DNA of 64,000 nt, taken from the NCBI RefSeq assembly GCF_903914075.1, contig NZ_CAIWNQ010000006.1, positions 124,001-188,000 on the forward strand, given 5' to 3'. A program made the translations under genes and the position numbers. The notes under the pieces were generated by a model, which saw only the letters and a program-made list of their open reading frames with translations, was not told the origin of the DNA and searched no databases. This document shows positions 1-64,000 of the stretch, one piece after another. This DNA comes from Ruegeria sp. THAF57. Lineage in GTDB: Bacteria; Pseudomonadota; Alphaproteobacteria; Rhodobacterales; Rhodobacteraceae. How positions within the stretch are numbered: position 1 is the stretch's first letter; each line of letters opens with the position of its first letter.

Positions 1-587
1 AGAAATGACGGGGTCGCCTGAACGCCATCGCGTTCGGCATTTTCCTGATACCAGGCCACCAGCGTCTGCGCGCGTGTTCCGTCCTGAAGGCAGGCTTCCA
101 ACTGGTCATTGTCGATCCCGGCCAGACGACCGATCTTGCGCAGCTCGTCCACAATTTCAGCCGGGCCACCAGCGCGGGTCCATTCGGACTGGCCGTCATA
201 AATCAGATCAGAAATGGCAAAGAACTTTTCGGGTCCGCCGCAGCGCGCCACCATCGAGGCCCAGAGGCCGTAGCGGTCAAAATACACTTCGCGGTAGATG
301 AACTTGACCTTACCGGTGTCGATAAAGTCCTTCTTAAGTTGCTTGTACGGCCCAGCATGAAAATTTGCACAATGCGGGCAGGTATAGGATGCGTATTCTA
401 TGATCTCGACAGGTGCATCCTCGGCACCAAGTGTCATTTCCACAATGGTCGATGTGTCCAGATCAGCCTCTTGCGCCTCGGCGCTGCTGATCAGCGGATA
501 GGCAGAGTTTGAATTGGACAGCGACAGCCAATAGCCGCCAGCGGCTATGGCGACAGCCGCGCAGATTCCGGTTGCAATACGGCTCAT
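1..587 (-). CDS. DsbA-like periplasmic thiol:disulfide oxidoreductase (3' end outside window)
   Basis: Thioredoxin-fold protein of the DsbA family that would oxidise or reshuffle disulfides in the periplasm. The N terminus has a hydrophobic segment (about residues 5-22) followed by SAEAQE, which fits a signal peptide or anchor. The active site is CPHC inside YTCPHCANFH, and the TPSF cis-proline loop is read just before the window edge, so most of the catalytic domain is present but the C terminus is missing. It starts 14 bases after the stop of dciA on the same strand and is probably co-transcribed with it. The order mutY-dciA-dsbA-like is common in Rhodobacteraceae. The family call is firm; the exact Dsb subtype is not. 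Confidence 0.85.
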   Translation of the reverse strand, partial: MSRIATGICAAVAIAAGGYWLSLSNSNSAYPLISSAEAQEADLDTSTIVEMTLGAEDAPVEIIEYASYTCPHCANFHAGPYKQLKKDFIDTGKVKFIYREVYFDRYGLWASMVARCGGPEKFFAISDLIYDGQSEWTRAGGPAEIVDELRKIGRLAGIDNDQLEACLQDGTRAQTLVAWYQENAERDGVQATPSF

Positions 588-601
588 GTCTGGGCCCTTT
601 C

Positions 602-1108
602 TCAGCGTTTTTGTTTGGTTAATACGTTACGGCCCAGACGTTCAAGGGCTGCGCGCAGATCACCGTCGTGAACATCCCGCGCGGCGCGGTCCGCCTCGGC
701 CGCAATCTCTGGTTCGATCTTGGGTTTTGGCGCTTTCGGCTTGTGGTCGAAACTGACCTGCCCCTCGGCAAATCCGGTCGAAGCTGTCTGCGTGATGCGC
801 ACCCGACTGATGGCGTTATAGCCGTAGACCGCGTTCACTTTACCGCGCAATTGTTCCTTTTGCATTTCCAGCATCGGAGCCTGCGGCCCAGTGGTCAGCA
901 CAGTCAGCGTAGCTCCCATCCCGCCCTTTCCATAGCCAACCTTCACGGGTCGCGCGATCGCGGCCATGTCCTGCCCTACGATTTCGGCCCAATGAGTCAA
1001 AAGGCGCGTTACGGCGAACCCCCGGCTTTCACCGGCGTGCCTGATCTGGTCGTTCAGCAATGTCGCGGTGCGTTTGAACCCGCGGGTCGAAGAACGTCTG
1101 CGCTGCAT
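602..1108 (-). CDS. DciA-like DUF721 protein
   Basis: A 168-residue DUF721 protein, related to DciA, which helps load the replicative helicase DnaB in bacteria lacking DnaC. The N-terminal half (about residues 10-100) carries the DUF721 fold, with the RPVKVGYGKGG and GPQAPMLEMQK stretches; the C-terminal tail is charged and low in complexity. I chose the ATG at 1108 because longer readings run through the divergent mutY start. It is divergent from mutY with about 80 bases between them, and is followed closely by the DsbA-like gene. The role in replication comes from family knowledge. Confidence 0.8.
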   Translation of the reverse strand: MQRRRSSTRGFKRTATLLNDQIRHAGESRGFAVTRLLTHWAEIVGQDMAAIARPVKVGYGKGGMGATLTVLTTGPQAPMLEMQKEQLRGKVNAVYGYNAISRVRITQTASTGFAEGQVSFDHKPKAPKPKIEPEIAAEADRAARDVHDGDLRAALERLGRNVLTKQKR

Positions 1109-1189
1109 CTGGTTTCCAACTCCTGCGCCGCTATTGTAAAGGGCAGGACACTGGGCGCCAGCGAAACCCGACACGGAGATACATAAAAC

Positions 1190-2245
1190 TTGCGTGACTC
1201 TGCCGATTTGAACGTAAGCAAGGAATTGCTGGCTTGGTATGACCGCCATGCGCGGGACATGCCGTGGCGGGTCGGGCCCGCGGACAGGGCTGCGGGGGTG
1301 CAGCCCGATCCCTATCGCGTCTGGCTGTCCGAAGTAATGTTGCAGCAAACCACGGTTGCTGCCGTTCGCGACTATTTCCTGCGCTTCACGACCCGCTGGC
1401 CATCCGTTCAGGCGCTGGCATCAGCGCCCGACGATCAAGTCATGGCAGAGTGGGCCGGGCTGGGCTATTACGCCCGCGCCCGCAACCTGTTGAAATGCGC
1501 GCGCGTGGTGACAGATGATTACGATGGAACGTTCCCCGACACCTATGACGCCCTGCTGAAACTGCCCGGTATTGGCCCATATACGGCTGCCGCAATCTCG
1601 GCGATTGCGTTTGACCGGCCCGAAACTGTGCTCGACGGGAATGTCGAACGCGTCATGTCCCGCCTTTACGATATTCACGATCCCCTGCCGGGTTCAAAAC
1701 CAGTTTTAAAGGAACATGCCGCCGTGTTGACGCCCAACAGCAGACCCGGCGACTATGCGCAGGCGGTGATGGATCTGGGGGCAACAATCTGCACGCCAAA
1801 GTCCCCGGCCTGCGGCATCTGCCCATTGCGCGACCCCTGCCTGGCGCGCAGCGCCGGAACTCAGGCTGATCTGCCACGCAAGACCCCCAAGAAACCAAAA
1901 CCAACGCGATACGGGCATATCTATATTGCTCAGGCCGAGAATGGCGACATGCTGATGGAACGGCGTCCGGACAAGGGCCTGTTGGGTGGCATGTTGGGCT
2001 GGCCGGGCTCGGATTGGACCGACGCGCCTGAGAATTCCCCGCCGTTTCCAGCAGAATGGCAGCAGCTATCGGGCGAGGTGCGTCACACGTTCACCCATTT
2101 CCACCTGATCCTGCAAATTTGGACCACCCAGCTTCCCCAAGGATTGCGTCCCGATAACCTGATTGTCGTGGAAAAACACAGGTTTCAACCCAGCGATCTG
2201 CCGACCGTCATGCGCAAGGCACACGACCTCTGGCGCGCACGGTAA
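1190..2245 (+). CDS. mutY: A/G-specific adenine glycosylase MutY
   Basis: Base-excision repair glycosylase that removes adenine mispaired with 8-oxoguanine. 351 residues, normal length. The sequence shows the catalytic Glu48 in LSEVMLQQT, a helix-hairpin-helix near residues 124-136 (LPGIGPYTA), the catalytic Asp149 in VLDGNVERV, and four iron-sulfur cysteines at 201, 208, 211 and 217 (C-X6-C-X2-C-X5-C). A C-terminal NUDIX-like domain for 8-oxoG recognition follows from about residue 240. The start is a TTG, supported by CGGAG 11 bases upstream; no in-frame ATG lies before the catalytic region. Confidence 0.95.
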   Translation: MRDSADLNVSKELLAWYDRHARDMPWRVGPADRAAGVQPDPYRVWLSEVMLQQTTVAAVRDYFLRFTTRWPSVQALASAPDDQVMAEWAGLGYYARARNLLKCARVVTDDYDGTFPDTYDALLKLPGIGPYTAAAISAIAFDRPETVLDGNVERVMSRLYDIHDPLPGSKPVLKEHAAVLTPNSRPGDYAQAVMDLGATICTPKSPACGICPLRDPCLARSAGTQADLPRKTPKKPKPTRYGHIYIAQAENGDMLMERRPDKGLLGGMLGWPGSDWTDAPENSPPFPAEWQQLSGEVRHTFTHFHLILQIWTTQLPQGLRPDNLIVVEKHRFQPSDLPTVMRKAHDLWRAR

Positions 2246-2304
2246 CCCATTGTGCGGAATACCAGACTAGGACTAATCTTGGCGCAATCGTTCGGAGCCA
2301 CTCG

Positions 2305-3441
2305 ATGATCGCAGCAGAAACCCTCAGCCGTTGGCAATCTGCCCTCCCGTTCTGGGTATCTTTCCTGCTGATCCCGCTGATCTGGATCACCGCATTTGCG
2401 GGCGGATGGTGGGTCTTGCTGGTGCCGCTGTCGACCTGGTGGGCCTTTGCACTATTGGACCGGCTGACGGGGCTTGAGCTGGGGAACGCAGATCCCGACA
2501 CCTCTGACGCAACCTTGCGATGGTATATCCTGTTGACCAAAGCGTGGGTTCCGGCGCAGTTTCTGACTCTCTATGGCCTGATCTGGTACGCATCGCATAC
2601 GGATCACCTGTCATCACTGTCAAAAATCGGCCTGTTCTTTGGCATGGGCGTTCTTTCAGGCACGATCGGCATCAACTACAGCCACGAATTGATGCACCAG
2701 AAGGGCCGATTGGAACGCTGGCTGGGCGACGTCCTTTTGGCGATGGTGCTGTATTCGCATTTCCGGTCCGAACACCTGCTGGTCCATCACCGTTATGTCG
2801 GCACCCCGCGTGACCCCGTGACCGCGCGCTATAACGAGGGGTTTCACCGGTTCTACCCCCGCGTCCTGCGCCAATGCCTGATGTCGGCGTTTCGCGCCGA
2901 AAAGGACAAGCTGGCGCGCAAGAACCGCCCCTGGACCGACCTCGCCAACCCCTTCTGGCGGTATTGGGCATTACAGGGTGGGATGCTGTTGTTGGCATTT
3001 CTGATTGGTGGATGGTCGGGCTTGGCCCTGTTCCTGCTTCAGGCAGGCGTTGCCATCTGGCAGCTCGAGCTGGTTAACTACGTCGAACACTATGGCCTAA
3101 CCCGCAAACACCTGGGTGACGGAAAATACGAACATGTTCTGCCGCGCCATTCGTGGAACGCATCGCAAAAGGCGTCCAACTGGCTGCTGATCAACCTGCA
3201 AAGGCACTCGGATCACCACTACAAACCCAACCGCCGGTTTCCGCTGTTGCAACACCACTCGGAAGACACCGCGCCGCAACTTCCATTTGGCTATCCGGTC
3301 ATGACGGTCGCCGCGATGGTCCCTCCCCTTTGGCGCCGCGTCATGAACCCGCGCGTTCGGGCCTGGCGACGGCAATACTATCCCGAAGTAACGGATTGGG
3401 CGCCCTACAACGCGTCACGAAATCCTTTACCAAAGGCCTGA
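2305..3441 (+). CDS. alkB: Alkane 1-monooxygenase (AlkB family)
   Basis: Integral-membrane non-heme di-iron hydroxylase that oxidises terminal carbons of medium-chain alkanes, or a related hydrophobic substrate. Hydrophobic segments lie near residues 15-50, 85-120, 140-155 and 225-255. The histidine boxes are HELMH (127-131), EHLLVHH (156-162), the NYVEHYGL block (258-265) and LQRHSDHH (298-305). The last two are signatures that separate AlkB from ordinary fatty-acid desaturases. 378 residues, slightly shorter than many AlkB proteins. No rubredoxin or rubredoxin reductase is fused or adjacent, so its electron donor must lie elsewhere. It stands alone between mutY and a convergent cyclase gene. 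Confidence 0.88.
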   Translation: MIAAETLSRWQSALPFWVSFLLIPLIWITAFAGGWWVLLVPLSTWWAFALLDRLTGLELGNADPDTSDATLRWYILLTKAWVPAQFLTLYGLIWYASHTDHLSSLSKIGLFFGMGVLSGTIGINYSHELMHQKGRLERWLGDVLLAMVLYSHFRSEHLLVHHRYVGTPRDPVTARYNEGFHRFYPRVLRQCLMSAFRAEKDKLARKNRPWTDLANPFWRYWALQGGMLLLAFLIGGWSGLALFLLQAGVAIWQLELVNYVEHYGLTRKHLGDGKYEHVLPRHSWNASQKASNWLLINLQRHSDHHYKPNRRFPLLQHHSEDTAPQLPFGYPVMTVAAMVPPLWRRVMNPRVRAWRRQYYPEVTDWAPYNASRNPLPKA

Positions 3442-3443
3442 CC

Positions 3444-3465
3444 GCAGCGCGCATCAGCGCGCTGC
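3444..3465. repeat. Perfect inverted repeat between convergent genes
   Basis: GCAGCGCGC and GCGCGCTGC, nine paired bases around the loop ATCA. It begins just after the alkB stop and lies between convergent genes. There is no T-run on either side, so it is a weak terminator candidate; an mRNA end-stabilising hairpin is equally possible. Confidence 0.4.
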
Positions 3466-3523
3466 CGGGCCCAACGAATTTGTTTGCATCTTTGATGCAC
3501 ATGAATTCGGCGGGAGACCGACC

Positions 3524-4906
3524 CTATAGCACCCAGACGTCCATCGGCTCCTCGACACCGCGTACGGTCTGTTTTTCGTGCTTGGCAAAACCTTCCATCA
3601 CTTCCGGTAGGTTTTGGCCTTCTTGTTGCAATTGCACGTTTATTGCATCACTCAGAACGGCACGCGCGCCGAACTCGCGGGTCAATGCCTCCAGCTTGGC
3701 GGCTACGTTGACCGCATCGCCAATGACGGCGAACTCCAGCCTGTTTGCGCCGATGTCACCCAGAACTACCGATCCATAGTGGACACCAATGCCCACCTGA
3801 ATCTCGGGCTCACCCTGACGTTTTCGTTCGACGTTCCAACGGTCAACCACACGCACCATGTCACGGGCGCAAGCCACAGCGTTCGTAGCGTCCAGCGGGG
3901 TTGGGACCGGAGTTCCAAACGTGGCCATCAACCCGTCGCCCAGATACTTGTCCAACGTCCCATGATGCCGAAAGACTTCGGTCTCCATGCGGGCGTGAAA
4001 ACCGCGCAGAACCTCGATCACCTCATAAGGGTCGCGCCCGGCGGCGTATTTGGTAAATCCGACAATATCAATGAACAGAACCGCGATGTTTTCCTTGCGC
4101 ACCTGCTTAAGAGGCTCGTCATTCTGGCTTAACTGGTCAACGACATTTGGCGAGAAATACCGGGACAGGTTTGCACGCTCACGCTCCAGCCCGGCATTGG
4201 TCAACAGCAGTTGATTGAGACGCCGCATCGAAATGCCAAGCGTTACGGCAACCATCATAAACACGATCACCTGCTGAATCCGTTGCGACGGCATAAAGCT
4301 GTTGGGGTCAAGCAGTTCAGCCACATCCGGGTAACCTGACAAAGCCTGCGCGACACGCTCGCTTATGCCCGGAATCGGGGTCGAGACCCACCACGCAATC
4401 ACCCATCCCACCGTCCACATCAACGCAGTCCACGAACCGATTGCAACAACCGTGCGCCATGAATAGGCCAGCGTACCTGCGGCCAGAATAATGAAGAAAT
4501 ACTGAAAGTTGTCGAACCGGTACTGCATGGCCAATGGCCGCACGTCATCGCTGAACGGGTTGGGCACGATCATGCCCAAGGTCATGATCACAAGGTCCAC
4601 GAAGATCAGCAGAAGTTCGGTGCGCGATTGCCCAACCTGACCAGCCCTGCGGATCAACCAGCCGTTTGCGCAAATCAATAGCAGAATGAAATGATACCAC
4701 ATCACTTCCCAATGCGGGTTCAGGAAGATCAACAATATTCCCGTCAGACCCATGGCGATCCAACGCGCCCTGACCGCCAACTCCAGCCCTTCGCGCTTGT
4801 GCCGTTCTAACGCGGCTTCTGTGTATTTGTTGTCCAGATCGTACTGATCCGGGCGCGTCACAAAAAAACGACTGAACCGAGATTCGTTGGCTGCGGTGTC
4901 CGACAT
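3524..4906 (-). CDS. Membrane-bound class III adenylate/guanylate cyclase
   Basis: A 460-residue nucleotide cyclase. The N-terminal half has roughly five to six hydrophobic helices (about residues 48-230). A short linker, ERERANLSRYFSPNVVDQL, follows, of the type often seen before class III catalytic domains. The catalytic domain (about 270-450) has the metal-binding FIDIVGF and YLGDGLMATFG motifs and the FAVIGDAVNVAAKLE helix. Both metal aspartates are present, so it should be active, with ATP as the likely substrate. The ATG at 4906 is preceded by AAGGAG; a longer reading would add nine residues with no better site. A second, soluble cyclase lies at 8698-10269. Confidence 0.88.
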   Translation of the reverse strand: MSDTAANESRFSRFFVTRPDQYDLDNKYTEAALERHKREGLELAVRARWIAMGLTGILLIFLNPHWEVMWYHFILLLICANGWLIRRAGQVGQSRTELLLIFVDLVIMTLGMIVPNPFSDDVRPLAMQYRFDNFQYFFIILAAGTLAYSWRTVVAIGSWTALMWTVGWVIAWWVSTPIPGISERVAQALSGYPDVAELLDPNSFMPSQRIQQVIVFMMVAVTLGISMRRLNQLLLTNAGLERERANLSRYFSPNVVDQLSQNDEPLKQVRKENIAVLFIDIVGFTKYAAGRDPYEVIEVLRGFHARMETEVFRHHGTLDKYLGDGLMATFGTPVPTPLDATNAVACARDMVRVVDRWNVERKRQGEPEIQVGIGVHYGSVVLGDIGANRLEFAVIGDAVNVAAKLEALTREFGARAVLSDAINVQLQQEGQNLPEVMEGFAKHEKQTVRGVEEPMDVWVL

Positions 4907-4966
4907 GGCTGAGGCTCCTTCGGTGCATTGCACATCCTAGAAGTCTCACATCGAAAGGGGAATGTG

Positions 4967-4998
4967 AAAAACAAAAGACCCCGCCGAGATCGGCGGGG
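4967..4998 (-). terminator. Rho-independent terminator of ccrM
   Basis: Perfect eight-pair GC stem, CCCCGCCG/CGGCGGGG with loop AGAT (4979-4998). On the minus strand it is followed by a T-rich run (TCTTTTGTTTTT). It lies 52 bases past the ccrM stop and before the cyclase start, separating the two leftward genes. Confidence 0.85.
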
Positions 4999-5049
4999 CA
5001 AGGCTTAGTGCCTTGTGTCAGGCCACAGGCACCGGCGGTATTCGTGAAA

Positions 5050-6162
<1,113 letters not shown>

Positions 6163-6208
6163 TCAAGTATCCACGGCGCTTTTGCGCTCATTTGGTTGAG
6201 ACAAGGAT

Positions 6209-6247
6209 GAGTCAAAGACGATTCGCCGTCAATTTCTTTTTTGAATC
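6209..6247 (-). promoter_or_regulatory. GANTC cluster in the ccrM upstream region
   Basis: Three CcrM recognition sites, GAGTC (6209-6213), GATTC (6220-6224) and GAATC (6243-6247), lie within 39 bases upstream of ccrM. A TTGACG hexamer on the minus strand (6232-6227) could serve as a -35 element next to the middle site. Methylation feedback on ccrM is known in Caulobacter; here it is inferred from the sites only. No clear CtrA box was seen. Confidence 0.5.
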
Positions 6248-6260
6248 AGCGACTTACGAT

Positions 6261-6878
6261 TTACTCTTGATACAAGATATTGTGTACAGGTTTAAACGAA
6301 CGTCTATGGTGTGGGGTCACACCAAGATTTTGCAGCGCTTCCCTGTGTTGTTTTGACGGATAACCAGCGTTTGTCTCCCATCCATAGCCGGGATGCTGTT
6401 GCGCCAAATCCACCATCACCTGATCACGCCAGTTTTTGGCAATGATTGATGCGGCTGCAATCGACACCGAATACGCGTCACCTTTGACCACGGCCTGTGA
6501 GGGGATCGTCAGCCCGCGCGGAATCAAGTTCCCATCAATCAAAAGATAATCTGGCGGCGGGTCCAGCGCGGCCACCGCCCGCTCCATCGCAAGGTGCGAG
6601 GCACGCAAGATGTTGTGCTCGTCGATCTCAGCAACACTTGCTTCGGCTATTGCGAACTCAGCCCGCGCGCGTATTTCGACATCCAGACCGGCACGGCGCT
6701 TGGCTGTCAGCTTCTTTGAATCGTTCAGCCCCTCGGGGATGTCATCGGCGTTCAGGATCACCGCCGCAGCAACCACCGGGCCTGCCAACGGGCCACGGCC
6801 AACCTCATCCACGCCTGCGATCCGCTTATAGCCCTGCGCAATGGCGGCCTGTTCCAGTTCGTAATCAGGTTTCGTCAT
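6261..6878 (-). CDS. rnhB: Ribonuclease HII
   Basis: Removes RNA from RNA-DNA hybrids and starts repair of single ribonucleotides in DNA. 205 residues. The family signature GVDEVGRGPLAGPV near residue 21 carries the first catalytic Asp-Glu pair, YLLIDGN supplies the next acidic residue, and SIIAKNWRD follows, as expected for HII. I use the ATG at 6878 (TKPDYELEQ...), with CCAAGG just upstream; an in-frame ATG at 6917 lies against an upstream terminator hairpin and is less likely. It lies upstream of ccrM on the same strand, and the spacing of about 107 bases with regulatory sites suggests separate transcription. Confidence 0.93.
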   Translation of the reverse strand: MTKPDYELEQAAIAQGYKRIAGVDEVGRGPLAGPVVAAAVILNADDIPEGLNDSKKLTAKRRAGLDVEIRARAEFAIAEASVAEIDEHNILRASHLAMERAVAALDPPPDYLLIDGNLIPRGLTIPSQAVVKGDAYSVSIAAASIIAKNWRDQVMVDLAQQHPGYGWETNAGYPSKQHREALQNLGVTPHHRRSFKPVHNILYQE

Positions 6879-6915
6879 GCCTTGGAAAGATCGCGTTTCA
6901 AGACCGACCGCAAGC

Positions 6916-6945
6916 AAAAAGGAGGGGGCAGACTGCGCTGCCCCC
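6916..6945 (-). terminator. Rho-independent terminator of the small secreted-protein gene
   Basis: GGGGGCAG (6924-6931) pairs with CTGCCCCC (6938-6945) around a six-base loop. On the minus strand TCC and a T-run follow. It ends transcription from the gene at 6989-7456 before rnhB. Confidence 0.85.
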
Positions 6946-6988
6946 TTCCCCGCGACGCTTCTATGACGCCGCTCCTGCTCGAACGCGA

Positions 6989-7456
6989 TTACTGGTAAAC
7001 CACGCGGTATCCTTTTTGGCGCAGGCAGGCGGGCTCATAGGCGCGCTTGACCTTTTTGCCGTTCCAGAAACCGACCTTGCACTCTGGCGGCAGGCTTTTG
7101 ACATGCTTGTAATGCTTCTTCAGGCACCCCGGCCCCAGCAGCGGTCGCTTTGCCGAATATCTGTCGAATGTGCGCAGGCATTTTTGCGGCAAGTCGTATT
7201 TAGCAACACGGCCCGGTAGCGGACGTACAGGATAATAAGAGGGGTCGGGCTTGGCCCTGTAGACAGGGGCCCGGTTTCGGCTGGCGCGCTCTTTGTCTTT
7301 CTCTTTGTTGTAATAGTGGACACCAGCGCCGATCAGCGCGATGGCGGCCAACCCTCCGAGTATATCCCTGGCATCTGCGGCCCGCGCCTGAGACACAGAA
7401 ACGCCGGTGATGGCAATTGCCGTGGCCACGATCAGAGCAATGAATTTCCGGTGCAT
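6989..7456 (-). CDS. Small secreted basic protein of unknown function
   Basis: 155 residues. I do not recognise the family. A clear signal peptide (FIALIVATAIAITGVSVSQARA, cleavage near residue 26) is followed by a short hydrophobic glycine-rich stretch (32-47), a lysine/arginine-rich linker, and a domain with four cysteines (93, 111, 126, 144) spaced as if for two disulfides. Tyrosines and lysines are frequent in the second half. The chosen ATG at 7456 places the signal peptide at the N terminus. Its own terminator lies downstream. An exported, disulfide-stabilised envelope protein is the most that can be said. Confidence 0.7.
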   Translation of the reverse strand: MHRKFIALIVATAIAITGVSVSQARAADARDILGGLAAIALIGAGVHYYNKEKDKERASRNRAPVYRAKPDPSYYPVRPLPGRVAKYDLPQKCLRTFDRYSAKRPLLGPGCLKKHYKHVKSLPPECKVGFWNGKKVKRAYEPACLRQKGYRVVYQ

Positions 7457-7633
7457 GGTATTTGTCCTTTTCCAAGTGGTGGGGCGATCCGGCGCGGTGG
7501 CCGTTTTCCTTGCCTCAACACTGGTCGCAGCCCTGAAGGACACGCAATAACGGGCCAGTGTTATCAAATATCAACGCCCCAAAACCCCTTGAGTTATTGA
7601 ATATCGCGCCGAGCCATGCGCAGGATGCAGCCT

Positions 7634-7921
7634 ATGAAACAGATCTTCTCTTCTCTGGCTGTCTGCGCCCTGATATCGGTCGGCTCTGCCGCATCCGCGG
7701 CGGAATGCTATGCCGATTACAAGGCCAAACAGGACAATCCTTTGCGCCTGCACTACGGCGTCATGCAGGTATCCGCCTGCGACAAGGGCAAAGCAAAAAA
7801 AGAGATCTCGCAACGCCTGCGCGGCTCAGGATGGACCTTGCTGAACGTGATGTCGGTGTTTGGGCCGGATGGGTTGGACAAAAGGAAGGCCAATGCCGGA
7901 AAATTCTATCTCCGTTACTGA
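7634..7921 (+). CDS. Small exported protein of unknown function
   Basis: 95 residues with a signal peptide (KQIFSSLAVCALISVGSAASA) and a short mature part with two cysteines (residues 25 and 49) that could form one disulfide. No family recognised. The ATG at 7634 has AGGA eight bases upstream and sits exactly before the signal peptide. Its last 29 bases overlap the start of the membrane winged-helix gene, so the two are probably translated together. It may be an accessory periplasmic partner of that regulator; this is inference from position. Confidence 0.65.
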   Translation: MKQIFSSLAVCALISVGSAASAAECYADYKAKQDNPLRLHYGVMQVSACDKGKAKKEISQRLRGSGWTLLNVMSVFGPDGLDKRKANAGKFYLRY

Positions 7922-8594
7922 GGCGCGGCGATCAGGGACACGGCTGGTCGGCGTCGGCATTGCGGCGATCGTTCTGATTCTGATAACCGCCGCCATTTTC
8001 CTATTCTGGACCTTGCCCGACGCCAACGCCTTCAACGCGCGCGTTGAACGGTTGTTTATCGAAAGTGACCTGACCTCGCAGGCTGAGATCCGCCTGCTGG
8101 AAATCCTCGCGCAATCGGGAACGGCCTTTGCGGATACTCTTTCCAGCTACAGGATGGTCATTTTTGTTCTGTTGGTCTTCGCCAGCACCATGCTGGTCAC
8201 GGCGCTGGTGTTTCTGGTGATGCTCGTGTTGCTGAACCGGCGGATGGCCCAGATCGAAAGGACGGGCATTCAGGTGACCTCGTTGCTGATCAGCCGCGAA
8301 GAAAACACGGTTTATCTGAACAATATGGACTTCAAATTGACACCTGCCGCGATGGAAACGCTGGCGGTTCTGGCCGAGTCCAGACTGGACGACGAAATGC
8401 TGTCCGGCGCCCAGATTGAGGCCGTCATTTCCGGAAAAGACGCCTCTGATTGCGAAGAAGCCGCTGGTGCGACGCGGATCAAGCGGCTGCGCGATGCCCT
8501 GGGCAACCAGATGGTCAGTGAGTTACTGGTCAAGAATATCGCTAAAAAAGGCTATATGCTGTCGATCGACAAAGATGTGATTCAGATGGTCTGA
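7893..8594 (+). CDS. Membrane-anchored OmpR/ToxR-type winged-helix protein
   Basis: 233 residues. Two hydrophobic helices (about 19-41 and 88-114) flank a periplasmic loop of some 45 residues. The cytoplasmic C-terminal part (about 130-227) matches the OmpR/PhoB winged-helix layout: a beta-rich lead-in, LTPAAMETLAVLAE, then ATRIKRLRDALG as recognition helix region and LVKNIAKKGYML as the wing. It would be a membrane-tethered transcription factor with DNA-binding domain after, not before, the membrane segments. A strong AAGGAAGG precedes the ATG at 7893, which overlaps the small exported protein; a cyclase gene follows about 100 bases later. The winged-helix assignment is by pattern, and no DNA target is known. 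Confidence 0.6.
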   Translation: MPENSISVTEARRSGTRLVGVGIAAIVLILITAAIFLFWTLPDANAFNARVERLFIESDLTSQAEIRLLEILAQSGTAFADTLSSYRMVIFVLLVFASTMLVTALVFLVMLVLLNRRMAQIERTGIQVTSLLISREENTVYLNNMDFKLTPAAMETLAVLAESRLDDEMLSGAQIEAVISGKDASDCEEAAGATRIKRLRDALGNQMVSELLVKNIAKKGYMLSIDKDVIQMV

Positions 8595-8697
8595 CCAAAC
8601 GGTTTGTACATTTTAGGCTTGAAAACCGTCATCTCTGCCCCTTGGAAATTCGGGAAAAATGCCCATCATTAGGGAACCCGCGCCTCGGAGGTTGATC

Positions 8698-10269
8698 ATG
8701 AACGTCCACGCCACACCGCAATCCACAGGATATCGAATTTCGGTCGAATCATTGAACGGATCGGTCGCGGTCTACCGCGGCGATGTGCTTTTGGCCAAAA
8801 GCGACAATGCCAAGGTCATGTATGAAACCCGACTGTCCCCAACAATCTACATCCCCCGCGAGGACGTATGTGTGGATCTTGGCGAAGAGACCGAGTTGCA
8901 GACCTTTTGCCCATTCAAAGGAACCGCGACCTATCACGACGTAGTTTTGAACGGTCAACGCCTGCAAAACAGTGTCTGGGCCTATGAAGAAGCTTTGCCG
9001 GAAAGCAAAGCGATTCAGGGTCATATCGGTTTCCTGTCGTCAGCCTATGACCGGATCGACCTGGGAGAAAATCGGCTTCGGGAACCCGATGATGGCAATA
9101 TCAGCGGCCCTTTGATTGACTGGCTGATGCGCGGCGCGTCCGAGCTTACGACCTCTGAAGACTTCACCAAGGCGCTGGCCGAGAAGATGCTGGAACACGG
9201 GATAGCGATTCAGCGCCTCAGCATTCTGGTCTGGTCGCTGCACCCCCTGATCGCAGGTAAACACTATATCTGGGAAAAGGGTGAGGCCGAAATCTCGACC
9301 AACGTACCGACATACGAAATTCACGATCACCCGGCCTATATCAACAGCCCGCTACGGCATGTGTCGAACGGGCTGGGTGGTGTGCGCCAGCGGCTGAATG
9401 ACGACAACCCTCATAACAGCTTTCCAATCATGGAGGATTTGCGCGCCAAGGGTGCAACCGACTATGTCGCAATGCCCCTTCCCTTTTCGGACGGTCGCAC
9501 CAATGTTCTGACGTTGACCTGCGATCATCCCGATGGCTTCACCACTGAAAATCTGGGTTTGGTGTTTGAATGCTCATCGGTCATTGCACGGTTCTACGAA
9601 GTCTTCATGCAGCGTGAAAACGCACAGGTTCTGCTAGAAACCTATGTTGGCAAGCGATCGGGCGCACGTGTTCTGGGGGGCGAAATTCGGCGTGGCGATG
9701 GTGACGAAATCGACGCGGCCATCATGTTTTGTGATCTTCGCAACTCGACCATCCTGGAAGAGCGACTTGGGCGAACGGACTATATTGTCCTGCTGAATGA
9801 CTTTTTCGACACTGTGTCGGATATTGTGCACGATAATGGCGGCGAGGTTCTGAAATTCATCGGCGACGCGGTTTTGGCCGTTTTTCCGGAAGGTGATGAT
9901 GCGATGACCGCTCGCAGCAACGCGCAGCGTACGGCCGTTGAAATCGTCGAGAAGCTGGGCGATCTGCGTCAGGAGGGCTCTGACCTGCATTGTGACTGTT
10001 CTATTGGCGTTGCCTATGGGCGTGTGACATACGGCAATGTCGGCTCACGCGAACGGCTGGACTTTACGGTTATTGGGCAGGCCGCAAACATCGCGGCGCG
10101 GTTAGGTGAATACGGCAAGACGGTGGATCACCGGATCGTCGTGTCGGCTGACATAGCACCCGCCTGCGCCGACGCTGTGCCATTGGGGGACATTCAGCTT
10201 CACAATGTTTCACAGCCTGTGCCTTCCTACGCGCTCAGAACCTCGGCGGATGTTGTACTGAATTCCTGA
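8698..10269 (+). CDS. DUF427-domain class III adenylate/guanylate cyclase
   Basis: 523 residues, no membrane segment. Residues about 15-112 match DUF427 (VAVYRGDVLLAKS, YIPREDVCVDL, TFCPFKGTATYHDV, AIQGHIGF). A GAF-like middle region spans about 150-300. The catalytic domain (about 335-515) has the metal-binding AIMFCDLRNST and FIGDAVLAVF motifs and FTVIGQAANIAARL. Both catalytic aspartates (346 and 390) are present. The ATG at 8698 has GGAG seven bases upstream; an earlier ATG at 8659 has no such site. It lies just downstream of the membrane winged-helix gene on the same strand. The DUF427 part may sense a small ligand; that is a guess. Confidence 0.82.
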   Translation: MNVHATPQSTGYRISVESLNGSVAVYRGDVLLAKSDNAKVMYETRLSPTIYIPREDVCVDLGEETELQTFCPFKGTATYHDVVLNGQRLQNSVWAYEEALPESKAIQGHIGFLSSAYDRIDLGENRLREPDDGNISGPLIDWLMRGASELTTSEDFTKALAEKMLEHGIAIQRLSILVWSLHPLIAGKHYIWEKGEAEISTNVPTYEIHDHPAYINSPLRHVSNGLGGVRQRLNDDNPHNSFPIMEDLRAKGATDYVAMPLPFSDGRTNVLTLTCDHPDGFTTENLGLVFECSSVIARFYEVFMQRENAQVLLETYVGKRSGARVLGGEIRRGDGDEIDAAIMFCDLRNSTILEERLGRTDYIVLLNDFFDTVSDIVHDNGGEVLKFIGDAVLAVFPEGDDAMTARSNAQRTAVEIVEKLGDLRQEGSDLHCDCSIGVAYGRVTYGNVGSRERLDFTVIGQAANIAARLGEYGKTVDHRIVVSADIAPACADAVPLGDIQLHNVSQPVPSYALRTSADVVLNS

Positions 10270-10357
10270 GCCGATCGCCGTCTTGCAGCGCGGCGGTGTC
10301 TGACCAAAGCGGAAACAACTGAACGGCCCGACGCGCAAGACACGCGCTGCGGCAGTG

Positions 10358-11149
10358 TCAGGCCCCGAGAAGTATGAGCGCAGTTTGTGCGGGTGATATC
10401 GTGCTTTGGAGCTGCACGATCTGGCTTCGCGCCAGGAATTGATCTGTCAGCCGATTGATCGCCGTCTCATCCGAAAACTGCGCCAGATCATCTGAACCCG
10501 TTAGACCCTTTAACCTGTCCTTGAACTCAACAAGCTGTTTGTCGATATCCAACTGAGCAAAACTTGAAGGAAGGCCAAGCGCTGTTTCCATCATGTTGCG
10601 CAATGGCGGCAGGCCCATCAAGTCGAACCATTTGGTGTTAGCCCCACTTTCCTGAACTGCCAATTCCGCCAGAGCATGTTGCGCATACAGTGATATGCGC
10701 ATTGTCTCATCACGCTCACCCACGGCGACCTCAAACCGTGAGACCAAGTTGTCCTGCGCGATATCTTCCATAAAACTCTGAAGACCGGTACGGCGAATTT
10801 CACCCGGACCCAGGCCGAAAGCCTCGGAAAACTCGCGATATCTTTTGTCCGACAACCGATTGGGCAACGCATCATCGGTAGAAGTGCCGTCGGACAGCAC
10901 TTTTTGAATGAAATAACGGTTATTCAGATCGCCTTCTAATCCGAATGCCCCCAGCGCAACCTGCAGTAACCGGCGATCCGAGACCAAATCTTCGGCTGTC
11001 TGAACCTTGCCGATGTTTTCTAGAAAATACCGGGTTTCTCGTTCGTTAACCGCCGACGAAGAAAAGCTTTCTAGCTGAGTGTCGTAGCTACGTTGAAGAA
11101 AGCGCCACCCCACGATGCCCCCGACCGGTACAACAGGTTGAAACGTCAT
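10358..11149 (-). CDS. DUF1217 flagellar-cluster protein
   Basis: 263 residues of the DUF1217 family, found in flagellar loci of alphaproteobacteria but with no settled role. Repeated helical segments with FGLEGDLNNRYFIQKVLSDG and FGLGPGEIRRTG are typical of the family. It has no signal peptide. Its start overlaps the flbT stop by four bases (ATGA), so it is the last gene of the fliC-flaF-flbT group and is translated with flbT. A structural or assembly role is inferred from context only. Confidence 0.8.
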   Translation of the reverse strand: MTFQPVVPVGGIVGWRFLQRSYDTQLESFSSSAVNERETRYFLENIGKVQTAEDLVSDRRLLQVALGAFGLEGDLNNRYFIQKVLSDGTSTDDALPNRLSDKRYREFSEAFGLGPGEIRRTGLQSFMEDIAQDNLVSRFEVAVGERDETMRISLYAQHALAELAVQESGANTKWFDLMGLPPLRNMMETALGLPSSFAQLDIDKQLVEFKDRLKGLTGSDDLAQFSDETAINRLTDQFLARSQIVQLQSTISPAQTALILLGA

Positions 11150-11547
11150 TGCCGGTAAGCCATCAACCGCTCTTCCCTCGGCAGCAGCGCGCGAAGAGAC
11201 TTAAGACACTTGTAATACTGCTCTGCCAGCAGCGCGTCGGTGGCTTCCGAAAGGACCTTGCGGCTGTCTGCATCCGTGAAAACTTGGCTCAACTCTTCGA
11301 CGCGGCGCAATAATTGCTGTCTTGCGTCCTCGGGCTCCATGTCTCCTGACAAAACTAACTGCGCAGCATAGCACACGCGGCGCACAGGCGTATTGACCTC
11401 GTCCGGGTGAATGGCATCGCGCAGGCGCAAGACATTCGCTTGCGGCGTCATAATTGAAAACCGACTGCGCCGATCTCCGTTTTCCAAGACGACTCCGTTG
11501 ATCAACACCCGCTCTTTTGGGGCGAGTTTCAAAACCAGCCCACCCAT
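11146..11547 (-). CDS. flbT: Flagellin synthesis regulator FlbT
   Basis: 133 residues, normal for FlbT. In Caulobacter FlbT binds the 5' untranslated region of flagellin mRNA and limits its translation until the hook is complete. Recognised by the N-terminal LVLKLAPKERVLINGVVLENGD block and the helical second half (LLRRVEELSQVF, YYKCLKSLRALLP). It overlaps flaF upstream by one base (TAATG) and the DUF1217 gene downstream by four. Co-location with flagellin and flaF matches alphaproteobacterial flagellar clusters. Confidence 0.92.
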   Translation of the reverse strand: MGGLVLKLAPKERVLINGVVLENGDRRSRFSIMTPQANVLRLRDAIHPDEVNTPVRRVCYAAQLVLSGDMEPEDARQQLLRRVEELSQVFTDADSRKVLSEATDALLAEQYYKCLKSLRALLPREERLMAYRQ

Positions 11548-11921
11548 TAGGTTGCCCTCATCTGTCGCAAACCGCGCAGGACGGCCATGTTGATTTCAAG
11601 CAACGGATCGACACTTGCCTTCTTTCCCAACACCTGACTGCTGTGCTGCTCGGTGAACTCGGCCAGATAGAAAATCCGCGCGCGCAGTTCGTTTGGAAGC
11701 GCATTTTCTGAATCCGCAACGCCGCTGGCCAGAACTGACCACAAACGACGATTTTCATGCAATGCCTGAACAAATCCGCCAAAGTCTGATTTCTGTCGAG
11801 CGGCAGCGGCTTTGAGGCGATGTGTGATTTTCGAAATGGCCTCGTATTCGGTATCCCGTGGCGTACGTGTCGGAGCCGCGGTTTGGGCATAGGCGCGGTG
11901 CGCCATGGTTTGCGGTGTCAC
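11547..11921 (-). CDS. flaF: Flagellin synthesis regulator FlaF
   Basis: 124 residues. FlaF works opposite FlbT and promotes flagellin translation or secretion. Family features are the N-terminal AHRAYAQTAAPTRTPRDTEYE and the LWSVLASGVADSENALP and RARIFYLAEFTEQHS blocks. The start is a GTG at 11921 with GGAAGG upstream at good spacing; the next ATG at 11906 has no ribosome site. It follows flagellin with a hairpin in the gap and overlaps flbT by one base. Confidence 0.9.
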   Translation of the reverse strand: MTPQTMAHRAYAQTAAPTRTPRDTEYEAISKITHRLKAAAARQKSDFGGFVQALHENRRLWSVLASGVADSENALPNELRARIFYLAEFTEQHSSQVLGKKASVDPLLEINMAVLRGLRQMRAT

Positions 11922-11959
11922 TTAAAATCCTTCCAATAGTCCGTCTTTTGGCAATCAGA

Positions 11960-11986
11960 GTCGGGGCGCTTTTTTAACGCCCCGAC
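11960..11986 (-). repeat. Intercistronic hairpin between flagellin and flaF
   Basis: GTCGGGGCG and CGCCCCGAC pair over nine bases around a nine-base A/T loop, 14 bases past the flagellin stop. On the minus strand no T-run follows, so it is more likely a 3' stabilising or partial-termination structure. That would give more flagellin than flaF-flbT transcript. Confidence 0.6.
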
Positions 11987-11999
11987 CAGGGTCCTACGA

Positions 12000-13208
12000 T
12001 TAACGGAACAACGACAAGACCGACTGCGGAGCCTGGTTCGCGATCGACAGAGACTGCGTGGCCAACTGCTGTTGAACCTGCAAGGCCTGCAGACGCGCAG
12101 AGGTCTCTTCCATGTCGGCGTCCACCAGCGAACCGATACCGGACTTAAATGAATCCGCCAGGTTCGAGATGAACTCTTTCTGGGTTTCAATCCGGCCCTG
12201 CGACGAACCAAAGGCCGCCGAGGCGTCAATGGCGGTGTCGATCAGACCTTCGATGGTACCCAGAGCAGCGGTTGCGCCCGCTGCGGTGGAAACATCGATG
12301 CCAGCCAATGCGCCCAGACCGCCGGAGCCGGCATTGGCAAACTGACCGCTGACAGTCAGGTCATTGCCACCAGCGTTGGTGAAATCAAGGGTGCCCGGCG
12401 TGCCGCTGTCATAGTCCACGGTCAAACCGGCGATGCCCAAATCATCAATCTTGCCTTTCAGGGCAACGGCAACGATATCAGCCGTGGTTGTTGCCGCCGC
12501 ATCGTCTGCGGTCACGGTATAAGACACAGTCTGATCGCCAACGGTCAGGCTAACACTGTCCCCGGCAGCAAAGGCCGTGGCGTTTTCAGCAATTTCAATC
12601 TGCTCGTTGCCGCCACCGTTATCCAGCGCGATTGCGACGGTATCACCGTTTGCAGACGCCCCCGCCGAACTGCCCGAAAAGATGTCATTGGCCGTGTAAC
12701 CACCAACCGACAGATCCTGTCCAGCTACGGTGATCGACGAAGCCGTCACAGCACCTGTCGAATCGCGGTCCAGCGAGGACAAGATCGATGCCGAGGCCGC
12801 CGACCCATTGACCAGGTTGAGCCCATTGAACTGGGCTGCCCCAACAACAGCAGTGATCTGATCGCGCAGAGCGGTCACGTCCGCATTGATCTTGCCGCGA
12901 TCCACGTTGTCTTCCTGCGCCGCGACGATCTTGCCCTTCATCTGGTTCAGAAGGTCGGTCACAGTTTCCGAGGCATTCCTCGCCACCGCAACGGTCGATT
13001 CACCCAGCGCCAGACTGTCCTTGATCGCGTTGAAACCCTTCACATCGGATTCCATGACTTTCGAGATCGCCCAGACTGCCGAATTGTCCTTGGCCGTCGC
13101 CACGTCTTTACCGGTCGAGATCGCGTTCTGGGTTGTGGCCAGGTTCTTGTTGACCGATTTCAGGGTTTGCAGCGCAACCATGGCGCCGTTGTTGGTCAGA
13201 ATGGACAT
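12000..13208 (-). CDS. fliC: Flagellin
   Basis: 402-residue flagellin, the filament subunit. The conserved N-terminal D0/D1 region (SILTNNGAMVALQTLKSVNK, about 1-150) and C-terminal D1/D0 region (LADSFKSGIGSLVDADMEET to the end QSVLSLFR) frame a variable central domain (about 160-320) rich in Ala, Gly, Thr and Asp. There is no signal peptide, as expected for type III export. The ATG at 13208 has AAGGAAG upstream. It heads a flagellin-flaF-flbT-DUF1217 group. About 200 upstream bases hold its promoter, whose elements I could not identify. Confidence 0.95.
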   Translation of the reverse strand: MSILTNNGAMVALQTLKSVNKNLATTQNAISTGKDVATAKDNSAVWAISKVMESDVKGFNAIKDSLALGESTVAVARNASETVTDLLNQMKGKIVAAQEDNVDRGKINADVTALRDQITAVVGAAQFNGLNLVNGSAASASILSSLDRDSTGAVTASSITVAGQDLSVGGYTANDIFSGSSAGASANGDTVAIALDNGGGNEQIEIAENATAFAAGDSVSLTVGDQTVSYTVTADDAAATTTADIVAVALKGKIDDLGIAGLTVDYDSGTPGTLDFTNAGGNDLTVSGQFANAGSGGLGALAGIDVSTAAGATAALGTIEGLIDTAIDASAAFGSSQGRIETQKEFISNLADSFKSGIGSLVDADMEETSARLQALQVQQQLATQSLSIANQAPQSVLSLFR

Positions 13209-13417
13209 AACGTCTTCCTTTTTTCGTATGGGCCCTTTGTGCCCGTGCCAACCCCGCACCATCTGCGGGCTTTAACGTCTTTCTGATCACTGCGATCCGC
13301 CGTCCGGCTGTTCGCGCCACCTGCTGTTTCAGGTGCGTCGCCACCATTGCCGCCGATCCCCTAACGGAGTGCTAAGACCCGCGATCCCGAAAATTCGGAT
13401 TTGAATCAAACCCGACA

Positions 13418-13777
13418 CTAGGCGCGTTTCTCCAACGTGGCGTTGCTGCGAACCGCAAAGCCCTTGCGTTGCCCGTCAGCGCTGTAGGTGCTGAGCTCGT
13501 TTCGAACGCGGCGCAGTTCAGCCATGCGATCGGAAACCGCCCGAATCCCGTCGGCCGCACTGTTTAGAAGCGCCTGATTCCTTTCGACCTTCCTCTGAAG
13601 TCGAACCAGTTCATCGCTTTCCCGAACCGGAAATTGGTTGAGCGCGCCAATCAACTTTTCCTTTTCGGGCATCATTTGACCCAACCGGTCCAGATCGCCC
13701 TGCACAAGCGCGTTCCGCTCGAGGTCCAGAACCTCTTCAAGTGACGTGATCACGTCAGCCTCAGATTTACTCGGCAT
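13418..13777 (-). CDS. FlgN-like flagellar export chaperone
   Basis: 119 residues, almost wholly helical with heptad-like leucines (VITSLEEVLDLERNALVQGD, LVRLQRKVERNQALLNSAA), resembling FlgN chaperones that escort hook-associated proteins FlgK and FlgL. The C terminus is basic. It overlaps the upstream flgJ-like gene by 11 bases, so the two form a unit. Sequence similarity in this family is weak, so the call rests on length, coiled-coil character and location. Confidence 0.65.
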   Translation of the reverse strand: MPSKSEADVITSLEEVLDLERNALVQGDLDRLGQMMPEKEKLIGALNQFPVRESDELVRLQRKVERNQALLNSAADGIRAVSDRMAELRRVRNELSTYSADGQRKGFAVRSNATLEKRA

Positions 13778-14042
13778 CGGCCTTCTCCATCAGGGACTGG
13801 AACAGAACGTCTTGCAGGCCGACCCCACCGGCCTTGGCCAACTGATGCGCCTGCTGCTGAACCAATAAAGTCGAAAACTGGTCCTCACCGGCCCCACCGC
13901 CAAAAGACTGGCGACCTTCGCCCAGCCCTGCGGATTTCAGCATCTCGGCCAGAAAAGTTGCCTCAAGCTCAACCGCTGCGGTTTTTAGTCTTTCGACCGT
14001 GGACGGGGGCATCGCTTGGGAAACGGGGACAGGTACTTTCAT
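13767..14042 (-). CDS. FlgJ-type rod-binding protein
   Basis: 91 residues matching the N-terminal rod-binding domain of FlgJ (LKTAAVELEATFLAEMLKSAGLGEG, then GGGAGEDQFSTLLVQQQAHQLAK). The muramidase domain of enterobacterial FlgJ is absent, as usual in alphaproteobacteria. The ATG at 14042 has GGAG seven bases upstream; the ATG seven codons earlier has no site. It is divergent from fliK and overlaps the FlgN-like gene. Confidence 0.8.
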   Translation of the reverse strand: MKVPVPVSQAMPPSTVERLKTAAVELEATFLAEMLKSAGLGEGRQSFGGGAGEDQFSTLLVQQQAHQLAKAGGVGLQDVLFQSLMEKADAE

Positions 14043-14153
14043 CACTTTCTCCGAAATTTGCATCGAACTTTGTCGAGCAAAGATGAAAGCGGTTAAAATA
14101 AACGTAACTTCCTGCGGTCAGATTTCGGTTCACACAACCGGAGTCGGAGCAAA

Positions 14154-15359
14154 ATGCCCAACCCTCTTTTGACAGCAATCGCCCCGCCAAACTCCTCTGC
14201 CAAATCCGGCGGATCGTCCACTGATATGCCTGAGCAAAAGGCAGAAGGATCGTTTGAAGCCGTTCTGGAAGAACGGATTATACAACAGGCTGAAGACGCC
14301 CATCCTGCTGAAAATCCGGTTCCGGAAACAGGGGGGGGACCGTCGGAAACGGTCGAAGACGGCGAGCCGACGGACGTAACACCGAACATCGTGGCCGTTC
14401 CAGATGTCGCGTCGCTTAAGATTTCATTACCTGAACCAAGGGGCGAGGTTCAGGGCAATAACCTTGCCGTTTGGGCGGCCAGCGACCATTCAGACAATTC
14501 TGTTTCGGGCCAGCAAAACGGGAGGGAAGTCGCGTCAGGCGGCCTTGCCAGGGACAGCCCTAAAGCTTCTGCAGATGATCCTGTGACAGAGGTTCAGCCT
14601 GTTCGAACGGAAAGCCTAGCGCGTAACGCTCCAGCGTCTGCTGAGGGTAGGCTCTTGCACAGCGCAAGGTTTGGTATGCCGCCCACCCCGGACCAAGCCA
14701 GGTCCGCACCCGCTGAGTTGCCGAAAACGGATGCTGTTCCCAGCCCTGAGACAGCGGACGGCACACCGCAGGTAAAGTCCCCTTCCGCGCCGGACAAGGC
14801 GCAGCAATTCGTCCAAATGCAATTGATGGCAAAGCAGGAAACCCAAGCTGAGGCTGAGGTTCCGGACATGGAGGCAACTCAACAGCTAAGGGACAATTCC
14901 CCTTTGCAGACTACTCGGGAATCCACCTCAGCCGTGCATGCACTTGGGGCAAACGTTCGCGCTGAAGTGGCGCGCGCCATTGCCGGGCAGATGGCCGCAA
15001 TCATACATACGCGACCTCAGGCCGGGGCGATAGAAATAGCGTTGAACCCCGAAGAGCTGGGGCGCGTTTCTATCGTGCTGAATGGCCGCGACGATGGCGT
15101 CCACCTGACAATCGCGGCCGAGCGCCCGGAAACGCTGGACATCATGCGCCGCCATATTTCCGTTCTTGAGGCCGAGTTCAGGGCCCTTGGTTTCGGCGAT
15201 CTGTCTTTCGACTTGGGAAATTCATCTGATGCCCAACGGAATGGTCAGGACGACATGGCCCAATCGCCATTTGAACCAGAGCGGGAGGCCCCCTCCCCTT
15301 CAAATACACAGGTCCCATCACGCGTTGGTGCGTCTGGGCGCATCGACATAAGGCTTTGA
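14154..15359 (+). CDS. fliK: Flagellar hook-length control protein FliK
   Basis: 401 residues. The long N-terminal two thirds are of low complexity, rich in Pro, Ala, Glu and Ser, as in FliK molecular rulers. The C-terminal Flg_hook domain (about 285-350) has the signature IEIALNPEELGRVSIVL, then VHLTIAAERPETLDIMRRH and LRALGF-like FRALGFGDLSF. It stops hook export and switches substrate to filament proteins. CGGAG lies just upstream of the ATG. The flgD start follows one base after its stop. Confidence 0.9.
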   Translation: MPNPLLTAIAPPNSSAKSGGSSTDMPEQKAEGSFEAVLEERIIQQAEDAHPAENPVPETGGGPSETVEDGEPTDVTPNIVAVPDVASLKISLPEPRGEVQGNNLAVWAASDHSDNSVSGQQNGREVASGGLARDSPKASADDPVTEVQPVRTESLARNAPASAEGRLLHSARFGMPPTPDQARSAPAELPKTDAVPSPETADGTPQVKSPSAPDKAQQFVQMQLMAKQETQAEAEVPDMEATQQLRDNSPLQTTRESTSAVHALGANVRAEVARAIAGQMAAIIHTRPQAGAIEIALNPEELGRVSIVLNGRDDGVHLTIAAERPETLDIMRRHISVLEAEFRALGFGDLSFDLGNSSDAQRNGQDDMAQSPFEPEREAPSPSNTQVPSRVGASGRIDIRL

Positions 15360-15360
15360 C

Positions 15361-16023
15361 ATGATCAATCCGACTACCTCCACCATACATACCGGCGCTC
15401 AGACACCGGCTTCTCAGCCTCAGGCGGCGGGGTTAGCATCAGATTTTGAGACATTCCTTTTGATGCTGACCGCTCAGGCGAAAAACCAGGACCCGCTGGA
15501 GCCTTTGGATTCATCGGAATACGCGTCGCAACTGGCACAATTTTCAATGGTCGAGCAGCAGGTTCAAACCAACGCGTTGCTGTCCGGCCTGTCCGTGTCG
15601 ATGGGCAATGTGGGGTTGGAACAACTTGCGGGCTGGGTCGGAATGGATGTGCGATCGGCCTCGGCCTTTCAATTTGACGGTGCGCCGGTCAAACTGTTCG
15701 CGAAACCCGACGTCGCCGCAAGCTCAGCATCTATCGTGGTTCGGAACGCCAGTGGAACGGTCGTCGACCGCGTCCCGGCATCCCCCAGTAATTCCGAGTT
15801 CGTGTGGACCGGGACAGACAGCGCTGACAATTCAGTTCCTGCAGGGACCTATTCCGCCGCGCTGGAAAGCTATGATGGAGAGGATCTGCTGTCCGAGCAG
15901 ACAGCATCAGCGTATAACCGCGTCGTCGAAGCTCAGGCCGTGGATGACGCGCTGTTACTAACGCTGGAAAGCGGGCAAATTATACCCGTCAGCATGGTAA
16001 GTGCCGTACGATCTGGAACTTGA
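15361..16023 (+). CDS. flgD: Flagellar hook capping protein FlgD
   Basis: 220 residues. FlgD forms the transient cap on which hook subunits assemble. The conserved N-terminal block FLLMLTAQAKNQDPLEPLD with EYASQLAQFSMVEQQ (about residues 32-65) is diagnostic, and a tudor/FnIII-like C-terminal part follows (VDRVPAS, VPAGTYSAALESYDG). It is coupled to fliK with a one-base gap, and its last 23 bases overlap the start of the phosphotransferase gene in another frame. Confidence 0.93.
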   Translation: MINPTTSTIHTGAQTPASQPQAAGLASDFETFLLMLTAQAKNQDPLEPLDSSEYASQLAQFSMVEQQVQTNALLSGLSVSMGNVGLEQLAGWVGMDVRSASAFQFDGAPVKLFAKPDVAASSASIVVRNASGTVVDRVPASPSNSEFVWTGTDSADNSVPAGTYSAALESYDGEDLLSEQTASAYNRVVEAQAVDDALLLTLESGQIIPVSMVSAVRSGT

Positions 16024-16948
16024 TCTGAGGGCCAAGGCAGGCCAAAGCTTTGCCAGATTCGACTCGCTTACAGAACTGGTGAACCTTCTGCCCGACCAAA
16101 CCGCCCCACCGCGTGATCTTTTTGACCACCTCCGCAGCACGGGCCTTGTCGACGCCAATGCCCGGTTTCAGACATTGTATGGGGGCCGCACCAATCAGGT
16201 CTGGAAGGTTCTGGGCGGTGACGGGGACAAAGTGCTGAAACTCTATCGGTCCAAGCTGCGCAACCCGCTGTTTCGCAACGACGCCGAACTGGAAGCCCGA
16301 TGCCTGAATGCGCTGGAGCCGATGGGCTTTGCGCCGCGCCTGCGGGCAACGGGCAAACACGACAACGGACTTTGGGTGTTTTATGATCACGCGCCCGGGT
16401 CACCATGGCAGTCAGGAACAACCTGCGTTGCCGAATTGCTGCGCAAACTGCACATGTTGGACATCTCGATAGAGGTGCCCGCAGGGTGCAACGGCAGCGC
16501 CGATCTTGCGCATCAGACGCAACAAATTCTGAACATGTGCCTTTCGGATCAAAAGGCACAACTTGCGCGAATGCGCCCTGACAGCCCGGTGCCTGCAACA
16601 AACCACACCTGTTTGGTTCACGGTGACCCGGTTGCCGGAAACATACTGGTGGATGCAACGGGGCTAACGCTCATTGATTGGCAGTGTCCGGCCCGTGGCG
16701 ACCCCTGCGAAGATATCGCGCTGTTCCTGTCGCCCGCGATGCAACAGCTTTATCGCGGTGCACCGTTGCGCGCAGCCGAAGAGGCGCAGTTCCTGTCTGC
16801 CTATGACCGACCTGAGATAACGCACAGATACCGCGAACTGCAAAAGTGGTATGCGTGGCGGATGGCGGCATATTGTCTGTGGCGCGTAGAGAATGGTGCG
16901 ACCGATTACTCAGCCGCGCTGGATTTGGAAATCGCAGCCCTCGGATAA
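16001..16948 (+). CDS. Phosphotransferase of the APH/choline-kinase fold
   Basis: 315 residues. An aminoglycoside-phosphotransferase-fold kinase: the N-terminal nucleotide-binding lobe has GGRTNQVWKVLGGDGDKVLKLY, the Brenner motif HGDPVAGN starts at residue 207, and LIDWQ (226) gives the metal-binding aspartate. The substrate is unknown; thiamine, choline or sugar kinases share the fold, and drug resistance is unlikely. The start is GTG at 16001 inside the end of flgD, with no clear ribosome site, so translation may depend on flgD. It runs convergent to the PuuB-like gene, with two bases between stops. Confidence 0.78.
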   Translation: MPYDLELDLRAKAGQSFARFDSLTELVNLLPDQTAPPRDLFDHLRSTGLVDANARFQTLYGGRTNQVWKVLGGDGDKVLKLYRSKLRNPLFRNDAELEARCLNALEPMGFAPRLRATGKHDNGLWVFYDHAPGSPWQSGTTCVAELLRKLHMLDISIEVPAGCNGSADLAHQTQQILNMCLSDQKAQLARMRPDSPVPATNHTCLVHGDPVAGNILVDATGLTLIDWQCPARGDPCEDIALFLSPAMQQLYRGAPLRAAEEAQFLSAYDRPEITHRYRELQKWYAWRMAAYCLWRVENGATDYSAALDLEIAALG

Positions 16949-16950
16949 AA

Positions 16951-18252
16951 TCAAAGATCGGCAAGCGACATCATTGCATATGCCGGTGGAAGCAAGGCAC
17001 GCCGCCAGAACCCAAGCGGGAAGCGACCGGGAATTTGGCCAATCAACTCTGGCAGCCCTGCGTCCTGCCCCAAAACCAGGCGGGACAGGGCGCGCCCGCA
17101 ATAGGTGCCCATCGCGACACCATTACCGTGATATGCAAACCCGGCAAATAGCCCGGATTGCCCCGGCACCGCCCCGGCAAACGGAGTCAAATCGCGGGAC
17201 AAACACACCATGCCGGACCACATATGCGTGACATCGACATGCGCCCATTCGGGGAACATCTTCCGAAAGTCCGATTGAACTTTTTGGCGAATTGCAGCTT
17301 CGGCCTTGGCCGATGACCGCAAACCACCGCGCATACCGAACAGAAACCTCCTGTCCGGCATAAGACGGAAGTAATGCAACAAGTTGCGCGTATCGTATGA
17401 CATCTGATCCGTGGTCCAGCCCTGAGCTTGCAACTCAACCTCGGACATTGGGCGCGTCACAAGAACCGTTGACTGGGTGGGCATGTAGCGGCCTGCCATC
17501 CAGTTTGGGATATCTTCGCTTGAATATCCGTTGGTGCAGATCAGAACATTTTCAGCGCACACGCGGCCTGCCGATGTACGAAGGTCAAAACCGCGCGCGG
17601 ATTTCTGAAGGGCTTGCACACCACTTTTCTGAAACAGTTTCACGCCGGCTTTAGCTGCCGCCGTCGCAAGTCCAAACAGGTATTTTCTGGGGTTCAGGCC
17701 GAAACCGACCGGGTTTGTGTATCCGCCATAAAACGCTCCCCCGATGCCAAGCCCGGAAAGGTCCTGCGCCTCGTGCAGCGTTCCGGATGCGTCTGCGTTG
17801 CGGCGAAGTCTTTCCATCGCACGCGCGGTATGGGCCAGTTGGGTTTCCCCTTTTGAATGGGTGTCCGCGTTGATCCCGTGGGTGTCCAACAACTCGGCGA
17901 CAAGGTCCACTGCCTCGGCTTCTGCAGCGTCATAGCGCTCAGCAGCCGGGGCGCCGTAAATCCGCTCCATCGCTTTGTGGCTGAGTTTCGAGCCGCCGAG
18001 GCAACAAAACCCACCATTCCGGCCCGACGCGCCCCAACCGGGTGTTTCCGCCTCGAACACGGCAACAGAAACCCCAGCGTTAGCCAGATGCAGGGCCGCA
18101 GACAGGCCCGTGAACCCGGCCCCGACGATGGCTACGTCAACACTCAGATCGCCTTGTAGGTCCGGCCAGTCCGGGGCGGCAATTGTCTCGTCCCACCAAC
18201 AGCCCTCTCGCGGGCCGGGGCCATAGGTGTAATCCGGGAACAGCCGTTTCAT
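16951..18252 (-). CDS. FAD-dependent amine oxidoreductase, gamma-glutamylputrescine oxidase-like (PuuB-like)
   Basis: 433 residues of the DAO/PuuB family. An N-terminal Rossmann FAD motif, DVAIVGAGFTGLSAALHLA (about 39-58), is followed by WGASGRNGGFC, typical of PuuB-like oxidases, and a C-terminal FAGFAYHGNGVAMG FAD-contact block. It would oxidise a polyamine derivative or related amine, with ammonia or an aldehyde as product. Its start overlaps potI by four bases, making it the last gene of the potFGHI operon. This supports a role in using imported polyamine. No puuA-like glutamylating enzyme is present in the window, so the exact substrate is open. Confidence 0.83.
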   Translation of the reverse strand: MKRLFPDYTYGPGPREGCWWDETIAAPDWPDLQGDLSVDVAIVGAGFTGLSAALHLANAGVSVAVFEAETPGWGASGRNGGFCCLGGSKLSHKAMERIYGAPAAERYDAAEAEAVDLVAELLDTHGINADTHSKGETQLAHTARAMERLRRNADASGTLHEAQDLSGLGIGGAFYGGYTNPVGFGLNPRKYLFGLATAAAKAGVKLFQKSGVQALQKSARGFDLRTSAGRVCAENVLICTNGYSSEDIPNWMAGRYMPTQSTVLVTRPMSEVELQAQGWTTDQMSYDTRNLLHYFRLMPDRRFLFGMRGGLRSSAKAEAAIRQKVQSDFRKMFPEWAHVDVTHMWSGMVCLSRDLTPFAGAVPGQSGLFAGFAYHGNGVAMGTYCGRALSRLVLGQDAGLPELIGQIPGRFPLGFWRRALLPPAYAMMSLADL

Positions 18253-19067
18253 TCGGTACGGGCCGCCGCCATCTCATCCTGTTTCTGCCGCATCATGGCG
18301 CGTTTTGTGACCAATGACGCGGTGATGACGCCCACGGTCACAACGGCAATCATCAACGTCGACAGCGCGTTGATCTCGGGGCTGACCCCCAAACGCACGG
18401 CCGAGAATATCTTGATCGGCAAGGTTGTCGCCGACGGCCCTGAGGTAAAGGACGCAATCACCAGATCGTCCAGCGACAGGGTAAAGGCCAGCAACCAGCC
18501 CGAGATCACGGCAGGCGCGATGATCGGCAATGTCACCAGACGGAACGCTTGTGCGGGCGAACAACCAAGGTCCAGCGCAGCCTCTTCCAGCGACTGGTCA
18601 AACGTCACCAAACGCGACGAAACGACGACCGAGACGAAACACATCGAAAAGGTCGTATGGGCCAGCACGATGGTCAGGATACCGCGATCCAGCCCAATGC
18701 CGATAAACAACAGCAACAGCGATAGGCCGGTAATCACCTCGGGCATGACCAGCGGGGCGTAGATCATGCCGGAAAACAGCGTGCGCCCAAAGAACCGCCC
18801 CCCGCGCACCAGCACATAGGCCGCGGCGGTGCCCAGAACAGTCGCCAGCGTTGATGAGAACACAGCCACCCGGATCGTGACCCAAGCGGCATCCAGAAAC
18901 GCCTCGTTCTGGGCCAGCTCGCCATACCATTTGGTCGAGAATCCGGCCCAGACGGTGACCAGTTTGCTCTCGTTGAAGGAAAAGATGATCAGGATAATCA
19001 TCGGGATGTAGAGGAACGCAAATCCCAGCGTCAGCGAGACCGCGTTGAACCAGCTTAACCTGTTCAT
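18249..19067 (-). CDS. potI: Polyamine ABC transporter permease (PotI/PotC family)
   Basis: 272-residue inner-membrane permease with about six transmembrane helices, starting at FLYIPMIILIIFSFNES. The cytoplasmic EAA loop, SLEEAALDLGCSPAQAFRLVTLP, contacts the ATPase. The ATG at 19067 overlaps the potH stop and has GGAGG-like bases upstream; a longer reading would extend through potH. Together with PotG, PotH and PotF it makes a putrescine/spermidine importer. Confidence 0.92.
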   Translation of the reverse strand: MNRLSWFNAVSLTLGFAFLYIPMIILIIFSFNESKLVTVWAGFSTKWYGELAQNEAFLDAAWVTIRVAVFSSTLATVLGTAAAYVLVRGGRFFGRTLFSGMIYAPLVMPEVITGLSLLLLFIGIGLDRGILTIVLAHTTFSMCFVSVVVSSRLVTFDQSLEEAALDLGCSPAQAFRLVTLPIIAPAVISGWLLAFTLSLDDLVIASFTSGPSATTLPIKIFSAVRLGVSPEINALSTLMIAVVTVGVITASLVTKRAMMRQKQDEMAAARTE

Positions 19068-19954
19068 TGCTCGGCCTCCGTCTGTTTTTGCTGGTTGCGC
19101 TGGAACAGCACAATCGGGATCACGAGGATCAGCAACAGCACCACGGCCACGGCGCTGGCAACGGGCCAGTCGCGGTTCGAGAAGAACTCCTCCCACAATA
19201 CCTTACCGATCATCAACGTGCCTGAGCCGCCAAGAAGCGAGGGGATCACGAACTCACCGATCACCGGGATCATGACCAGGAAACAGCCCGCGATGATACC
19301 GGGGCGCGACAGCGGGATCGTCACCAGCCAGAATGCCTGCACGCGCGAACAACCAAGGTCTTCGGCAGCCTCGATCAGGGATTCGTCCATCCGCTCCAGC
19401 GCCGAATAGATCGGCAGGATCATGAACGGCAGATAGGTGTAGACGATCCCGATATAAACCGCAGTCTGCGTGTTCAAAATGGTCAGCGGGGTCGAAATGA
19501 TGCCCGTCCACAGCAGCAACTGGTTCAGATATCCTTCGTTCGACAGGATGCCCATCCACGCATAGACGCGGATCAGGAACGACGTCCAGAAAGGCAGGAT
19601 CACCAACATCATCAGCGTCGGTCGCCATTCGACCGGCGCACGGGCCATGCCATATGCGATGGGATAGCCCACCAGCAGCGTGAAAAACGTGGAAATCACA
19701 GCGATCTTGACGCTGGACAGGTAAGCTTTCCAATACAGGTCGTCCTCGGTCAGCCAGATGAAATTCTCAAAGTCCAACTGGCTGAAGAAATCCTTGATCC
19801 CCGCCCAGCCCTGCGAAAAGTCCAGAGTCGGAGTGTAAGGCGGAATCGCCAACGCGATATCCGACAGCGAGATTTTCAGGACGATGAAAAACGGCACCAA
19901 AAACAGCGCCAGCAGCCAGACATAGGGAATGGCGATCAGGAACGCGCGGCGCAT
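19064..19954 (-). CDS. potH: Polyamine ABC transporter permease (PotH/PotB family)
   Basis: 296-residue permease with about six membrane helices (first at FLIAIPYVWLLALFLVPF). The EAA loop is DESLIEAAEDLGCSRVQAFWLVTIP. The ATG at 19954 overlaps the potG stop (TGATG) and the stop overlaps the potI start, so the three are translationally coupled. The periplasmic insertion between helices one and two (about 35-70) is usual for PotH-type subunits. Confidence 0.92.
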   Translation of the reverse strand: MRRAFLIAIPYVWLLALFLVPFFIVLKISLSDIALAIPPYTPTLDFSQGWAGIKDFFSQLDFENFIWLTEDDLYWKAYLSSVKIAVISTFFTLLVGYPIAYGMARAPVEWRPTLMMLVILPFWTSFLIRVYAWMGILSNEGYLNQLLLWTGIISTPLTILNTQTAVYIGIVYTYLPFMILPIYSALERMDESLIEAAEDLGCSRVQAFWLVTIPLSRPGIIAGCFLVMIPVIGEFVIPSLLGGSGTLMIGKVLWEEFFSNRDWPVASAVAVVLLLILVIPIVLFQRNQQKQTEAEQ

Positions 19955-21081
19955 CAGTCGACCAGCAAAACCGCAGCCGTTGCTGTCCAGGACAGCCAGA
20001 CCGGGTCTTCCCAAGTGAATGAACGGCGTGAGATGCGGCGGGTATTGGCCGTTTGCGCCTTGATGATCGTGCCGTTAGGCAGTTCCACGTAGTAGGTGGA
20101 CAGATTGCCCAGATAGGCGATGTCATGCACCTTGCCCTGCACCGCGTTGATCGCATCTGCCGGACGGTCGGCAGAAATCGTCACCTTCTCGGGGCGTATG
20201 GCCAGATGACAGGCCTGCCCCTGCGCAAACCCATTGGCCGAGGTTGCGGTCAGCGGGGCCTGCCCCTCGGCCCAGTCGATCTGATAGGTATTCTCGCCAT
20301 TAGCGGAGGCGCGGCCCTCGATGATATTCACGTCGCCAATAAAGTCGGCGACATAGACCGAGTTCGGGTTCTCATAAATCCGATCCGGGGTAGCGACCTG
20401 CATCAGTTTGCCCTGATCCATAACGGCCACGCGGCTGGCCACGGTCATCGCCTCTTCCTGGTCGTGGGTCACGATGACAAAGGTGGTGCCGGTCTTTTCC
20501 TGAATGTCCATCAGTTCAAACTGGGTGTCCTGCCGCAGTTTCTTGTCCAACGCACCCAGCGGTTCGTCCAGCAGCAGCAGCTTGGGCGCTTTGGCCAAAG
20601 ACCGCGCCAGCGCCACCCGCTGCCGCTGGCCGCCTGAGATCTGGTGCGGTTTGCGGCGCGCGAATTGGGTCAGCCGAGTTAGACGCAGCATTTCTTCAAC
20701 CCGATCTTCAAGATCGTGTTTGGGCATGTTGTCCCGGCGCAGGCCGAAGGCGATGTTTTCCCAGATGCTGAGGTGTGGGAACAGCGCATAGGACTGGAAC
20801 ATCATGTTCACCGCCCGCTTGTTCGGCGGGATCGGGTCGATATCCTGACCACCCAGCATGATGTGGCCTTCGGTGGGCGTTTCGAACCCCGCCAGCATCC
20901 GCATCATCGTGGTCTTGCCGCAGCCTGACGGCCCCAGCAGAGCAAAGAATTCTTTCTCGAAAATATCCAGAGACAGGTTGTCGATCGCCGTGAAGTCGCC
21001 AAATCGTTTGGTGACATTCTGGAACTGGATCAAGGGTTTCGCCTGCGGGTCCTCCCACGGCGCAAAGACTTCAGAGTTCAC
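19954..21081 (-). CDS. potG: Polyamine ABC transporter ATP-binding protein
   Basis: About 375 residues. Walker A is GPSGCGKTT, the signature is ISGGQRQRVALARSLA, Walker B is LLLLDEPLGALD, and the switch histidine is in VIVTHDQEEAM. A C-terminal TOBE domain follows, as in PotA/PotG. I favour the GTG at 21081: the ATG at 21126 would place the start inside a terminator-like hairpin and add 15 residues that look non-coding. Product call is firm; start is moderately sure. Confidence 0.92.
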   Translation of the reverse strand: MNSEVFAPWEDPQAKPLIQFQNVTKRFGDFTAIDNLSLDIFEKEFFALLGPSGCGKTTMMRMLAGFETPTEGHIMLGGQDIDPIPPNKRAVNMMFQSYALFPHLSIWENIAFGLRRDNMPKHDLEDRVEEMLRLTRLTQFARRKPHQISGGQRQRVALARSLAKAPKLLLLDEPLGALDKKLRQDTQFELMDIQEKTGTTFVIVTHDQEEAMTVASRVAVMDQGKLMQVATPDRIYENPNSVYVADFIGDVNIIEGRASANGENTYQIDWAEGQAPLTATSANGFAQGQACHLAIRPEKVTISADRPADAINAVQGKVHDIAYLGNLSTYYVELPNGTIIKAQTANTRRISRRSFTWEDPVWLSWTATAAVLLVD

Positions 21082-21106
21082 TATGGCCCCCGTTCGGCAA
21101 TCTGGT

Positions 21107-21137
21107 AAAAAGGGCAAGGCGGACATGCCGCCCTGCC
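21107..21137 (-). terminator. Attenuating hairpin between potF and potG
   Basis: GGCAAGGCGG (21113-21122) pairs with CCGCCCTGCC (21128-21137), ten pairs with one G-U, and on the minus strand CTTTTT follows. It sits right after the potF stop. Partial termination here would make more binding protein than membrane components, a common pattern in ABC importer operons. Confidence 0.7.
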
Positions 21138-21150
21138 GTGTTAAATCGGA

Positions 21151-22236
21151 TCAGGTGCCCGATTTGATCTTGGTCCACAGACGGGTCACGACCCGCTGCG
21201 TTTTCGCCGGATAAGGCGTGGTGATGTAGAGGTTCTGCATCGTCGCATCATCCGGATAGATCGCCGGATCACCGATCACATCTTCCTCAAGGAACTCTTG
21301 CGACGCCTGGTTGCCGTTGGCGTAATACACATAGTTCGACGCCGCAGCCATGTTGTTGGCATCCAGAATAAAGTTCAGGAACTTGTGCGCACCCTCAGGG
21401 TTCGGCGCATCTGCCGGAATCGCCATTTGGTCGAACCACATCAGCGAGCCTTCAGCAAACGGGTGGTATTCGATCTCAACGCCATTATCAGCCTCGGCCG
21501 CACGGTCACGCGCCTGCAGAATGTCACCAGACCAACCCACGGCCACGCAGATATCGCCATTCGCCAGCGCGTTGATGTATTCCGAGCTGTGGAATTTCTG
21601 GATATGCGGGCGGACACTGGTCAGAACTTCTTCGACCTTTTTGATGACGTCCGGGTCATGGCTGTCCGGGTCTTCACCCAGATACTGCAAAGTCATCGGG
21701 ATCATTTCCGCTGGTGCGTCCAGGAAATGCACGCCGCACGCAGCCAGCTTTTCCATGTTTTCAGGCTTCAGCACCAGATCCATGCTATTCAGGGCAACAT
21801 CGTCGCCAAGCGCCTCTTTGACCTTGGCGACATTCACACCGATACCGGTGGTGCCCCACATGTAGTTGATCGAATAGGCGTTGTTAGGGTCGTATCCGGC
21901 GGTGCGTTCCTGAATAACGTCCCACAGATTGCCTGAGTTGGACAGTTGTGACGCGTCCAGTTCCTGAAACGCTCCAGCCTGAATCTGACGCTGAAGGAAC
22001 GTGCCAGACGGGACAACCACGTCATAGCCCGACCCACCGGCCAGCATTTTGGTCTCCAGCACTTCGTTGCTGTCAAACACGTCGTAAATGAGGGTCAGAC
22101 CGGTTTCTTCCTCGAACTTCGTCAGAAGCTCTTCGTCGATATAGTCGGACCAGTTGTAGACACGCACTTCTTCGGCGAAGGCTGCCGAAGTCCCCAGTGC
22201 GATGGCCGCTGTCATGGTCAGCGCTTTGATTGACAT
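21151..22236 (-). CDS. potF: Polyamine ABC transporter periplasmic substrate-binding protein
   Basis: 361 residues with a signal peptide (KALTMTAAIALGTSAAFA). The mature start EEVRVYNWSDYIDEELLTKFEEETG is the classic PotF/PotD motif; YNWSDY lines the polyamine-binding cleft. Later VGWSGDILQARDRA and YHPFAEGSLMWFDQMAIP match the family. The ATG at 22236 has GGGAG upstream. It is the first gene of the leftward potFGHI-puuB-like operon, and a TTGATCA operator-like repeat lies 41 bases upstream. Putrescine is the best guess for ligand. Confidence 0.93.
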   Translation of the reverse strand: MSIKALTMTAAIALGTSAAFAEEVRVYNWSDYIDEELLTKFEEETGLTLIYDVFDSNEVLETKMLAGGSGYDVVVPSGTFLQRQIQAGAFQELDASQLSNSGNLWDVIQERTAGYDPNNAYSINYMWGTTGIGVNVAKVKEALGDDVALNSMDLVLKPENMEKLAACGVHFLDAPAEMIPMTLQYLGEDPDSHDPDVIKKVEEVLTSVRPHIQKFHSSEYINALANGDICVAVGWSGDILQARDRAAEADNGVEIEYHPFAEGSLMWFDQMAIPADAPNPEGAHKFLNFILDANNMAAASNYVYYANGNQASQEFLEEDVIGDPAIYPDDATMQNLYITTPYPAKTQRVVTRLWTKIKSGT

Positions 22237-22276
22237 TTTATTCTCCCTGCAAGTGTCCGGGTATTTTCCCGTTTTT

Positions 22277-22290
22277 TTGGATTTGATCAA
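22277..22290. promoter_or_regulatory. Operator-like repeat, copy 1 (potF upstream)
   Basis: TTGGATTTGATCAA, identical to copy 2 and placed exactly 100 bases from it in the potF/gntR divergent region. Contains the TTGATCA core also found before the aminotransferase gene. Probable binding site for the neighbouring GntR regulator; inferred. Confidence 0.55.
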
Positions 22291-22376
22291 GTTTTGCGTT
22301 TTCCCCCGATCCCGCGTATGGTTTCACGAGGTCAGGCACCTGGCAAGTCAGCATCATTGGAAACAGGGCAAACCAA

Positions 22377-22390
22377 TTGGATTTGATCAA
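22377..22390. promoter_or_regulatory. Operator-like repeat, copy 2 (at gntR start)
   Basis: TTGGATTTGATCAA, identical to copy 1. It covers the TTG start of the regulator gene, so binding here would block its own expression. Confidence 0.55.
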
Positions 22391-23060
22391 AAATAAGGCG
22401 GTCGGGTCGTCCGGCAGTGGGCAAAAGCGGCCTGCACACGAACAGGTTTATCATTCACTCAGATCTCAGATCATGTATGGCGAACTGGTCCCCGGGCAGC
22501 CCGTCACCATTCAGGGGCTGACTGATTCGCTGAACGCCGGAATGACCCCCGTGCGCGAGGCTATTCGGCGGTTGATTTCCGACGGAGCACTGGTGTTTCA
22601 GGGAAATCGACGGGTCAGCGTACCGATGCTGTCATCGCGTGACGTCAAGCAGATGATATATGCAAGAATATCAATAGAATCAGAGCTTTCACGGCAAGCA
22701 ACGGCCAACCTGACGCCTGCGGACGTCGATCATTTGGAACGCATCGATCAACAGTTGGATCAAACAATTGCCGATGGGGATGTCAGTGGTTACCTGCGTT
22801 TGAACCATCTGTTTCACGAAACGCTCTATGCTCATGCCGACGCGCCGATCCTCAATGATCTGGCGGAACGCCTGTGGCTCAGGTTCGGGCCGTCCCTGCG
22901 TGTGGTCTGCGGCCGATTCGGAACCCAGAGCCTTCCTGACCGCCACAAGGACATTATCCGGGCGCTTCGTGATCGAAACGCCGATCTTGTTGCAAAAGCA
23001 ACCGCTCAGGACATCGAACAGGGGATGGAGCTTATGGCGGACTCACTTGCGAACGTCTAG
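22377..23060 (+). CDS. GntR-family regulator with FCD domain, probable polyamine regulator
   Basis: 227 residues. N-terminal winged helix (about 20-85) with EQVYHSLRSQIMYGELVPGQ and TPVREAIRRLISDGAL, then an FCD effector domain (about 90-220) with HLFHETLYAHAD supplying metal or ligand-binding histidines. No in-frame ATG precedes the HTH; TTG at 22377 has AGGG eight bases upstream, TTG at 22383 is the alternative. It is divergent from potF and directly upstream of the SpuC-like aminotransferase gene, and matching repeats occur before all three. Likely a repressor relieved by a polyamine or its breakdown product. Confidence 0.82.
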   Translation: MDLIKNKAVGSSGSGQKRPAHEQVYHSLRSQIMYGELVPGQPVTIQGLTDSLNAGMTPVREAIRRLISDGALVFQGNRRVSVPMLSSRDVKQMIYARISIESELSRQATANLTPADVDHLERIDQQLDQTIADGDVSGYLRLNHLFHETLYAHADAPILNDLAERLWLRFGPSLRVVCGRFGTQSLPDRHKDIIRALRDRNADLVAKATAQDIEQGMELMADSLANV

Positions 23061-23090
23061 ATCAGCGCGATTCGATTGACAGGAAAAAAT

Positions 23091-23112
23091 TTGATCATAT
23101 TGTGATGATCAA
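23091..23112. promoter_or_regulatory. Operator-like inverted repeat before the SpuC-like gene
   Basis: TTGATCA (23091-23097) and TGATCAA (23106-23112) form an inverted repeat with an eight-base spacer, 23 bases before the aminotransferase start. Shares the TTGATCA core with the two repeats flanking gntR. Confidence 0.6.
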
Positions 23113-23135
23113 CCGCTCTTGCAGGAGATTCCCTG

Positions 23136-24533
23136 ATGTCGACCATCACCAACCACATGCCAACCGCCGAATTGCAGGCGCTTGACGCAGCCCATCACAT
23201 GCATCCGTTTTCAGCCAATGGCGCGCTGGGGAAAGAAGGCGCACGCGTCATCACCCGCGCCAAGGGCGTCTATCTGACTGACAGTGAAGGCGAAGAAATT
23301 CTGGACGCCATGGCGGGCCTGTGGTGCGTAAATATCGGCTATGGCCGCGACGAACTGGCCGAGGCCGCCGCCCGCCAGATGCGAGAGCTGCCCTATTACA
23401 ACACCTTCTTCAAAACCACACATGTCCCCGCCATTGCACTGGCCAATAAGCTGGCTGAACTTGCGCCCGGCGACCTGAACCATGTCTTCTTCGCTGCTGG
23501 TGGGTCCGAGGCCAACGACACCAATATCCGTCTGGTGCGCACCTATTGGGCCGAAAAAGGCCAACCCGATAAGAACATCATCATCAGCCGCCACAACGCC
23601 TATCATGGCTCGTCCGTCGGTTCGGCGTCGCTTGGGGGCATGGCCGGGATGCACGCGCAGGGCGGCATTCCGATCCCGAACATCCACCACATCAACCAGC
23701 CGAACTGGTGGGCCGAAGGCGGCGACATGTCGCCCGAAGACTTTGGCCTGGCCCGCGCACGCGAGTTGGAAGAAGCGATTCTAGAACTGGGTGAAAACCG
23801 TGTCGCGGCCTTCATCGCCGAACCCGTGCAGGGCGCCGGCGGCGTGATCGTGGCACCTGACACCTACTGGCCCGAAATCCAGCGTATCTGCGACAAGTAC
23901 GACATCTTGCTTATAGCGGATGAGGTCATCTGCGGGTTCGGTCGCACCGGCAACTGGTTCGGGTCACAAACCGTCGGCATCCGGCCCGATATCATGACGA
24001 TCGCCAAAGGCCTCAGCTCGGGCTATGCGCCGATTGGCGGATCAATCGTTAACGATGAGATTGCCGAAGTCATCGGCGGAACCGAATTCAATCACGGCTA
24101 CACCTATTCCGGCCATCCGGTTGCGGCTGCCGTTGCGCTGGAAAACCTGCGTATCCTTGAAGAGGAAAAGATCGTCGAGCACGTCCGCGACGTTGCCGCG
24201 CCATACCTCAAGGAAAAGTGGGAGGCTTTGACCGATCATCCGCTGGTGGGTGAGGCAAAGATTGTTGGCATGATGGCCTCGATTGCGCTGACCCCGGACA
24301 AGGCCAGCCGCGCCAAGTTCGCCTCGGCCCCTGGCACAGTAGGCTATATCTGCCGCGATCGTTGTTTTGCCAACAATCTGATCATGCGCCACGTTGGCGA
24401 CCGCATGATCATTTCGCCGCCGCTGGTCCTGACTCCGTCAGAGATCGACGAGATGTTCGTGCGTATCCACAAATCGCTGGATGAGGCACAAACCGACATC
24501 ATCGAACAGGGGTTGATGAAAGCCGCATCATAA
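23136..24533 (+). CDS. Class III aminotransferase, putrescine--pyruvate type (SpuC-like)
   Basis: 465-residue PLP enzyme of the omega-aminotransferase group. Seen: GLWCVNIGYGRDELAEAA and PYYNTFFKTTHVP near the N terminus, FFAAGGSEANDTNIRLVR for cofactor phosphate, FIAEPVQGAGG, LLIADEVICGFGRTGNWFG, and the Schiff-base lysine in TIAKGLSSGYAPIGG. These fit SpuC, which transfers an amino group from putrescine to pyruvate. Beta-alanine:pyruvate transaminases are close relatives, so the substrate is inferred from the adjacent polyamine importer and shared operators. A strong terminator follows. Confidence 0.85.
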   Translation: MSTITNHMPTAELQALDAAHHMHPFSANGALGKEGARVITRAKGVYLTDSEGEEILDAMAGLWCVNIGYGRDELAEAAARQMRELPYYNTFFKTTHVPAIALANKLAELAPGDLNHVFFAAGGSEANDTNIRLVRTYWAEKGQPDKNIIISRHNAYHGSSVGSASLGGMAGMHAQGGIPIPNIHHINQPNWWAEGGDMSPEDFGLARARELEEAILELGENRVAAFIAEPVQGAGGVIVAPDTYWPEIQRICDKYDILLIADEVICGFGRTGNWFGSQTVGIRPDIMTIAKGLSSGYAPIGGSIVNDEIAEVIGGTEFNHGYTYSGHPVAAAVALENLRILEEEKIVEHVRDVAAPYLKEKWEALTDHPLVGEAKIVGMMASIALTPDKASRAKFASAPGTVGYICRDRCFANNLIMRHVGDRMIISPPLVLTPSEIDEMFVRIHKSLDEAQTDIIEQGLMKAAS

Positions 24534-24564
24534 GTGGCATTTGACCTTGTTTGGAAACTGAAAC

Positions 24565-24593
24565 GGGCGGCTCTTTGGAGCCGCCCTTTTTTT
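24565..24593 (+). terminator. Rho-independent terminator after the SpuC-like gene
   Basis: GGGCGGCTC (24565-24573) pairs with GAGCCGCCC (24578-24586) around a four-base loop and is followed by seven Ts. It overlaps the end of the convergent transglycosylase gene by two bases. Confidence 0.93.
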
Positions 24594-25890
24594 AACGCAT
24601 ACGTTCCAGAAGTGTCAGGCTAGGATACCCGTCGGGCAAAAGCCCTTGCGCCAGTTGATAGGCGCGAACGGCGTTGATCGTATTCGGCCCCGTCCGCCCG
24701 TCGATGCCTTGTGTATCGAAACCTGCTTGGGTCAGCCGCGTCTGCAGTTCCTTTTTTTCAGTGAAACTCAGCACGCGGTCGCCGCGTGGCCAACCGGCCT
24801 GAAACGGGGCACGTCCGGACAGGCGGTCTGAAAGATGACCGATACCAATCACATAAGCATCTGCCCCGTTATACGCCTCGATCACGCTGAAATTATCAAA
24901 AATCATAAGCGCAACGCCCTGTCCGCCCGCAGGTAGCAGGATCGCGGCCTGCCCATGATCCGCCACGGCTTCGCCATTCATCGCAGTCACACCCCGCGCC
25001 GCCCATTCAGATGGCAACAGAGTGTAATCTCGCTTGGCCGTGGAAAAATCGAAATCACGGGGCAGGCGCACCTCAACGCCCCACGGCTGCCCCTTCGTCC
25101 AACCATGGCGCGCCAGATACGACGCGGCAGAGGCCAGTGCATCCGTCGGGTCATCCGACCAGATATCGCGGCGGCCATCCCTGTCAAAATCCACGGCGTG
25201 ATCCAGATACGAGGTCGGCATGAACTGCGTATGCCCCATCGCGCCGGCCCAGCTTCCGACCATATTGTGAGGACTGACATCCCCGGCCTCAATGATCTGC
25301 AACGCGGCAATCAACTGGGTTTCAAAGAACCGCGCGCGACGCGCATCGAACGCAAGCGTGGCCAAAGATCGGATGGTGTGGTCACCTCCCCTAAAAGATC
25401 CAAAGGATGTCTCTAGCCCCCAGATCGCGGTCACAACCTCTTTTTCAACGCCGTACTGCGCCTCAATCCGGGTCAGCGTATCGCCGTAGCGCTGCAATCC
25501 GGCGCGGCCATCTGCGATGCGTCGGTCCGAAACGGCAGCGTCCAAATATTCCCAAATGGGTTTCGAAAACTCCGCCTGATTGCGGTCCCGTTTGATGACG
25601 TCCTTGTCATATGTCAGACCCTCCAGAGACCGGTCCAACGTCGCAGCGGAAATGCCCTGTTCAAGGGCGCGCTCACGAAAGGCACCCAGCCACGCCTGAA
25701 ACCGCGCGTTTCCTTCGGTAGACACCCGATACTCCTTGGCTGGTGGTCGAACGACCGGTCGGATCGAGACCGTTACATCAGCCGAAGCCAACTGCAAGAT
25801 CTGCAACCCATCTGACTTTTCCTGCGATTCCGCCTGCACTATGGATGCCCATAATGCAGCGGTCATGACGCCGCCTATGCATTTACGCAT
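24592..25890 (-). CDS. Lytic murein transglycosylase (MltB family) with peptidoglycan-binding domain
   Basis: 432 residues. A signal peptide (GGVMTAALWASIVQA) leads to an MltB-type SLT domain (about 60-350): catalytic glutamate in IWGLETSFGSFRGG, then MGHTQFMPTSYLDHAVDFD and HGWTKGQPWGVEVRLP. The last 65 residues form a PG_binding_1 domain (LQTRLTQAGFDTQGIDGRTGPNTINAVRAYQ). It cleaves glycan strands to anhydromuramyl products in the periplasm. There is no lipobox cysteine, so it is soluble rather than a lipoprotein. It stands as a single gene convergent with the aminotransferase. Confidence 0.92.
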   Translation of the reverse strand: MRKCIGGVMTAALWASIVQAESQEKSDGLQILQLASADVTVSIRPVVRPPAKEYRVSTEGNARFQAWLGAFRERALEQGISAATLDRSLEGLTYDKDVIKRDRNQAEFSKPIWEYLDAAVSDRRIADGRAGLQRYGDTLTRIEAQYGVEKEVVTAIWGLETSFGSFRGGDHTIRSLATLAFDARRARFFETQLIAALQIIEAGDVSPHNMVGSWAGAMGHTQFMPTSYLDHAVDFDRDGRRDIWSDDPTDALASAASYLARHGWTKGQPWGVEVRLPRDFDFSTAKRDYTLLPSEWAARGVTAMNGEAVADHGQAAILLPAGGQGVALMIFDNFSVIEAYNGADAYVIGIGHLSDRLSGRAPFQAGWPRGDRVLSFTEKKELQTRLTQAGFDTQGIDGRTGPNTINAVRAYQLAQGLLPDGYPSLTLLERMR

Positions 25891-25953
25891 TCCGATTTTT
25901 CCTGATTACTGCTCATTCACAGAATAGCGCAAAACCGCGCTTCGACAAAGCGG

Positions 25954-26667
25954 TCATATGTTCTGTTCGCGATCTTTTGCTTCCCGCTCGGCCCGTATCT
26001 GGGCCAGCGCCTGCCGCAACATAGGAACGCGATTTGGCCTAAAGCTATCGTCTGTTACGAACATTTCGCGCATGCGATCCAAACGAAAGACCCTGAAATC
26101 CTGTCTCAGATGGCACCACGACAGCAGAACGCTGGCGCGATCCATATAAACAATACTAAGCGGGTCCACCCTTCGGCGCGTTTCCTCCCCCTTGCCGTCC
26201 GTATAAGCAAAATCAATGGTGCGCTCGTCCCACGTGGCCTGCCGCAGATCGGCCACTTCGATTGTCGGCTTGGCCGGGCGTGCAAACCGGGCGGCGGCGA
26301 GTACTGCGTGACTTAACCGGTGGGATTGGCGCGGCGGCAAACGACCCTGCAGTTTTCGAAGCGCGTCACTGGCGGCCTCTGCCAGACTCGGATCACCGAT
26401 CGACTGCACCTCGCGCAGGCCAAGAACCAAGGCTTCCAGCTCATCATCGGTAAAGCCCAATGGCGGCAGGGTGGCGTCCTCGATCAGGGTAAACCCGAAA
26501 CCTGCCTCTCCGTCTATCACAGCGCCTAAGCCACGCAGCGCGTCTATGTCACGATGAACGGTACGGGCTGAAACACCCAAGTCCTGCGCCAATTTCACCG
26601 ATGTTTTCGGCGATGGGCCAGAGCGTAAAGCTTGCATCAACTGGAACAGGCGGGCGGTGCGGGACAT
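25954..26667 (-). CDS. WYL-domain transcriptional regulator (YafY family)
   Basis: 237 residues: N-terminal HTH (SRTARLFQLMQALRSGPSPK, LGVSARTVHRDIDALRGLGA, residues 1-55) and a WYL domain (about 135-220; DFAYTDGKGEETRRRVDPLSIVY, then LLSWCHLRQDFRVFRLDRM). The ATG at 26667 is used because the HTH begins exactly there; a longer reading antisense to the next gene makes no sense. It is divergent from a GST-like gene and a perfect inverted repeat lies 24 bases upstream, so it probably controls itself and the GST-DUF1801 pair. Confidence 0.87.
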   Translation of the reverse strand: MSRTARLFQLMQALRSGPSPKTSVKLAQDLGVSARTVHRDIDALRGLGAVIDGEAGFGFTLIEDATLPPLGFTDDELEALVLGLREVQSIGDPSLAEAASDALRKLQGRLPPRQSHRLSHAVLAAARFARPAKPTIEVADLRQATWDERTIDFAYTDGKGEETRRRVDPLSIVYMDRASVLLSWCHLRQDFRVFRLDRMREMFVTDDSFRPNRVPMLRQALAQIRAEREAKDREQNI

Positions 26668-26690
26668 AACGCAATTTACCTTAGTTCTAA

Positions 26691-26705
26691 TGACAATTTT
26701 TGTCA
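26691..26705. promoter_or_regulatory. Perfect inverted repeat, probable YafY-type operator
   Basis: TGACAATTTTTGTCA: six-base arms around TTT, in the 82-base gap between the divergent WYL regulator and GST genes. Position and symmetry suggest the regulator's binding site. Confidence 0.6.
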
Positions 26706-26749
26706 TCAGGCGCGCGTAACTAGGAGGCATCCAACCAAGGGAGATGCCA

Positions 26750-27445
26750 ATGTTGACCTTACTGACCTTTCCAGCCGCTTTCGGGTCTTTCAGCGCCAGT
26801 CCATTCTGCGTCAAGACGGCCCTAATGCTGCAATACTCAGGCCAACACTGGCAGCGCTCCGATTTGCTGAACCCCGGCAAAATGCCCCACCAAAAGCTGC
26901 CCGTCCTGCGCACACCGGACCGTCTTTTGCCCGACAGCGACCTGATCCGGGATTGGCTGGAATCGCAGGGCGCCGATTTCGACAAGGGGCTGACTGACGC
27001 GCAAAAGGCGCAGTCCCGCGCCCTGATCCGCATGGCCGAAGAGCATATTTATCACCACATTGTACTGGATCGTTGGGGCAACGATGAGGCATGGCCGATT
27101 CTGCGCGACACGTTCTTTACCGAAATCCCAGCGCTGATCCGCAGGCCTGTGACAAAAGCAATTCGCCGGTCGGTGCTCAGGCGTCTGGACGGGGTTGGTG
27201 TATCCAGATTCTCAGAGTCCGAACGCCGTGGGCGTCTGGAACGCGATCTCGAGTCGATTTCCGCGTTGCTTTGGCAATCTCCCTTCCTGATGGGAGATAC
27301 CCCCACGGCAGCAGATATGAGCGTGGGCCCAATTCTGGCAGCGATGCGCGCAACACCGGTAGAAACGCCACTGACCCGGCGGATCAAACAAGATACGCTT
27401 CTCAGCAGCTATATCGACCGCATAGAACAGGCGATTCCCGTATGA
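26750..27445 (+). CDS. Glutathione S-transferase-like protein
   Basis: 231 residues with a thioredoxin-like N-terminal GST domain (SASPFCVKTALMLQYSG, then KLPVLRTPDRLLPDSDLIRDWLE) and an all-helical C-terminal domain (QSPFLMGDTPTAADMSVGPILAAM). The SPFC-VK motif resembles the metaxin/Tom37-like branch. I use the ATG at 26750, which has GGGAG six bases upstream; the ATG two codons earlier is too close to it. Its end overlaps the DUF1801 gene. Substrate unknown. Confidence 0.8.
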   Translation: MLTLLTFPAAFGSFSASPFCVKTALMLQYSGQHWQRSDLLNPGKMPHQKLPVLRTPDRLLPDSDLIRDWLESQGADFDKGLTDAQKAQSRALIRMAEEHIYHHIVLDRWGNDEAWPILRDTFFTEIPALIRRPVTKAIRRSVLRRLDGVGVSRFSESERRGRLERDLESISALLWQSPFLMGDTPTAADMSVGPILAAMRATPVETPLTRRIKQDTLLSSYIDRIEQAIPV

Positions 27446-27843
27446 TGCCCTTCAAAGACCCTGCCGTCGCTGCCGTCTTCGACGCCTTCCCCCAGAGCAC
27501 CCGAAAAGGTGCGCTGGCACTGCGGGACCTGATCTTTGAAACCGCCCAGACGTTGCCCGACACGCACCCCATGCAAGAGGCTCTACGTTGGGGTCAACCA
27601 GCCTATCTTGCGCCCAAAGGGTCAACACTCAGGCTGGGAGGGCACAAGTCTGCCAATTTCGCTTTATTTGTGCATTGCCAGACACGGCTGATCGGCGACT
27701 TTACCTCGGCCTTTCCGGGCGAAGACCGGCTGGACGGCAATCGCGCGGTCCTGTTCGATCACCCCGGGCAGATCGACGCAAACCGCCATGGTTGGCTGAT
27801 TGCCAGGGCGCTGACTTATCACGTTACAGAGAAAACCAGATGA
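27442..27843 (+). CDS. DUF1801 domain protein
   Basis: 133 residues of DUF1801, small proteins without a settled function. Typical features are the helical N-terminal part (FDAFPQSTRKGALALRDLIFE), MQEALRWGQPAYLAPKGSTLRLG and the ALFVHCQTRLI strand. Its first ATG overlaps the GST stop (ATGATG), so it is the second gene of the small operon controlled by the WYL regulator. The role is unknown. Confidence 0.78.
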   Translation: MMPFKDPAVAAVFDAFPQSTRKGALALRDLIFETAQTLPDTHPMQEALRWGQPAYLAPKGSTLRLGGHKSANFALFVHCQTRLIGDFTSAFPGEDRLDGNRAVLFDHPGQIDANRHGWLIARALTYHVTEKTR

Positions 27844-27918
27844 ATTTGGATCGCTATTCGCATTCAGGCAAAGCCAAAAGGCAACTAAAAACGATACGAC
27901 ATATTTCTGAAACGCGTT

Positions 27919-30177
27919 TTACCTCTGACGGCGTTTGCGTTCGACCTTGCGCTTGATCTTGTCTTTTTTGCGCTTGTTGCTGGCTGCCTTACGGCGCGTA
28001 CTACGTTTCGCAGGGCCGCGACCACGCGGCAGGGCCTGATCGTCGATCGAGAGCAGTTCCAATTCCAAACCGCCAGTCACTGGCGTGGCTTCGGTCAGGC
28101 GCACGGTGACGCGCTGACCGATGGCGATGATCAGGCCGGTGTCTGATCCCATCAGCGTCCCAGCCTCGCGGTCGAAATGAAAGAACTCACGCCCAAGCGA
28201 GCGCACGGGCACCAGCCCATCCGCGCCGGTTTCGTCCATTTTCACGAAAGCCCCGAACCGCGCGATGCCGCTGATACGGCCGGTGAACTCATTGCCCACC
28301 CGCTCGCTCAGATAGGCCGCCAGATAGCGGTCGGTGGTGTCGCGTTCGGCCATCATCGAACGGCGCTCGGTATCCGAGATATGGGTGGCAGTTTCATCCA
28401 GCCGCGCGATTTCATCCTCGGTCAGCCCATCGTCGCCCCACCCATGGGCCGAAATCAGCGCGCGATGCACGATCAGGTCGGCATAGCGCCGAATGGGCGA
28501 GGTGAAATGCGCATAATTCCGCAGCGCCAGACCGAAATGGCCGAAATTCTCGGGGTTGTAATAGGCCTGTGCCATCGACCGCAGGGTGGACAGGTTGATC
28601 AGCTCGGCATCCTCGGTCCCGGCGGCAGCATTAAGCAGCGCGTTCAGGTGACGGGTTTGCAGCACCTGCCCTTTGGCCAGGTTCAACCCGGCGGCCTGCG
28701 CGGTTTCCCGCAGGCTTTCCAGCTTTTCCGGTGCAGGTTCTTCGTGGACACGGAACAGCAGCGGGCGGCGCTTGGCGATCAGCGTCTCAGCCGCAGCTAC
28801 GTTGGCGAGGATCATGAATTCTTCGATCAGCTTATGGGCATCCAGCCGGTCGCGGAACGCCACGCTGGTCACTTCACCCGTGTCGCTGAGAACGATCTGT
28901 CGTTCCGGCAGGTCCAGTTCCAGCGGCTGCCGCTCTGCCCGCGCGGTTTTCAGCGCGTCATAAGCGGCATAGAGCGGTTTCAAGACCGTATCCAGCAATG
29001 GCCCTGTACGGTCATTGGGGGTGCCGTCGATGGCTTCCTGCACCTCGGCATAATGCAGCGACGCGGCCGAGCGCATCAGCCCGCGCACAAAACGATGACC
29101 GATTTTGTTGCCTTCGGTGTCGATCTGCATCCGCACCGCGATACAGGCGCGCGGAACGCCTTCGTGCAGCGAACACAGATCGCTCGACAGGCGGTCCGGC
29201 AACATCGGCACCACCCGGTCGGGGAAATAGCTGGAGTTGCCGCGCTTGCGCGCCTCACGGTCCAGTGCGGTCCCGGGCTGCACATAGGCGGCCACATCTG
29301 CAATGGCGACCCAGATCACATGGCCGCCGGGGTTTTTCGGATCGTCATCCGCGTGCGCGTAACAGGCATCGTCATGGTCCCGCGCATCCGAAGGGTCGAT
29401 AGTCAGCAGCGGCATATCCCGCAGGTCTTCGCGGCCCTTCAGGCCAACGGGTTTGGCCTTGTCCGCTTCGGCGATCACCTTATCGGGGAAGTCGTCCGGG
29501 ATACCATGCTGATGGATTGCGATCAGCGACACCGCCTTGGGCGCGGTCGGGTCGCCCAAACGTTCGACAATGCGCGCGCGGGGCAGGCCCATCCGGTTCT
29601 TGGGGCCGGCCTGTTCCGCCTCGACCAGTTCCCCATCCTTGGCACCCAGCACGGCCCCTTCTGGCACTAGCCATTCGTTTTGGCCGGCTTTGTCGATGGG
29701 CACGATCCGCCCGCCCTCGGCCCCTTTACGGAAGATGCCAACGATCTTGCGCGGGTTGGTGCCGATCCGGCGGATCAGGCGGGCCTCATAATTGTGGTCT
29801 TCCTCATGCACCACGTTCAGTCGGGCCAGAATCCGGTCGCCTTCGCCCAGCGCCGGGTCGCTGGCGCGGGTGATCAGCAGCACGATGGGTTCTACTCCTT
29901 CGCCATGCCATTCCAGCGGACGAGCGAACAAGTCGCCATCGGCGTTCGGAGCCTTCACCTGCAACACGCTGACCGGCGGCAGGCGATCCGGGTCGCCATA
30001 GCTGCGTTTGCGTTTTTCCAGATGGCCCTCGGCCTCAAGCTCACGTAGGATGCGTTTCAGGTCGATCCGCGCCGCGCCCTTGATCCCAAAGGCTTTGGCG
30101 ATATCGCGTTTCGAGGTCAGGGTGGGGTTCGCCGAGATCCAGTCCAGGACCTCCTGCTTGGTGGGGATACGACTCAT
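27919..30177 (-). CDS. rnr: Ribonuclease R
   Basis: 752-residue 3'-5' exoribonuclease of the RNB family that degrades structured RNA. N-terminal helix-turn-helix (1-60), cold-shock-like domains, the RNB domain with catalytic aspartates in LLTIDPSDARDHDDACYA, and FGHFGLALRNYAHFTSPIRRYADLIVHR, then an S1 domain (FTGRISGIARFGAFVKMDETGADGLVP). The C-terminal tail is very basic (KRSTRRKAASNKRKKDKIKR), as in RNase R. No clear ribosome-binding site precedes the ATG at 30177. The long open frame on the opposite strand is a codon-bias shadow. Confidence 0.95.
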   Translation of the reverse strand: MSRIPTKQEVLDWISANPTLTSKRDIAKAFGIKGAARIDLKRILRELEAEGHLEKRKRSYGDPDRLPPVSVLQVKAPNADGDLFARPLEWHGEGVEPIVLLITRASDPALGEGDRILARLNVVHEEDHNYEARLIRRIGTNPRKIVGIFRKGAEGGRIVPIDKAGQNEWLVPEGAVLGAKDGELVEAEQAGPKNRMGLPRARIVERLGDPTAPKAVSLIAIHQHGIPDDFPDKVIAEADKAKPVGLKGREDLRDMPLLTIDPSDARDHDDACYAHADDDPKNPGGHVIWVAIADVAAYVQPGTALDREARKRGNSSYFPDRVVPMLPDRLSSDLCSLHEGVPRACIAVRMQIDTEGNKIGHRFVRGLMRSAASLHYAEVQEAIDGTPNDRTGPLLDTVLKPLYAAYDALKTARAERQPLELDLPERQIVLSDTGEVTSVAFRDRLDAHKLIEEFMILANVAAAETLIAKRRPLLFRVHEEPAPEKLESLRETAQAAGLNLAKGQVLQTRHLNALLNAAAGTEDAELINLSTLRSMAQAYYNPENFGHFGLALRNYAHFTSPIRRYADLIVHRALISAHGWGDDGLTEDEIARLDETATHISDTERRSMMAERDTTDRYLAAYLSERVGNEFTGRISGIARFGAFVKMDETGADGLVPVRSLGREFFHFDREAGTLMGSDTGLIIAIGQRVTVRLTEATPVTGGLELELLSIDDQALPRGRGPAKRSTRRKAASNKRKKDKIKRKVERKRRQR

Positions 30178-30225
30178 GTATTTGGCGTAACACGGGCGTG
30201 CGACGGCGTCATGACCAAAAACGGA

Positions 30226-30801
30226 TCAGGGCTTCAGATCGGCCACCGTGTCCACGTCTCGCAACGGGTTCAGTAGCGCCACGCGCTGACCGGGGATCGA
30301 GGCCAGCGTGTCCGCCAGCGCATACTCAGTCGACCAGCGCACATTGCGGAACAGGTTGTGGGGCAATGCGCCGTATCTTTGCGCACCCACCAGCCAATAG
30401 CCACCGTCGGGCGCGGGGCCAAATGCCATCTGCGCCGCACCCAGCGCCTTGAAGGCCCCGGCAATATGGGGGCGCGTAATGCCCGGAATATCTGCACCGA
30501 TCAGGCAGACTGGCCCCGGCGGCATCCCGCGCAGCATCCGGCCCATCCTATCCCCCAGATCTCCGCCCCCCTGCGCAGCGCGCGGCAGGTCTGCGGGCCA
30601 GATACGGCTGGTTAGCCCCTCGCGGTCGGGCGCAACCGCCAGCACGATCTGCCAACGCGGATCACGCAGCCGCCGGATCAACGCGCGGGTCTGATGACGA
30701 AACCACCACGCTGCCCCGACCATGCCGATATCCCGGCCCAGCCGGGTTTTCACCCGACCCGGTCGCGGCTCTTTCACCATGATCACAAGAGTACGCTGCA
30801 T
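30226..30801 (-). CDS. TIGR04282 family (DUF2064) glycosyltransferase-like protein
   Basis: 191 residues resembling a nucleotidyl/glycosyl transferase A-type fold: IMVKEPRPGRVKTRLGRDIG near the N terminus, GDLGDRMGRM, CLIGADIPGITRPHI, and FGPAPDGGYWLVGA. These are typical of DUF2064/TIGR04282 proteins, whose substrate is not established. The ATG at 30801 lies two bases past the dapE stop, so it is co-expressed with dapE and ends about 48 bases before rnr. Confidence 0.83.
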   Translation of the reverse strand: MQRTLVIMVKEPRPGRVKTRLGRDIGMVGAAWWFRHQTRALIRRLRDPRWQIVLAVAPDREGLTSRIWPADLPRAAQGGGDLGDRMGRMLRGMPPGPVCLIGADIPGITRPHIAGAFKALGAAQMAFGPAPDGGYWLVGAQRYGALPHNLFRNVRWSTEYALADTLASIPGQRVALLNPLRDVDTVADLKP

Positions 30802-30802
30802 G

Positions 30803-31942
30803 TCAGGCGAAATAATCCCGCAGGATGCGAGTGTAGATCGCCTTGAGCTGTTCGATCTGGGCCACCTCGACGCATTCATCCACCTGATGCATCGTGCGCC
30901 CGACCAGACCGAATTCCACCACCGGGCAGTGATTTTTGACAAATCGCGCGTCCGAGGTGCCGCCCGTGGTCGACAACTCAGGTTTCACGCCCGTTTCCGC
31001 CTCAACCGACTTGGCAACCAGATCAGACAAAGGGCCGGGGGGTGTCAGGAAGCTTTCGCCTGAGATCTTGATCCGCAGGTCAATCTCAACCCCGAACGCC
31101 TCCGCCACAGCAGCGGCCTCGGCCCGCAGCCAATCGCTGAGGCTGGCCCCTGAATGCAGATCGTTGAACCGGATATTCACCGCGCCGGTGCATTGCGCGG
31201 GGATCACGTTGGTTGCCGGATTACCCGTGTCAATCGTGACCACGGCCAGCGTCGAGGCGTCGAAGTGATCCGTCCCCTGATCCAGTTCGTGACTGGCCAG
31301 ACGATCCATCAGCCGCGCCATTGCGGGCATCGGATTCTTGGCCCGGTGCGGATAGGCCGCGTGCCCCTGCACGCCGGTCACGGTGAGCCAAATATTCATA
31401 GACCCACGACGCCCGATCTTCATCATCTCGCCCATCGTATTGGGACACGTCGGCTCACCCACTAGACAGACCGACATCTTCTCATCTGCGCGGTCCATAT
31501 ACTCCAGCAACGCGGTTGTGCCGTCCACCGCATCCCCTTCTTCGTCGCCCGTAATCGTCAGGATCACCGCCCCGTCCGGCGGCGTGTCGCGCACGAAATC
31601 AACGGCAGCCGCGGCAAAGGCCGCAACACCGGACTTCATGTCCGTCGTTCCGCGGCCAAACATGACACCATCTTTGATCTCGGCCCCGAAGGGCGGCATG
31701 GTCCATGCGTCCTCATCCCCGACCGGAACTACGTCAGTGTGACCGTTGAACCCAAAACTGCGCGCATGTCCTTTCGCGCCCCAACGGGCAAACAGGTTGC
31801 TGACGCCGCCCCGGTCCACGCGCGTGCACTCGAACCCGGCGTCGGACAGGGTGCGCTCAAGCAAGACAAGGGCACCGCCTTCTTCGGGTGTGACCGAAGG
31901 GCAACGGATCAGGTCTGCCGTGAGTTGTACCGGATCTGTCAT
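30803..31942 (-). CDS. dapE: Succinyl-diaminopimelate desuccinylase
   Basis: 380-residue M20 zinc hydrolase in the succinylase branch of lysine and diaminopimelate synthesis. Zinc ligands lie in [40 protein letters not shown] and the late [16 protein letters not shown]. The GTSDARF motif is characteristic of DapE. The ATG at 31942 follows AAGGGCGAG; an earlier in-frame start at 31990 is less plausible. DapD, the earlier enzyme of the same branch, lies at 34045-34872. Confidence 0.95.
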
Positions 31943-32150
31943 TTCTCGCCCTTTCTGATTGTGGCTTCGCAGGATCGCGCACAGATTCAACGAATTGGGT
32001 GAATTGCCAACCCCTGCACCCCCATTTCTCGCGGCTTTTTTGCATAGACCTCAGTTTGATATCTCAATAAAACATGCCCGTTTACCCCAAGACCATCTTG
32101 CCGCCTTGTTCAAAACTGAGTTACAGGGCGGCGAAACAGGTAAATTGACG

Positions 32151-33209
32151 ATGAAACGAGTCCTTTTCGCTTTGATCTGCCTGACTTTCGCCGTTCTCGC
32201 ACAGCAAAGCCAGGCCCAGACGCTGTCGGTCGCCACCGTGACCCGTACCCCATTTTCCTATGTCGAGGATGGGGCGCAGACCGGTTTTTCGATGGATCTG
32301 CTTGCGGCACTGTCCGAGTCCCTGAACTGGGACTACGAGATCAACCGAGTCGAATCCTTTGGCGACATGCTGGGATCGGTTCAGGACGGGTCTGCTGATC
32401 TGGCCATCGCCAATATTTCGATCACCGCCTCGCGCGAAACGCAGATGGACTTTAGCCAACCCATTTTTGAGGCTGGTTTGCAGATTATGGTCCCCTCTGA
32501 CGCCGTGCGGCGACCGTCACTGCTGCAGGCGTTGCTTTCGGTCGAGTTGTTTATCGCCATCGGGCTTGCCTTTGCGATCCTTCTGGGTGGTGGCATGTTG
32601 ATGTGGATTTTCGAGCGCCGCTCGCAACCCTATTTTGACCGCAAGTTGGACGAAGCATGGTTTCCGTCCTTCTGGTGGGCGCTGAACCTTGTGGTCAATG
32701 GCGGGTTCGAGGAACGGATGCCGCGCACCCCGTTTGGTCGGCTGTTGGGCGTTGTTCTGGTGGTGTCCTCGCTGTTTATTGTATCCGTCTTCACCGCGCG
32801 GATCACCTCGGTGATGACCGTGGACGCCATCAGCGGCAATGTGAATTCGGTCAACGATCTGTACGGAAAGCAGGTTGGCACTATTTCCAATTCAACCGCA
32901 GCCAATTTCCTGAACCGGCGAGAGATTGAATTTATCGGCTATGACGCGTTGGACCCATTGCTGGACGCCTTCAAGAATGAAGAGCTTGATGCGGTCGTGT
33001 TCGATGCCCCGATCCTGGCCTACTTTGCCTCACACGAAGGGAGGCGGATCGCATCGGTCACCGGCGGTGTGTTCCTGCGCGAAAATTACGGGATCGCTTT
33101 CCCGACCGGCTCGCCTTTGGTCGAGGACGTCAATCAGGCGCTGCTGTCTCTGCGGGAGGACGGCGCCTATGACGAGATTTATCGCAAGTGGTTCGGGGCG
33201 CGGAACTAA
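32151..33209 (+). CDS. Prokaryotic ionotropic glutamate receptor-like ligand-gated channel
   Basis: 352 residues. A signal peptide (about 1-22) leads to a periplasmic amino-acid-binding lobe (23-125) with [17 protein letters not shown], whose Arg95 would grip the ligand carboxylate. Then comes a membrane helix (130-152), a re-entrant pore segment ([10 protein letters not shown], 171-180), a second helix (199-221), and the second half of the binding fold (225-350). This is the split architecture of GluR0. The filter position reads VVNGGFEE instead of the TVGYG of potassium channels, so ion selectivity is unknown. Divergent from dapE; ends convergent with a hypothetical gene. Confidence 0.82.
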
Positions 33210-33215
33210 GGCGGC

Positions 33216-33560
33216 TTAGGCCGGTTCCTCATCTCCGAAAAACGGTGTCATCTGCGCGACGATAACCGCGTTCTCGTCCAGCGCGCGCTGCATCAGGGCT
33301 CGTTCATCAGGATCGATATCGTGACCCTGCGCTTCACGCTCGGCCAGAGTACCGTAACCAGTCACATCCAGAGGCGCCGTGTCCGCCTGTTTCAGGATCG
33401 CCACGGTCTCACGCACCGCTTCCGCCTCATCCACACCACTGGCGAAACACATCAACGCCGCCCCGGTCGCGCCTTCGGGCAGGCCGTCGCCGTCTTTGCG
33501 ACCGATCTGCACAAGCAGGGTGTAAACTTGCTGACGGGACGGTTTCTTTTGCTTTTCCAT
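33216..33560 (-). CDS. Conserved hypothetical small protein
   Basis: 114 residues, acidic, without signal peptide or membrane segment. No family recognised. The middle part is helical (VDEAEAVRETVAILKQADTAP), with an acidic C terminus. It is convergent with the glutamate-receptor-like gene (six bases apart) and divergent from the cupin gene. Codon use matches its neighbours, so it looks real, but nothing supports a function. Confidence 0.6.
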   Translation of the reverse strand: MEKQKKPSRQQVYTLLVQIGRKDGDGLPEGATGAALMCFASGVDEAEAVRETVAILKQADTAPLDVTGYGTLAEREAQGHDIDPDERALMQRALDENAVIVAQMTPFFGDEEPA

Positions 33561-33657
33561 GCGGGGGCCATAGACCTGTGCACCTTCCCGGTCAAGCGAT
33601 TGCGCTGACGCATGCGCGTCGTCATAGTGGTCCCGCCGTTAGTCAAAAAGGTGCTTA

Positions 33658-33993
33658 ATGACCTATCCAGAATTCATCACCGATTTTCCCAGCCTCGACG
33701 TGCCCTTCCCCGAGGACGTCGTGCAGACCGCCGTGATCCGGTCCGATGCCGGGCTGGTGGCGTTTTTCACTTTCCTGAAGGATTTTGAACTGCCCCCGCA
33801 TTCGCACAAGGCCCAATGGGGAACGGTAATCGAAGGTGAGGTTGAACTGACCATCGGGGATGAAACGCGAACCTACCGCCCCGGCGACAGCTATACGATC
33901 CCCACGGGCGTCGAACATGGCGGCAAAATCAAAGCCGGGTCTCGGGTGATCGACGTGTTCGAAGAACCCGACCGCTATCCGGTGAAAGGCTAA
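33658..33993 (+). CDS. Small cupin-domain protein
   Basis: 111 residues, a single cupin barrel. Motif 1 is PPHSHKAQWGTVIEGEVELTIG, with the His-X-His and a glutamate that could bind metal; motif 2 is YRPGDSYTIPTGVEHGG with the last histidine. AAGGTG precedes the ATG. The substrate is not predictable from the sequence. It shares a bidirectional terminator with dapD. Confidence 0.83.
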   Translation: MTYPEFITDFPSLDVPFPEDVVQTAVIRSDAGLVAFFTFLKDFELPPHSHKAQWGTVIEGEVELTIGDETRTYRPGDSYTIPTGVEHGGKIKAGSRVIDVFEEPDRYPVKG

Positions 33994-33994
33994 C

Positions 33995-34027
33995 AAAAAA
34001 GACCGCAGCGCGATGCTGCGGCCCTTT
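33995..34027. terminator. Bidirectional terminator between cupin gene and dapD
   Basis: CCGCAGC (34003-34009) pairs with GCTGCGG (34015-34021) around GCGAT. CCCTTTT follows on the plus strand and TCTTTTTTG on the minus strand, so it should end both convergent genes. Confidence 0.85.
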
Positions 34028-34044
34028 TCCGGCTGGAGCGAGTT

Positions 34045-34872
34045 TTAATCGCGCAGCAATTCGTTGATCCCTGTTTTCGAGCGGGTCTTTTCATCCACCC
34101 GCTTCACGATCACCGCGCAGTACAGGCTGACATTGTTCTTGGACGGCATCGAACCGGCGACAACTACCGAATAGGGCGGCACTTCGCCATACATGACCTC
34201 ACCGGTTTCGCGGTCGACGATCTTGGTCGACTTGCCGATGAACACGCCCATGCCCAGAACCGAGCCTTCGCGAACGATGCAGCCCTCGACCACTTCCGAA
34301 CGCGCACCAATAAAGCAATTATCCTCAATGATAGTCGGACCCGCCTGCATCGGCTCCAGCACGCCGCCGATGCCCACACCACCCGACAGGTGCACGTTCT
34401 TGCCGATCTGCGCGCAGGAACCCACGGTGGCCCAGGTGTCGACCATGGTGCCTTCATCCACATAAGCACCCAGGTTCACGAAAGAGGGCATCAGCACCAC
34501 GCCCGGCGCGACATAGGCCGACTTGCGGACGACACAGTTCGGAACGGCGCGGAACCCGGCATCCTTCCACTGGCCCTCGCCCCAACCGGCGAACTTGCTG
34601 TCCACCTTGTCCCACCAGCCGCCGTCCTGCGGGCCGCCGGTCTGGATTTCCATATCTTTGATGCGGAAGCCCAGCAAAACCGCTTTCTTGGCCCACTGGT
34701 TCACGTGCCAATCGCCGCTCTCCAGCTTTTCCGCCACGCGCAATGCTCCGCTGTCCAGTGCGTTCAGCGTATCCTCGATCGCCTCACGCTGCTCGCCTGT
34801 GGTGGCGGGGGTAATTGAGTCGCGCGCGTCCCAGGCGGCTTCGATGGCGGCTTCGAGTTGAGCGTTGGACAT
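34045..34872 (-). CDS. dapD: Tetrahydrodipicolinate N-succinyltransferase
   Basis: 275-residue acyltransferase of the hexapeptide-repeat, left-handed beta-helix family. It adds succinate to tetrahydrodipicolinate in diaminopimelate and lysine synthesis. Seen: the helical N-terminal domain ([16 protein letters not shown]), then the beta-helix with [45 protein letters not shown]. The ATG at 34872 has GGGAG upstream. Partner of dapE about 2 kb away, but in a separate transcript. Confidence 0.95.
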
Positions 34873-34979
34873 GGGGGGCTCCCTGCAGAATCTGTTCACG
34901 TTGGTCTTGCCTATACGCAAGCAAAGGACTGGCCGCAATGCGACGCAGCAGGCACAGTTTGCGTCCGGTCGAGCCGGTT

Positions 34980-35897
34980 TCAGCCGCCCAGCGGGTCAGG
35001 AGAGATGTTGCCACCGCAGATAAGTACCGCCACCCGCTCTTGCGGTTCGGGTTTGTAAGCGCCCGATAGCAACGCGGCCAAAGCTGTTGCGCCCGCAGGT
35101 TCGACCAGAATCCGATGGGCGCGCCACAGCACCTTCTGCGCCTCGACGATGGCCTCGTCCGGCACCAGAACCGATGTCATGCCCTGCGCCAGTTCGAAAC
35201 AGATCGACCCGATCCGCCGCGCGCCCAGCGCATTGGCCGCTATGCCCGAGACGGTGACATCCACAGGTTCCCCGGCACTCAACGCGGCGTTCAGCGCACA
35301 GGATGTCTCGGGCTCGACCGCCACAACCTTGCGCGCCCCTTGCAGCCAAGCCTGCGCCCCGGCGATAAGACCACCGCCGCCGACCGCGACCAGAATAGTG
35401 TCCGCCTGCACCCCCTGCGCATCCCATTCGGCGAAACAGGTGCCCTGACCAGCCACCGTCGCAGGCGCGTCATAGGCGTGTATCTGCATCGCGCCAGTCG
35501 CGTCCTCATGCGCCTGAGCCGCCGTCAACGCGTTGGCGTATTCACCCGACACCACAGTCAAATCCGCGCCTGTTTGCCGGATCAAAGCGATCTTTGACGG
35601 CCCCGCCAATTCGGGTACGAAAATCTTGGCCGGATACCCCAATGTCTGAGCCGCATAAGCCGCCGCTGCCCCGTGATTACCACCCGACGCGGCCACAACA
35701 CCGGCCTCGGGGACATCCATGCTGAGCAGCGTGTTAAACGCCCCGCGCGCCTTGAAGCTGCCGGTGTGCTGCATATGCTCCAGCTTCATCTCGACCGGAT
35801 AGTCCAGACCCAGCGCACGGCTTTCCATCACCGGCGTGACCTGTGCATATCCGGCAATCCGGTCGGCGGCTGCTGAAATTTCGCTCTTCCAATTCAT
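34980..35897 (-). CDS. Threonine/serine dehydratase (catabolic type)
   Basis: 305-residue PLP enzyme of the fold-type II family. The Schiff-base lysine is in [12 protein letters not shown] (near residue 51), the phosphate and substrate loop is [14 protein letters not shown], and the glycine-rich loop is [12 protein letters not shown]. It has no C-terminal ACT domain, so unlike biosynthetic IlvA it should not be inhibited by isoleucine. It would deaminate threonine or serine; 3-hydroxyaspartate dehydratases and serine racemases share this layout. Divergent from the LOG-family gene. Confidence 0.85.
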
Positions 35898-35976
35898 TCT
35901 TGTTCTTCCGTGACTGGCACTCTGACCGCGAACCCTATAGCTGTTTTGGAAACACGCAAGCAGGGAAACTTCACCC

Positions 35977-36819
35977 ATGAGAGAAGACCGCCACAGCCCG
36001 TTTCGCGACGCGCAGACCGACCGTTCGACCGCGAGCGAGGTGCCGGACACGCCCCAAACGCGGTCTCCGGCCTATCGCCTTGCCTTTGCCGATGACGAAT
36101 TCCTGTGCCGGGACGAGCTGCGCCCGGTGCGGCTGCAGCTGGAACTGCTGAAACCCGAGATGCTGATGTCCGAGCGTCAGATCACCTCGACCATCGTGAT
36201 GTTCGGCGGCGCACGCATCCCCGAGCCGTCGCAGAAACACACGGCCCGCACCGAAACGCTGGCCGGTCTGTCGCAGTATTATGACGAGGCACGTGAATTC
36301 GCCCGACTGATGACCGAGAAATCGAACGAAACCGGCTGCCGCGAGAATGTCATCGTCACCGGCGGCGGGCCGGGCGTGATGGAGGCGGGAAACCGCGGCG
36401 CGCAGGATGCGGGCGGCTGCTCGATCGGGCTGAATATCGTGCTGCCGCATGAACAGGCGCCGAATGAATATGTCACGCCCGAACTCAGCTTCAACTTTCA
36501 CTATTTCGCCATCCGCAAGATGCACTTTTTGATGCGCGCCCGCGCCATCACCATCTTTCCCGGCGGTTTCGGCACCATGGATGAGCTGTTCGAATCCCTG
36601 ACCCTGATCCAGACCGGGCGCATGGACCGCGTGCCCTTCCTGCTGTTTGGCCGCGAATTCTGGGAAAAGGTCATCAACTGGGAGGCGCTGGCCGATGCGG
36701 GCACCATCTCGGACGAAGATCTGGACCTGTTCCGCTTTGTCGACACCGCGCAAGAGGCGGTCGAGATCATCGAGAACTGGGAACCCGCCCCGCCCCGCGA
36801 CGACATTCCGGGGCGCTGA
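35977..36819 (+). CDS. LOG/TIGR00730 family Rossmann-fold protein
   Basis: 280 residues. LOG-family motifs GGGPGVMEAGNRGA and PGGFGTMDELFE are intact; in characterised members they hydrolyse nucleoside monophosphates, including cytokinin ribotides. An extra N-terminal 70 residues is rich in Arg, Asp and Pro, longer than the core family. AGGGAA precedes the ATG. The next gene starts three bases after its stop. Substrate not settled. Confidence 0.85.
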   Translation: MREDRHSPFRDAQTDRSTASEVPDTPQTRSPAYRLAFADDEFLCRDELRPVRLQLELLKPEMLMSERQITSTIVMFGGARIPEPSQKHTARTETLAGLSQYYDEAREFARLMTEKSNETGCRENVIVTGGGPGVMEAGNRGAQDAGGCSIGLNIVLPHEQAPNEYVTPELSFNFHYFAIRKMHFLMRARAITIFPGGFGTMDELFESLTLIQTGRMDRVPFLLFGREFWEKVINWEALADAGTISDEDLDLFRFVDTAQEAVEIIENWEPAPPRDDIPGR

Positions 36820-36822
36820 GAG

Positions 36823-37920
36823 ATGGCCCCAAAACCCGGAGAGATGTTGCACTTGCGCGGCAATGCCCTAAACGCCGGTGATCCTGTGGCGCTGCCCCTG
36901 ACACAAAGCAGCATGTACCACCTGCCCGGCACGCCGGATGGCTTGCCCACCTATGGCCGGGTCGATAACCCCACTTGGGCGCATCTGGAACATGTGCTGG
37001 CCCATCTGGAAGACGCGCCGTGCCTTGTGTTCCCATCGGGCATGGCCGCGATATCGGCTGCGTTCTTTGCCACCATCAAGGCTGGGTCGCGCATCCTGAT
37101 CCCCTCTGACGGCTATTACGTCACCCGCGTGCTGGCGGATCGGTTCCTGTCCGGTCTGGGCGTGTCCGTTACCGAGCGTCCCACGACAGCGTTTACCGCA
37201 GGTGGCTTTGACGGGTTCGATGTGGTCTTTGTCGAAAGCCCCTCGAACCCCGGTCTGGATATGATGGACCTGCCCGCGATTGCGGCAGCCGTGCGCGCGG
37301 CCGGAGGGATCACGATTGCCGACAACACCACCATGACCCCTCTGGGTCAGCGGCCGCTGGATCTGGGCGTGGATGTGGTTGTCGCGTCGGATACCAAAGC
37401 GATGGGTGGGCATTCCGACCTGTTGATGGGCCATGTCGCCAGCCGCAACGCGCAGATCATGGAACGGGTCGAAGAATGGCGGCGCGTGTCCGGCGCAATT
37501 CCCGGCCCGCATGAGGCATGGCTGCTGCATCGCGGGCTAGAAACGCTGGATGTGCGGTTCGACCGGATGTGTGCTTCGGCGCAGGTGCTAGCCGCGCGAC
37601 TGGCGGATCTCCCTGTGGTGAAAGCCATCCGCTATCCCGGCCTGCCCTCTGATCCTGCGCACGCATTGGCGCGGGCGCAGACCGCGCGGTTCGGGTTCCT
37701 GCTGTCGATCACGCTGGACAGCGAAGACAAGGCCGAAACCTTTATCAACGCTTGCCCAATGCTTCGGCCCGCCACATCCTTCGGCGGTGTCCACAGTTCT
37801 GCCGAGCGTCGCGCGCGATGGGGCGACGATGTAGACCCGGCCTTCATCCGCCTTTCGGTCGGCTGCGAACCAACCGAGGAACTGTGGCAGGCGATCAATA
37901 CCAGCCTGACTGCGCTGTGA
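36823..37920 (+). CDS. Cystathionine beta-lyase-like PLP enzyme (Cys/Met metabolism)
   Basis: 365 residues of the Cys_Met_Meta_PP family. The Tyr-Arg phosphate contacts lie in PTYGRVDNPTWAHLE, the aspartate in TIADNTTMTPLGQRPLD, and the PLP lysine in VVASDTKAMGGHSDLLMG; the C-terminal substrate arginine is in FIRLSVGCE. Cystathionine beta-lyase is the likeliest function; gamma-lyase or sulfhydrylase cannot be excluded. It is coupled to the LOG-family gene and ends one base before the convergent membrane-protein gene. Confidence 0.85.
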   Translation: MAPKPGEMLHLRGNALNAGDPVALPLTQSSMYHLPGTPDGLPTYGRVDNPTWAHLEHVLAHLEDAPCLVFPSGMAAISAAFFATIKAGSRILIPSDGYYVTRVLADRFLSGLGVSVTERPTTAFTAGGFDGFDVVFVESPSNPGLDMMDLPAIAAAVRAAGGITIADNTTMTPLGQRPLDLGVDVVVASDTKAMGGHSDLLMGHVASRNAQIMERVEEWRRVSGAIPGPHEAWLLHRGLETLDVRFDRMCASAQVLAARLADLPVVKAIRYPGLPSDPAHALARAQTARFGFLLSITLDSEDKAETFINACPMLRPATSFGGVHSSAERRARWGDDVDPAFIRLSVGCEPTEELWQAINTSLTAL

Positions 37921-38307
37921 TTACTTTTTCTTCTGCTCGCGCAGCTCAGTGAACACATAGATCGGCAGCACGATGCTGGCGATTAACGCCCCCAGCCAGA
38001 CCAGCAAGGTCGCCGCCAGCAGGTTCGAAATTCCACCCACGGTCAGACCGTTGGTAATCAGGTCGGTCAACAACAGCCCCACGAATGTCACGATCAGTGC
38101 GATACCACCCTTGATCGCGGGGGCGCGCTTTTCACCTAGCTTCAGGATCAGCGGCTCGGCGATCCACTGAACCAGCGTAAAGACGATCACCACAACGATG
38201 AACGAGATCGGCCGGATCGCGAATTCGGGCAGCAAAATCGCGGCAAGCAACAACCCGATGGCGTTACCGACCAGCAGGGCCAGAATGGACTTGAGTCTGC
38301 GCGTCAT
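37921..38307 (-). CDS. Small four-helix membrane protein (phage-holin-like family)
   Basis: 128 residues, almost all hydrophobic: helices near 6-27, 31-50, 66-88 and 95-118, with a basic C terminus ending in lysines. The pattern resembles the phage holin/superfamily 4 and DUF1290-type membrane proteins, but I cannot name it firmly. It is a single gene convergent with the cystathionine-lyase-like gene. The ATG at 38307 puts the basic residues TRRLK before the first helix. Confidence 0.6.
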   Translation of the reverse strand: MTRRLKSILALLVGNAIGLLLAAILLPEFAIRPISFIVVVIVFTLVQWIAEPLILKLGEKRAPAIKGGIALIVTFVGLLLTDLITNGLTVGGISNLLAATLLVWLGALIASIVLPIYVFTELREQKKK

Positions 38308-38461
38308 TGAGGTCTCCGTCAGCAATCAATTAGAAACATGAAGATATTAGCAGGATTAAGCAATTTAGCGAGGCGTTTCAAAAGCCCCTTCCTTTTGGCC
38401 TGTTGAAATCGCATGATAAAACGGAACTATCAAGATCAGACCCCCACCGATGAGAGGTGAG

Positions 38462-39379
38462 ATGAGCGACGATCCTTACTCCGTCCTTGGTGTTGCGAAA
38501 GACGCCACCGCTGCCGAAATCAAGAAAGCCTATCGGCGTATCGCCAAGGAATGTCACCCGGACCTGAAACCCGGCGACGCCGAGGCAGAGGCCAAGTTCA
38601 AAGCTGCCGCAGCTGCCTATGACCTGCTGAAAGATCCCGACACACGCGCGCGATACGACAATGGCGAGATTGACGCCTCGGGTCAGGAACGCGCCCAGCA
38701 GCAATACTACCGCGACTATGCCGAGGCCGCTGGAAACCCCTATCGCGGGCGGGCTGCGGACCCGGACGATATGTCCGACATCTTTGCCGAGTTCATGCGG
38801 GGGCGCGGCGGCTTTGGCCAGCGCAGTCAGGACTTTCACGCGCCCGGCCACAATCGCGGCTACAGCCTGCAAATCAGTTTTCTGGATGCTGTGTTCGGGG
38901 CAAGTCAGAAGCTGACGCTGCCCGATGGCGACCGGATCGAGGTCAAAATTCCGGCAGGCATTACCGATGGCCAGACGATCCGTCTGCGCGGCAAAGGCGA
39001 TCCCGGCTTTGGAGAAGGGCCACCGGGTGATGCTCTGGTCACGGTTTCGGTCGCGCCGCATCCGGTCTTTGATCGTCAGGGGGATGATATCCACATCACT
39101 CTGCCCATCTCGATTGATGAGGCCATACTAGGTGGCAAAGTCCCTGCACCAACGATTGATGGTGGCGTCAATGTCAGCGTCCCTGCAGGAACCAGCAGCG
39201 GCAAGACGCTGCGATTGCGCGGCAAGGGAGTCAAAAAACGCGGGTCATCTGAACGGGGCGACCAGTTGATCGAACTGACTGTCGCCCTGCCAGACGAGAT
39301 AGATGCAGACCTGAAAACTTTCTTCGAAACATGGCGCGAAGCCCACAGCTATGACCCGCGCAAAGGAATGCCGTCATGA
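38462..39379 (+). CDS. DnaJ-family co-chaperone (CbpA-like)
   Basis: 305 residues. J domain (1-70) with the HPD motif at 32-34 that stimulates DnaK; a short glycine-rich linker; then two C-terminal substrate domains (about 140-295) with IPAGITDGQTIRLRGKG and VPAGTSSGKTLRLRGKG. There is no zinc finger, so it is a CbpA/type II protein rather than full DnaJ. The ATG at 38462 has GAGGTG upstream. It overlaps the CbpM-like gene by four bases. Confidence 0.9.
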   Translation: MSDDPYSVLGVAKDATAAEIKKAYRRIAKECHPDLKPGDAEAEAKFKAAAAAYDLLKDPDTRARYDNGEIDASGQERAQQQYYRDYAEAAGNPYRGRAADPDDMSDIFAEFMRGRGGFGQRSQDFHAPGHNRGYSLQISFLDAVFGASQKLTLPDGDRIEVKIPAGITDGQTIRLRGKGDPGFGEGPPGDALVTVSVAPHPVFDRQGDDIHITLPISIDEAILGGKVPAPTIDGGVNVSVPAGTSSGKTLRLRGKGVKKRGSSERGDQLIELTVALPDEIDADLKTFFETWREAHSYDPRKGMPS

Positions 39380-39720
39380 CACGCACCCTGACCGAAGAGG
39401 AACTGATCACAACCGTTGCCCGGCTGACCTCGACCCGGCTGTCCGAATATCTCGCCGCCGAAATCGTCATCCCGGAGCAGACAAACCGGGGATTGGTATA
39501 TCACACGCTGGATGTGGCGCGGCTGGAACTTGCCTGTGAATTGCACGAGCAATACGACATGGAAGCTGACGCGCTGGCCATGATGATCTCATTGATTGAC
39601 CAGATGCATGGGCTGCGTGCGGAACTGCGCGAGGTTCTGAGCGCGGTCGAAGCCCAGCCCGACCCCGTGCGGCAAACTCTGATCGAAGTGATCGGCGCGG
39701 CGCGGTTCGGCCCCAAGTAA
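39376..39720 (+). CDS. CbpM-like chaperone modulator
   Basis: 114 residues, MerR-like fold of the CbpM type (TEEELITTVARLTSTRLSEYLAA..., LDVARLELACELHEQYDMEADALAMMISLIDQ). In E. coli CbpM binds the CbpA J domain and blocks it from working with DnaK. The ATGA overlap with the DnaJ-family gene gives linked synthesis, matching the cbpAM arrangement. The call depends largely on this context. Confidence 0.75.
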   Translation: MTRTLTEEELITTVARLTSTRLSEYLAAEIVIPEQTNRGLVYHTLDVARLELACELHEQYDMEADALAMMISLIDQMHGLRAELREVLSAVEAQPDPVRQTLIEVIGAARFGPK

Positions 39721-39724
39721 CAGG

Positions 39725-40351
39725 TCAGTTTCCGACCACGTATTCCTCGGGTACGAAAAAGGTATAGTCACGATCCGCGACGGCCTCATGACAATCGTGG
39801 CAATAGGCGACGTTGTCCGCGCGATCCCCCATGGTGTCGCCAAACAGGGACCCGTCCGGCATGACCATGATATAGCGCCAGTCAGCCGTTTCCGGACTGG
39901 TGCCTTCGGCCAGTTTTTCCATGACGAACAACGCACCGGGATGGGTGTTTCCTTCGTCCGTCACGGTCATGCTGTCCTTGGCCAGCACCGACCCTGTCGG
40001 CAGTTTTTCACCTTCCTGCAAAGTCCCGTAATTATGCGCCATACGGTTTGCATAACTGTTCACGAACCGCTGCCCATGCGTGGCTGAAATGTAGGGCGCG
40101 TCATTAAAAAGGGGCCAGTTCTGATAATTCCTCAACTGTTCAAACTGCGCTGCCGCGTATCCTTGTGCCATTCGCTTTTGCAATGATGTGTAGATTTGCA
40201 GCGCTTCTTCCTTTGACAACTCTGCCGGGTTTTCGATCGCCAGATGCGCATCCTCCCCCCCGGACTGAGCCAGCGCCTGCCTCGCATCAACAATTGCAAA
40301 TGAAAGTGCGTAAATTAAACAAAGTCTTAGTGCTATCAAACGAGAAAACAT
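39725..40351 (-). CDS. Cytochrome P460-family protein
   Basis: 208 residues with a signal peptide (LIALRLCLIYALSFAIVDARQALA). The mature part ends in CHDCH, a c-type heme attachment motif, followed by DRDYTFFVPEEY, typical of the cytochrome P460 family. Some members oxidise hydroxylamine or bind nitric oxide. LAKDSMTV may hold the lysine that links to heme in P460, which I could not confirm. It runs convergent with the CbpM gene. The start at 40351 is favoured for the signal peptide; the ribosome site is weak. Confidence 0.78.
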   Translation of the reverse strand: MFSRLIALRLCLIYALSFAIVDARQALAQSGGEDAHLAIENPAELSKEEALQIYTSLQKRMAQGYAAAQFEQLRNYQNWPLFNDAPYISATHGQRFVNSYANRMAHNYGTLQEGEKLPTGSVLAKDSMTVTDEGNTHPGALFVMEKLAEGTSPETADWRYIMVMPDGSLFGDTMGDRADNVAYCHDCHEAVADRDYTFFVPEEYVVGN

Positions 40352-40449
40352 ACTGATCGCCCAAATGGTCAATTCGTTCAGTTGAAAGCCGCGTGCCGTA
40401 CAAGAGGAACAATAGCGCTCTTGAACAATCGCGCCATGTCTGGGTGCCT

Positions 40450-40481
40450 GCCTTCACCGCTTTGTGTGCTTGGGTGAAGGC
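40450..40481. repeat. Inverted repeat upstream of the P460 gene
   Basis: GCCTTCACC (40450-40458) and GGTGAAGGC (40473-40481), nine pairs with a 14-base loop, in the 228-base gap between rlmN and the P460 gene. There is no T-run, so it is not a standard terminator; a regulatory hairpin is possible. The rest of the gap shows nothing recognisable. Confidence 0.35.
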
Positions 40482-40579
40482 AAATGCCGAGTCTATATCA
40501 GACATATATATCAAACTACGCATGCAATAGACAGCGTTTGGCGCAGAAAATCTGCCAGCGGGTGGTGTAAATTTAGGGC

Positions 40580-41770
40580 TTAGCTCCCGTCCAGGCCCGC
40601 TTCTGCTGCGATCTGCTTTCGAGATTTTCTGGCGCGTTCGGTTGCCGATTTCAACTGGCCACAGGCCGCCATGATGTCTTCACCGCGCGTTTTCCGGATC
40701 GGCGACGCATACCCCGCCTGATAGATGATATTCGCAAATGCCCGGATACGATTATTCGAACTGCGTTTGTAGGGCGCGCCGGGCCATTCGTTGAACGGGA
40801 TCAGATTGATCTTGGCCGGTATCTTATGTCGCTTGATATGGTCGATCAGACGATGCGCGTCGTCATCGCTGTCATTCACGCCATCCAGCATCACGTATTC
40901 GAACGTGATCCGTTCAGAATTCGACACATTCGGATAGCTAGCCAAAACGCCCAGCAATTCCTCAATGTTCCAGCGTTTGTTGATCGGAACCAAAACATCG
41001 CGGGTCTCGTCCGTCGTGGCGTGGAACGAGATCGCCAACAAGCAGCCGATTTCCTCGGCGGTGCGGGCAATTTCGGGCACCACGCCACTGGTCGACAAGG
41101 TGATCCGGCGACGAGACAGGGAAATTCCTTCGGGGTCCATGGCGATCTTCATCGCGTCGCGGACATTTTCGAAATTGTAGAGCGGTTCACCCATGCCCAT
41201 CAGAACGATGTTCGACAGCAGGCGTGTTTCATCCTTGGGCGCGCCGGGGGTGGGCCATTCGTCCAGATCGTCGCGCGCCATCATCACCTGACCGACGATT
41301 TCCGCCGCTGTCAGGTTGCGCACCAGCTTTTGCGTCCCAGTGTGGCAGAAAGAACAGGTCAGCGTGCACCCTACCTGCGAGGAAATACACAGCGTGCCGC
41401 GATCGTCCTCGGGGATATAAACCACCTCGACCTCATGCCCACCGGCGATGCGGCACAGGTACTTGCGGGTGCCGTCTTCGGACACCTGACGGGTCACGAC
41501 CTCGGGGATTTCGATGACGAAATGCTCGGCCAGTTGGGCGCGATACGCTTTGGCAAGGTTCGTCATCTCGGCAAAGTCGCGCTTGCCCCACTGGTAAATC
41601 CACTGCCAGATTTGTCCGGTGCGCATCTTGGCCTGCTTTTCCGGTGTGCCATGGTCGATCAGCGCCGCGCGCAACTGGTCACGGGTCAGACCGACAAGGT
41701 TCACTTTCCCCTCGGGCAATTTGCGGGGGATCGTCATGACGTCTTGAGTGATCGGCGCTTTGGGCGACAT
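40580..41770 (-). CDS. rlmN: 23S rRNA (adenine2503-C2)-methyltransferase RlmN
   Basis: 396-residue radical-SAM enzyme methylating A2503 of 23S rRNA and some tRNAs. The cluster motif [11 protein letters not shown] gives C-X3-C-X2-C; other markers are [26 protein letters not shown] and a conserved late cysteine in IMAACGQL. Length is normal. An alternative in-frame ATG twelve codons inside (VMTIPRKLP) is possible. It is a single gene between the P460 gene and a LprI-like gene. Confidence 0.95.
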
Positions 41771-41848
41771 GGGCTATCTCGGTAGATTCTGGCTTGGGAT
41801 GCGCCTCTATATAGGACCCAGCGCAAAGATCAAAAGGAATCGTACAGA

Positions 41849-42226
41849 TCAATTTGCAAGACGCAGCAGTTCGTCCACGCGCGCGCGGCCAAGCTCAACT
41901 CGGCAAGAGGTGATGCCGATGCCTGTCCCCGACCCGCCCCCATACGATGCACCCACAGCTTCGCACTGTGCGTCCCTGTACCTTATCCACGCATCTTGCG
42001 ACGCTTCCAAGGCAGGCTGGACGACAACGCGTTGCGTCACGTCGTCCAGTTCTTTCGCGGACTGCATCGCAATCGCATAACTTGTCTCCAGTGCCAGTTC
42101 GACGCGCTGTTCCATGTCGCCGACACATGTTCCGATTTCGACCTGGGAACTTGCGTCGCCACACTCCAAAGCAGGATCCGCCGCTGCGGAGGACGAAAGC
42201 AACAAGACGAAAATAGCAAAACGCAT
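41849..42226 (-). CDS. LprI-like DUF1311 secreted protein
   Basis: 125 residues: signal peptide (RFAIFVLLLSSSAAA) and a mature DUF1311 domain with cysteines (ECGDAS, TCVGDM, AQCEAVGA, TSCRVELG) forming probable disulfides, and ASQDAWIRYRDAQCEA, the core motif. Family members include lysozyme inhibitor LprI, but most are uncharacterised. Start at 42226 places the signal peptide at the N terminus. Next gene upstream is the 55-residue lipoprotein. Confidence 0.82.
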   Translation of the reverse strand: MRFAIFVLLLSSSAAADPALECGDASSQVEIGTCVGDMEQRVELALETSYAIAMQSAKELDDVTQRVVVQPALEASQDAWIRYRDAQCEAVGASYGGGSGTGIGITSCRVELGRARVDELLRLAN

Positions 42227-42299
42227 GACCAAGCCCCTGAAATTGCTGATACGGCAATTGCTACAATAGCACGCGATCGGCAACGACCCCAAACGCGTG

Positions 42300-42330
42300 T
42301 TGGCCGCATCAGCAGGGCTTATGCGGCCAA
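42300..42330. repeat. Perfect ten-base inverted repeat
   Basis: TTGGCCGCAT (42300-42309) and ATGCGGCCAA (42321-42330) with an 11-base loop, 45 bases past the lipoprotein stop on the minus strand and before the LprI-like start. No T-run follows. Possible transcript-end or 5' leader structure. Confidence 0.45.
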
Positions 42331-42374
42331 TGCCCTAAGGTTTGTTCGGACTGGTTTGTGCCGCCAAAAGACGC

Positions 42375-42542
42375 TCAGACCCCGGCAGGCAAGATATCAC
42401 AGTCCGAGGCATCCAATGTTTGCACCGGATCATCCGGGCCGCATTGGTCCCCGGTTACCGGGTAGGTACTTGCTTCTTTTTCACACGCGCCAAGAAACAC
42501 GGTGGCTGCCATCAACAACGCAGAAAGGGATTTGTTCAGCAT
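42375..42542 (-). CDS. 55-residue putative lipoprotein
   Basis: A short gene easily missed. The signal peptide NKSLSALLMAATVFLGAC ends in the lipobox LGAC, so the mature protein would start with a lipid-modified Cys20. The remaining 35 residues are acidic and contain two cysteines (34 and 48). AAGGA lies eight bases upstream of the ATG at 42542. Codon use and the clean signal peptide argue that it is real. No function known; entericidin-like toxins and envelope stress lipoproteins are of similar size, but homology is not claimed. Confidence 0.65.
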   Translation of the reverse strand: MLNKSLSALLMAATVFLGACEKEASTYPVTGDQCGPDDPVQTLDASDCDILPAGV

Positions 42543-42677
42543 CTGCAGATTCCTTCATTATTACTGAACCGATGAGTTCAGAAAATGAGGTCCCTCGCAT
42601 TGATACGGATCAAATAGACGGTCAACGCCCGACAAAAGAGAACCCAGCTAAATGACGGGGCGATCTGGCGAACAAAC

Positions 42678-43214
42678 TTATTGGTTGGTGCAGCGCTTTT
42701 CAGCGTCTTCGATCGCAGCCGTGAACCCTAGCAACGAGAACGTGTCTTTGGTCTGCGTGCCACGCTCGGACCGGGCCGTCAGGACAGCTTCGGTACCGCG
42801 CTTCATGGCTGCAACCACTTTGAGGTCTTCGCCCTCGGTCGCGGGCCATGCCCATTCGCCTTCGGTGATCAGCTCGAACTTGGTGCCGTCAACGTCCAGG
42901 TTAACAGTTGAACCGGCTGCAAAGGGATAGCCGCCGGTGAACGTGACTTGACCCTTCACTTCGGCGTTGGGGCGGTAAAAGACGAACAACAGGATGTCGC
43001 TGCGGCGGACCGACACAACGCGCCCACCTCGTGTGTTTACCGTTTCTTTCGGGGCGGATACGCTCCAGCATTCCGTGGGATCATCCTCGACGAACACGCT
43101 CCAGTCCGTTTTGGCTGCAACGCGATTTGTGCTGGTCGCCTGCTGAGCGGTTGCTGTTGTAGCCATCCCTGCCACGCAAAGACCCGCGATCACGCGGACA
43201 AGCTTTGATCCCAT
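42678..43214 (-). CDS. Invasion-associated locus B (IalB) family protein
   Basis: 178 residues. Signal peptide (VRVIAGLCVAGMATTATA), then an IalB domain: WSVFVEDDPTECWSVSAPK, LLFVFYRPNAEVKGQVTF, GGYPFAAGSTVNLDVDG and a C-terminal TFSLLGFTAAIEDAEKRC. IalB proteins are periplasmic, common in alphaproteobacteria, and not restricted to pathogens. GGAGG precedes the ATG. It is divergent from the asparaginase gene. Confidence 0.88.
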   Translation of the reverse strand: MGSKLVRVIAGLCVAGMATTATAQQATSTNRVAAKTDWSVFVEDDPTECWSVSAPKETVNTRGGRVVSVRRSDILLFVFYRPNAEVKGQVTFTGGYPFAAGSTVNLDVDGTKFELITEGEWAWPATEGEDLKVVAAMKRGTEAVLTARSERGTQTKDTFSLLGFTAAIEDAEKRCTNQ

Positions 43215-43392
43215 TGTCCAGCCTCCTAGCTCGACCTAATACCTCATACCCACCGAACATGCCTGCGAACCCTGCCTGGTTCGTCTGTGAGTTGCGTAAT
43301 CCGGTGATTGCCGACATACACACACTAACGCAGGTTTCGCCACAGGCGAAAGGGCGATTGGCAGAATTTTGCGCATGTTACGGAGGGTTCAG

Positions 43393-44391
43393 ATGACACA
43401 GCCAGTACCAATGACAGAACTGTGGCGCGGCCCCTTGCTGGAAAGCCTGCATCTGGGTCACGCGGTGATCTGCGATGACAGCGGCCAGATCGTGCAAAGC
43501 TGGGGCGATCCCGACGCGGTGATCTATCCGAGATCCTCGGCCAAGATGATCCAGGGGCTGCCGCTGATTACATCCGGGGCGGCGGCGAAATACGGGCTGA
43601 ATTCGGAACATCTGGCACTGGCCTGCGCGTCCCACAGCGGCGCGCACATCCACACGGATCGGGTTTCGGCTTGGCTGGATCATCTGGGCCTGACCGAACA
43701 CGATCTGCGCTGTGGCCCGCAGGAACCGCAAGACATGGCGGCGCGCGACGGTTTGATACTGGCGGATGACACACCCTGCCAGATTCACAACAACTGCTCT
43801 GGCAAGCATTCCGGGTTCCTGACCGTGGCTCAGCATATGGGGGCCGGGCCAGAATACCTTGAGATCGACCACCCCGTGCAACAAGCGTGCCTGTCAGCCA
43901 TCGAAGAAACAACTGGCGAGACCAGCCCGGCCTATGGGATCGACGGTTGCTCGGCCCCCAACTTTGCAACCTCGCTGGCTGGGTTGGCGCGATCGATGGC
44001 ATGGTTTGCCAGCGCCGCGGACCGGTCCGATCGCGCCAGCGATGCGGCGGCGCAACTGACGGCTGCGATGATCAAACATCCTGAACTGGTTGCCGGGGAA
44101 AGCCGCGCCTGCACCGAGTTAATGCGCGCCATGGGTGGCCGTGCAGCTATCAAAACCGGGGCTGAGGCCGTTTTTGTCGCCATCGTCCCCGAAAAACGCA
44201 TGGGAGTCGCGCTGAAGATCACCGACGGCACCACGCGGGCAAGCGAATGCGCCATTGCCGCCATTCTGGTCAGCCTTGGGGTGCTGGAGGCCGATCACCC
44301 GGCCACCCGCAAGTTTATGAACGCCATACAATACAGCCGTCGTGGTCTGGAATGCGGGCTAATACGCCCAGCGCCGGGTTTCCCCGGCTAG
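43393..44391 (+). CDS. L-asparaginase of the Rhizobium etli AnsA/ReAV type
   Basis: 332 residues. This asparaginase class is unrelated to the E. coli enzymes. Catalytic-region motifs are YPRSSAKMIQGLPLI (serine and lysine), CASHSGAHIH, PCQIHNNCSGKHSGFL with the metal-binding cysteine, and YGIDGCSAPNFA. It would hydrolyse asparagine to aspartate and ammonia in the cytoplasm. GGAGG lies just upstream of the ATG at 43393. It runs convergent with the YCII gene, three bases apart. Confidence 0.9.
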   Translation: MTQPVPMTELWRGPLLESLHLGHAVICDDSGQIVQSWGDPDAVIYPRSSAKMIQGLPLITSGAAAKYGLNSEHLALACASHSGAHIHTDRVSAWLDHLGLTEHDLRCGPQEPQDMAARDGLILADDTPCQIHNNCSGKHSGFLTVAQHMGAGPEYLEIDHPVQQACLSAIEETTGETSPAYGIDGCSAPNFATSLAGLARSMAWFASAADRSDRASDAAAQLTAAMIKHPELVAGESRACTELMRAMGGRAAIKTGAEAVFVAIVPEKRMGVALKITDGTTRASECAIAAILVSLGVLEADHPATRKFMNAIQYSRRGLECGLIRPAPGFPG

Positions 44392-44394
44392 GCG

Positions 44395-44715
44395 TTACAT
44401 CTCGATCTCGTGTACCTCGGCCACCTCGACCGAGCCTGAACCGTTCACCACCATCGGGCAGCCCTTGGCCATCTCGGTTGCGGCATCCATGCTATCGGCC
44501 TTAACGACAGTAAAGCCCGAGGCCGGGTTTGCGCCGCCATTGTCGACTACACCACCGGAACTGACCGTATAGGACTGACCAACCGGGTTTCCGGGGATTT
44601 CAAGCGCTTCGCCCATGTTCTGGAACCAAGCGCCCCAAGCGGCCATGGTCGCTTCGATCTCGGCCGGGTCGGTCGGGGTATGACCACCATGATAAACAAA
44701 AAGAAATTGCGGCAT
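44395..44715 (-). CDS. YCII-family protein
   Basis: 106 residues, dimeric alpha/beta barrel of the YCII group: MPQFLFVYHGGHTPTDPAEIEATMAAW-like start, GQSYTVSSGGVVDNGG and FTVVKADSMDAATEMAKGCP. Function is undefined; many relatives accompany ArsR and SRPBCC genes as here. GGAGG precedes the ATG. Third gene of the arsR-SRPBCC-YCII group. Confidence 0.85.
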   Translation of the reverse strand: MPQFLFVYHGGHTPTDPAEIEATMAAWGAWFQNMGEALEIPGNPVGQSYTVSSGGVVDNGGANPASGFTVVKADSMDAATEMAKGCPMVVNGSGSVEVAEVHEIEM

Positions 44716-44735
44716 TCTTTCCTCCCTACTGAAAT

Positions 44736-45164
44736 CTAATTCAACTGCGCAGCAAGCTTGTTGAGCGTCGAGGTCCAGCCTTTTTCGTGGTTGGCTGCGA
44801 TATCGTCATCACCCAGATCACGGTGATCAATGATCAGCCGTGCGCCTTGGCCAGCGGCTTCAACGAATAGCGTCACGTGACTTTCTACGCCGCGCCGATC
44901 CTGATCGTCATGCCAGCCAAATGTGAACCCAACAGATTTAGGCGGATCAACGTGTGTGACCTGCCCCGATACCTTGAAACGCTGTCCTTCCGCGTTCTGC
45001 ATCACCGAATACCACGGGCCAAGGCGTGAAAAATCCAGATTGTGTTCGGGTATATGCACACCTTCCGGCCCCCACCACTGCAACAGCTTTTCTGCATTGC
45101 TGATCCAGGCAAACAGGTCTTTGGGGTCAATCGGGAACTCTCGTTCCAGTTTCAGGTCGGCCAT
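44736..45164 (-). CDS. SRPBCC/AHSA1-type ligand-binding protein
   Basis: 142 residues of the START-like AHSA1 group: FPIDPKDLFAWISNAEKLLQWWGPEG, YFS-like PWYSVMQNAEGQRFKVSG, and the C-terminal helix NHEKGWTSTLNKLAAQL. Such proteins hold a hydrophobic ligand; this one's is unknown. AAGGAG precedes the ATG. Its start overlaps the ArsR-type regulator by 13 bases, so the two are synthesised together. Confidence 0.87.
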   Translation of the reverse strand: MADLKLEREFPIDPKDLFAWISNAEKLLQWWGPEGVHIPEHNLDFSRLGPWYSVMQNAEGQRFKVSGQVTHVDPPKSVGFTFGWHDDQDRRGVESHVTLFVEAAGQGARLIIDHRDLGDDDIAANHEKGWTSTLNKLAAQLN

Positions 45165-45481
45165 GACTGCTCCTTTTCGATAGCGTCGCCCAGACGATCA
45201 AGGCTGCTTTCCCAGAATTGCCGTTTCGAGATGGTCCATTCAGCGACAGCCCGCAGACCTTCGGCGCGGATCGAATACATACGCTGAGTGCCGTGCACGC
45301 GTTGCTGCACCAGACCCGCCTCGCGCAGCACCTTCAAATGCCGCGAGATCGCAGCACCGGACATGCCGCGCCCTTCGATCAGGTCACCGGCAGGCAGTTC
45401 TCCGTCTTGCATTAACTGTTCGACGATCGAAAACCGGGTGACATCGGACAAGGCGGAAAAAGCGGTCAGAAGTGTGTTCAT
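45152..45481 (-). CDS. ArsR-type winged-helix regulator
   Basis: 109 residues: LLTAFSALSDVTRFSIVEQL, then the recognition region AISRHLKVLREAGLVQQRV and the wing RMYSIRAEGLRAV. It lacks the CxC metal site of arsenic sensors and belongs to the SdpR-like branch that pairs with SRPBCC genes. A perfect inverted repeat lies ten bases before its ATG, so it probably represses its own operon (arsR-SRPBCC-YCII). Confidence 0.9.
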   Translation of the reverse strand: MNTLLTAFSALSDVTRFSIVEQLMQDGELPAGDLIEGRGMSGAAISRHLKVLREAGLVQQRVHGTQRMYSIRAEGLRAVAEWTISKRQFWESSLDRLGDAIEKEQSWPT

Positions 45482-45490
45482 GACCTCTTA

Positions 45491-45506
45491 TTAACATTTT
45501 TGTTAA
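45491..45506. promoter_or_regulatory. Perfect inverted repeat, probable ArsR operator
   Basis: TTAACATTTTTGTTAA, six-base arms around TTTT, just upstream of the ArsR-type gene. Position and symmetry fit autorepression. Confidence 0.6.
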
Positions 45507-45525
45507 ATTTAGAAAAGCCCCGATA

Positions 45526-46404
45526 TCACGCGCAGGCGAACTCGGACCGGGCGTATCCCTGCACGTATAGCAGAGCGGTCAGATCCCCGTGGTTGACCCG
45601 AACATCGCATTTCTCGGCGACTGAGGGCTTGGCATGCAGCGCGACACCCGTTCCGGCGCGGCCCAGCATCCCAAGATCATTTGCACCGTCGCCCACGGCA
45701 ATCACGTCCGCATCGGACAACCCCAATCGCGCCGTGATCTGCTCCAGGGCATCCACCTTAGCCTGTCGTCCCAGAATTGGGTGCTGAACGTCGCCCGTCA
45801 GTTTGCCGTTCTCGGCCAGCAGGGTGTTGGCCCGGTTTTCATCGAAACCCAAAGCCTCTCCGACCTTTGCTGTGAAGGCCGTGAACCCGCCTGAAACAAG
45901 CGCAGCGTATCCGCCGGTTGCCCGCATGGTCGCAACCAGTTCCTGACCACCGGGCATCAGGGTAATGCGTTCGGCCAGCACTTTGGCAATCACGGCCTCG
46001 TCCAGCCCCTTCAAAAGACCGACGCGTTCGGTCAGCGCGCCCTCGAAATCCAGCTCTCCGTTCATCGCGCGGGCGGTGATGTCCTTGACGCGGTCGCCTA
46101 CGCCCGCTTCGTCCGCCAGCTCGTCGATACATTCTTGCTGGATCATGGTGCTGTCCATATCGGCCAGCAGCATCTTTTTTCGCCGTCCTTCGGTGGGCTG
46201 CAGGACGAGATCAACACCCATCTTCTGAAGTTCCGCCCAAACATCCCATTGATTGTCGGGGACTTGAGATACCGAAAACTCGGCCGCCTCGTCCGGGCTG
46301 AGCCAAACGATGTCGCCCCCGCCCCACGCATTGCGCAACGAGTCCACCAGTGTCTGGTTCAGCGTCGGCGCGTCGGGGTTGGTGATCAGTGTGGCAACGT
46401 ACAT
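45526..46404 (-). CDS. serB: Phosphoserine phosphatase
   Basis: 292-residue HAD phosphatase, last step of serine synthesis. An N-terminal region of about 80 residues (ACT-like) precedes the catalytic domain with LLADMDSTMIQQECIDELA (nucleophile Asp), ALVSGGFTAFT and VIAVGDGANDLGML. The ATG at 46404 begins YVATLITNPDAP. SerA and SerC lie in the same window but are transcribed separately. It is upstream of the ArsR group, same strand. Confidence 0.94.
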   Translation of the reverse strand: MYVATLITNPDAPTLNQTLVDSLRNAWGGGDIVWLSPDEAAEFSVSQVPDNQWDVWAELQKMGVDLVLQPTEGRRKKMLLADMDSTMIQQECIDELADEAGVGDRVKDITARAMNGELDFEGALTERVGLLKGLDEAVIAKVLAERITLMPGGQELVATMRATGGYAALVSGGFTAFTAKVGEALGFDENRANTLLAENGKLTGDVQHPILGRQAKVDALEQITARLGLSDADVIAVGDGANDLGMLGRAGTGVALHAKPSVAEKCDVRVNHGDLTALLYVQGYARSEFACA

Positions 46405-46476
46405 CTTCGGTCTCCTGCAATCTGCCCTGCGCATATCGCAGGTGCAGCATTTTCACCAGAGACAGATTGATGCGGC

Positions 46477-48159
46477 CTAGCCCAGAATTCCCGGCAACCG
46501 CAAACCATGGTCACGCGCGCAATCCTTTGCGATGTCATAGCCCGCATCCGCATGTCGCCACACACCCGAGGCCGGGTCGTTCCACAAAACGCGCTCCAAC
46601 CGCCGTGCTGCATCCTCGGTACCGTCGGCGCAGATCACTACTCCGGCGTGCTGACTGAATCCCATGCCTACACCGCCCCCATGGTGCAGAGACACCCATG
46701 TCGCGCCGCTGGCCGTGTTGATCAACGCATTCAGCAAGGGCCAGTCACTTACCGCGTCGGACCCATCCAGCATCGCTTCGGTTTCGCGGTTGGGACTGGC
46801 GACCGAGCCGCTGTCCAGATGGTCGCGTCCGATCACGACCGGGGCTTTCAACTCACCACTCGCCACCATTTCGTTGAAGGCCAACCCAGCGCGGTGCCGA
46901 TCGCCCAGCCCGATCCAGCAGATACGGGCAGGCAGGCCCTGAAATGCGATCCGGTTCCGCGCCATGTCCAGCCAACGATGGAGGTGCTCATTCTCGGGGA
47001 ACAGTTCCTTCATCTTGGCGTCGGTCTTGTAGATATCCTCGGGGTCGCCGGACAGCGCGCACCAGCGGAACGGACCGATCCCTTTGCAGAACAGCGGTCG
47101 GATATAGGCAGGAACGAAACCGGGAAAGGCAAAGGCATTCTCCAGCCCTTCATCCTGCGCGACCTGTCGGATGTTGTTTCCATAATCCAGCGTCGGCACG
47201 CCTGCGTTCCAGAAGTCTACCATCGCTGCAACGTGCTGCTTCATTGATGCGCACGCGGCCTTTTCAACCGATTTAGGGTCTGTTTCACGCTTATCGCGCC
47301 ATTCGGCCATCGACCATCCCAAGGGCAGATAGCCGTTGATCGGGTCATGTGCACTGGTCTGGTCAGTAACGATGTCTGGGCGCATTCCACCGTCGGCCAT
47401 ACGGCGGTAAATCTCGGGGAACACCTCGGCTGCATTGCCCAGCAGGCCAACCGATTTCGCCTCACCCGCTTTGGTCCAATGGTCGATCATCGCCAACGCC
47501 TCTTCCAGAGTGTCGGCCTTTTCGTCCAGATATTTTGTCCGCAGGCGGAAATCGATGCTGTCGGGATTGCACTCGACCGCCAGACAACAGGCCCCGGCGA
47601 AAACTGCCGCCAGAGGTTGCGCACCGCCCATGCCGCCCAGACCTCCGGTCAAAATCCACCGGCCCGTCAGGTCGCCGCCATAGTGCTGGCGCCCAGCCTC
47701 GGCAAAAGTCTCATAGGTGCCCTGAACGATGCCCTGCGTGCCAATATAGATCCACGACCCCGCCGTCATCTGGCCGTACATCATCAAGCCTTTCTTATCG
47801 AGCTCGTTGAAATGGTCCCATGTCGCCCAATGCGGCACGATGTTGGAATTGGCGATCAAGACGCGCGGCGCATCCTTGTGCGTGCGGATAATGGCCACTG
47901 GCTTGCCGGACTGGACGATCAGGGTCTCGTCCTCCTCCAGATCCTTTAGACCAGCCACGATCCTGTCGAAATCCTTCCACGTACGCGCCGCGCGTCCGAT
48001 ACCGCCATAAACCACCAGCTCATGCGGGTTTTCGGCCACGACCGGGTGCAGGTTGTTCATCAACATCCGCAGCGGAGCCTCGGTCACCCAACTTTTGGCA
48101 TTCAACTCGGGGCCGGTCGGCGGATAGACATCGCGGGTGTTTTTACGCGGATCGCTCAT
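46477..48159 (-). CDS. hutU: Urocanate hydratase
   Basis: 560 residues, normal length. Converts urocanate to imidazolonepropionate using tightly bound NAD+. Family markers: [52 protein letters not shown] for NAD, and [20 protein letters not shown] with [17 protein letters not shown]. Its start overlaps the hutG stop by four bases (ATGA). It is the last gene of hutIHGU. Confidence 0.96.
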
Positions 48160-48974
48160 GTTTGGGTTCCTGTGTTGATGAGTTCGCCTGAAAGCGCCAG
48201 TTCGTTTAAACGAGACAGCATTTTGCGCAGATGAGGTCGCAGGGCTGCGGCGCGGTCATCCCGCCACGTCCACGGGGGTGTTTCGTCCATATAGGCCCGC
48301 TGTGCGATTTCCATCTGGATCGCGTGGATACCCTCGGACGGGCGACCGTAATGGCGCGTCGTCCATCCCCCCCGGAAGCGACCGTTCAGAACGGATGAAA
48401 ACCCGTCCGCCTCAATCGCGACGTGATGCACAGCCTGCTCAACAGCGGGATGACAACTCTGGCCGACATTTGTGCCTGTATTGAACACCGGCAATTCGCC
48501 TTCAAACAGATAGGAGATCACCGACCGGATCGAGTGGCAATCGAACAGGATTGCAACACCGTGGCGATCGCGGACCCGTTCCAACTCTTGCCGCAAAGCA
48601 TCGTGATAGGGTGCATGAAACGCCCGCCGCCGGCTTTCCGTTTCGTCCGCCGAAGGAGTCTGACCCTCGGCCCAGATCGGGTGCCCGTCAAAATCTGTCA
48701 ACGGGACAAGCGTCGTCGTGTTTTGCCCGGGATACAGCGACGCCCCATCCGGTGCGCGATTGGCATCAATGACGTAGCGATGGATGTTGGATTGAACAAC
48801 GGAAACGCCGTCAAAAAGCCCTTCATAGAGCCTGTTTATGTGCCAGTCAGTATCGCTAAGCCCACGGCCGGTATCATTCAGGCGCGCCGCGATATCGGCG
48901 GGTACAAATGTCCCGCCATGAGGTTGCCCCAGCACGATCGGCCCGTCACCCTTTAGGACGTTGACCACTTGCAT
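48156..48974 (-). CDS. hutG: N-formylglutamate deformylase
   Basis: 272 residues of the N-formylglutamate amidohydrolase family, producing glutamate and formate. Metal and catalytic residues lie in [16 protein letters not shown] and LFDCHSIRS, with [15 protein letters not shown] near the end. Together with HutF it makes the five-step histidine pathway that avoids formamide. It starts within the hutH stop (TGATG) and overlaps hutU. Confidence 0.92.
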
Positions 48975-50503
48975 CAGTTCAGCCCCGGCATTGGGGTGCC
49001 TACCGCGCGCAGGATATCCCCACCTGCAACCAGCTTTTTCGCAGCCTCAAGGTCCGGGGCAAGATAGCGATCATCCTTTAGCGGATCGATGTCCGCGCGC
49101 AGACGCTTGATGACCTGTTGCAACGGCACGCTGGTCCCCAGCGGAGCGCGAAATTCCACACCCTGAGCAGCGCACAGCGATTCAACCCCCAGAATATAGC
49201 TTAGGTTGTCCACCATCCGCATCAGGCGCCGCGCCCCGTGTGCTGCCATCGAGACGTGGTCTTCTTGGTTGGCAGATGTTGGCGTGCTGTCTGTCACGCA
49301 AGGGTTTGCCAGATGCTTGTTTTCGCTCATCAACGCGGCTGTGGTGACTTCGGCGATCATCAGGCCCGAGTTCAATCCCGGCTCGGGCGTCAGGAAGGGC
49401 GGCAGGTCAAAGCTGAGCGCAGGGTCAACCATCAAAGCAATACGGCGCTGGGCAATCGCGCCGATTTCTGACAGGGCCAGTGCGATCATATCCGCCGCAA
49501 ATCCCACGGGTTCGGCATGAAAGTTCCCGCCTGACAGGATTGCGTCCTCAAGCACCAACGGATTGTCCGTGGCGGCGTTGGCCTCAATCCCCAGCGTGGT
49601 CGCCGCCTGACGCATGACATCCATCGCCGCGCCCGTGACCTGTGGCTGGCACCGGATGCAATACGGGTCCTGCACGCGGGTGTCCCCGTCACGATGGCTC
49701 TCACGGATTTCGGACCCGGCAAGAATGGATCGCATGGCACCTGCGGCTTCGGTTTGCCCACGATGACCGCGCAGGGCGTGAATCTCGGGCCGCAGAGGGG
49801 CGGTAGATCCCATAATCGCGTCCGTCGAAAGCGCTGAAATGGTCAGAGCGTTCTGGGCTGCGCGCCAGGCTTCGAACAATCCGGACAGCGCGTATGCGGT
49901 TGAGAATTGGGTGCCATTAATAAAGGCCAGCCCTTCTTTCGGTCCAAGCGCAACAGGCTCTAACCCGACCGAATTCAGCGCTTCGCGCCCGGGTAATAGG
50001 CTGCCGTCTACGTCGGCCTCACCCTCTCCGATCAAAACGGCTGTCATATGCGCCAGAGGTGCAAGATCGCCAGAAGCACCTACAGACCCCTGCGCAGGCA
50101 CAACCGGAGTAACCCCGCGCTCAAGCATATTTTGCAACAGCTCGATCAGGTCCCAACGCACACCCGACGCTCCGCGCCCAAAAGAAATCAGCTTGAGCGT
50201 CATCATCAGCCGGGTAATGCGGCGGGGCACAGCAGATCCGACGCCACAGCAATGGCTGAGGATCAGGTTATGCTGCAGCTTGGCGGTGTCATCCGCCTTG
50301 ATCTTATGGCTGGCCAGCTTGCCAAAGCCGGTATTGACGCCATAAACGGCGGCTTCTCCTGCGGCGGCCTCACGAACACGTGCCGCTGCCGCATCAACTG
50401 CTGGCCTGCACCCGTCGTCCAGAAAAGCCGAAGCCTGCGTCCAATAGATCTCCGCAAGATCAGACAGCGAAACCTGTCCTGGCACCAAAGCGTAACGCGT
50501 CAT
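48974..50503 (-). CDS. hutH: Histidine ammonia-lyase
   Basis: 509 residues. First step: histidine to urocanate and ammonia. The MIO cofactor forms from ASG in [28 protein letters not shown] and [14 protein letters not shown] are further markers. The ATG at 50503 overlaps the hutI stop (ATGA) and is chosen over an upstream one inside hutI. Confidence 0.96.
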
Positions 50504-51708
50504 GCCTGACCTCCGAATAAGCGCGTATGCAAGGGGTTGAAACCGATCCGGTACGGCAACTCTGCCGGATGCTGAACATCCCACACTGCCAGATCAGCGC
50601 GCTGACCAACAGCGATCGTGCCGGTATCCCGAAGCCCAAGCGCGCGGGCCGCATTCCGGGTGACCCCGGCCCATGCGTCTTCGGGGGTCAGGCGGAACAG
50701 TGTGCAGGCCATGTTCATCGTCAGCAAAATGGAGGCCAACGGGGACGACCCCGGATTGCAATCCGTCGCCAGCGCGATAGGCACATGCCTGTCCCTTAGC
50801 ATCTGCACCGGAGGAACCTGCGTTTCGCGCAAAGTGTAGAACGCCCCCGGCAAAAGCACTGCTACGGTGCCTGCTTTCGCCATCTCGGATACGCCATCTC
50901 CGTCCAGGTACTCGATATGATCAGCGGACAAAGCCCCGTATCTGGCCGCCAGTTTTGCGCCACCAAGGTTTGAAAGCTGTTCGGCATGCAGTTTAACGGG
51001 CAGCCCAAGGTGCTTGGCTTCGTCAAAAACAACGGCAATCTGGTCGGGTGAGAAAGCTATTCCCTCACAAAAGCCGTCCACCGCATCCACCAGACCCTCG
51101 GCCTGAGCCGCGCGCAGGGTTGGAAGGCAGACCTCGTTCAGATAGTCGTCTGGCCGGCCCGCAAAGTCAGGTGGCACAGCATGCGCGCCCAAAAAGCTTG
51201 TTCTGACCCGAACCCGGCGAGCCTGCCCGATCAGTCGCGCCACGCGCAGCATTTTCAGTTCGGTTTCAGTATCCAACCCATAACCGGATTTGATTTCGAT
51301 GCAGGCGACACCTTCGGCCATCAATGCATCCACGCGTGTCAGGGCATCGGCCAAAAGCTCTGCTTCGCTGGCCTGTCGTGTTGCCGTAACGGTGGACAGG
51401 ATTCCGCCCCCCGCGCGGGCAATCTGTTCATAAGAGGCACCGTTCAGCCGCATTTCGAACTCAGCGGCCCGGTTGCCCCCGAATACAATATGTGTGTGAG
51501 CGTCAATCAGGGCCGGTGTCATCAGCCTTTCCCCGAAATCCGTGCTTTGCCACCCCGAATATTGCTGGGGCAAAGCGGACTTGGAGCCGACCCAAGCAAT
51601 TCTCTCACCTTCGACCGCAACCGCCATGTCCTGGCCCAAACCGTATGGCTCTGACCCCGGCATCATCGAGGCCACCTGCGAACAGAAAAGGACCGATTGT
51701 GCCGCCAT
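50500..51708 (-). CDS. hutI: Imidazolonepropionase
   Basis: 402 residues of the amidohydrolase superfamily, giving N-formimidoyl-glutamate. Metal ligands sit in [25 protein letters not shown] and [10 protein letters not shown]. The ATG at 51708 has AAGGAA upstream. First gene of the leftward hutIHGU operon, each gene overlapping the next by one to four bases, and divergent from hutF. Confidence 0.95.
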
Positions 51709-51746
51709 GACGATTCCTTGGAGTTCCCGTTGCAATTTGCTATTTC

Positions 51747-51757
51747 GTATATGTATA
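51747..51757. promoter_or_regulatory. Candidate HutC operator
   Basis: GTATATGTATA lies in the 81-base gap between divergent hutI and hutF. It is nearly palindromic and resembles TGTATA-type HutC sites. The region is AT-rich, so chance similarity is possible. Confidence 0.35.
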
Positions 51758-51789
51758 AATATTTAAAGTCTACACAAATTGGAATACCT

Positions 51790-53145
51790 ATGTCGATCCA
51801 TGCCAAAACCGCCTTGTTAGGTTCTGATTGGGTCCACGACCTTTTGGTCAAGGTGGAAAAAGGCCGGATTGCGCAGCTACAAACCGGGGTCGCTGCCAAA
51901 CCGGATGACGTGCGCGTGGATGTTCTGTTGCCAGCTTTGGCCAACCTGCACAGCCACGCCTTCCAAAGGGCCATAGCAGGCATGACCGAAGTGCGCGCAG
52001 CCGGTCGCGAAAGCTTTTGGACATGGCGGACCCTGATGTACCGCTTTCTGGACAGGCTGACCCCAGAACAGGTTCAAGCCATTGCAGCATTGGTCTACAT
52101 GGAGATGCAGGAGGCTGGATACGCATCGGTGGGTGAGTTTCACTATGTCCACAACCAACCCGGCGGGCAGCCTTACGACACGCCTTCCGAACTCAGTCAG
52201 CGCATCTTTGCCGCCGCAAGTCAGACCGGCATCGGATTGACGCATTTGCCGGTGCTCTACACCTATGGCGGCGTGCGGCAGGAGCCTTTGACCGGCGGGC
52301 AATTGCGATTTGGCAACTCGACCAATCAGTTTCTGAAGCTGGTCGAAGACTGCCAAAAAGCCCTGCCCCATGCGGATTCCGCAATTGGGATCGCGCCCCA
52401 CTCACTGCGTGCAACCACAGCGCAGGACATTCGGGCCGTACTCGACGCGCGACCAACCGGCCCTGTTCACATGCACATCGCCGAGCAGGTGCAGGAAGTC
52501 TCCGACGTCGAAGCCGCCCTTGGCGATCGTCCAGTAAGCTGGCTGCTCAGCAACTTTGACGTGGATAGCCGCTGGTGCCTGATCCATGCCACGCATATGA
52601 CCAACGCGGAAACGCAGCGGCTGGCACGATCCGAGGCCGTGGCAGGGCTGTGCCCGATCACCGAGGCCAACCTTGGGGACGGTATCTTCAACGGCGCAGA
52701 GTACATCAACAATGGCGGGCGGTTCGGGATCGGATCAGACTCGAATATCCGGATATCACTGCCCGAAGAGCTTCGGATGCTGGAATATTCACAACGCCTC
52801 CGCGACCGGGTGCGCACCATTATGGTGTCGCCAGAAGGATCGGTTGGCCACGCCCTTTACACAGGTGCGGCCTGCGGTGGCGCTCAGGCGCTGGGGCGTA
52901 ACGGCGGGGAAATTGCCGTAGGCAAGTTAGCAGACCTTGTCGCCATCGACCAATCGCACTCGACGCTGTGTGCCTTGCGCGAGGATCAAGTGCTGGACGG
53001 TCTGTGTTTTGCAGCCCCCGATGGGCTGGTGACAGACCTGTGGTCGGCAGGGCGCCATATGGTGCGGCTGGGGCGGCACATTCATCGTGAACAGATCATC
53101 CCTTCTTATCGGGCAGCGATTGCCGAACTGCTGAGTGAACTCTAA
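51790..53145 (+). CDS. hutF: Formimidoylglutamate deiminase
   Basis: 451 residues, amidohydrolase superfamily. Converts N-formimidoyl-glutamate to N-formylglutamate and ammonia. Metal ligands: LANLHSHAFQRAIAG, VHMHIAEQ, LIHATHM and GIGSDSNIRIS. GGAA lies just before the ATG at 51790. It is followed by hutC on the same strand and is divergent from hutIHGU, so one regulator can control both sides. Confidence 0.94.
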   Translation: MSIHAKTALLGSDWVHDLLVKVEKGRIAQLQTGVAAKPDDVRVDVLLPALANLHSHAFQRAIAGMTEVRAAGRESFWTWRTLMYRFLDRLTPEQVQAIAALVYMEMQEAGYASVGEFHYVHNQPGGQPYDTPSELSQRIFAAASQTGIGLTHLPVLYTYGGVRQEPLTGGQLRFGNSTNQFLKLVEDCQKALPHADSAIGIAPHSLRATTAQDIRAVLDARPTGPVHMHIAEQVQEVSDVEAALGDRPVSWLLSNFDVDSRWCLIHATHMTNAETQRLARSEAVAGLCPITEANLGDGIFNGAEYINNGGRFGIGSDSNIRISLPEELRMLEYSQRLRDRVRTIMVSPEGSVGHALYTGAACGGAQALGRNGGEIAVGKLADLVAIDQSHSTLCALREDQVLDGLCFAAPDGLVTDLWSAGRHMVRLGRHIHREQIIPSYRAAIAELLSEL

Positions 53146-53170
53146 GACAAGGTACCAATCCCGAGGCCAC

Positions 53171-53875
53171 ATGACCCAATCCACCGAGAACACCAGCTAC
53201 AAAGACATCAAGAAAACCGTTCTGGCACGTATTCGGTCCGGTGAGTGGCAGCCGGACTCCTTGCTGCCGAATGAGTCGGAACTTGCCACCGAGTTTTCGT
53301 GCACCCGCACCACCGTCAACCGGGCGCTGAGGGAACTGGCCGAGGAAGGATATCTGGAACGCCGCCGCAAGGCCGGAACGCGGGTCCTGAGCGCACCGCA
53401 ACGTCAGGCGCGTTTCACCATCCCCATGGTCCGGGATGAGGTTGAGGCGTTAGGCGGAACCTATCGCTATGCGCTTGTATCCTGCGATCAGAAAACAGCC
53501 CCCGACTGGTTGACCGCGCGGCTTGCCCTATCGCCGGGTCAGGACGTCGTGCATGTGCGCTGCATGCACTATTCGGGCAACACCCCATTTCAGTACGAGG
53601 ACCGCTGGATCGTTACCGACAGCGTACCGCAAGTGAAGCAGGCGAATTTTTCGGAGATTGGCCCGAATGAATGGCTGATCCAGACCGTGCCCTTCACCAA
53701 TGTGGAACTGACCTTTCTGGCCAGCCGTGCCGATGCAGCACTGGCCGATTTTCTGGATGTCGCAGAAGGTGAGCCGGTTTTCACTGGTGAGCGCATCACG
53801 TGGCTTGAGGGGCGGCCGGTTACCTTCGCCAAGATGTATTTTGCAGCCGGGTACCGCATGACCACTCAGTTCTGA
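53171..53875 (+). CDS. hutC: Histidine utilization repressor HutC
   Basis: 234 residues. A GntR winged helix (about 10-80: LLPNESELATEFSCTRTTVNRALRELAEEGYL-type block) and a UTRA effector domain (about 85-230) that in HutC binds urocanate. The ATG at 53171 is preferred over a GTG at 53135. It is 25 bases downstream of hutF. Likely represses both hut transcripts until urocanate accumulates. Confidence 0.92.
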   Translation: MTQSTENTSYKDIKKTVLARIRSGEWQPDSLLPNESELATEFSCTRTTVNRALRELAEEGYLERRRKAGTRVLSAPQRQARFTIPMVRDEVEALGGTYRYALVSCDQKTAPDWLTARLALSPGQDVVHVRCMHYSGNTPFQYEDRWIVTDSVPQVKQANFSEIGPNEWLIQTVPFTNVELTFLASRADAALADFLDVAEGEPVFTGERITWLEGRPVTFAKMYFAAGYRMTTQF

Positions 53876-53966
53876 GAGGATCAGGGTTTTCGCAATTTTG
53901 ACTTTACCGCCCCCGCATTCCAAGCCAGATTCAGAACCGGATATTCCGGCATAAGGGACTGATGGC

Positions 53967-55484
53967 ATGGGCAACCCGCTCTATGATCGCTTGTTTGGCA
54001 TTCACGCGGGCAAAGACACCCCGTTCCTGCAATTGCCGGATGGCCAGACGCTGACCCATGCCGCGTTTCTGGACATGGCTGCGCGGATCGCAAACGCACT
54101 GACCGGATATGGCCTTGAACCCGGAGACCGGGTTGCCGTTCAGGTGGAAAAGTCGCCCGAAGCCTTGGCCGTCTATGCGGCCTGTGCGCAAACCGGGTTA
54201 GTCTTTCTGCCGCTCAACACGGGGTACACGGTTGGCGAGCTGACCTATTTTATCGAAAACAGCGGCGCGTCGCTGGTCCTGTGCGACCCCCGGATCGAGG
54301 CAGACCTTGCGCCAATCGCCCAAGCACAAAATGCGCGGCTTGAAACTCTGAGTTCTGACGGCACTGGCAGCCTTATGCGGCGTGCGCTTGGCATGTTGCC
54401 CGCCTTTGAACCGGTTCGGCGGACCGAGGATGACTTGGCGGCTTTCCTTTATACTTCGGGCACGACAGGACGGTCCAAGGGGGCGATGCTGTCACAGGCC
54501 AACCTGCTGTCCAATGCAGACACTTTGGTGCAGGAATGGCGGTTCACCCGTGCCGATGTGCTTTTGCACGCGCTGCCGATCTTTCACACACATGGGCTGT
54601 TTGTGGCGACGAACGTGGCGCTGGCATCGGGTGGGTCGATGATATTTCTGCCGAAATTCGATCTGGACGACGTGCTGCGCCTGATGCCCCAGGCCACCTC
54701 CATGATGGGTGTCCCGACCTTTTACACGCGCCTGCTGGCCGATGACCGTTTTACCGGCGATTTAGCACAGCACATGCGGCTGTTCATATCAGGTTCGGCA
54801 CCCCTGCTTGCAGAAACGCATGAAAGGTTCGAGGCGCGCACCGGTCATCGCATCCTTGAGCGCTATGGCATGACCGAAACCAACATGAACACGTCCAACC
54901 CCTATGACGGGGAACGCCGTGCCGGAACAGTTGGCTTTCCCTTGCCGGATGTCGAGCTTAAGGTCACCGATCCGGACACCGGCGACGCGCTGCCTCAGGG
55001 TGAAATCGGAATGATCGAGGTGCGCGGCCCAAATGTTTTTCAGGGCTATTGGGACATGCCGGAAAAGACAGCCGCCGAATTGCGCGAGGATGGGTTCTTT
55101 ATCACAGGTGATCTCGGGCACGTGGACGCAGATGGGTACGTTCATATCGTCGGGCGCGGCAAAGACCTGATCATATCGGGCGGATACAACATTTACCCAA
55201 AAGAGGTAGAGCTGGTGCTGGATGATCAACCCGGCGTGCTGGAAAGCGCCGTGATCGGCGTGCCGCACCCGGATTTTGGTGAAACCGTTCTGGGTATTCT
55301 GGTGGCGGAACCGGGCCAAACACCGGATATCGCGTTGATTCAGGCAAATGTGCAAAAAGAACTGGCCCGCTTCAAACACCCGCGCAAGCTTATCGTGCTG
55401 GACGAACTGCCGCGCAATACGATGGGCAAAGTGCAGAAGAACATCCTGCGGGACAGGTATCAGGACCTGTTCACACAGGCATAA
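53967..55484 (+). CDS. matB: Malonyl-CoA synthetase
   Basis: 505-residue ANL ligase that activates malonate to malonyl-CoA. Motifs: FLYTSGTTGRSKGAMLSQANL for AMP binding, RYGMTETNMNTSNPYDGERRAG, GFFITGDLGHVDADGYV and the catalytic lysine in PRNTMGKVQKNIL. MatB-type substrate residues such as ERYGMTETNM favour malonate. AAGGGA precedes the ATG. Its end overlaps the convergent phosphatase by 14 bases. Confidence 0.88.
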   Translation: MGNPLYDRLFGIHAGKDTPFLQLPDGQTLTHAAFLDMAARIANALTGYGLEPGDRVAVQVEKSPEALAVYAACAQTGLVFLPLNTGYTVGELTYFIENSGASLVLCDPRIEADLAPIAQAQNARLETLSSDGTGSLMRRALGMLPAFEPVRRTEDDLAAFLYTSGTTGRSKGAMLSQANLLSNADTLVQEWRFTRADVLLHALPIFHTHGLFVATNVALASGGSMIFLPKFDLDDVLRLMPQATSMMGVPTFYTRLLADDRFTGDLAQHMRLFISGSAPLLAETHERFEARTGHRILERYGMTETNMNTSNPYDGERRAGTVGFPLPDVELKVTDPDTGDALPQGEIGMIEVRGPNVFQGYWDMPEKTAAELREDGFFITGDLGHVDADGYVHIVGRGKDLIISGGYNIYPKEVELVLDDQPGVLESAVIGVPHPDFGETVLGILVAEPGQTPDIALIQANVQKELARFKHPRKLIVLDELPRNTMGKVQKNILRDRYQDLFTQA

Positions 55485-56202
55485 GCGGCATCCGCCCGCA
55501 ATCCGTCAAAAGCCAGCACTGCCGCCCTTGGAACACGGCTGACGACAGTGGACGACCGTAGCCAGCGCCTGTATCCAGATTGACCCGATTGCCGCAATGT
55601 TCAGCCTGATCCACCGGCGTATGCCCATGCACGATCAGCCATGGATGCGTATTCGTGTCCCTAAGGAATTCGTGCCGAATCCAAACCAGATCATTCTCCG
55701 ACTGCTGATCCAAGGGCACCCCGGGGCGAATACCGGCATGCACAAACAACAGGTCATCTTCCGTGTGGTAAGTCGGCAAGGCATTGATGAAATCAAGATG
55801 CGCTTGCGGCACTGCTTCACGCGCGCGTTCATGAGCCTGATAGATACGATCTGTATCGTCGATCATAACCCCGTAAGAGGCCAGAGTCTCGCGCCCACCC
55901 AGACGCGGGTGCAACCAGTTGAGCGTGATCGGAAGATGCGTGTCGGCGATCTCGGCATCTTGGACGAACCCCGCCATCATCCTGTCGTGGTTTCCTTTGA
56001 CCATCACCCAGTTCCGCCCTGCGCGCTGACCTTCGATCAAAAGGTCAAGCACGCCGCGACTGTTCGGCCCCCGGTCCACGTAATCCCCAAGAAAGACGAC
56101 ACGCGCATCGGGACCGCCATCTTTCTCGATCCGCGACAGCGCATCCTGCAACATATCAAGCTGCCCATGGATATCCCCGACGGCGTAGACAGGTGTCGTC
56201 AC
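55471..56202 (-). CDS. Metallophosphoesterase (PPP-type serine/threonine phosphatase)
   Basis: 243 residues. Motifs GDIHGQ, GDYVDRGPNS, GNHD and HAGIRPG give the full two-metal PPP active site, resembling bacterial protein phosphatases such as PrpA or ApaH-like enzymes. The start is GTG at 56202 with AAAGGG upstream. The substrate, protein or dinucleotide, is unresolved. Convergent with matB. Confidence 0.88.
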   Translation of the reverse strand: MTTPVYAVGDIHGQLDMLQDALSRIEKDGGPDARVVFLGDYVDRGPNSRGVLDLLIEGQRAGRNWVMVKGNHDRMMAGFVQDAEIADTHLPITLNWLHPRLGGRETLASYGVMIDDTDRIYQAHERAREAVPQAHLDFINALPTYHTEDDLLFVHAGIRPGVPLDQQSENDLVWIRHEFLRDTNTHPWLIVHGHTPVDQAEHCGNRVNLDTGAGYGRPLSSAVFQGRQCWLLTDCGRMPLMPV

Positions 56203-56254
56203 TGCAATGCCCTTTCTTAGCGCGCCGCGTGTGCGGCCTGTGATGGTCAGCGAA

Positions 56255-56291
56255 AAAAGACAATGCCCGCACTAACTGAGCGCGGGCATTG
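56255..56291 (-). terminator. Rho-independent terminator after serA
   Basis: CAATGCCCGC (56261-56270) pairs with GCGGGCATTG (56282-56291), ten pairs with an 11-base loop, followed on the minus strand by TCTTTTTTCG. Located 24 bases past the serA stop. Confidence 0.9.
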
Positions 56292-56315
56292 AATTTGTTG
56301 TCCGTTTAAAGATGC

Positions 56316-57911
56316 TTATGCAACATCGAATTTCAGCGGCTTGATCTGTGTGAAAAGACCGGTTTCAGCCAACTGCGCTCGCGCCTCGGCCGGAACAGGC
56401 TCATCCACGTACAGCAAGGCGATGGCCTCGCCCCCGGCCTCGGACCGGCCCAGAGTAAAGTTCGCGATGTTGACGTCGTGGTCGCCCATGGTCCGACCCA
56501 GTGCACCGATGATGCCGGGCACGTCCTCGTTGGTGGTGTAGAGCATGTGCGAACCCACCTCGGCGTCGATATTGATGCCTTTGATCTGGATAAAACGCGG
56601 TTTGCCGTCGCTGAAGACAGTACCACCGATGGACCGCTCGCGCTTTTCTGTCACGACGGTCACTTTGATGTACCCTTCGAACGCGCCCGATTTGTCCTGA
56701 TTGGTGGTCGAGATCTTGATCCCCCGCTCCTTGGCCACAACCGGGGCTGAAACCATGTTCACCTCGGGATTGAATTTCTTCATGATCCCGGCCACGACCG
56801 AACAGTTCAGCGCCGCCAGGTTCATCTCAGCCGCGACCCCGTCATACAGGATGTTGATCGCCTTGATCGGCTCATCCGTCATCTGGCCGATGAAGCTGCC
56901 CAGATGCCCGGCCAGTTTGATCCACGGCCCCATGATCTTGGCTTCTTCAGCCGTCACGCTGGGCATGTTCAATGCGTTTTCAACCGCCCCGGTCAGCAGA
57001 TAGTTCGAAATCTGCTCGGCAACCTGCAGCGCGACGTTCTCCTGCGCCTCGGTCGTGGCTGCGCCCAGATGCGGTGTACAGACAACGTTGGGCAGGTTGA
57101 ACAGCGCGTTTTCCTTGGCTGGTTCTTCGCTGAACACATCAAAAGCCGCGCCCGCAACGTGGCCCGATTGCAGCAGTTCAGCCAGCGCGTCCTCGTCGAC
57201 CAGACCTCCACGCGCACAGTTCACGATGCGCACGCCCTTCTTGGTCTTGGCTAGATTTTCACGGCTGAGGATGTTGCGGGTCTGATCTGTCAAAGGCACG
57301 TGCAGGGTGATGAAATCGGCCCGCGCCAACAACTCATCCAGTTCGACCTTTTCGACACCCATCTTTGCGGCTTGCTCTTCGCCCAGATAAGGGTCATAGG
57401 CGACGACTTTCATCTTGAGGCCCAGCGCGCGTTCACAGACGATCCCGCCAATGTTGCCTGCCCCGATGACGCCAAGCGTCTTGTTGGTCAACTCGATCCC
57501 CATGAATTTCGACTTTTCCCACTTGCCCGCATGGGTCGAAGTGCTGGCCTCGGGGATTTGCCGCGCCACGGCGAACATCATCGCAATTGCGTGTTCGGCG
57601 GTGGTGATCATGTTACCAAAGGGCGTGTTCATCACGATCACGCCTTTTTTGCTGGCCGCTTCCTTGTCGACATTGTCGGTGCCGATCCCGGCACGACCGA
57701 TGACTTTCAGATTGTCGGCTTTCTCCAGCAGGGTGGGCGTGACCTTGGTGGCTGAACGGATCGCAAGGCCGTCATACTGGCCGATCAGTTCGGCCAACTT
57801 GTCCTTGTCTTTGCCCAGGTCGGGCATGAAATCCACGTCGATGCCGCGATCGCGGAAAATCTGCACGGCGGTTTCGCTGAGCTTGTCAGATACGAGTACT
57901 TTGGGGGCCAT
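56316..57911 (-). CDS. serA: D-3-phosphoglycerate dehydrogenase
   Basis: 531 residues. First step of serine synthesis. NAD site LGVIGAGNIGGIVCERA, active-site VNCARGGLVDE and PHLGAATTEAQ. The long form has an intervening domain (about 320-450) and a C-terminal ACT domain (VPGIIGALGRTMGDHDVNIANF) for serine feedback. AAAGGA precedes the ATG. Downstream of serC with a repeat-bearing gap of 97 bases; probably one operon. Confidence 0.95.
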   Translation of the reverse strand: MAPKVLVSDKLSETAVQIFRDRGIDVDFMPDLGKDKDKLAELIGQYDGLAIRSATKVTPTLLEKADNLKVIGRAGIGTDNVDKEAASKKGVIVMNTPFGNMITTAEHAIAMMFAVARQIPEASTSTHAGKWEKSKFMGIELTNKTLGVIGAGNIGGIVCERALGLKMKVVAYDPYLGEEQAAKMGVEKVELDELLARADFITLHVPLTDQTRNILSRENLAKTKKGVRIVNCARGGLVDEDALAELLQSGHVAGAAFDVFSEEPAKENALFNLPNVVCTPHLGAATTEAQENVALQVAEQISNYLLTGAVENALNMPSVTAEEAKIMGPWIKLAGHLGSFIGQMTDEPIKAINILYDGVAAEMNLAALNCSVVAGIMKKFNPEVNMVSAPVVAKERGIKISTTNQDKSGAFEGYIKVTVVTEKRERSIGGTVFSDGKPRFIQIKGINIDAEVGSHMLYTTNEDVPGIIGALGRTMGDHDVNIANFTLGRSEAGGEAIALLYVDEPVPAEARAQLAETGLFTQIKPLKFDVA

Positions 57912-57940
57912 ATGCTCTGGTCCTTTAAAGAGTTTTGCGG

Positions 57941-57964
57941 GTGGCGGGCTGAAGCCCGCCTTAC
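57941..57964. repeat. REP-like repeat, copy 1
   Basis: A 24-base element whose core GGCGGGCTGAAGCCCGCC folds into an eight-pair hairpin with loop GA. Copy 2 lies 13 bases further in inverted orientation. Sits between serC and serA. Confidence 0.7.
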
Positions 57965-57977
57965 GTTGAGAGGGTGT

Positions 57978-58001
57978 GTAGGCCGGGCTTCAGCCCGGCA
58001 C
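57978..58001. repeat. REP-like repeat, copy 2 (inverted)
   Basis: Reverse complement of copy 1 with three differences; two of these swap a G-C for a C-G pair in the stem, so folding is kept. Core GCCGGGCTTCAGCCCGGC. Ends seven bases before the serC stop. Confidence 0.7.
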
Positions 58002-58008
58002 TTGCGGT

Positions 58009-59163
58009 TCAGGCAGCCTCAGACTGCGCCGCGATCTCGGCTTCAAAGGCCCAAGCGAGCCAAGGCAGCATCGCCTCGATATCCGAGGTTTCGACCGTGC
58101 CACCGCACCAGATGCGCAGGCCCGCAGGGGCGTCGCGATAGGCACCGATGTCCAGCGCGATACTCTCGGCCTCCAACCGCTTAGCCACGGCCTTGGCGAA
58201 TGCCGCCCCATCCTGAATGCGCGGATCGGTGAATTTCAGACACACGGACGTGTTCGACTGCGTCGCCGCATCCTCGGCCAGATTGGCGATCCAGTCATTC
58301 TGATCGCAGAACGCATGCACCGCGCCCGCATTGGCATCCGCGCGGGCGATCAACCCTTGCAGGCCGCCAACCGAGCGCGCCCAGTCCAGAGCGAACAGAT
58401 AATCCTCGACCGCCAGCATGGACGGCGTGTTGATCGTGGCCCCTGTAAAGATACCGTCGATCAGCTTGCCACCTTTGGTCAGGCGGAAAATCTTCGGCAG
58501 AGGCCATGCGGGGGTGTAGCTTTCCAGCCGCTCAACCGCGCGTGGGCTGAGGATCAGCATCCCGTGCGCAGCCTCGCCACCCAGCACCTTTTGCCAGCTA
58601 AAGGTTGTCACATCCAGCTTGTCCCACGGCAGGTCCATCGCAAAGGCAGCCGAGGTCGCATCACAGATCGTCAGACCCTGGCGATCATCCGCGATCCAGT
58701 CTCCATTGGGCACCCGCACGCCCGAGGTCGTGCCATTCCACGTAAACACCACATCGTTGACGAAATCGACCGAAGCCAGATCGACAACCTGTCCATAGTC
58801 GGCGGTTTTCACCTCGGCGTCGATCTTCAGTTGCTTAACCACGTCGGTAACCCAACCGGCGCCAAAGCTTTCCCACGCCAGCATTTCGACCTTGCGTTCG
58901 CCCAAAAGCGACCACAGCGCCATCTCGACCGCGCCTGTGTCGGATGCGGGTACGATGCCGATCTTGTAATCCGCCGGAATGCCCAGCACCTCGCGCGTGC
59001 CTTCGATGGCCGCCTTCAGCTTATCCTTGCCAACTACAGCACGGTGCGACCGGCCCAGCGCGGCATCGGCCAGTTTAGTCAGATCAAATGTCGGGGGTTT
59101 GGCGCAGGGGCCCGAAGAAAAACGCGGATTCGCCGGCCGCGTGACCGGTTGTTCAATGCTCAT
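58009..59163 (-). CDS. serC: Phosphoserine aminotransferase
   Basis: 384 residues, PLP enzyme for the second serine-synthesis step. Recognised by [17 protein letters not shown] at the start, [30 protein letters not shown], and the PLP lysine in [16 protein letters not shown]. This is the long alphaproteobacterial type. The ATG at 59163 has GAAGGG upstream. First gene of serC-serA; its leader is structured. Confidence 0.94.
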
Positions 59164-59182
59164 GTGTATTACCCTTCCAGAT

Positions 59183-59254
59183 ACACGCCCCTCGTTGGGG
59201 AGGGGTGTCCCGCCGCCACACCTAGAAAGCCCGCCGCGCTGCAGCAAGCGGAAA
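59183..59254 (-). promoter_or_regulatory. Structured serC leader, candidate serC RNA motif
   Basis: Within the 285-base gap to nasT. CCCCTC (59188-59193) and GAGGGG (59200-59205) form a hairpin extended by ACA/TGT, close to the serC start, with a GC-rich stretch further upstream on the minus strand. A conserved serC leader RNA is known in alphaproteobacteria; identity is not confirmed. The rest of the gap shows no other clear element. Confidence 0.4.
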
Positions 59255-59448
59255 AGACTCTTCAAAGTCGGAAAACGACATTCAATTTGGCCCAATCCGC
59301 AGTCATGAGTTTCCGATAGGCGAAAGATTTGCAGTCCGTTAACGCGACTCGGTGAGCTTTTGACTATTTTTTAGGCAGCTCCCCTTGGGCCGCAACGGAA
59401 AGGGCTCGGAACACTTGTGATCATTCTGAAGCACAGTGAAAAGGTCCC

Positions 59449-60033
59449 ATGCCCGATACCCTGACCATTGTCGTTGTAGAAGAAGACCGCGAGCGAGCGA
59501 TTGCCATCGTCGACGCGCTCAAGGTGTCCGGGGCCTATGATGTGCATGTGATCGGCAACGTCTCGAGCCTTGCGCGCAAAATCGCCGCGCTGGTGCCCGA
59601 TGTGGTGCTAATCGACATCGACAACCCGACCCGTGACATGCTTGAGGAGCTGACGCTGGCATCCGGCCCGCTGGAACGGCCCGTGGCCATGTTCGTGTCG
59701 GGCGCAGCCGGTGATCTGGCCTCGACCGCCATCGAGGCTGGGTTGTCAGCCTATGTGGTCGACGGGATGCAGCCGGATCGCTTGAAACCTGTGCTGGACG
59801 CCGCCATCGCCCGGTTCCAAATTGTGCGCCAGATGCGCCGTGAACTGGCCGAGACCAAACGTGCGCTGGAAGAACGCAAAGTAATCGACCGCGCCAAGGG
59901 CCTGCTGATGAAGGCGCGCGGGGTTGAAGAAGAAGAGGCTTATGCCCTGCTGCGCAAGGCCGCGATGGATCAGGGTCGCCGCGTCGCCGATGTGGCCGAG
60001 GCGCTGGTCACGGCCTCGGGGTTGCTGTCATGA
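59449..60033 (+). CDS. nasT: ANTAR-domain antiterminator NasT
   Basis: 194 residues. A receiver-like N-terminal domain (1-120; VVVEEDRERAIAIVDALKVSG, VLIDIDNPT) and a C-terminal ANTAR domain (about 135-190; ERKVIDRAKGLLMKARGVEEEEAYALLRKAAM) that binds paired hairpins in leader RNA. The usual phosphoacceptor region reads LIDIDN. It lets transcription pass leader terminators of nitrate genes when released by NasS. It overlaps nasS by four bases. Confidence 0.93.
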   Translation: MPDTLTIVVVEEDRERAIAIVDALKVSGAYDVHVIGNVSSLARKIAALVPDVVLIDIDNPTRDMLEELTLASGPLERPVAMFVSGAAGDLASTAIEAGLSAYVVDGMQPDRLKPVLDAAIARFQIVRQMRRELAETKRALEERKVIDRAKGLLMKARGVEEEEAYALLRKAAMDQGRRVADVAEALVTASGLLS

Positions 60034-61202
60034 ATGCCGTGACCCTGCCCGTTGCTTATGTTCCGCTGGTGGATGCCGCCCCCCTGATCGTGGCGCATGA
60101 AATGGGCCTAGCCCGCGCCGAAGGGGTCGAGCTGGAGCTGATCGCAGCGCCTTCTTGGTCGTCAGTGCGCGATATGCTGGCCTTTGGGCGGGTGGATGCG
60201 GCGCACCTGCTGTCGCCGGTTCCCGTTGCGATGGCATTGGGGCTAGGCGGGGTTACACAACCCTTGTCCGCCGTCTCGGTCCTGTCTGTGAATGGAGATG
60301 TCATCGGCGTCAGCCGCACATTGGAAACCCGCCTGCGCGACGCAGGCTATGGGTTCGACTTCCGCGATCCTTTCAAGGCCGCCGCCGCGCTGGCCTCGGT
60401 CGCGGATGGGCCATTGGTCTTTGGTGTGCCCTTCCCGTTTTCGTTGCATGTGGAACTGCTGCATTGCTGGCTTGAGGCCACCGAACTGTCCAAAATCGGG
60501 GTCGAAGTGCGCACCATCCCGCCGCCGCTGATGGCGCAGGCCTTAGCCGAGGGCGATGTGGACGCGTTCTGCGTGGGTGAACCCTGGGGCTCGGTCGCTG
60601 TGGAATCGCAGGCTGGTGCATTGTTGCTGCCCGGTCAGGCGATCTGGGCCTTTGCGCCGGAAAAGGTGCTGGCCGTGCGCACCGACTGGGCAGATACCGA
60701 ACCGCATCTGCTGGGCAAGCTGATGCGGGCCGTCTGGCGCGCCGGGCGTTGGTTGGATCAGCCAGGCAGTCACACCGCCGCCGCCGAAATCCTTGCACGC
60801 GACACCTATCTGAACCTGCCCTCGGAACTGATCGACCGGGCGCTGTCGGGTCGGTTCACGATCACCGGCCATGCCGAGCAGCGCGAAGTACCGGGGTTTG
60901 TCGAGTTCCACGACGGGGCCGCGAATTTCCCGTGGCGCAGTCAGGCCAAGTGGATCGCGCATCGTCTGGCCCAGAGATACGGTCTGGACCCCCATCTGGC
61001 GCTGGCGCAGGCAGGCAGCGTGTTCCGCAGCGATATCTACCGCGATCAGATGGCCGGGCTGGGGGCCGATCTGCCCGGTGCGTCGGAAAAGCTAGAAGGC
61101 GCGATTCGCGACACCACACCCGTTGCATCCCATAACGGACAGCTATCGCTGAAACGGGATGCGTTTCTGGATGGGCGCATTTTTGACCCTCAGGATATCT
61201 GA
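60030..61202 (+). CDS. nasS: Nitrate/nitrite sensor NasS
   Basis: 390 residues of the NrtA/CmpA binding-protein family, but lacking a signal peptide, so it is cytoplasmic. LPVAYVPLVDAAPLIVAHEMG and FCVGEPWGSVAVE are family features, and the latter also occurs in NrtA. In known systems NasS holds NasT until nitrate or nitrite binds. Start overlaps the nasT stop (ATGA), giving equal synthesis. Confidence 0.92.
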   Translation: MNAVTLPVAYVPLVDAAPLIVAHEMGLARAEGVELELIAAPSWSSVRDMLAFGRVDAAHLLSPVPVAMALGLGGVTQPLSAVSVLSVNGDVIGVSRTLETRLRDAGYGFDFRDPFKAAAALASVADGPLVFGVPFPFSLHVELLHCWLEATELSKIGVEVRTIPPPLMAQALAEGDVDAFCVGEPWGSVAVESQAGALLLPGQAIWAFAPEKVLAVRTDWADTEPHLLGKLMRAVWRAGRWLDQPGSHTAAAEILARDTYLNLPSELIDRALSGRFTITGHAEQREVPGFVEFHDGAANFPWRSQAKWIAHRLAQRYGLDPHLALAQAGSVFRSDIYRDQMAGLGADLPGASEKLEGAIRDTTPVASHNGQLSLKRDAFLDGRIFDPQDI

Positions 61203-61314
61203 CGCCCAAGAATTAGGCAGACCCGCGCCCGGCAATGCGCAATCGCAGCATTTAACGCTGCGTCGCAGCAAAATCGCTTGAACGGCTTCGACGCATTTAC
61301 CACTGTGAACCCAT

Positions 61315-61361
61315 CGGTACGCAAAGGCGTGTACCGCAAGAATTCCTCCCAAAGTTTGGGA
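61315..61361 (+). promoter_or_regulatory. ANTAR-binding double hairpin in the nrtA leader
   Basis: First hairpin: CGGTACGC (61315-61322) pairs with GTGTACCG (61329-61336) around the hexaloop AAAGGC, with A at position 1 and G at 4, as in ANTAR targets. Second: TCCC (61347-61350) pairs with GGGA (61358-61361) with loop AAAGTTT, also A1 and G4. The terminator follows directly. Expected target of NasT. Confidence 0.8.
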
Positions 61362-61371
61362 ACGACTGAGC

Positions 61372-61430
61372 AAAGCCGCTCACACTCTGGCCACTCCTCC
61401 CGGTCAGAGCGTGCAGCGGCTTTTTGTTTT
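61372..61430 (+). terminator. Leader terminator controlled by NasT
   Basis: AGCCGCT (61374-61380) pairs with AGCGGCT (61415-61421); an inner stem CTCTGGCC/GGTCAGAG extends it. TTTTTGTTTTT follows. It lies before nrtA and after the ANTAR hairpins, so it would stop transcription unless NasT acts. Confidence 0.85.
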
Positions 61431-61474
61431 TCACCCCTCCCGGATGGCCGGGACCAAGAAAGGGACAGACCCAC

Positions 61475-62842
61475 ATGAAGAAATTGCTTGCAGGCCTTGT
61501 CGCCACCACCGCCCTGCTCAGCCCCGCGCTGGCCGAAACGCTGGAGTTGGAAAAGGACGAACTGACCTTTGGCTTTATCAAACTGACGGACATGGCCCCG
61601 CTGGCTGTGGCTTATGAGAACGGGTATTTTCTGGATGAGGGCCTGTTCGTCACGCTGGAAGCACAGGCCAACTGGAAAGTGCTGTTGGACGGCGTGATCG
61701 ACGGGCAGTTGGACGGCGCGCATATGCTGGCCGGTCAGCCGCTGGCCGCCACCATCGGTTACGGCACCGAGGCGCATATCATCACCCCCTTCTCGATGGA
61801 CCTGAACGGCAACGGCATCACCGTGTCGAACGAGGTCTGGGAAGAGATGAAGCCCAACATCCCGAAAATGGATGACGGCCGCCCGCAGCACCCGATTTCG
61901 GCCGAGGCTCTGGCCCCGGTGGTCGAGAAATACAAATCCGAAGGCAAGCCCTTTAACATGGGCATGGTCTTCCCGGTTTCGACGCACAACTATGAACTGC
62001 GCTACTGGCTGGCCGCTGGCGGCCTGCATCCGGGTTACTACAGCCCTGAAAACGTGACCGGCCAGATTGGCGCGGATGTGTTCCTGTCGGTGACGCCTCC
62101 GCCGCAGATGCCGGCCACGTTGGAAGCAGGCACCATCTATGGCTATTGCGTGGGTGAGCCGTGGAACCAGCAGGCCGTGTTCAAGGGCATCGGCGTGCCG
62201 GTCATCACCGATTACGAGCTGTGGAAGAACAACCCCGAAAAGGTCTTTGGCATCAACGCCGAGTTCGCCGAGCAGTACCCGAACACCACCCGCGCCGTCA
62301 CCAAAGCTCTGATCCGCGCCGCGATGTGGCTGGATGAAAACGACAACGCCAACCGCCCCGCTGCGGTCGAGATGCTGAGCCAGCCGGAATATGTGGGTGC
62401 TGATTACGACGTGATCGCGAACTCGATGACTGGCACGTTCGAGTATGAAAAAGGCGACAAGCGCGACGTGCCCGATTTCAACGTGTTCTTCCGCTATAAC
62501 GCGACCTACCCGTTCTATTCGGACGCCATCTGGTATCTGACCCAGATGCGCCGCTGGGGCCAGATCGCCGAGCCGCAGACCGATGCGTGGTATGATGAGG
62601 TCGCCAAATCCGTCTATCGCCCCGACATCTATCTGGACGCTGCGAAAATGCTGGTCGACGAAGGCTTGGCGAACAAGGCCGATTTCCCCTGGGACAGCGA
62701 CGGCTACAAAGCCCCCACGCCCGCCGAGGATATCATCGACGGCATTCCCTATGACGCCCGCCAGCCCAACGCTTATCTGCAAAGCCTGCCGATCGGTCTG
62801 AAGGGCGAGCAGGTCGTCGTCGGCACCGAAGTACAGGGTTAA
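61475..62842 (+). CDS. nrtA: Nitrate ABC transporter substrate-binding protein
   Basis: 455 residues. Signal peptide ([17 protein letters not shown]) and a NrtA-type domain: [66 protein letters not shown]. It captures nitrate in the periplasm. AAGGGA precedes the ATG. Expression depends on passing the upstream terminator. The permease gene follows after 99 bases. Confidence 0.93.
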
Positions 62843-62941
62843 CGCCCCTGCCTCCCGGCCCTTGGCGGCTGGGGGGCTTCCCCATTCAAACAGAATTCCA
62901 CCCCCGCCCGGCGCTGAACGACCGGGCCAGGAGACCGCAAG

Positions 62942-64000
62942 ATGACAGCCATCGACCACGATACGCTATCCGCTGATGCCGAACGCGAGGCCCGTCGCGC
63001 CCGCCTGTTCACCCGGATCAACGCCGCAGACAAATGGTTTCAGGTTCTGGGCCTGGCCTGGATCACCCCCATCCTGAAGGCCAGCGCAGGCGACAACCCG
63101 CGCGCCCAGATGGGCGAGATTTGGCGCCTGCTGGTCGTGCCGCTGCTGGCCATCTTCGCCTTCCTGCTGATGTGGGGCACGCTGGCCCCCAAGGTACAAA
63201 CCTCGCTGGGGGCCGTCCCCGGACCGGCGCAGGTCTGGTCCGAGGCCGTCAGCCTGCATCAGGACGCGCAGGCCAAGGCCGCCAAAAAGGCCAAGTTCGA
63301 GGCGATGGTCGAAAAGCGCAACCAGAAGTTCATCGACGCAGGCCAGCCCGAAAAAGTCAAAGAGGTCGCCTATACCGGCGCGCCCAGCTATTACACCCAG
63401 ATCTGGACCTCGATCAAAACCGTGTTCTTCGGCTTTCTGATCGCCACCATCGTCGCCGTTCCGCTGGGTATCGCTGCGGGCCTGTCGCCCACCGCAAATG
63501 CGGCGCTGAACCCGCTGATCCAAATCTTCAAACCGGTCTCGCCGCTGGCATGGCTGCCGATTGTGACCATGATCGTCTCGGCCGTTTACGTCACCAATGA
63601 CGGCTGGTTCGCAAAATCCTTCCTGATCTCGGCCATCACCGTGACGCTGTGTTCGTTGTGGCCGACGCTGATCAACACCTCGCTGGGTGTTGCCTCCATC
63701 GACAAGGATCTGGTGAACGTGTCCAAAGTTCTGAAAATGAACACCTATACCAAGATCACCAAGCTGGTGCTGCCCTCGGCCCTGCCGCTGATCTTCACCG
63801 GCCTGCGCCTGAGCTTGGGTGTCGGCTGGATGGTCCTGATCGCGGCCGAGATGCTGGCGCAGAACCCCGGCTTGGGCAAATTCGTCTGGGATGAGTTCCA
63901 GAACGGCTCGTCCAGCTCGCTCGCCAAGATCATGGTGGCTGTGTTCACCATCGGCATCATCGGCTTCCTGCTGGATCGCGTAATGTATGCGTTGCAGTCG
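62942..64000 (+). CDS. nrtB: Nitrate ABC transporter permease (3' end outside window)
   Basis: 353 residues are present. An N-terminal cytoplasmic part, a membrane helix (about 61-81), then a charged periplasmic-looking segment (95-148, AQAKAAKKAKFEAMVEKRNQ), followed by the core permease from about 150 with EAA loop VSKVLKMNTYTKITKLVLPS. The insert makes it longer than many NrtB proteins. AGGAGA precedes the ATG. An ATPase gene, nrtC/D-like, is expected beyond the edge. Confidence 0.9.
   Translation, partial: MTAIDHDTLSADAEREARRARLFTRINAADKWFQVLGLAWITPILKASAGDNPRAQMGEIWRLLVVPLLAIFAFLLMWGTLAPKVQTSLGAVPGPAQVWSEAVSLHQDAQAKAAKKAKFEAMVEKRNQKFIDAGQPEKVKEVAYTGAPSYYTQIWTSIKTVFFGFLIATIVAVPLGIAAGLSPTANAALNPLIQIFKPVSPLAWLPIVTMIVSAVYVTNDGWFAKSFLISAITVTLCSLWPTLINTSLGVASIDKDLVNVSKVLKMNTYTKITKLVLPSALPLIFTGLRLSLGVGWMVLIAAEMLAQNPGLGKFVWDEFQNGSSSSLAKIMVAVFTIGIIGFLLDRVMYALQS

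Follow-up and report, generated by a model that had tools for sequence, protein, structure and literature searches.

A small exported protein and a membrane-bound winged-helix protein, encoded side by side in a 64,000-nt stretch of the Ruegeria sp. THAF57 genome (hereafter the window), probably form one coupled regulatory pair, a transmembrane transcription regulator found family-wide in the Rhodobacteraceae, with the adjacent adenylate cyclase gene separate from it. The pair would act as an autoregulated transmembrane envelope regulator, ToxR/ToxS-like with inverted topology, in which one protein would bind DNA and the other serve as its partner. What can be read from the sequence itself is the overlap of the two genes, two predicted membrane segments, a conserved loop, a C-terminal winged helix and phased palindromes at the pair, with further copies of the palindrome ahead of lolA and of genes for lipoproteins and other exported proteins. 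The Rhodobacteraceae, a widely studied family, are abundant in marine waters. A membrane-bound regulator that nearly all of them share, with an operator that can be read and targets that can be predicted, would be a concrete, quickly testable system.

A coupled gene pair in the Rhodobacteraceae

The pair comprises the following genes:
7634..7921, + strand: small exported protein, 95 aa, start ATG; signal peptide judged by eye; both cysteines invariant; putative partner in the periplasm
7893..8594, + strand: membrane-bound winged-helix regulator, 233 aa, start ATG; supported by Pfam, hydropathy and presence in the family

The regulator is present in 117/149 Rhodobacteraceae genomes, in all of them at an E value below 1e-70, and a search of 285 genomes from other families in a sample of the Alphaproteobacteria returned none (0/285); the genomes in these and the following counts are not independent. 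The exported-protein gene lies directly upstream of the regulator in 38/40 neighbourhoods, and the two genes overlap in 34/38 (29 nt, as in the window, in 30; 23 nt in 4). Judged by this arrangement, translation of the two genes is coupled, and as a pair they are near-core in the Rhodobacteraceae.

Two loci are laid out differently: the exported-protein gene is 4 kb from the regulator in L087 and inverted in L079.

Both cysteines of the exported protein are invariant across 35 sequences. An AlphaFold2 model (mean pLDDT 85.4) predicts a β-β-α-β-α fold of ~72 aa when mature; a fold search of the PDB with this model gave no match at E<=0.001 (best VIA Z 6.1, nothing clear) and no lipocalin was seen among its results, while a PDB sequence search with a profile of the protein returned nothing useful. 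The original prediction had described a membrane protein with two hydrophobic segments that ends in an OmpR-type wing and is overlapped by a small exported two-cysteine protein, and both descriptions hold, the wing by way of a sub-threshold Pfam match (see below). Its claim of a signalling module stands in part: the coupling of membrane regulator and exported protein, with a probable role in the envelope, is retained, but the cyclase as a third member is not.

A phased palindrome upstream of the pair

A 13-bp palindrome, GTTATYNRATAWC, occurs at least once in 36/38 of the relatives' regions upstream of the pair (reversed control, 1/38). Two or more sites are found in 28 of the 38, and in 24 of these 28 the spacing is 33 or 32 bp; the spacings observed (33, 32, 22, 31 and 43 bp) are about whole helical turns. 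The corresponding elements of the window are:
7545..7551, no strand: CAATAAC half-site, kept in Ruegeria and across much of the alignment of the family; a completed site would be centred 21 bp from the centre of site A
7560..7572, no strand: putative operator site A, GTTATCAAATATC; 12/12 consensus matches, conserved upstream of the exported-protein gene
7593..7605, no strand: putative operator site B, GTTATTGAATATC; 12/12 matches; spacing to site A 33 bp, 28 nt upstream of the start codon

Where the genes lie apart (L087), there is a perfect site at the regulator itself and four at the exported-protein gene, and L079 has a site of 11/12 matches at the inverted exported-protein gene and none before the regulator. 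An inverted repeat picked out by eye between regulator and cyclase (ACGGTTT...AAACCGT, about 8600–8627) was discarded, as it is not conserved in the alignment.

These data bear on whether the exported protein is a sensor partner at all. It could instead be an output of the regulator that builds or protects the envelope, its synthesis being linked to the regulator by way of feedback: its gene is the most constant one behind the operator, it has a signal peptide like other candidate targets, and in L079 and L087 it lies outside its usual place before the regulator. We regard this as rather unlikely, though it is the strongest competing account, since the overlap in 34/38 loci suggests that it is made in a fixed ratio to the regulator, as partners more often are than bulk products.

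Palindrome sites elsewhere in the genome

The THAF57 genome holds four exact palindrome sites (control, 0), each upstream of an envelope gene: the pair has two, lolA has one at a distance of 27 nt, and the gene for a 67-aa glycine-zipper lipoprotein has one at 59 nt, the last of these recurring in a second genome (G043). From regulator-bearing genomes we fetched 54 non-operator sites, hand-chosen among the matches listed, and 31 of them are followed by a signal-peptide ORF, compared with 211/3170 random and 49/385 intergenic positions (p 2.5e-12 versus intergenic) under a crude signal-peptide rule that admits false cases in sites and controls alike. By their first residues, a RecJ-like ORF (L251) and a permease-like ORF (L247) are likely false cases.

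A site upstream of a conserved OmpA lipoprotein gene was present in 16/50 genomes with the regulator and 0/20 without it (p 0.003; 12/46 and p 0.013 once motif-selected genomes were dropped). The same gene has no site in the other 34/50 regulator-bearing genomes, the window's own included, suggesting either rapid turnover of the regulon or a weak link. The exact site is absent altogether from 30/117 regulator-bearing genomes.

We consider it unlikely that the palindrome belongs to a different, soluble regulator that has the pair as just one of its targets. Sites do persist in some genomes with no detectable copy of the membrane regulator (G054, G045 and G008, before a DUF5333 gene), G054 having five strand-hits against a control of 0. 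OmpR-family regulators, moreover, often bind direct repeats, as CenR does in the available part of its description (PMC9275681), which counts against the proposed binding. However, the palindrome tracks the regulator across genomes, with 245 strand-hits against 48 in the control for the 117 regulator-bearing genomes (operator included) and 34 against 26 for the 32 genomes without it, and it stands at both pair genes even where these have been separated (L087). CenR, a known envelope regulator of the family, was rejected as its owner because the published CenR site, as given in the same partial source, is TGA-N8-TGA.

The neighbouring DUF427–GAF–cyclase gene

Downstream of the regulator we annotated the following:
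8641..8666, + strand: putative RpoH-like promoter element of the cyclase, CTTGGAA-N14-CCCAT, by sequence match
8698..10269, + strand: DUF427–GAF-like–adenylate cyclase, 523 aa, start ATG; adjacent gene, not judged a member of the regulatory pair
8767..9036, + strand: DUF427 (beta-tent) domain, residues 24-113; Pfam PF04248
9109..9648, + strand: GAF-like middle domain and long helix, residues 138-317; secondary structure of the AlphaFold2 model
9700..10236, + strand: class III cyclase catalytic domain, residues 335-513; catalytic residues and structure alignment

The ATG at 8698 is preceded by GGAGG, and a longer ORF start (8659) lies within the promoter-like element. The DUF427 domain scores 88.5 bits against a gathering threshold of 22.1 (E value 2.6e-25) and is matched in 26/26 fusion proteins, with 3djm the sole DUF427 structure matched by sequence (E value 8.8e-12); Pfam GAF_2 was matched in 2/26 relatives (best E value 0.0074). 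All six residues that we take to be the class III adenylate cyclase catalytic set (D, D, K, D, N, R) are present in the window's cyclase as D346, K386, D390, D455, N464 and R468; across the 26 fusions, D346, D390 and R468 are found in 26, N464 in 25, and K386 and D455 in 22. The Pfam Guanylate_cyc family matches residues 340-485 (45.9 bits), and the modelled catalytic domain aligns with 1wc1 (VIA-align Z 24.8, rmsd 2.1, 182 aligned).

The fusion of DUF427 to a cyclase, as originally predicted, is thus confirmed, and the catalytic residues of the cyclase are intact. The prediction went further, joining all three genes in one module with cAMP as its output and flagellar genes among its targets; this we consider improbable. 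In its favour, no more than 557 nt separate the cyclase from the regulator, on the same strand, in 64/66 named loci, with such close loci in Ruegeria, Tropicibacter, Phaeobacter, Tritonibacter, Epibacterium and Chachezhania, among others, so that the predicted conservation of the neighbourhood applies to close relatives; in most genera, however, the pair occurs without the cyclase. The fusion is accessory in the family (12/149 genomes, against 117/149 for the regulator), and among these 12 genomes two (G100, G139) carry cyclase and regulator on different contigs and one (G078, 83% complete) shows no regulator. Genomes of other families, in which no regulator was detected, also carry distant fusions; a sample of the Alphaproteobacteria gave 16/289 genomes with the fusion (E<=1e-70), so it is not unique to this genome. 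An antisense gene separates cyclase from regulator in 10/66 named loci, the pair's operator is upstream of the cyclase in only 3/66 (control, 2/66), and the cyclase has its own promoter-like element (CTTGG-N13-20-C(C/T)AT within 150 nt upstream) in 58/66. On this distribution, the antisense gene, the separate element and the absent operator, we rejected the trio as an operon.

RpoH-type promoters have a CTTG −35 and a CCTAT-like −10, about 15–16 nt apart (PMC4843759; also PMC3441632). The −35 and spacing of the cyclase element fit this type, although its −10 is CCCAT rather than CCTAT, and the likeness is uncalibrated in this genome: inspection of the groES upstream region as a yardstick, by eye, gave no clear match, leaving the sigma-factor assignment uncalibrated. 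A search of the same genome for CTTGRAAN{13,16}CCCAT returned three matches, as did the control (3), so the element does not define a regulon. The cyclase is probably a separate cytoplasmic, stress-induced, cAMP-producing gene and a stable neighbour of the pair in one lineage.

After the cyclase, the opposite strand carries the flagellar genes DUF1217, FlbT, FlaF and flagellin, with a DUF1217 gene seen downstream in 57/66 named loci. We found no evidence for flagellar genes as targets, and a scan of the window for sites of at least 11/12 matches returned none besides the two at the pair.

Architecture of the regulator and proposed mechanism

Three features were mapped on the regulator:
7944..8000, + strand: transmembrane segment 1, residues 18-36, by hydropathy; approximate bounds
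8157..8213, + strand: transmembrane segment 2, residues 89-107, by hydropathy and charge balance; approximate bounds
8331..8561, + strand: C-terminal winged helix, residues 147-223, by Pfam Trans_reg_C; 32 invariant residues among 37 sequences

The two hydrophobic segments enclose a conserved loop of ~50 aa (residues 39-87; 12 invariant residues) that is presumably periplasmic. Trans_reg_C (PF00486) matches residues 147-223 over profile positions 4-77 of 77 (23.4 bits, E value 6.3e-5); this is below the Pfam gathering score of 26.2, so we call the domain divergent OmpR-type-like and do not file it as a curated member. The family is matched at E<=0.01 in 36/37 relatives, the window protein counted among the 37. 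NCBIfam and PHROGs searches gave weak matches only, and PDB sequence searches with the regulator and its profile returned nothing useful. The sub-threshold score and membrane location might suggest a winged helix that no longer binds DNA and serves as a protein-interaction or scaffold domain, but this is very improbable given that it holds 32 of the regulator's 54 invariant residues, including TR-KRLRD in the presumed recognition helix, and that a conserved palindrome tracks the gene.

In the coupled pair, the winged helix would be cytoplasmic and, as a dimer, would bind the palindrome while anchored in the membrane, adjusting expression of the pair as well as of envelope genes (lolA, glycine-zipper and OmpA lipoproteins, DUF5333 proteins). 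The exported protein would be a disulphide-bonded periplasmic protein that touches the regulator's loop and signals the condition of the periplasm or outer membrane. More tentatively, and with somewhat less confidence than in the pair itself, we propose a near-core, undescribed envelope-control pathway in which an inverted-topology ToxR-like membrane regulator, coupled in translation to a secreted disulphide protein reporting lipoprotein or outer-membrane state, may act through 13-bp palindromes in helical phase to adjust lolA and outer-membrane lipoproteins.

Comparison with known systems

A literature search covering titles and the starts of abstracts (subscription papers largely outside) yielded no description of the pair, its operator or the DUF427–cyclase fusion, and the full 13-mer was absent among the matches listed in a string search. 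The cyclase shares its catalytic fold and residues with class III adenylate cyclases that have N-terminal sensory domains (CyaC, 1wc1; OaPAC, 4yut), but carries an N-terminal DUF427 and a GAF-like domain.

Within the family, CenKR of Rhodobacter sphaeroides has been described as an envelope regulator (PMC9275681, available part). It resembles the regulator in exerting OmpR-type control of envelope genes, yet consists of a separate histidine kinase and response regulator acting on TGA-N8-TGA direct repeats. From its predicted domains, the regulator has the layout of the transmembrane transcription regulators (TTRs), which combine a DNA-binding domain and membrane helices in a single protein; compared with TTRs as presented in the available part of PMC10269533, it is conserved family-wide and has a recognisable putative operator and predicted targets.

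The closest parallels are ToxR/ToxS and VtrA/VtrC which, in the available parts of PMC9214523 and PMC10624426, also join a membrane-bound OmpR-type winged helix to a small periplasmic partner, with overlapping genes in many and conserved disulphides in several; ToxR targets there include outer-membrane proteins. In those systems, as these sources portray them, the winged helix is N-terminal with one membrane helix, the partner gene is downstream, and the partner is lipocalin-like and fast-evolving. Here, in contrast, the winged helix is C-terminal after two membrane helices, the exported-protein gene is upstream, the exported protein is predicted as β-β-α-β-α with no lipocalin match seen, and the pair is well conserved and near-core in a non-enteric family. 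If the proposed reading is true, placing the DNA-binding end at the opposite terminus is compatible with a ToxRS-style layout of membrane winged helix and periplasmic partner.

Gene layout and the putative membrane regulator

The original prediction read three adjacent genes as one signalling module, with cAMP supplied by the cyclase:

7634-7921, left to right: exported protein, 95 aa, Sec signal peptide assigned by eye
7893-8594, left to right: membrane protein (putative regulator), 233 aa, overlapping the exported-protein gene by 29 nt
8698-10269, left to right: soluble cyclase, 523 aa, starting 103 nt past the membrane-protein gene

The winged-helix assignment of the membrane protein is borne out: its own Pfam match to Trans_reg_C is sub-threshold, and 36 of the 37 sequences in the membrane-protein alignment match this profile at E<=0.01. 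By hydropathy, every one of the 37 aligned regulators has two membrane segments (residues ~18-36 and ~89-107). Since the loop is acidic and the stretch past segment 2 basic, the charge distribution favours a topology with both ends inside. Of 54 invariant alignment columns, 32 fall in the winged helix and 12 in the loop. The exported protein has two cysteines, invariant in the 35 sequences compared.

Distribution of the pair and the cyclase

The regulator was found in 117 of 149 family genomes, each with E below 1e-70, versus 12 of 149 for the DUF427 cyclase (13 genomes match at E<=1e-60; G141, whose match is without the DUF427 part, was left out). A profile search at E<=0.01 detected no regulator in the other 32 family genomes; the same profile does detect it elsewhere. 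The order sample, all 149 genomes of which belong to the one family, returned the regulator in 137, and the class sample in 4 of 289, solely the four own-family members. The DUF427-cyclase fusion is widespread, 16 of the 289 class genomes having matches (E<=1e-70) whose start falls inside the DUF427 part. By these distributions, the pair is old and near-core, and the cyclase is not.

In 38 of 40 neighbourhoods, picked by us to cover the breadth of the family, the regulator is immediately preceded by the exported-protein gene, and in 39 the genes for CcrM and RNase HII are found no more than 7 kb upstream of the pair. A usable exported-protein ORF was available at 38 loci; with script-inferred starts, it overlaps the regulator gene by 29 nt in 30 and by 23 nt in four, and the other four comprise two gaps (13 and 25 nt), one distant gene and one on the opposite strand. 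In the window, the CcrM DNA methyltransferase and RNase HII occupy 5050-6917 (-). A divergent gene (6989-7456, -), encoding a 155-aa exported basic protein, has the operator region in common with the pair and is less conserved than it.

The cyclase as a separate gene

Pfam detects both DUF427 and a cyclase catalytic domain in the 8698-10269 product, bearing out the predicted fusion, and the expected conserved neighbourhood exists in close named relatives (mostly Ruegeria), where the regulator lies no more than 557 nt upstream of the cyclase in 64 of 66 loci. In ten of these loci (R. pomeroyi, R. marina, R. marisrubri, R. sediminis, two other Ruegeria, Rhodobacteraceae EL53, two Tropicibacter and Falsiruegeria), the two genes are 374-557 nt apart, with an antisense ORF between them that encodes an exported, cysteine-rich product. 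This conserved product is 88-113 aa long and ends in SPNH (loci L161-L165, L167-L170 and L174).

Across the short gaps, mostly from Ruegeria, the alignment drifts outside a CTTGGAA block, a CCCAT block ~15 nt from it and a ribosome-binding site immediately 5' of the cyclase start. A looser pattern, CTTGG-N13-20-C(C/T)AT, occurs within 150 nt upstream of the cyclase in 58 of the 66 named loci, compared with 1.0% of random 150-nt windows. It was not found upstream in the remaining eight, mostly distant genera, in 6 of the 12 family-sample fusions (L014-L017 and L019, being five of L009-L019, and L098 from G149) or in any of the 14 distant fusions (L099-L112). RpoH promoters are given as CTTGAA-N15-16-CCTATAT and CTTGCC-N15-16-CCTATCT in PMC4843759, which quotes Barnett et al. 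2012, and PMC3441632 gives the TTG and -10 positions for R. sphaeroides. The cyclase element resembles these and may be an RpoH-type promoter, although its -10, CCCAT, departs from theirs. The disparate distributions, the intervening antisense ORF and this separate promoter-like element argue against the trio as one module and against the cyclase forming one unit with the pair.

In the predicted cyclase structure (mean pLDDT 84.5, pTM 0.61), the beta domain of DUF427 is followed by a GAF-like domain in the middle, bearing a long helix. The catalytic domain superposes on CyaC 1wc1 (Z 24.8, rmsd 2.1, 182 residues aligned), and all six catalytic positions are present. DUF427 is described in PMC4287342 as a beta-tent fold without the zinc site. 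On account of these domains and residues, the protein most likely works in the cytoplasm as an adenylate cyclase gated by a ligand. In the distant DUF427 cyclases L103, L104, L111 and L112, R replaces K386 and E replaces D455, possibly altering substrate specificity. Another class III cyclase, lacking DUF427, lies at 3527-4876 (-) between a desaturase and CcrM; 11 of the 40 family neighbourhoods and most named Ruegeria loci have such a gene in this region. The whole genome (G000) returned fifteen matches to the cyclase query, two of them to the DUF427 part alone, and cAMP-type signalling therefore looks expanded in it.

A putative palindromic operator at the pair

DNA alignment upstream of the exported-protein gene revealed family-wide conserved islands formed by a 13-bp palindrome, GTTATYNRATAWC. 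Calling sites at >=10 of 12 informative positions, we found at least one palindrome in 36 of 38 upstream regions and at least two in 28, with the reversed (control) pattern in one; as the consensus derives from these same 38 regions, the count is descriptive and carries no test. The last two sites are spaced by 33 bp in 19 regions, 32 in five, 22 in two, 31 in one and 43 in one, near whole helical turns, as expected of proteins adjacent on one DNA face. The exported-protein gene of L087 is 4 kb off; four sites precede that gene and one perfect site precedes the regulator. L079 is a counter-case: its inverted exported-protein gene has a site, and its regulator has none upstream. At 28 nt upstream of the exported-protein start codon, site B could overlap the promoter, which would point to repression of the pair.

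The exact palindrome occurs four times in the window's own genome, and the reversed pattern not at all:

window 7560 and 7593 (sites A and B): operator of the pair
27 nt before lolA (Pfam LolA, 83.9 bits)
59 nt before the gene of a 67-aa glycine-zipper lipoprotein, identified from its own sequence rather than by family search

Both the lolA and glycine-zipper lipoprotein sites are present in the related genome G043. Across the 149-genome sample, the 117 regulator-bearing genomes gave 245 strand-hits versus 48 for the control (pair operator included), and the 32 others 34 versus 26. A site was present in 87/117 and 12/32 genomes, respectively (p 2e-4, pair operator included). Exact palindromes are kept in G054, G045 and G008 despite no detectable regulator.

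Candidate targets

We surveyed 60 sites picked by hand among the matches listed and 11 loci from the exact-pattern search of the own and related genomes; pair operators (L252, L297, L298 and L300) and L299, which duplicates site L192, were left out of both counts below, with and without the regulator. By a simple rule (signal-peptide ORF 12-170 nt past the site, 80-aa limit), such an ORF follows 31 of these hand-picked, non-operator sites out of 54 in regulator-bearing genomes, against 211/3170 random positions in the same loci and 49/385 intergenic positions before ORFs; in genomes without the regulator, it follows 2 of 12 sites, picked likewise. The 80-aa limit missed two 67-aa lipoprotein sites (L195 and L203), whose inclusion would raise the count.

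Recurrent candidate targets are DUF5333 exported proteins (four by Pfam and three by similarity, one of the latter in G008, without the regulator), the OmpA/glycine-zipper lipoprotein and lolA; MipA, DUF2799, DUF3108 and a peptidoglycan-binding protein occur once each. Non-envelope genes such as meaB also lie behind sites.

The OmpA lipoprotein gene is present in 136 of 149 genomes. As an independent check on this one target, we examined two groups of genomes: 50 that carry the regulator, from the 30 best-scoring loci plus 20 of our choice, and 20 of the 22 available that lack it. The 300 nt before the gene contain a site (>=10 matches) in 16/50 and 0/20, respectively, and the control pattern in 1/50 and 2/20; the best-scoring loci are biased towards seeds that bear the motif, and each genome enters as an independent case even when related to others. 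Removing the target-discovery genomes (G003, G069, G049 and G027) left 12/46 (p 0.013). In the window's own genome, these 300 nt contain no site.

Comparison with known systems

The anatomy of the regulator, its gene coupling, the putative operator at its own gene and the envelope-biased candidate targets together fit a putative transmembrane regulator that would sense the periplasm, with the exported protein helping in that sensing. ToxR/ToxS governs outer-membrane proteins (PMC10624426); the pair would work in like manner, its candidate targets also being envelope genes. Co-component systems, as outlined in PMC9214523, have a lipocalin-like partner; they also have the winged helix first, one membrane helix and the partner encoded second, a layout that the pair does not share.
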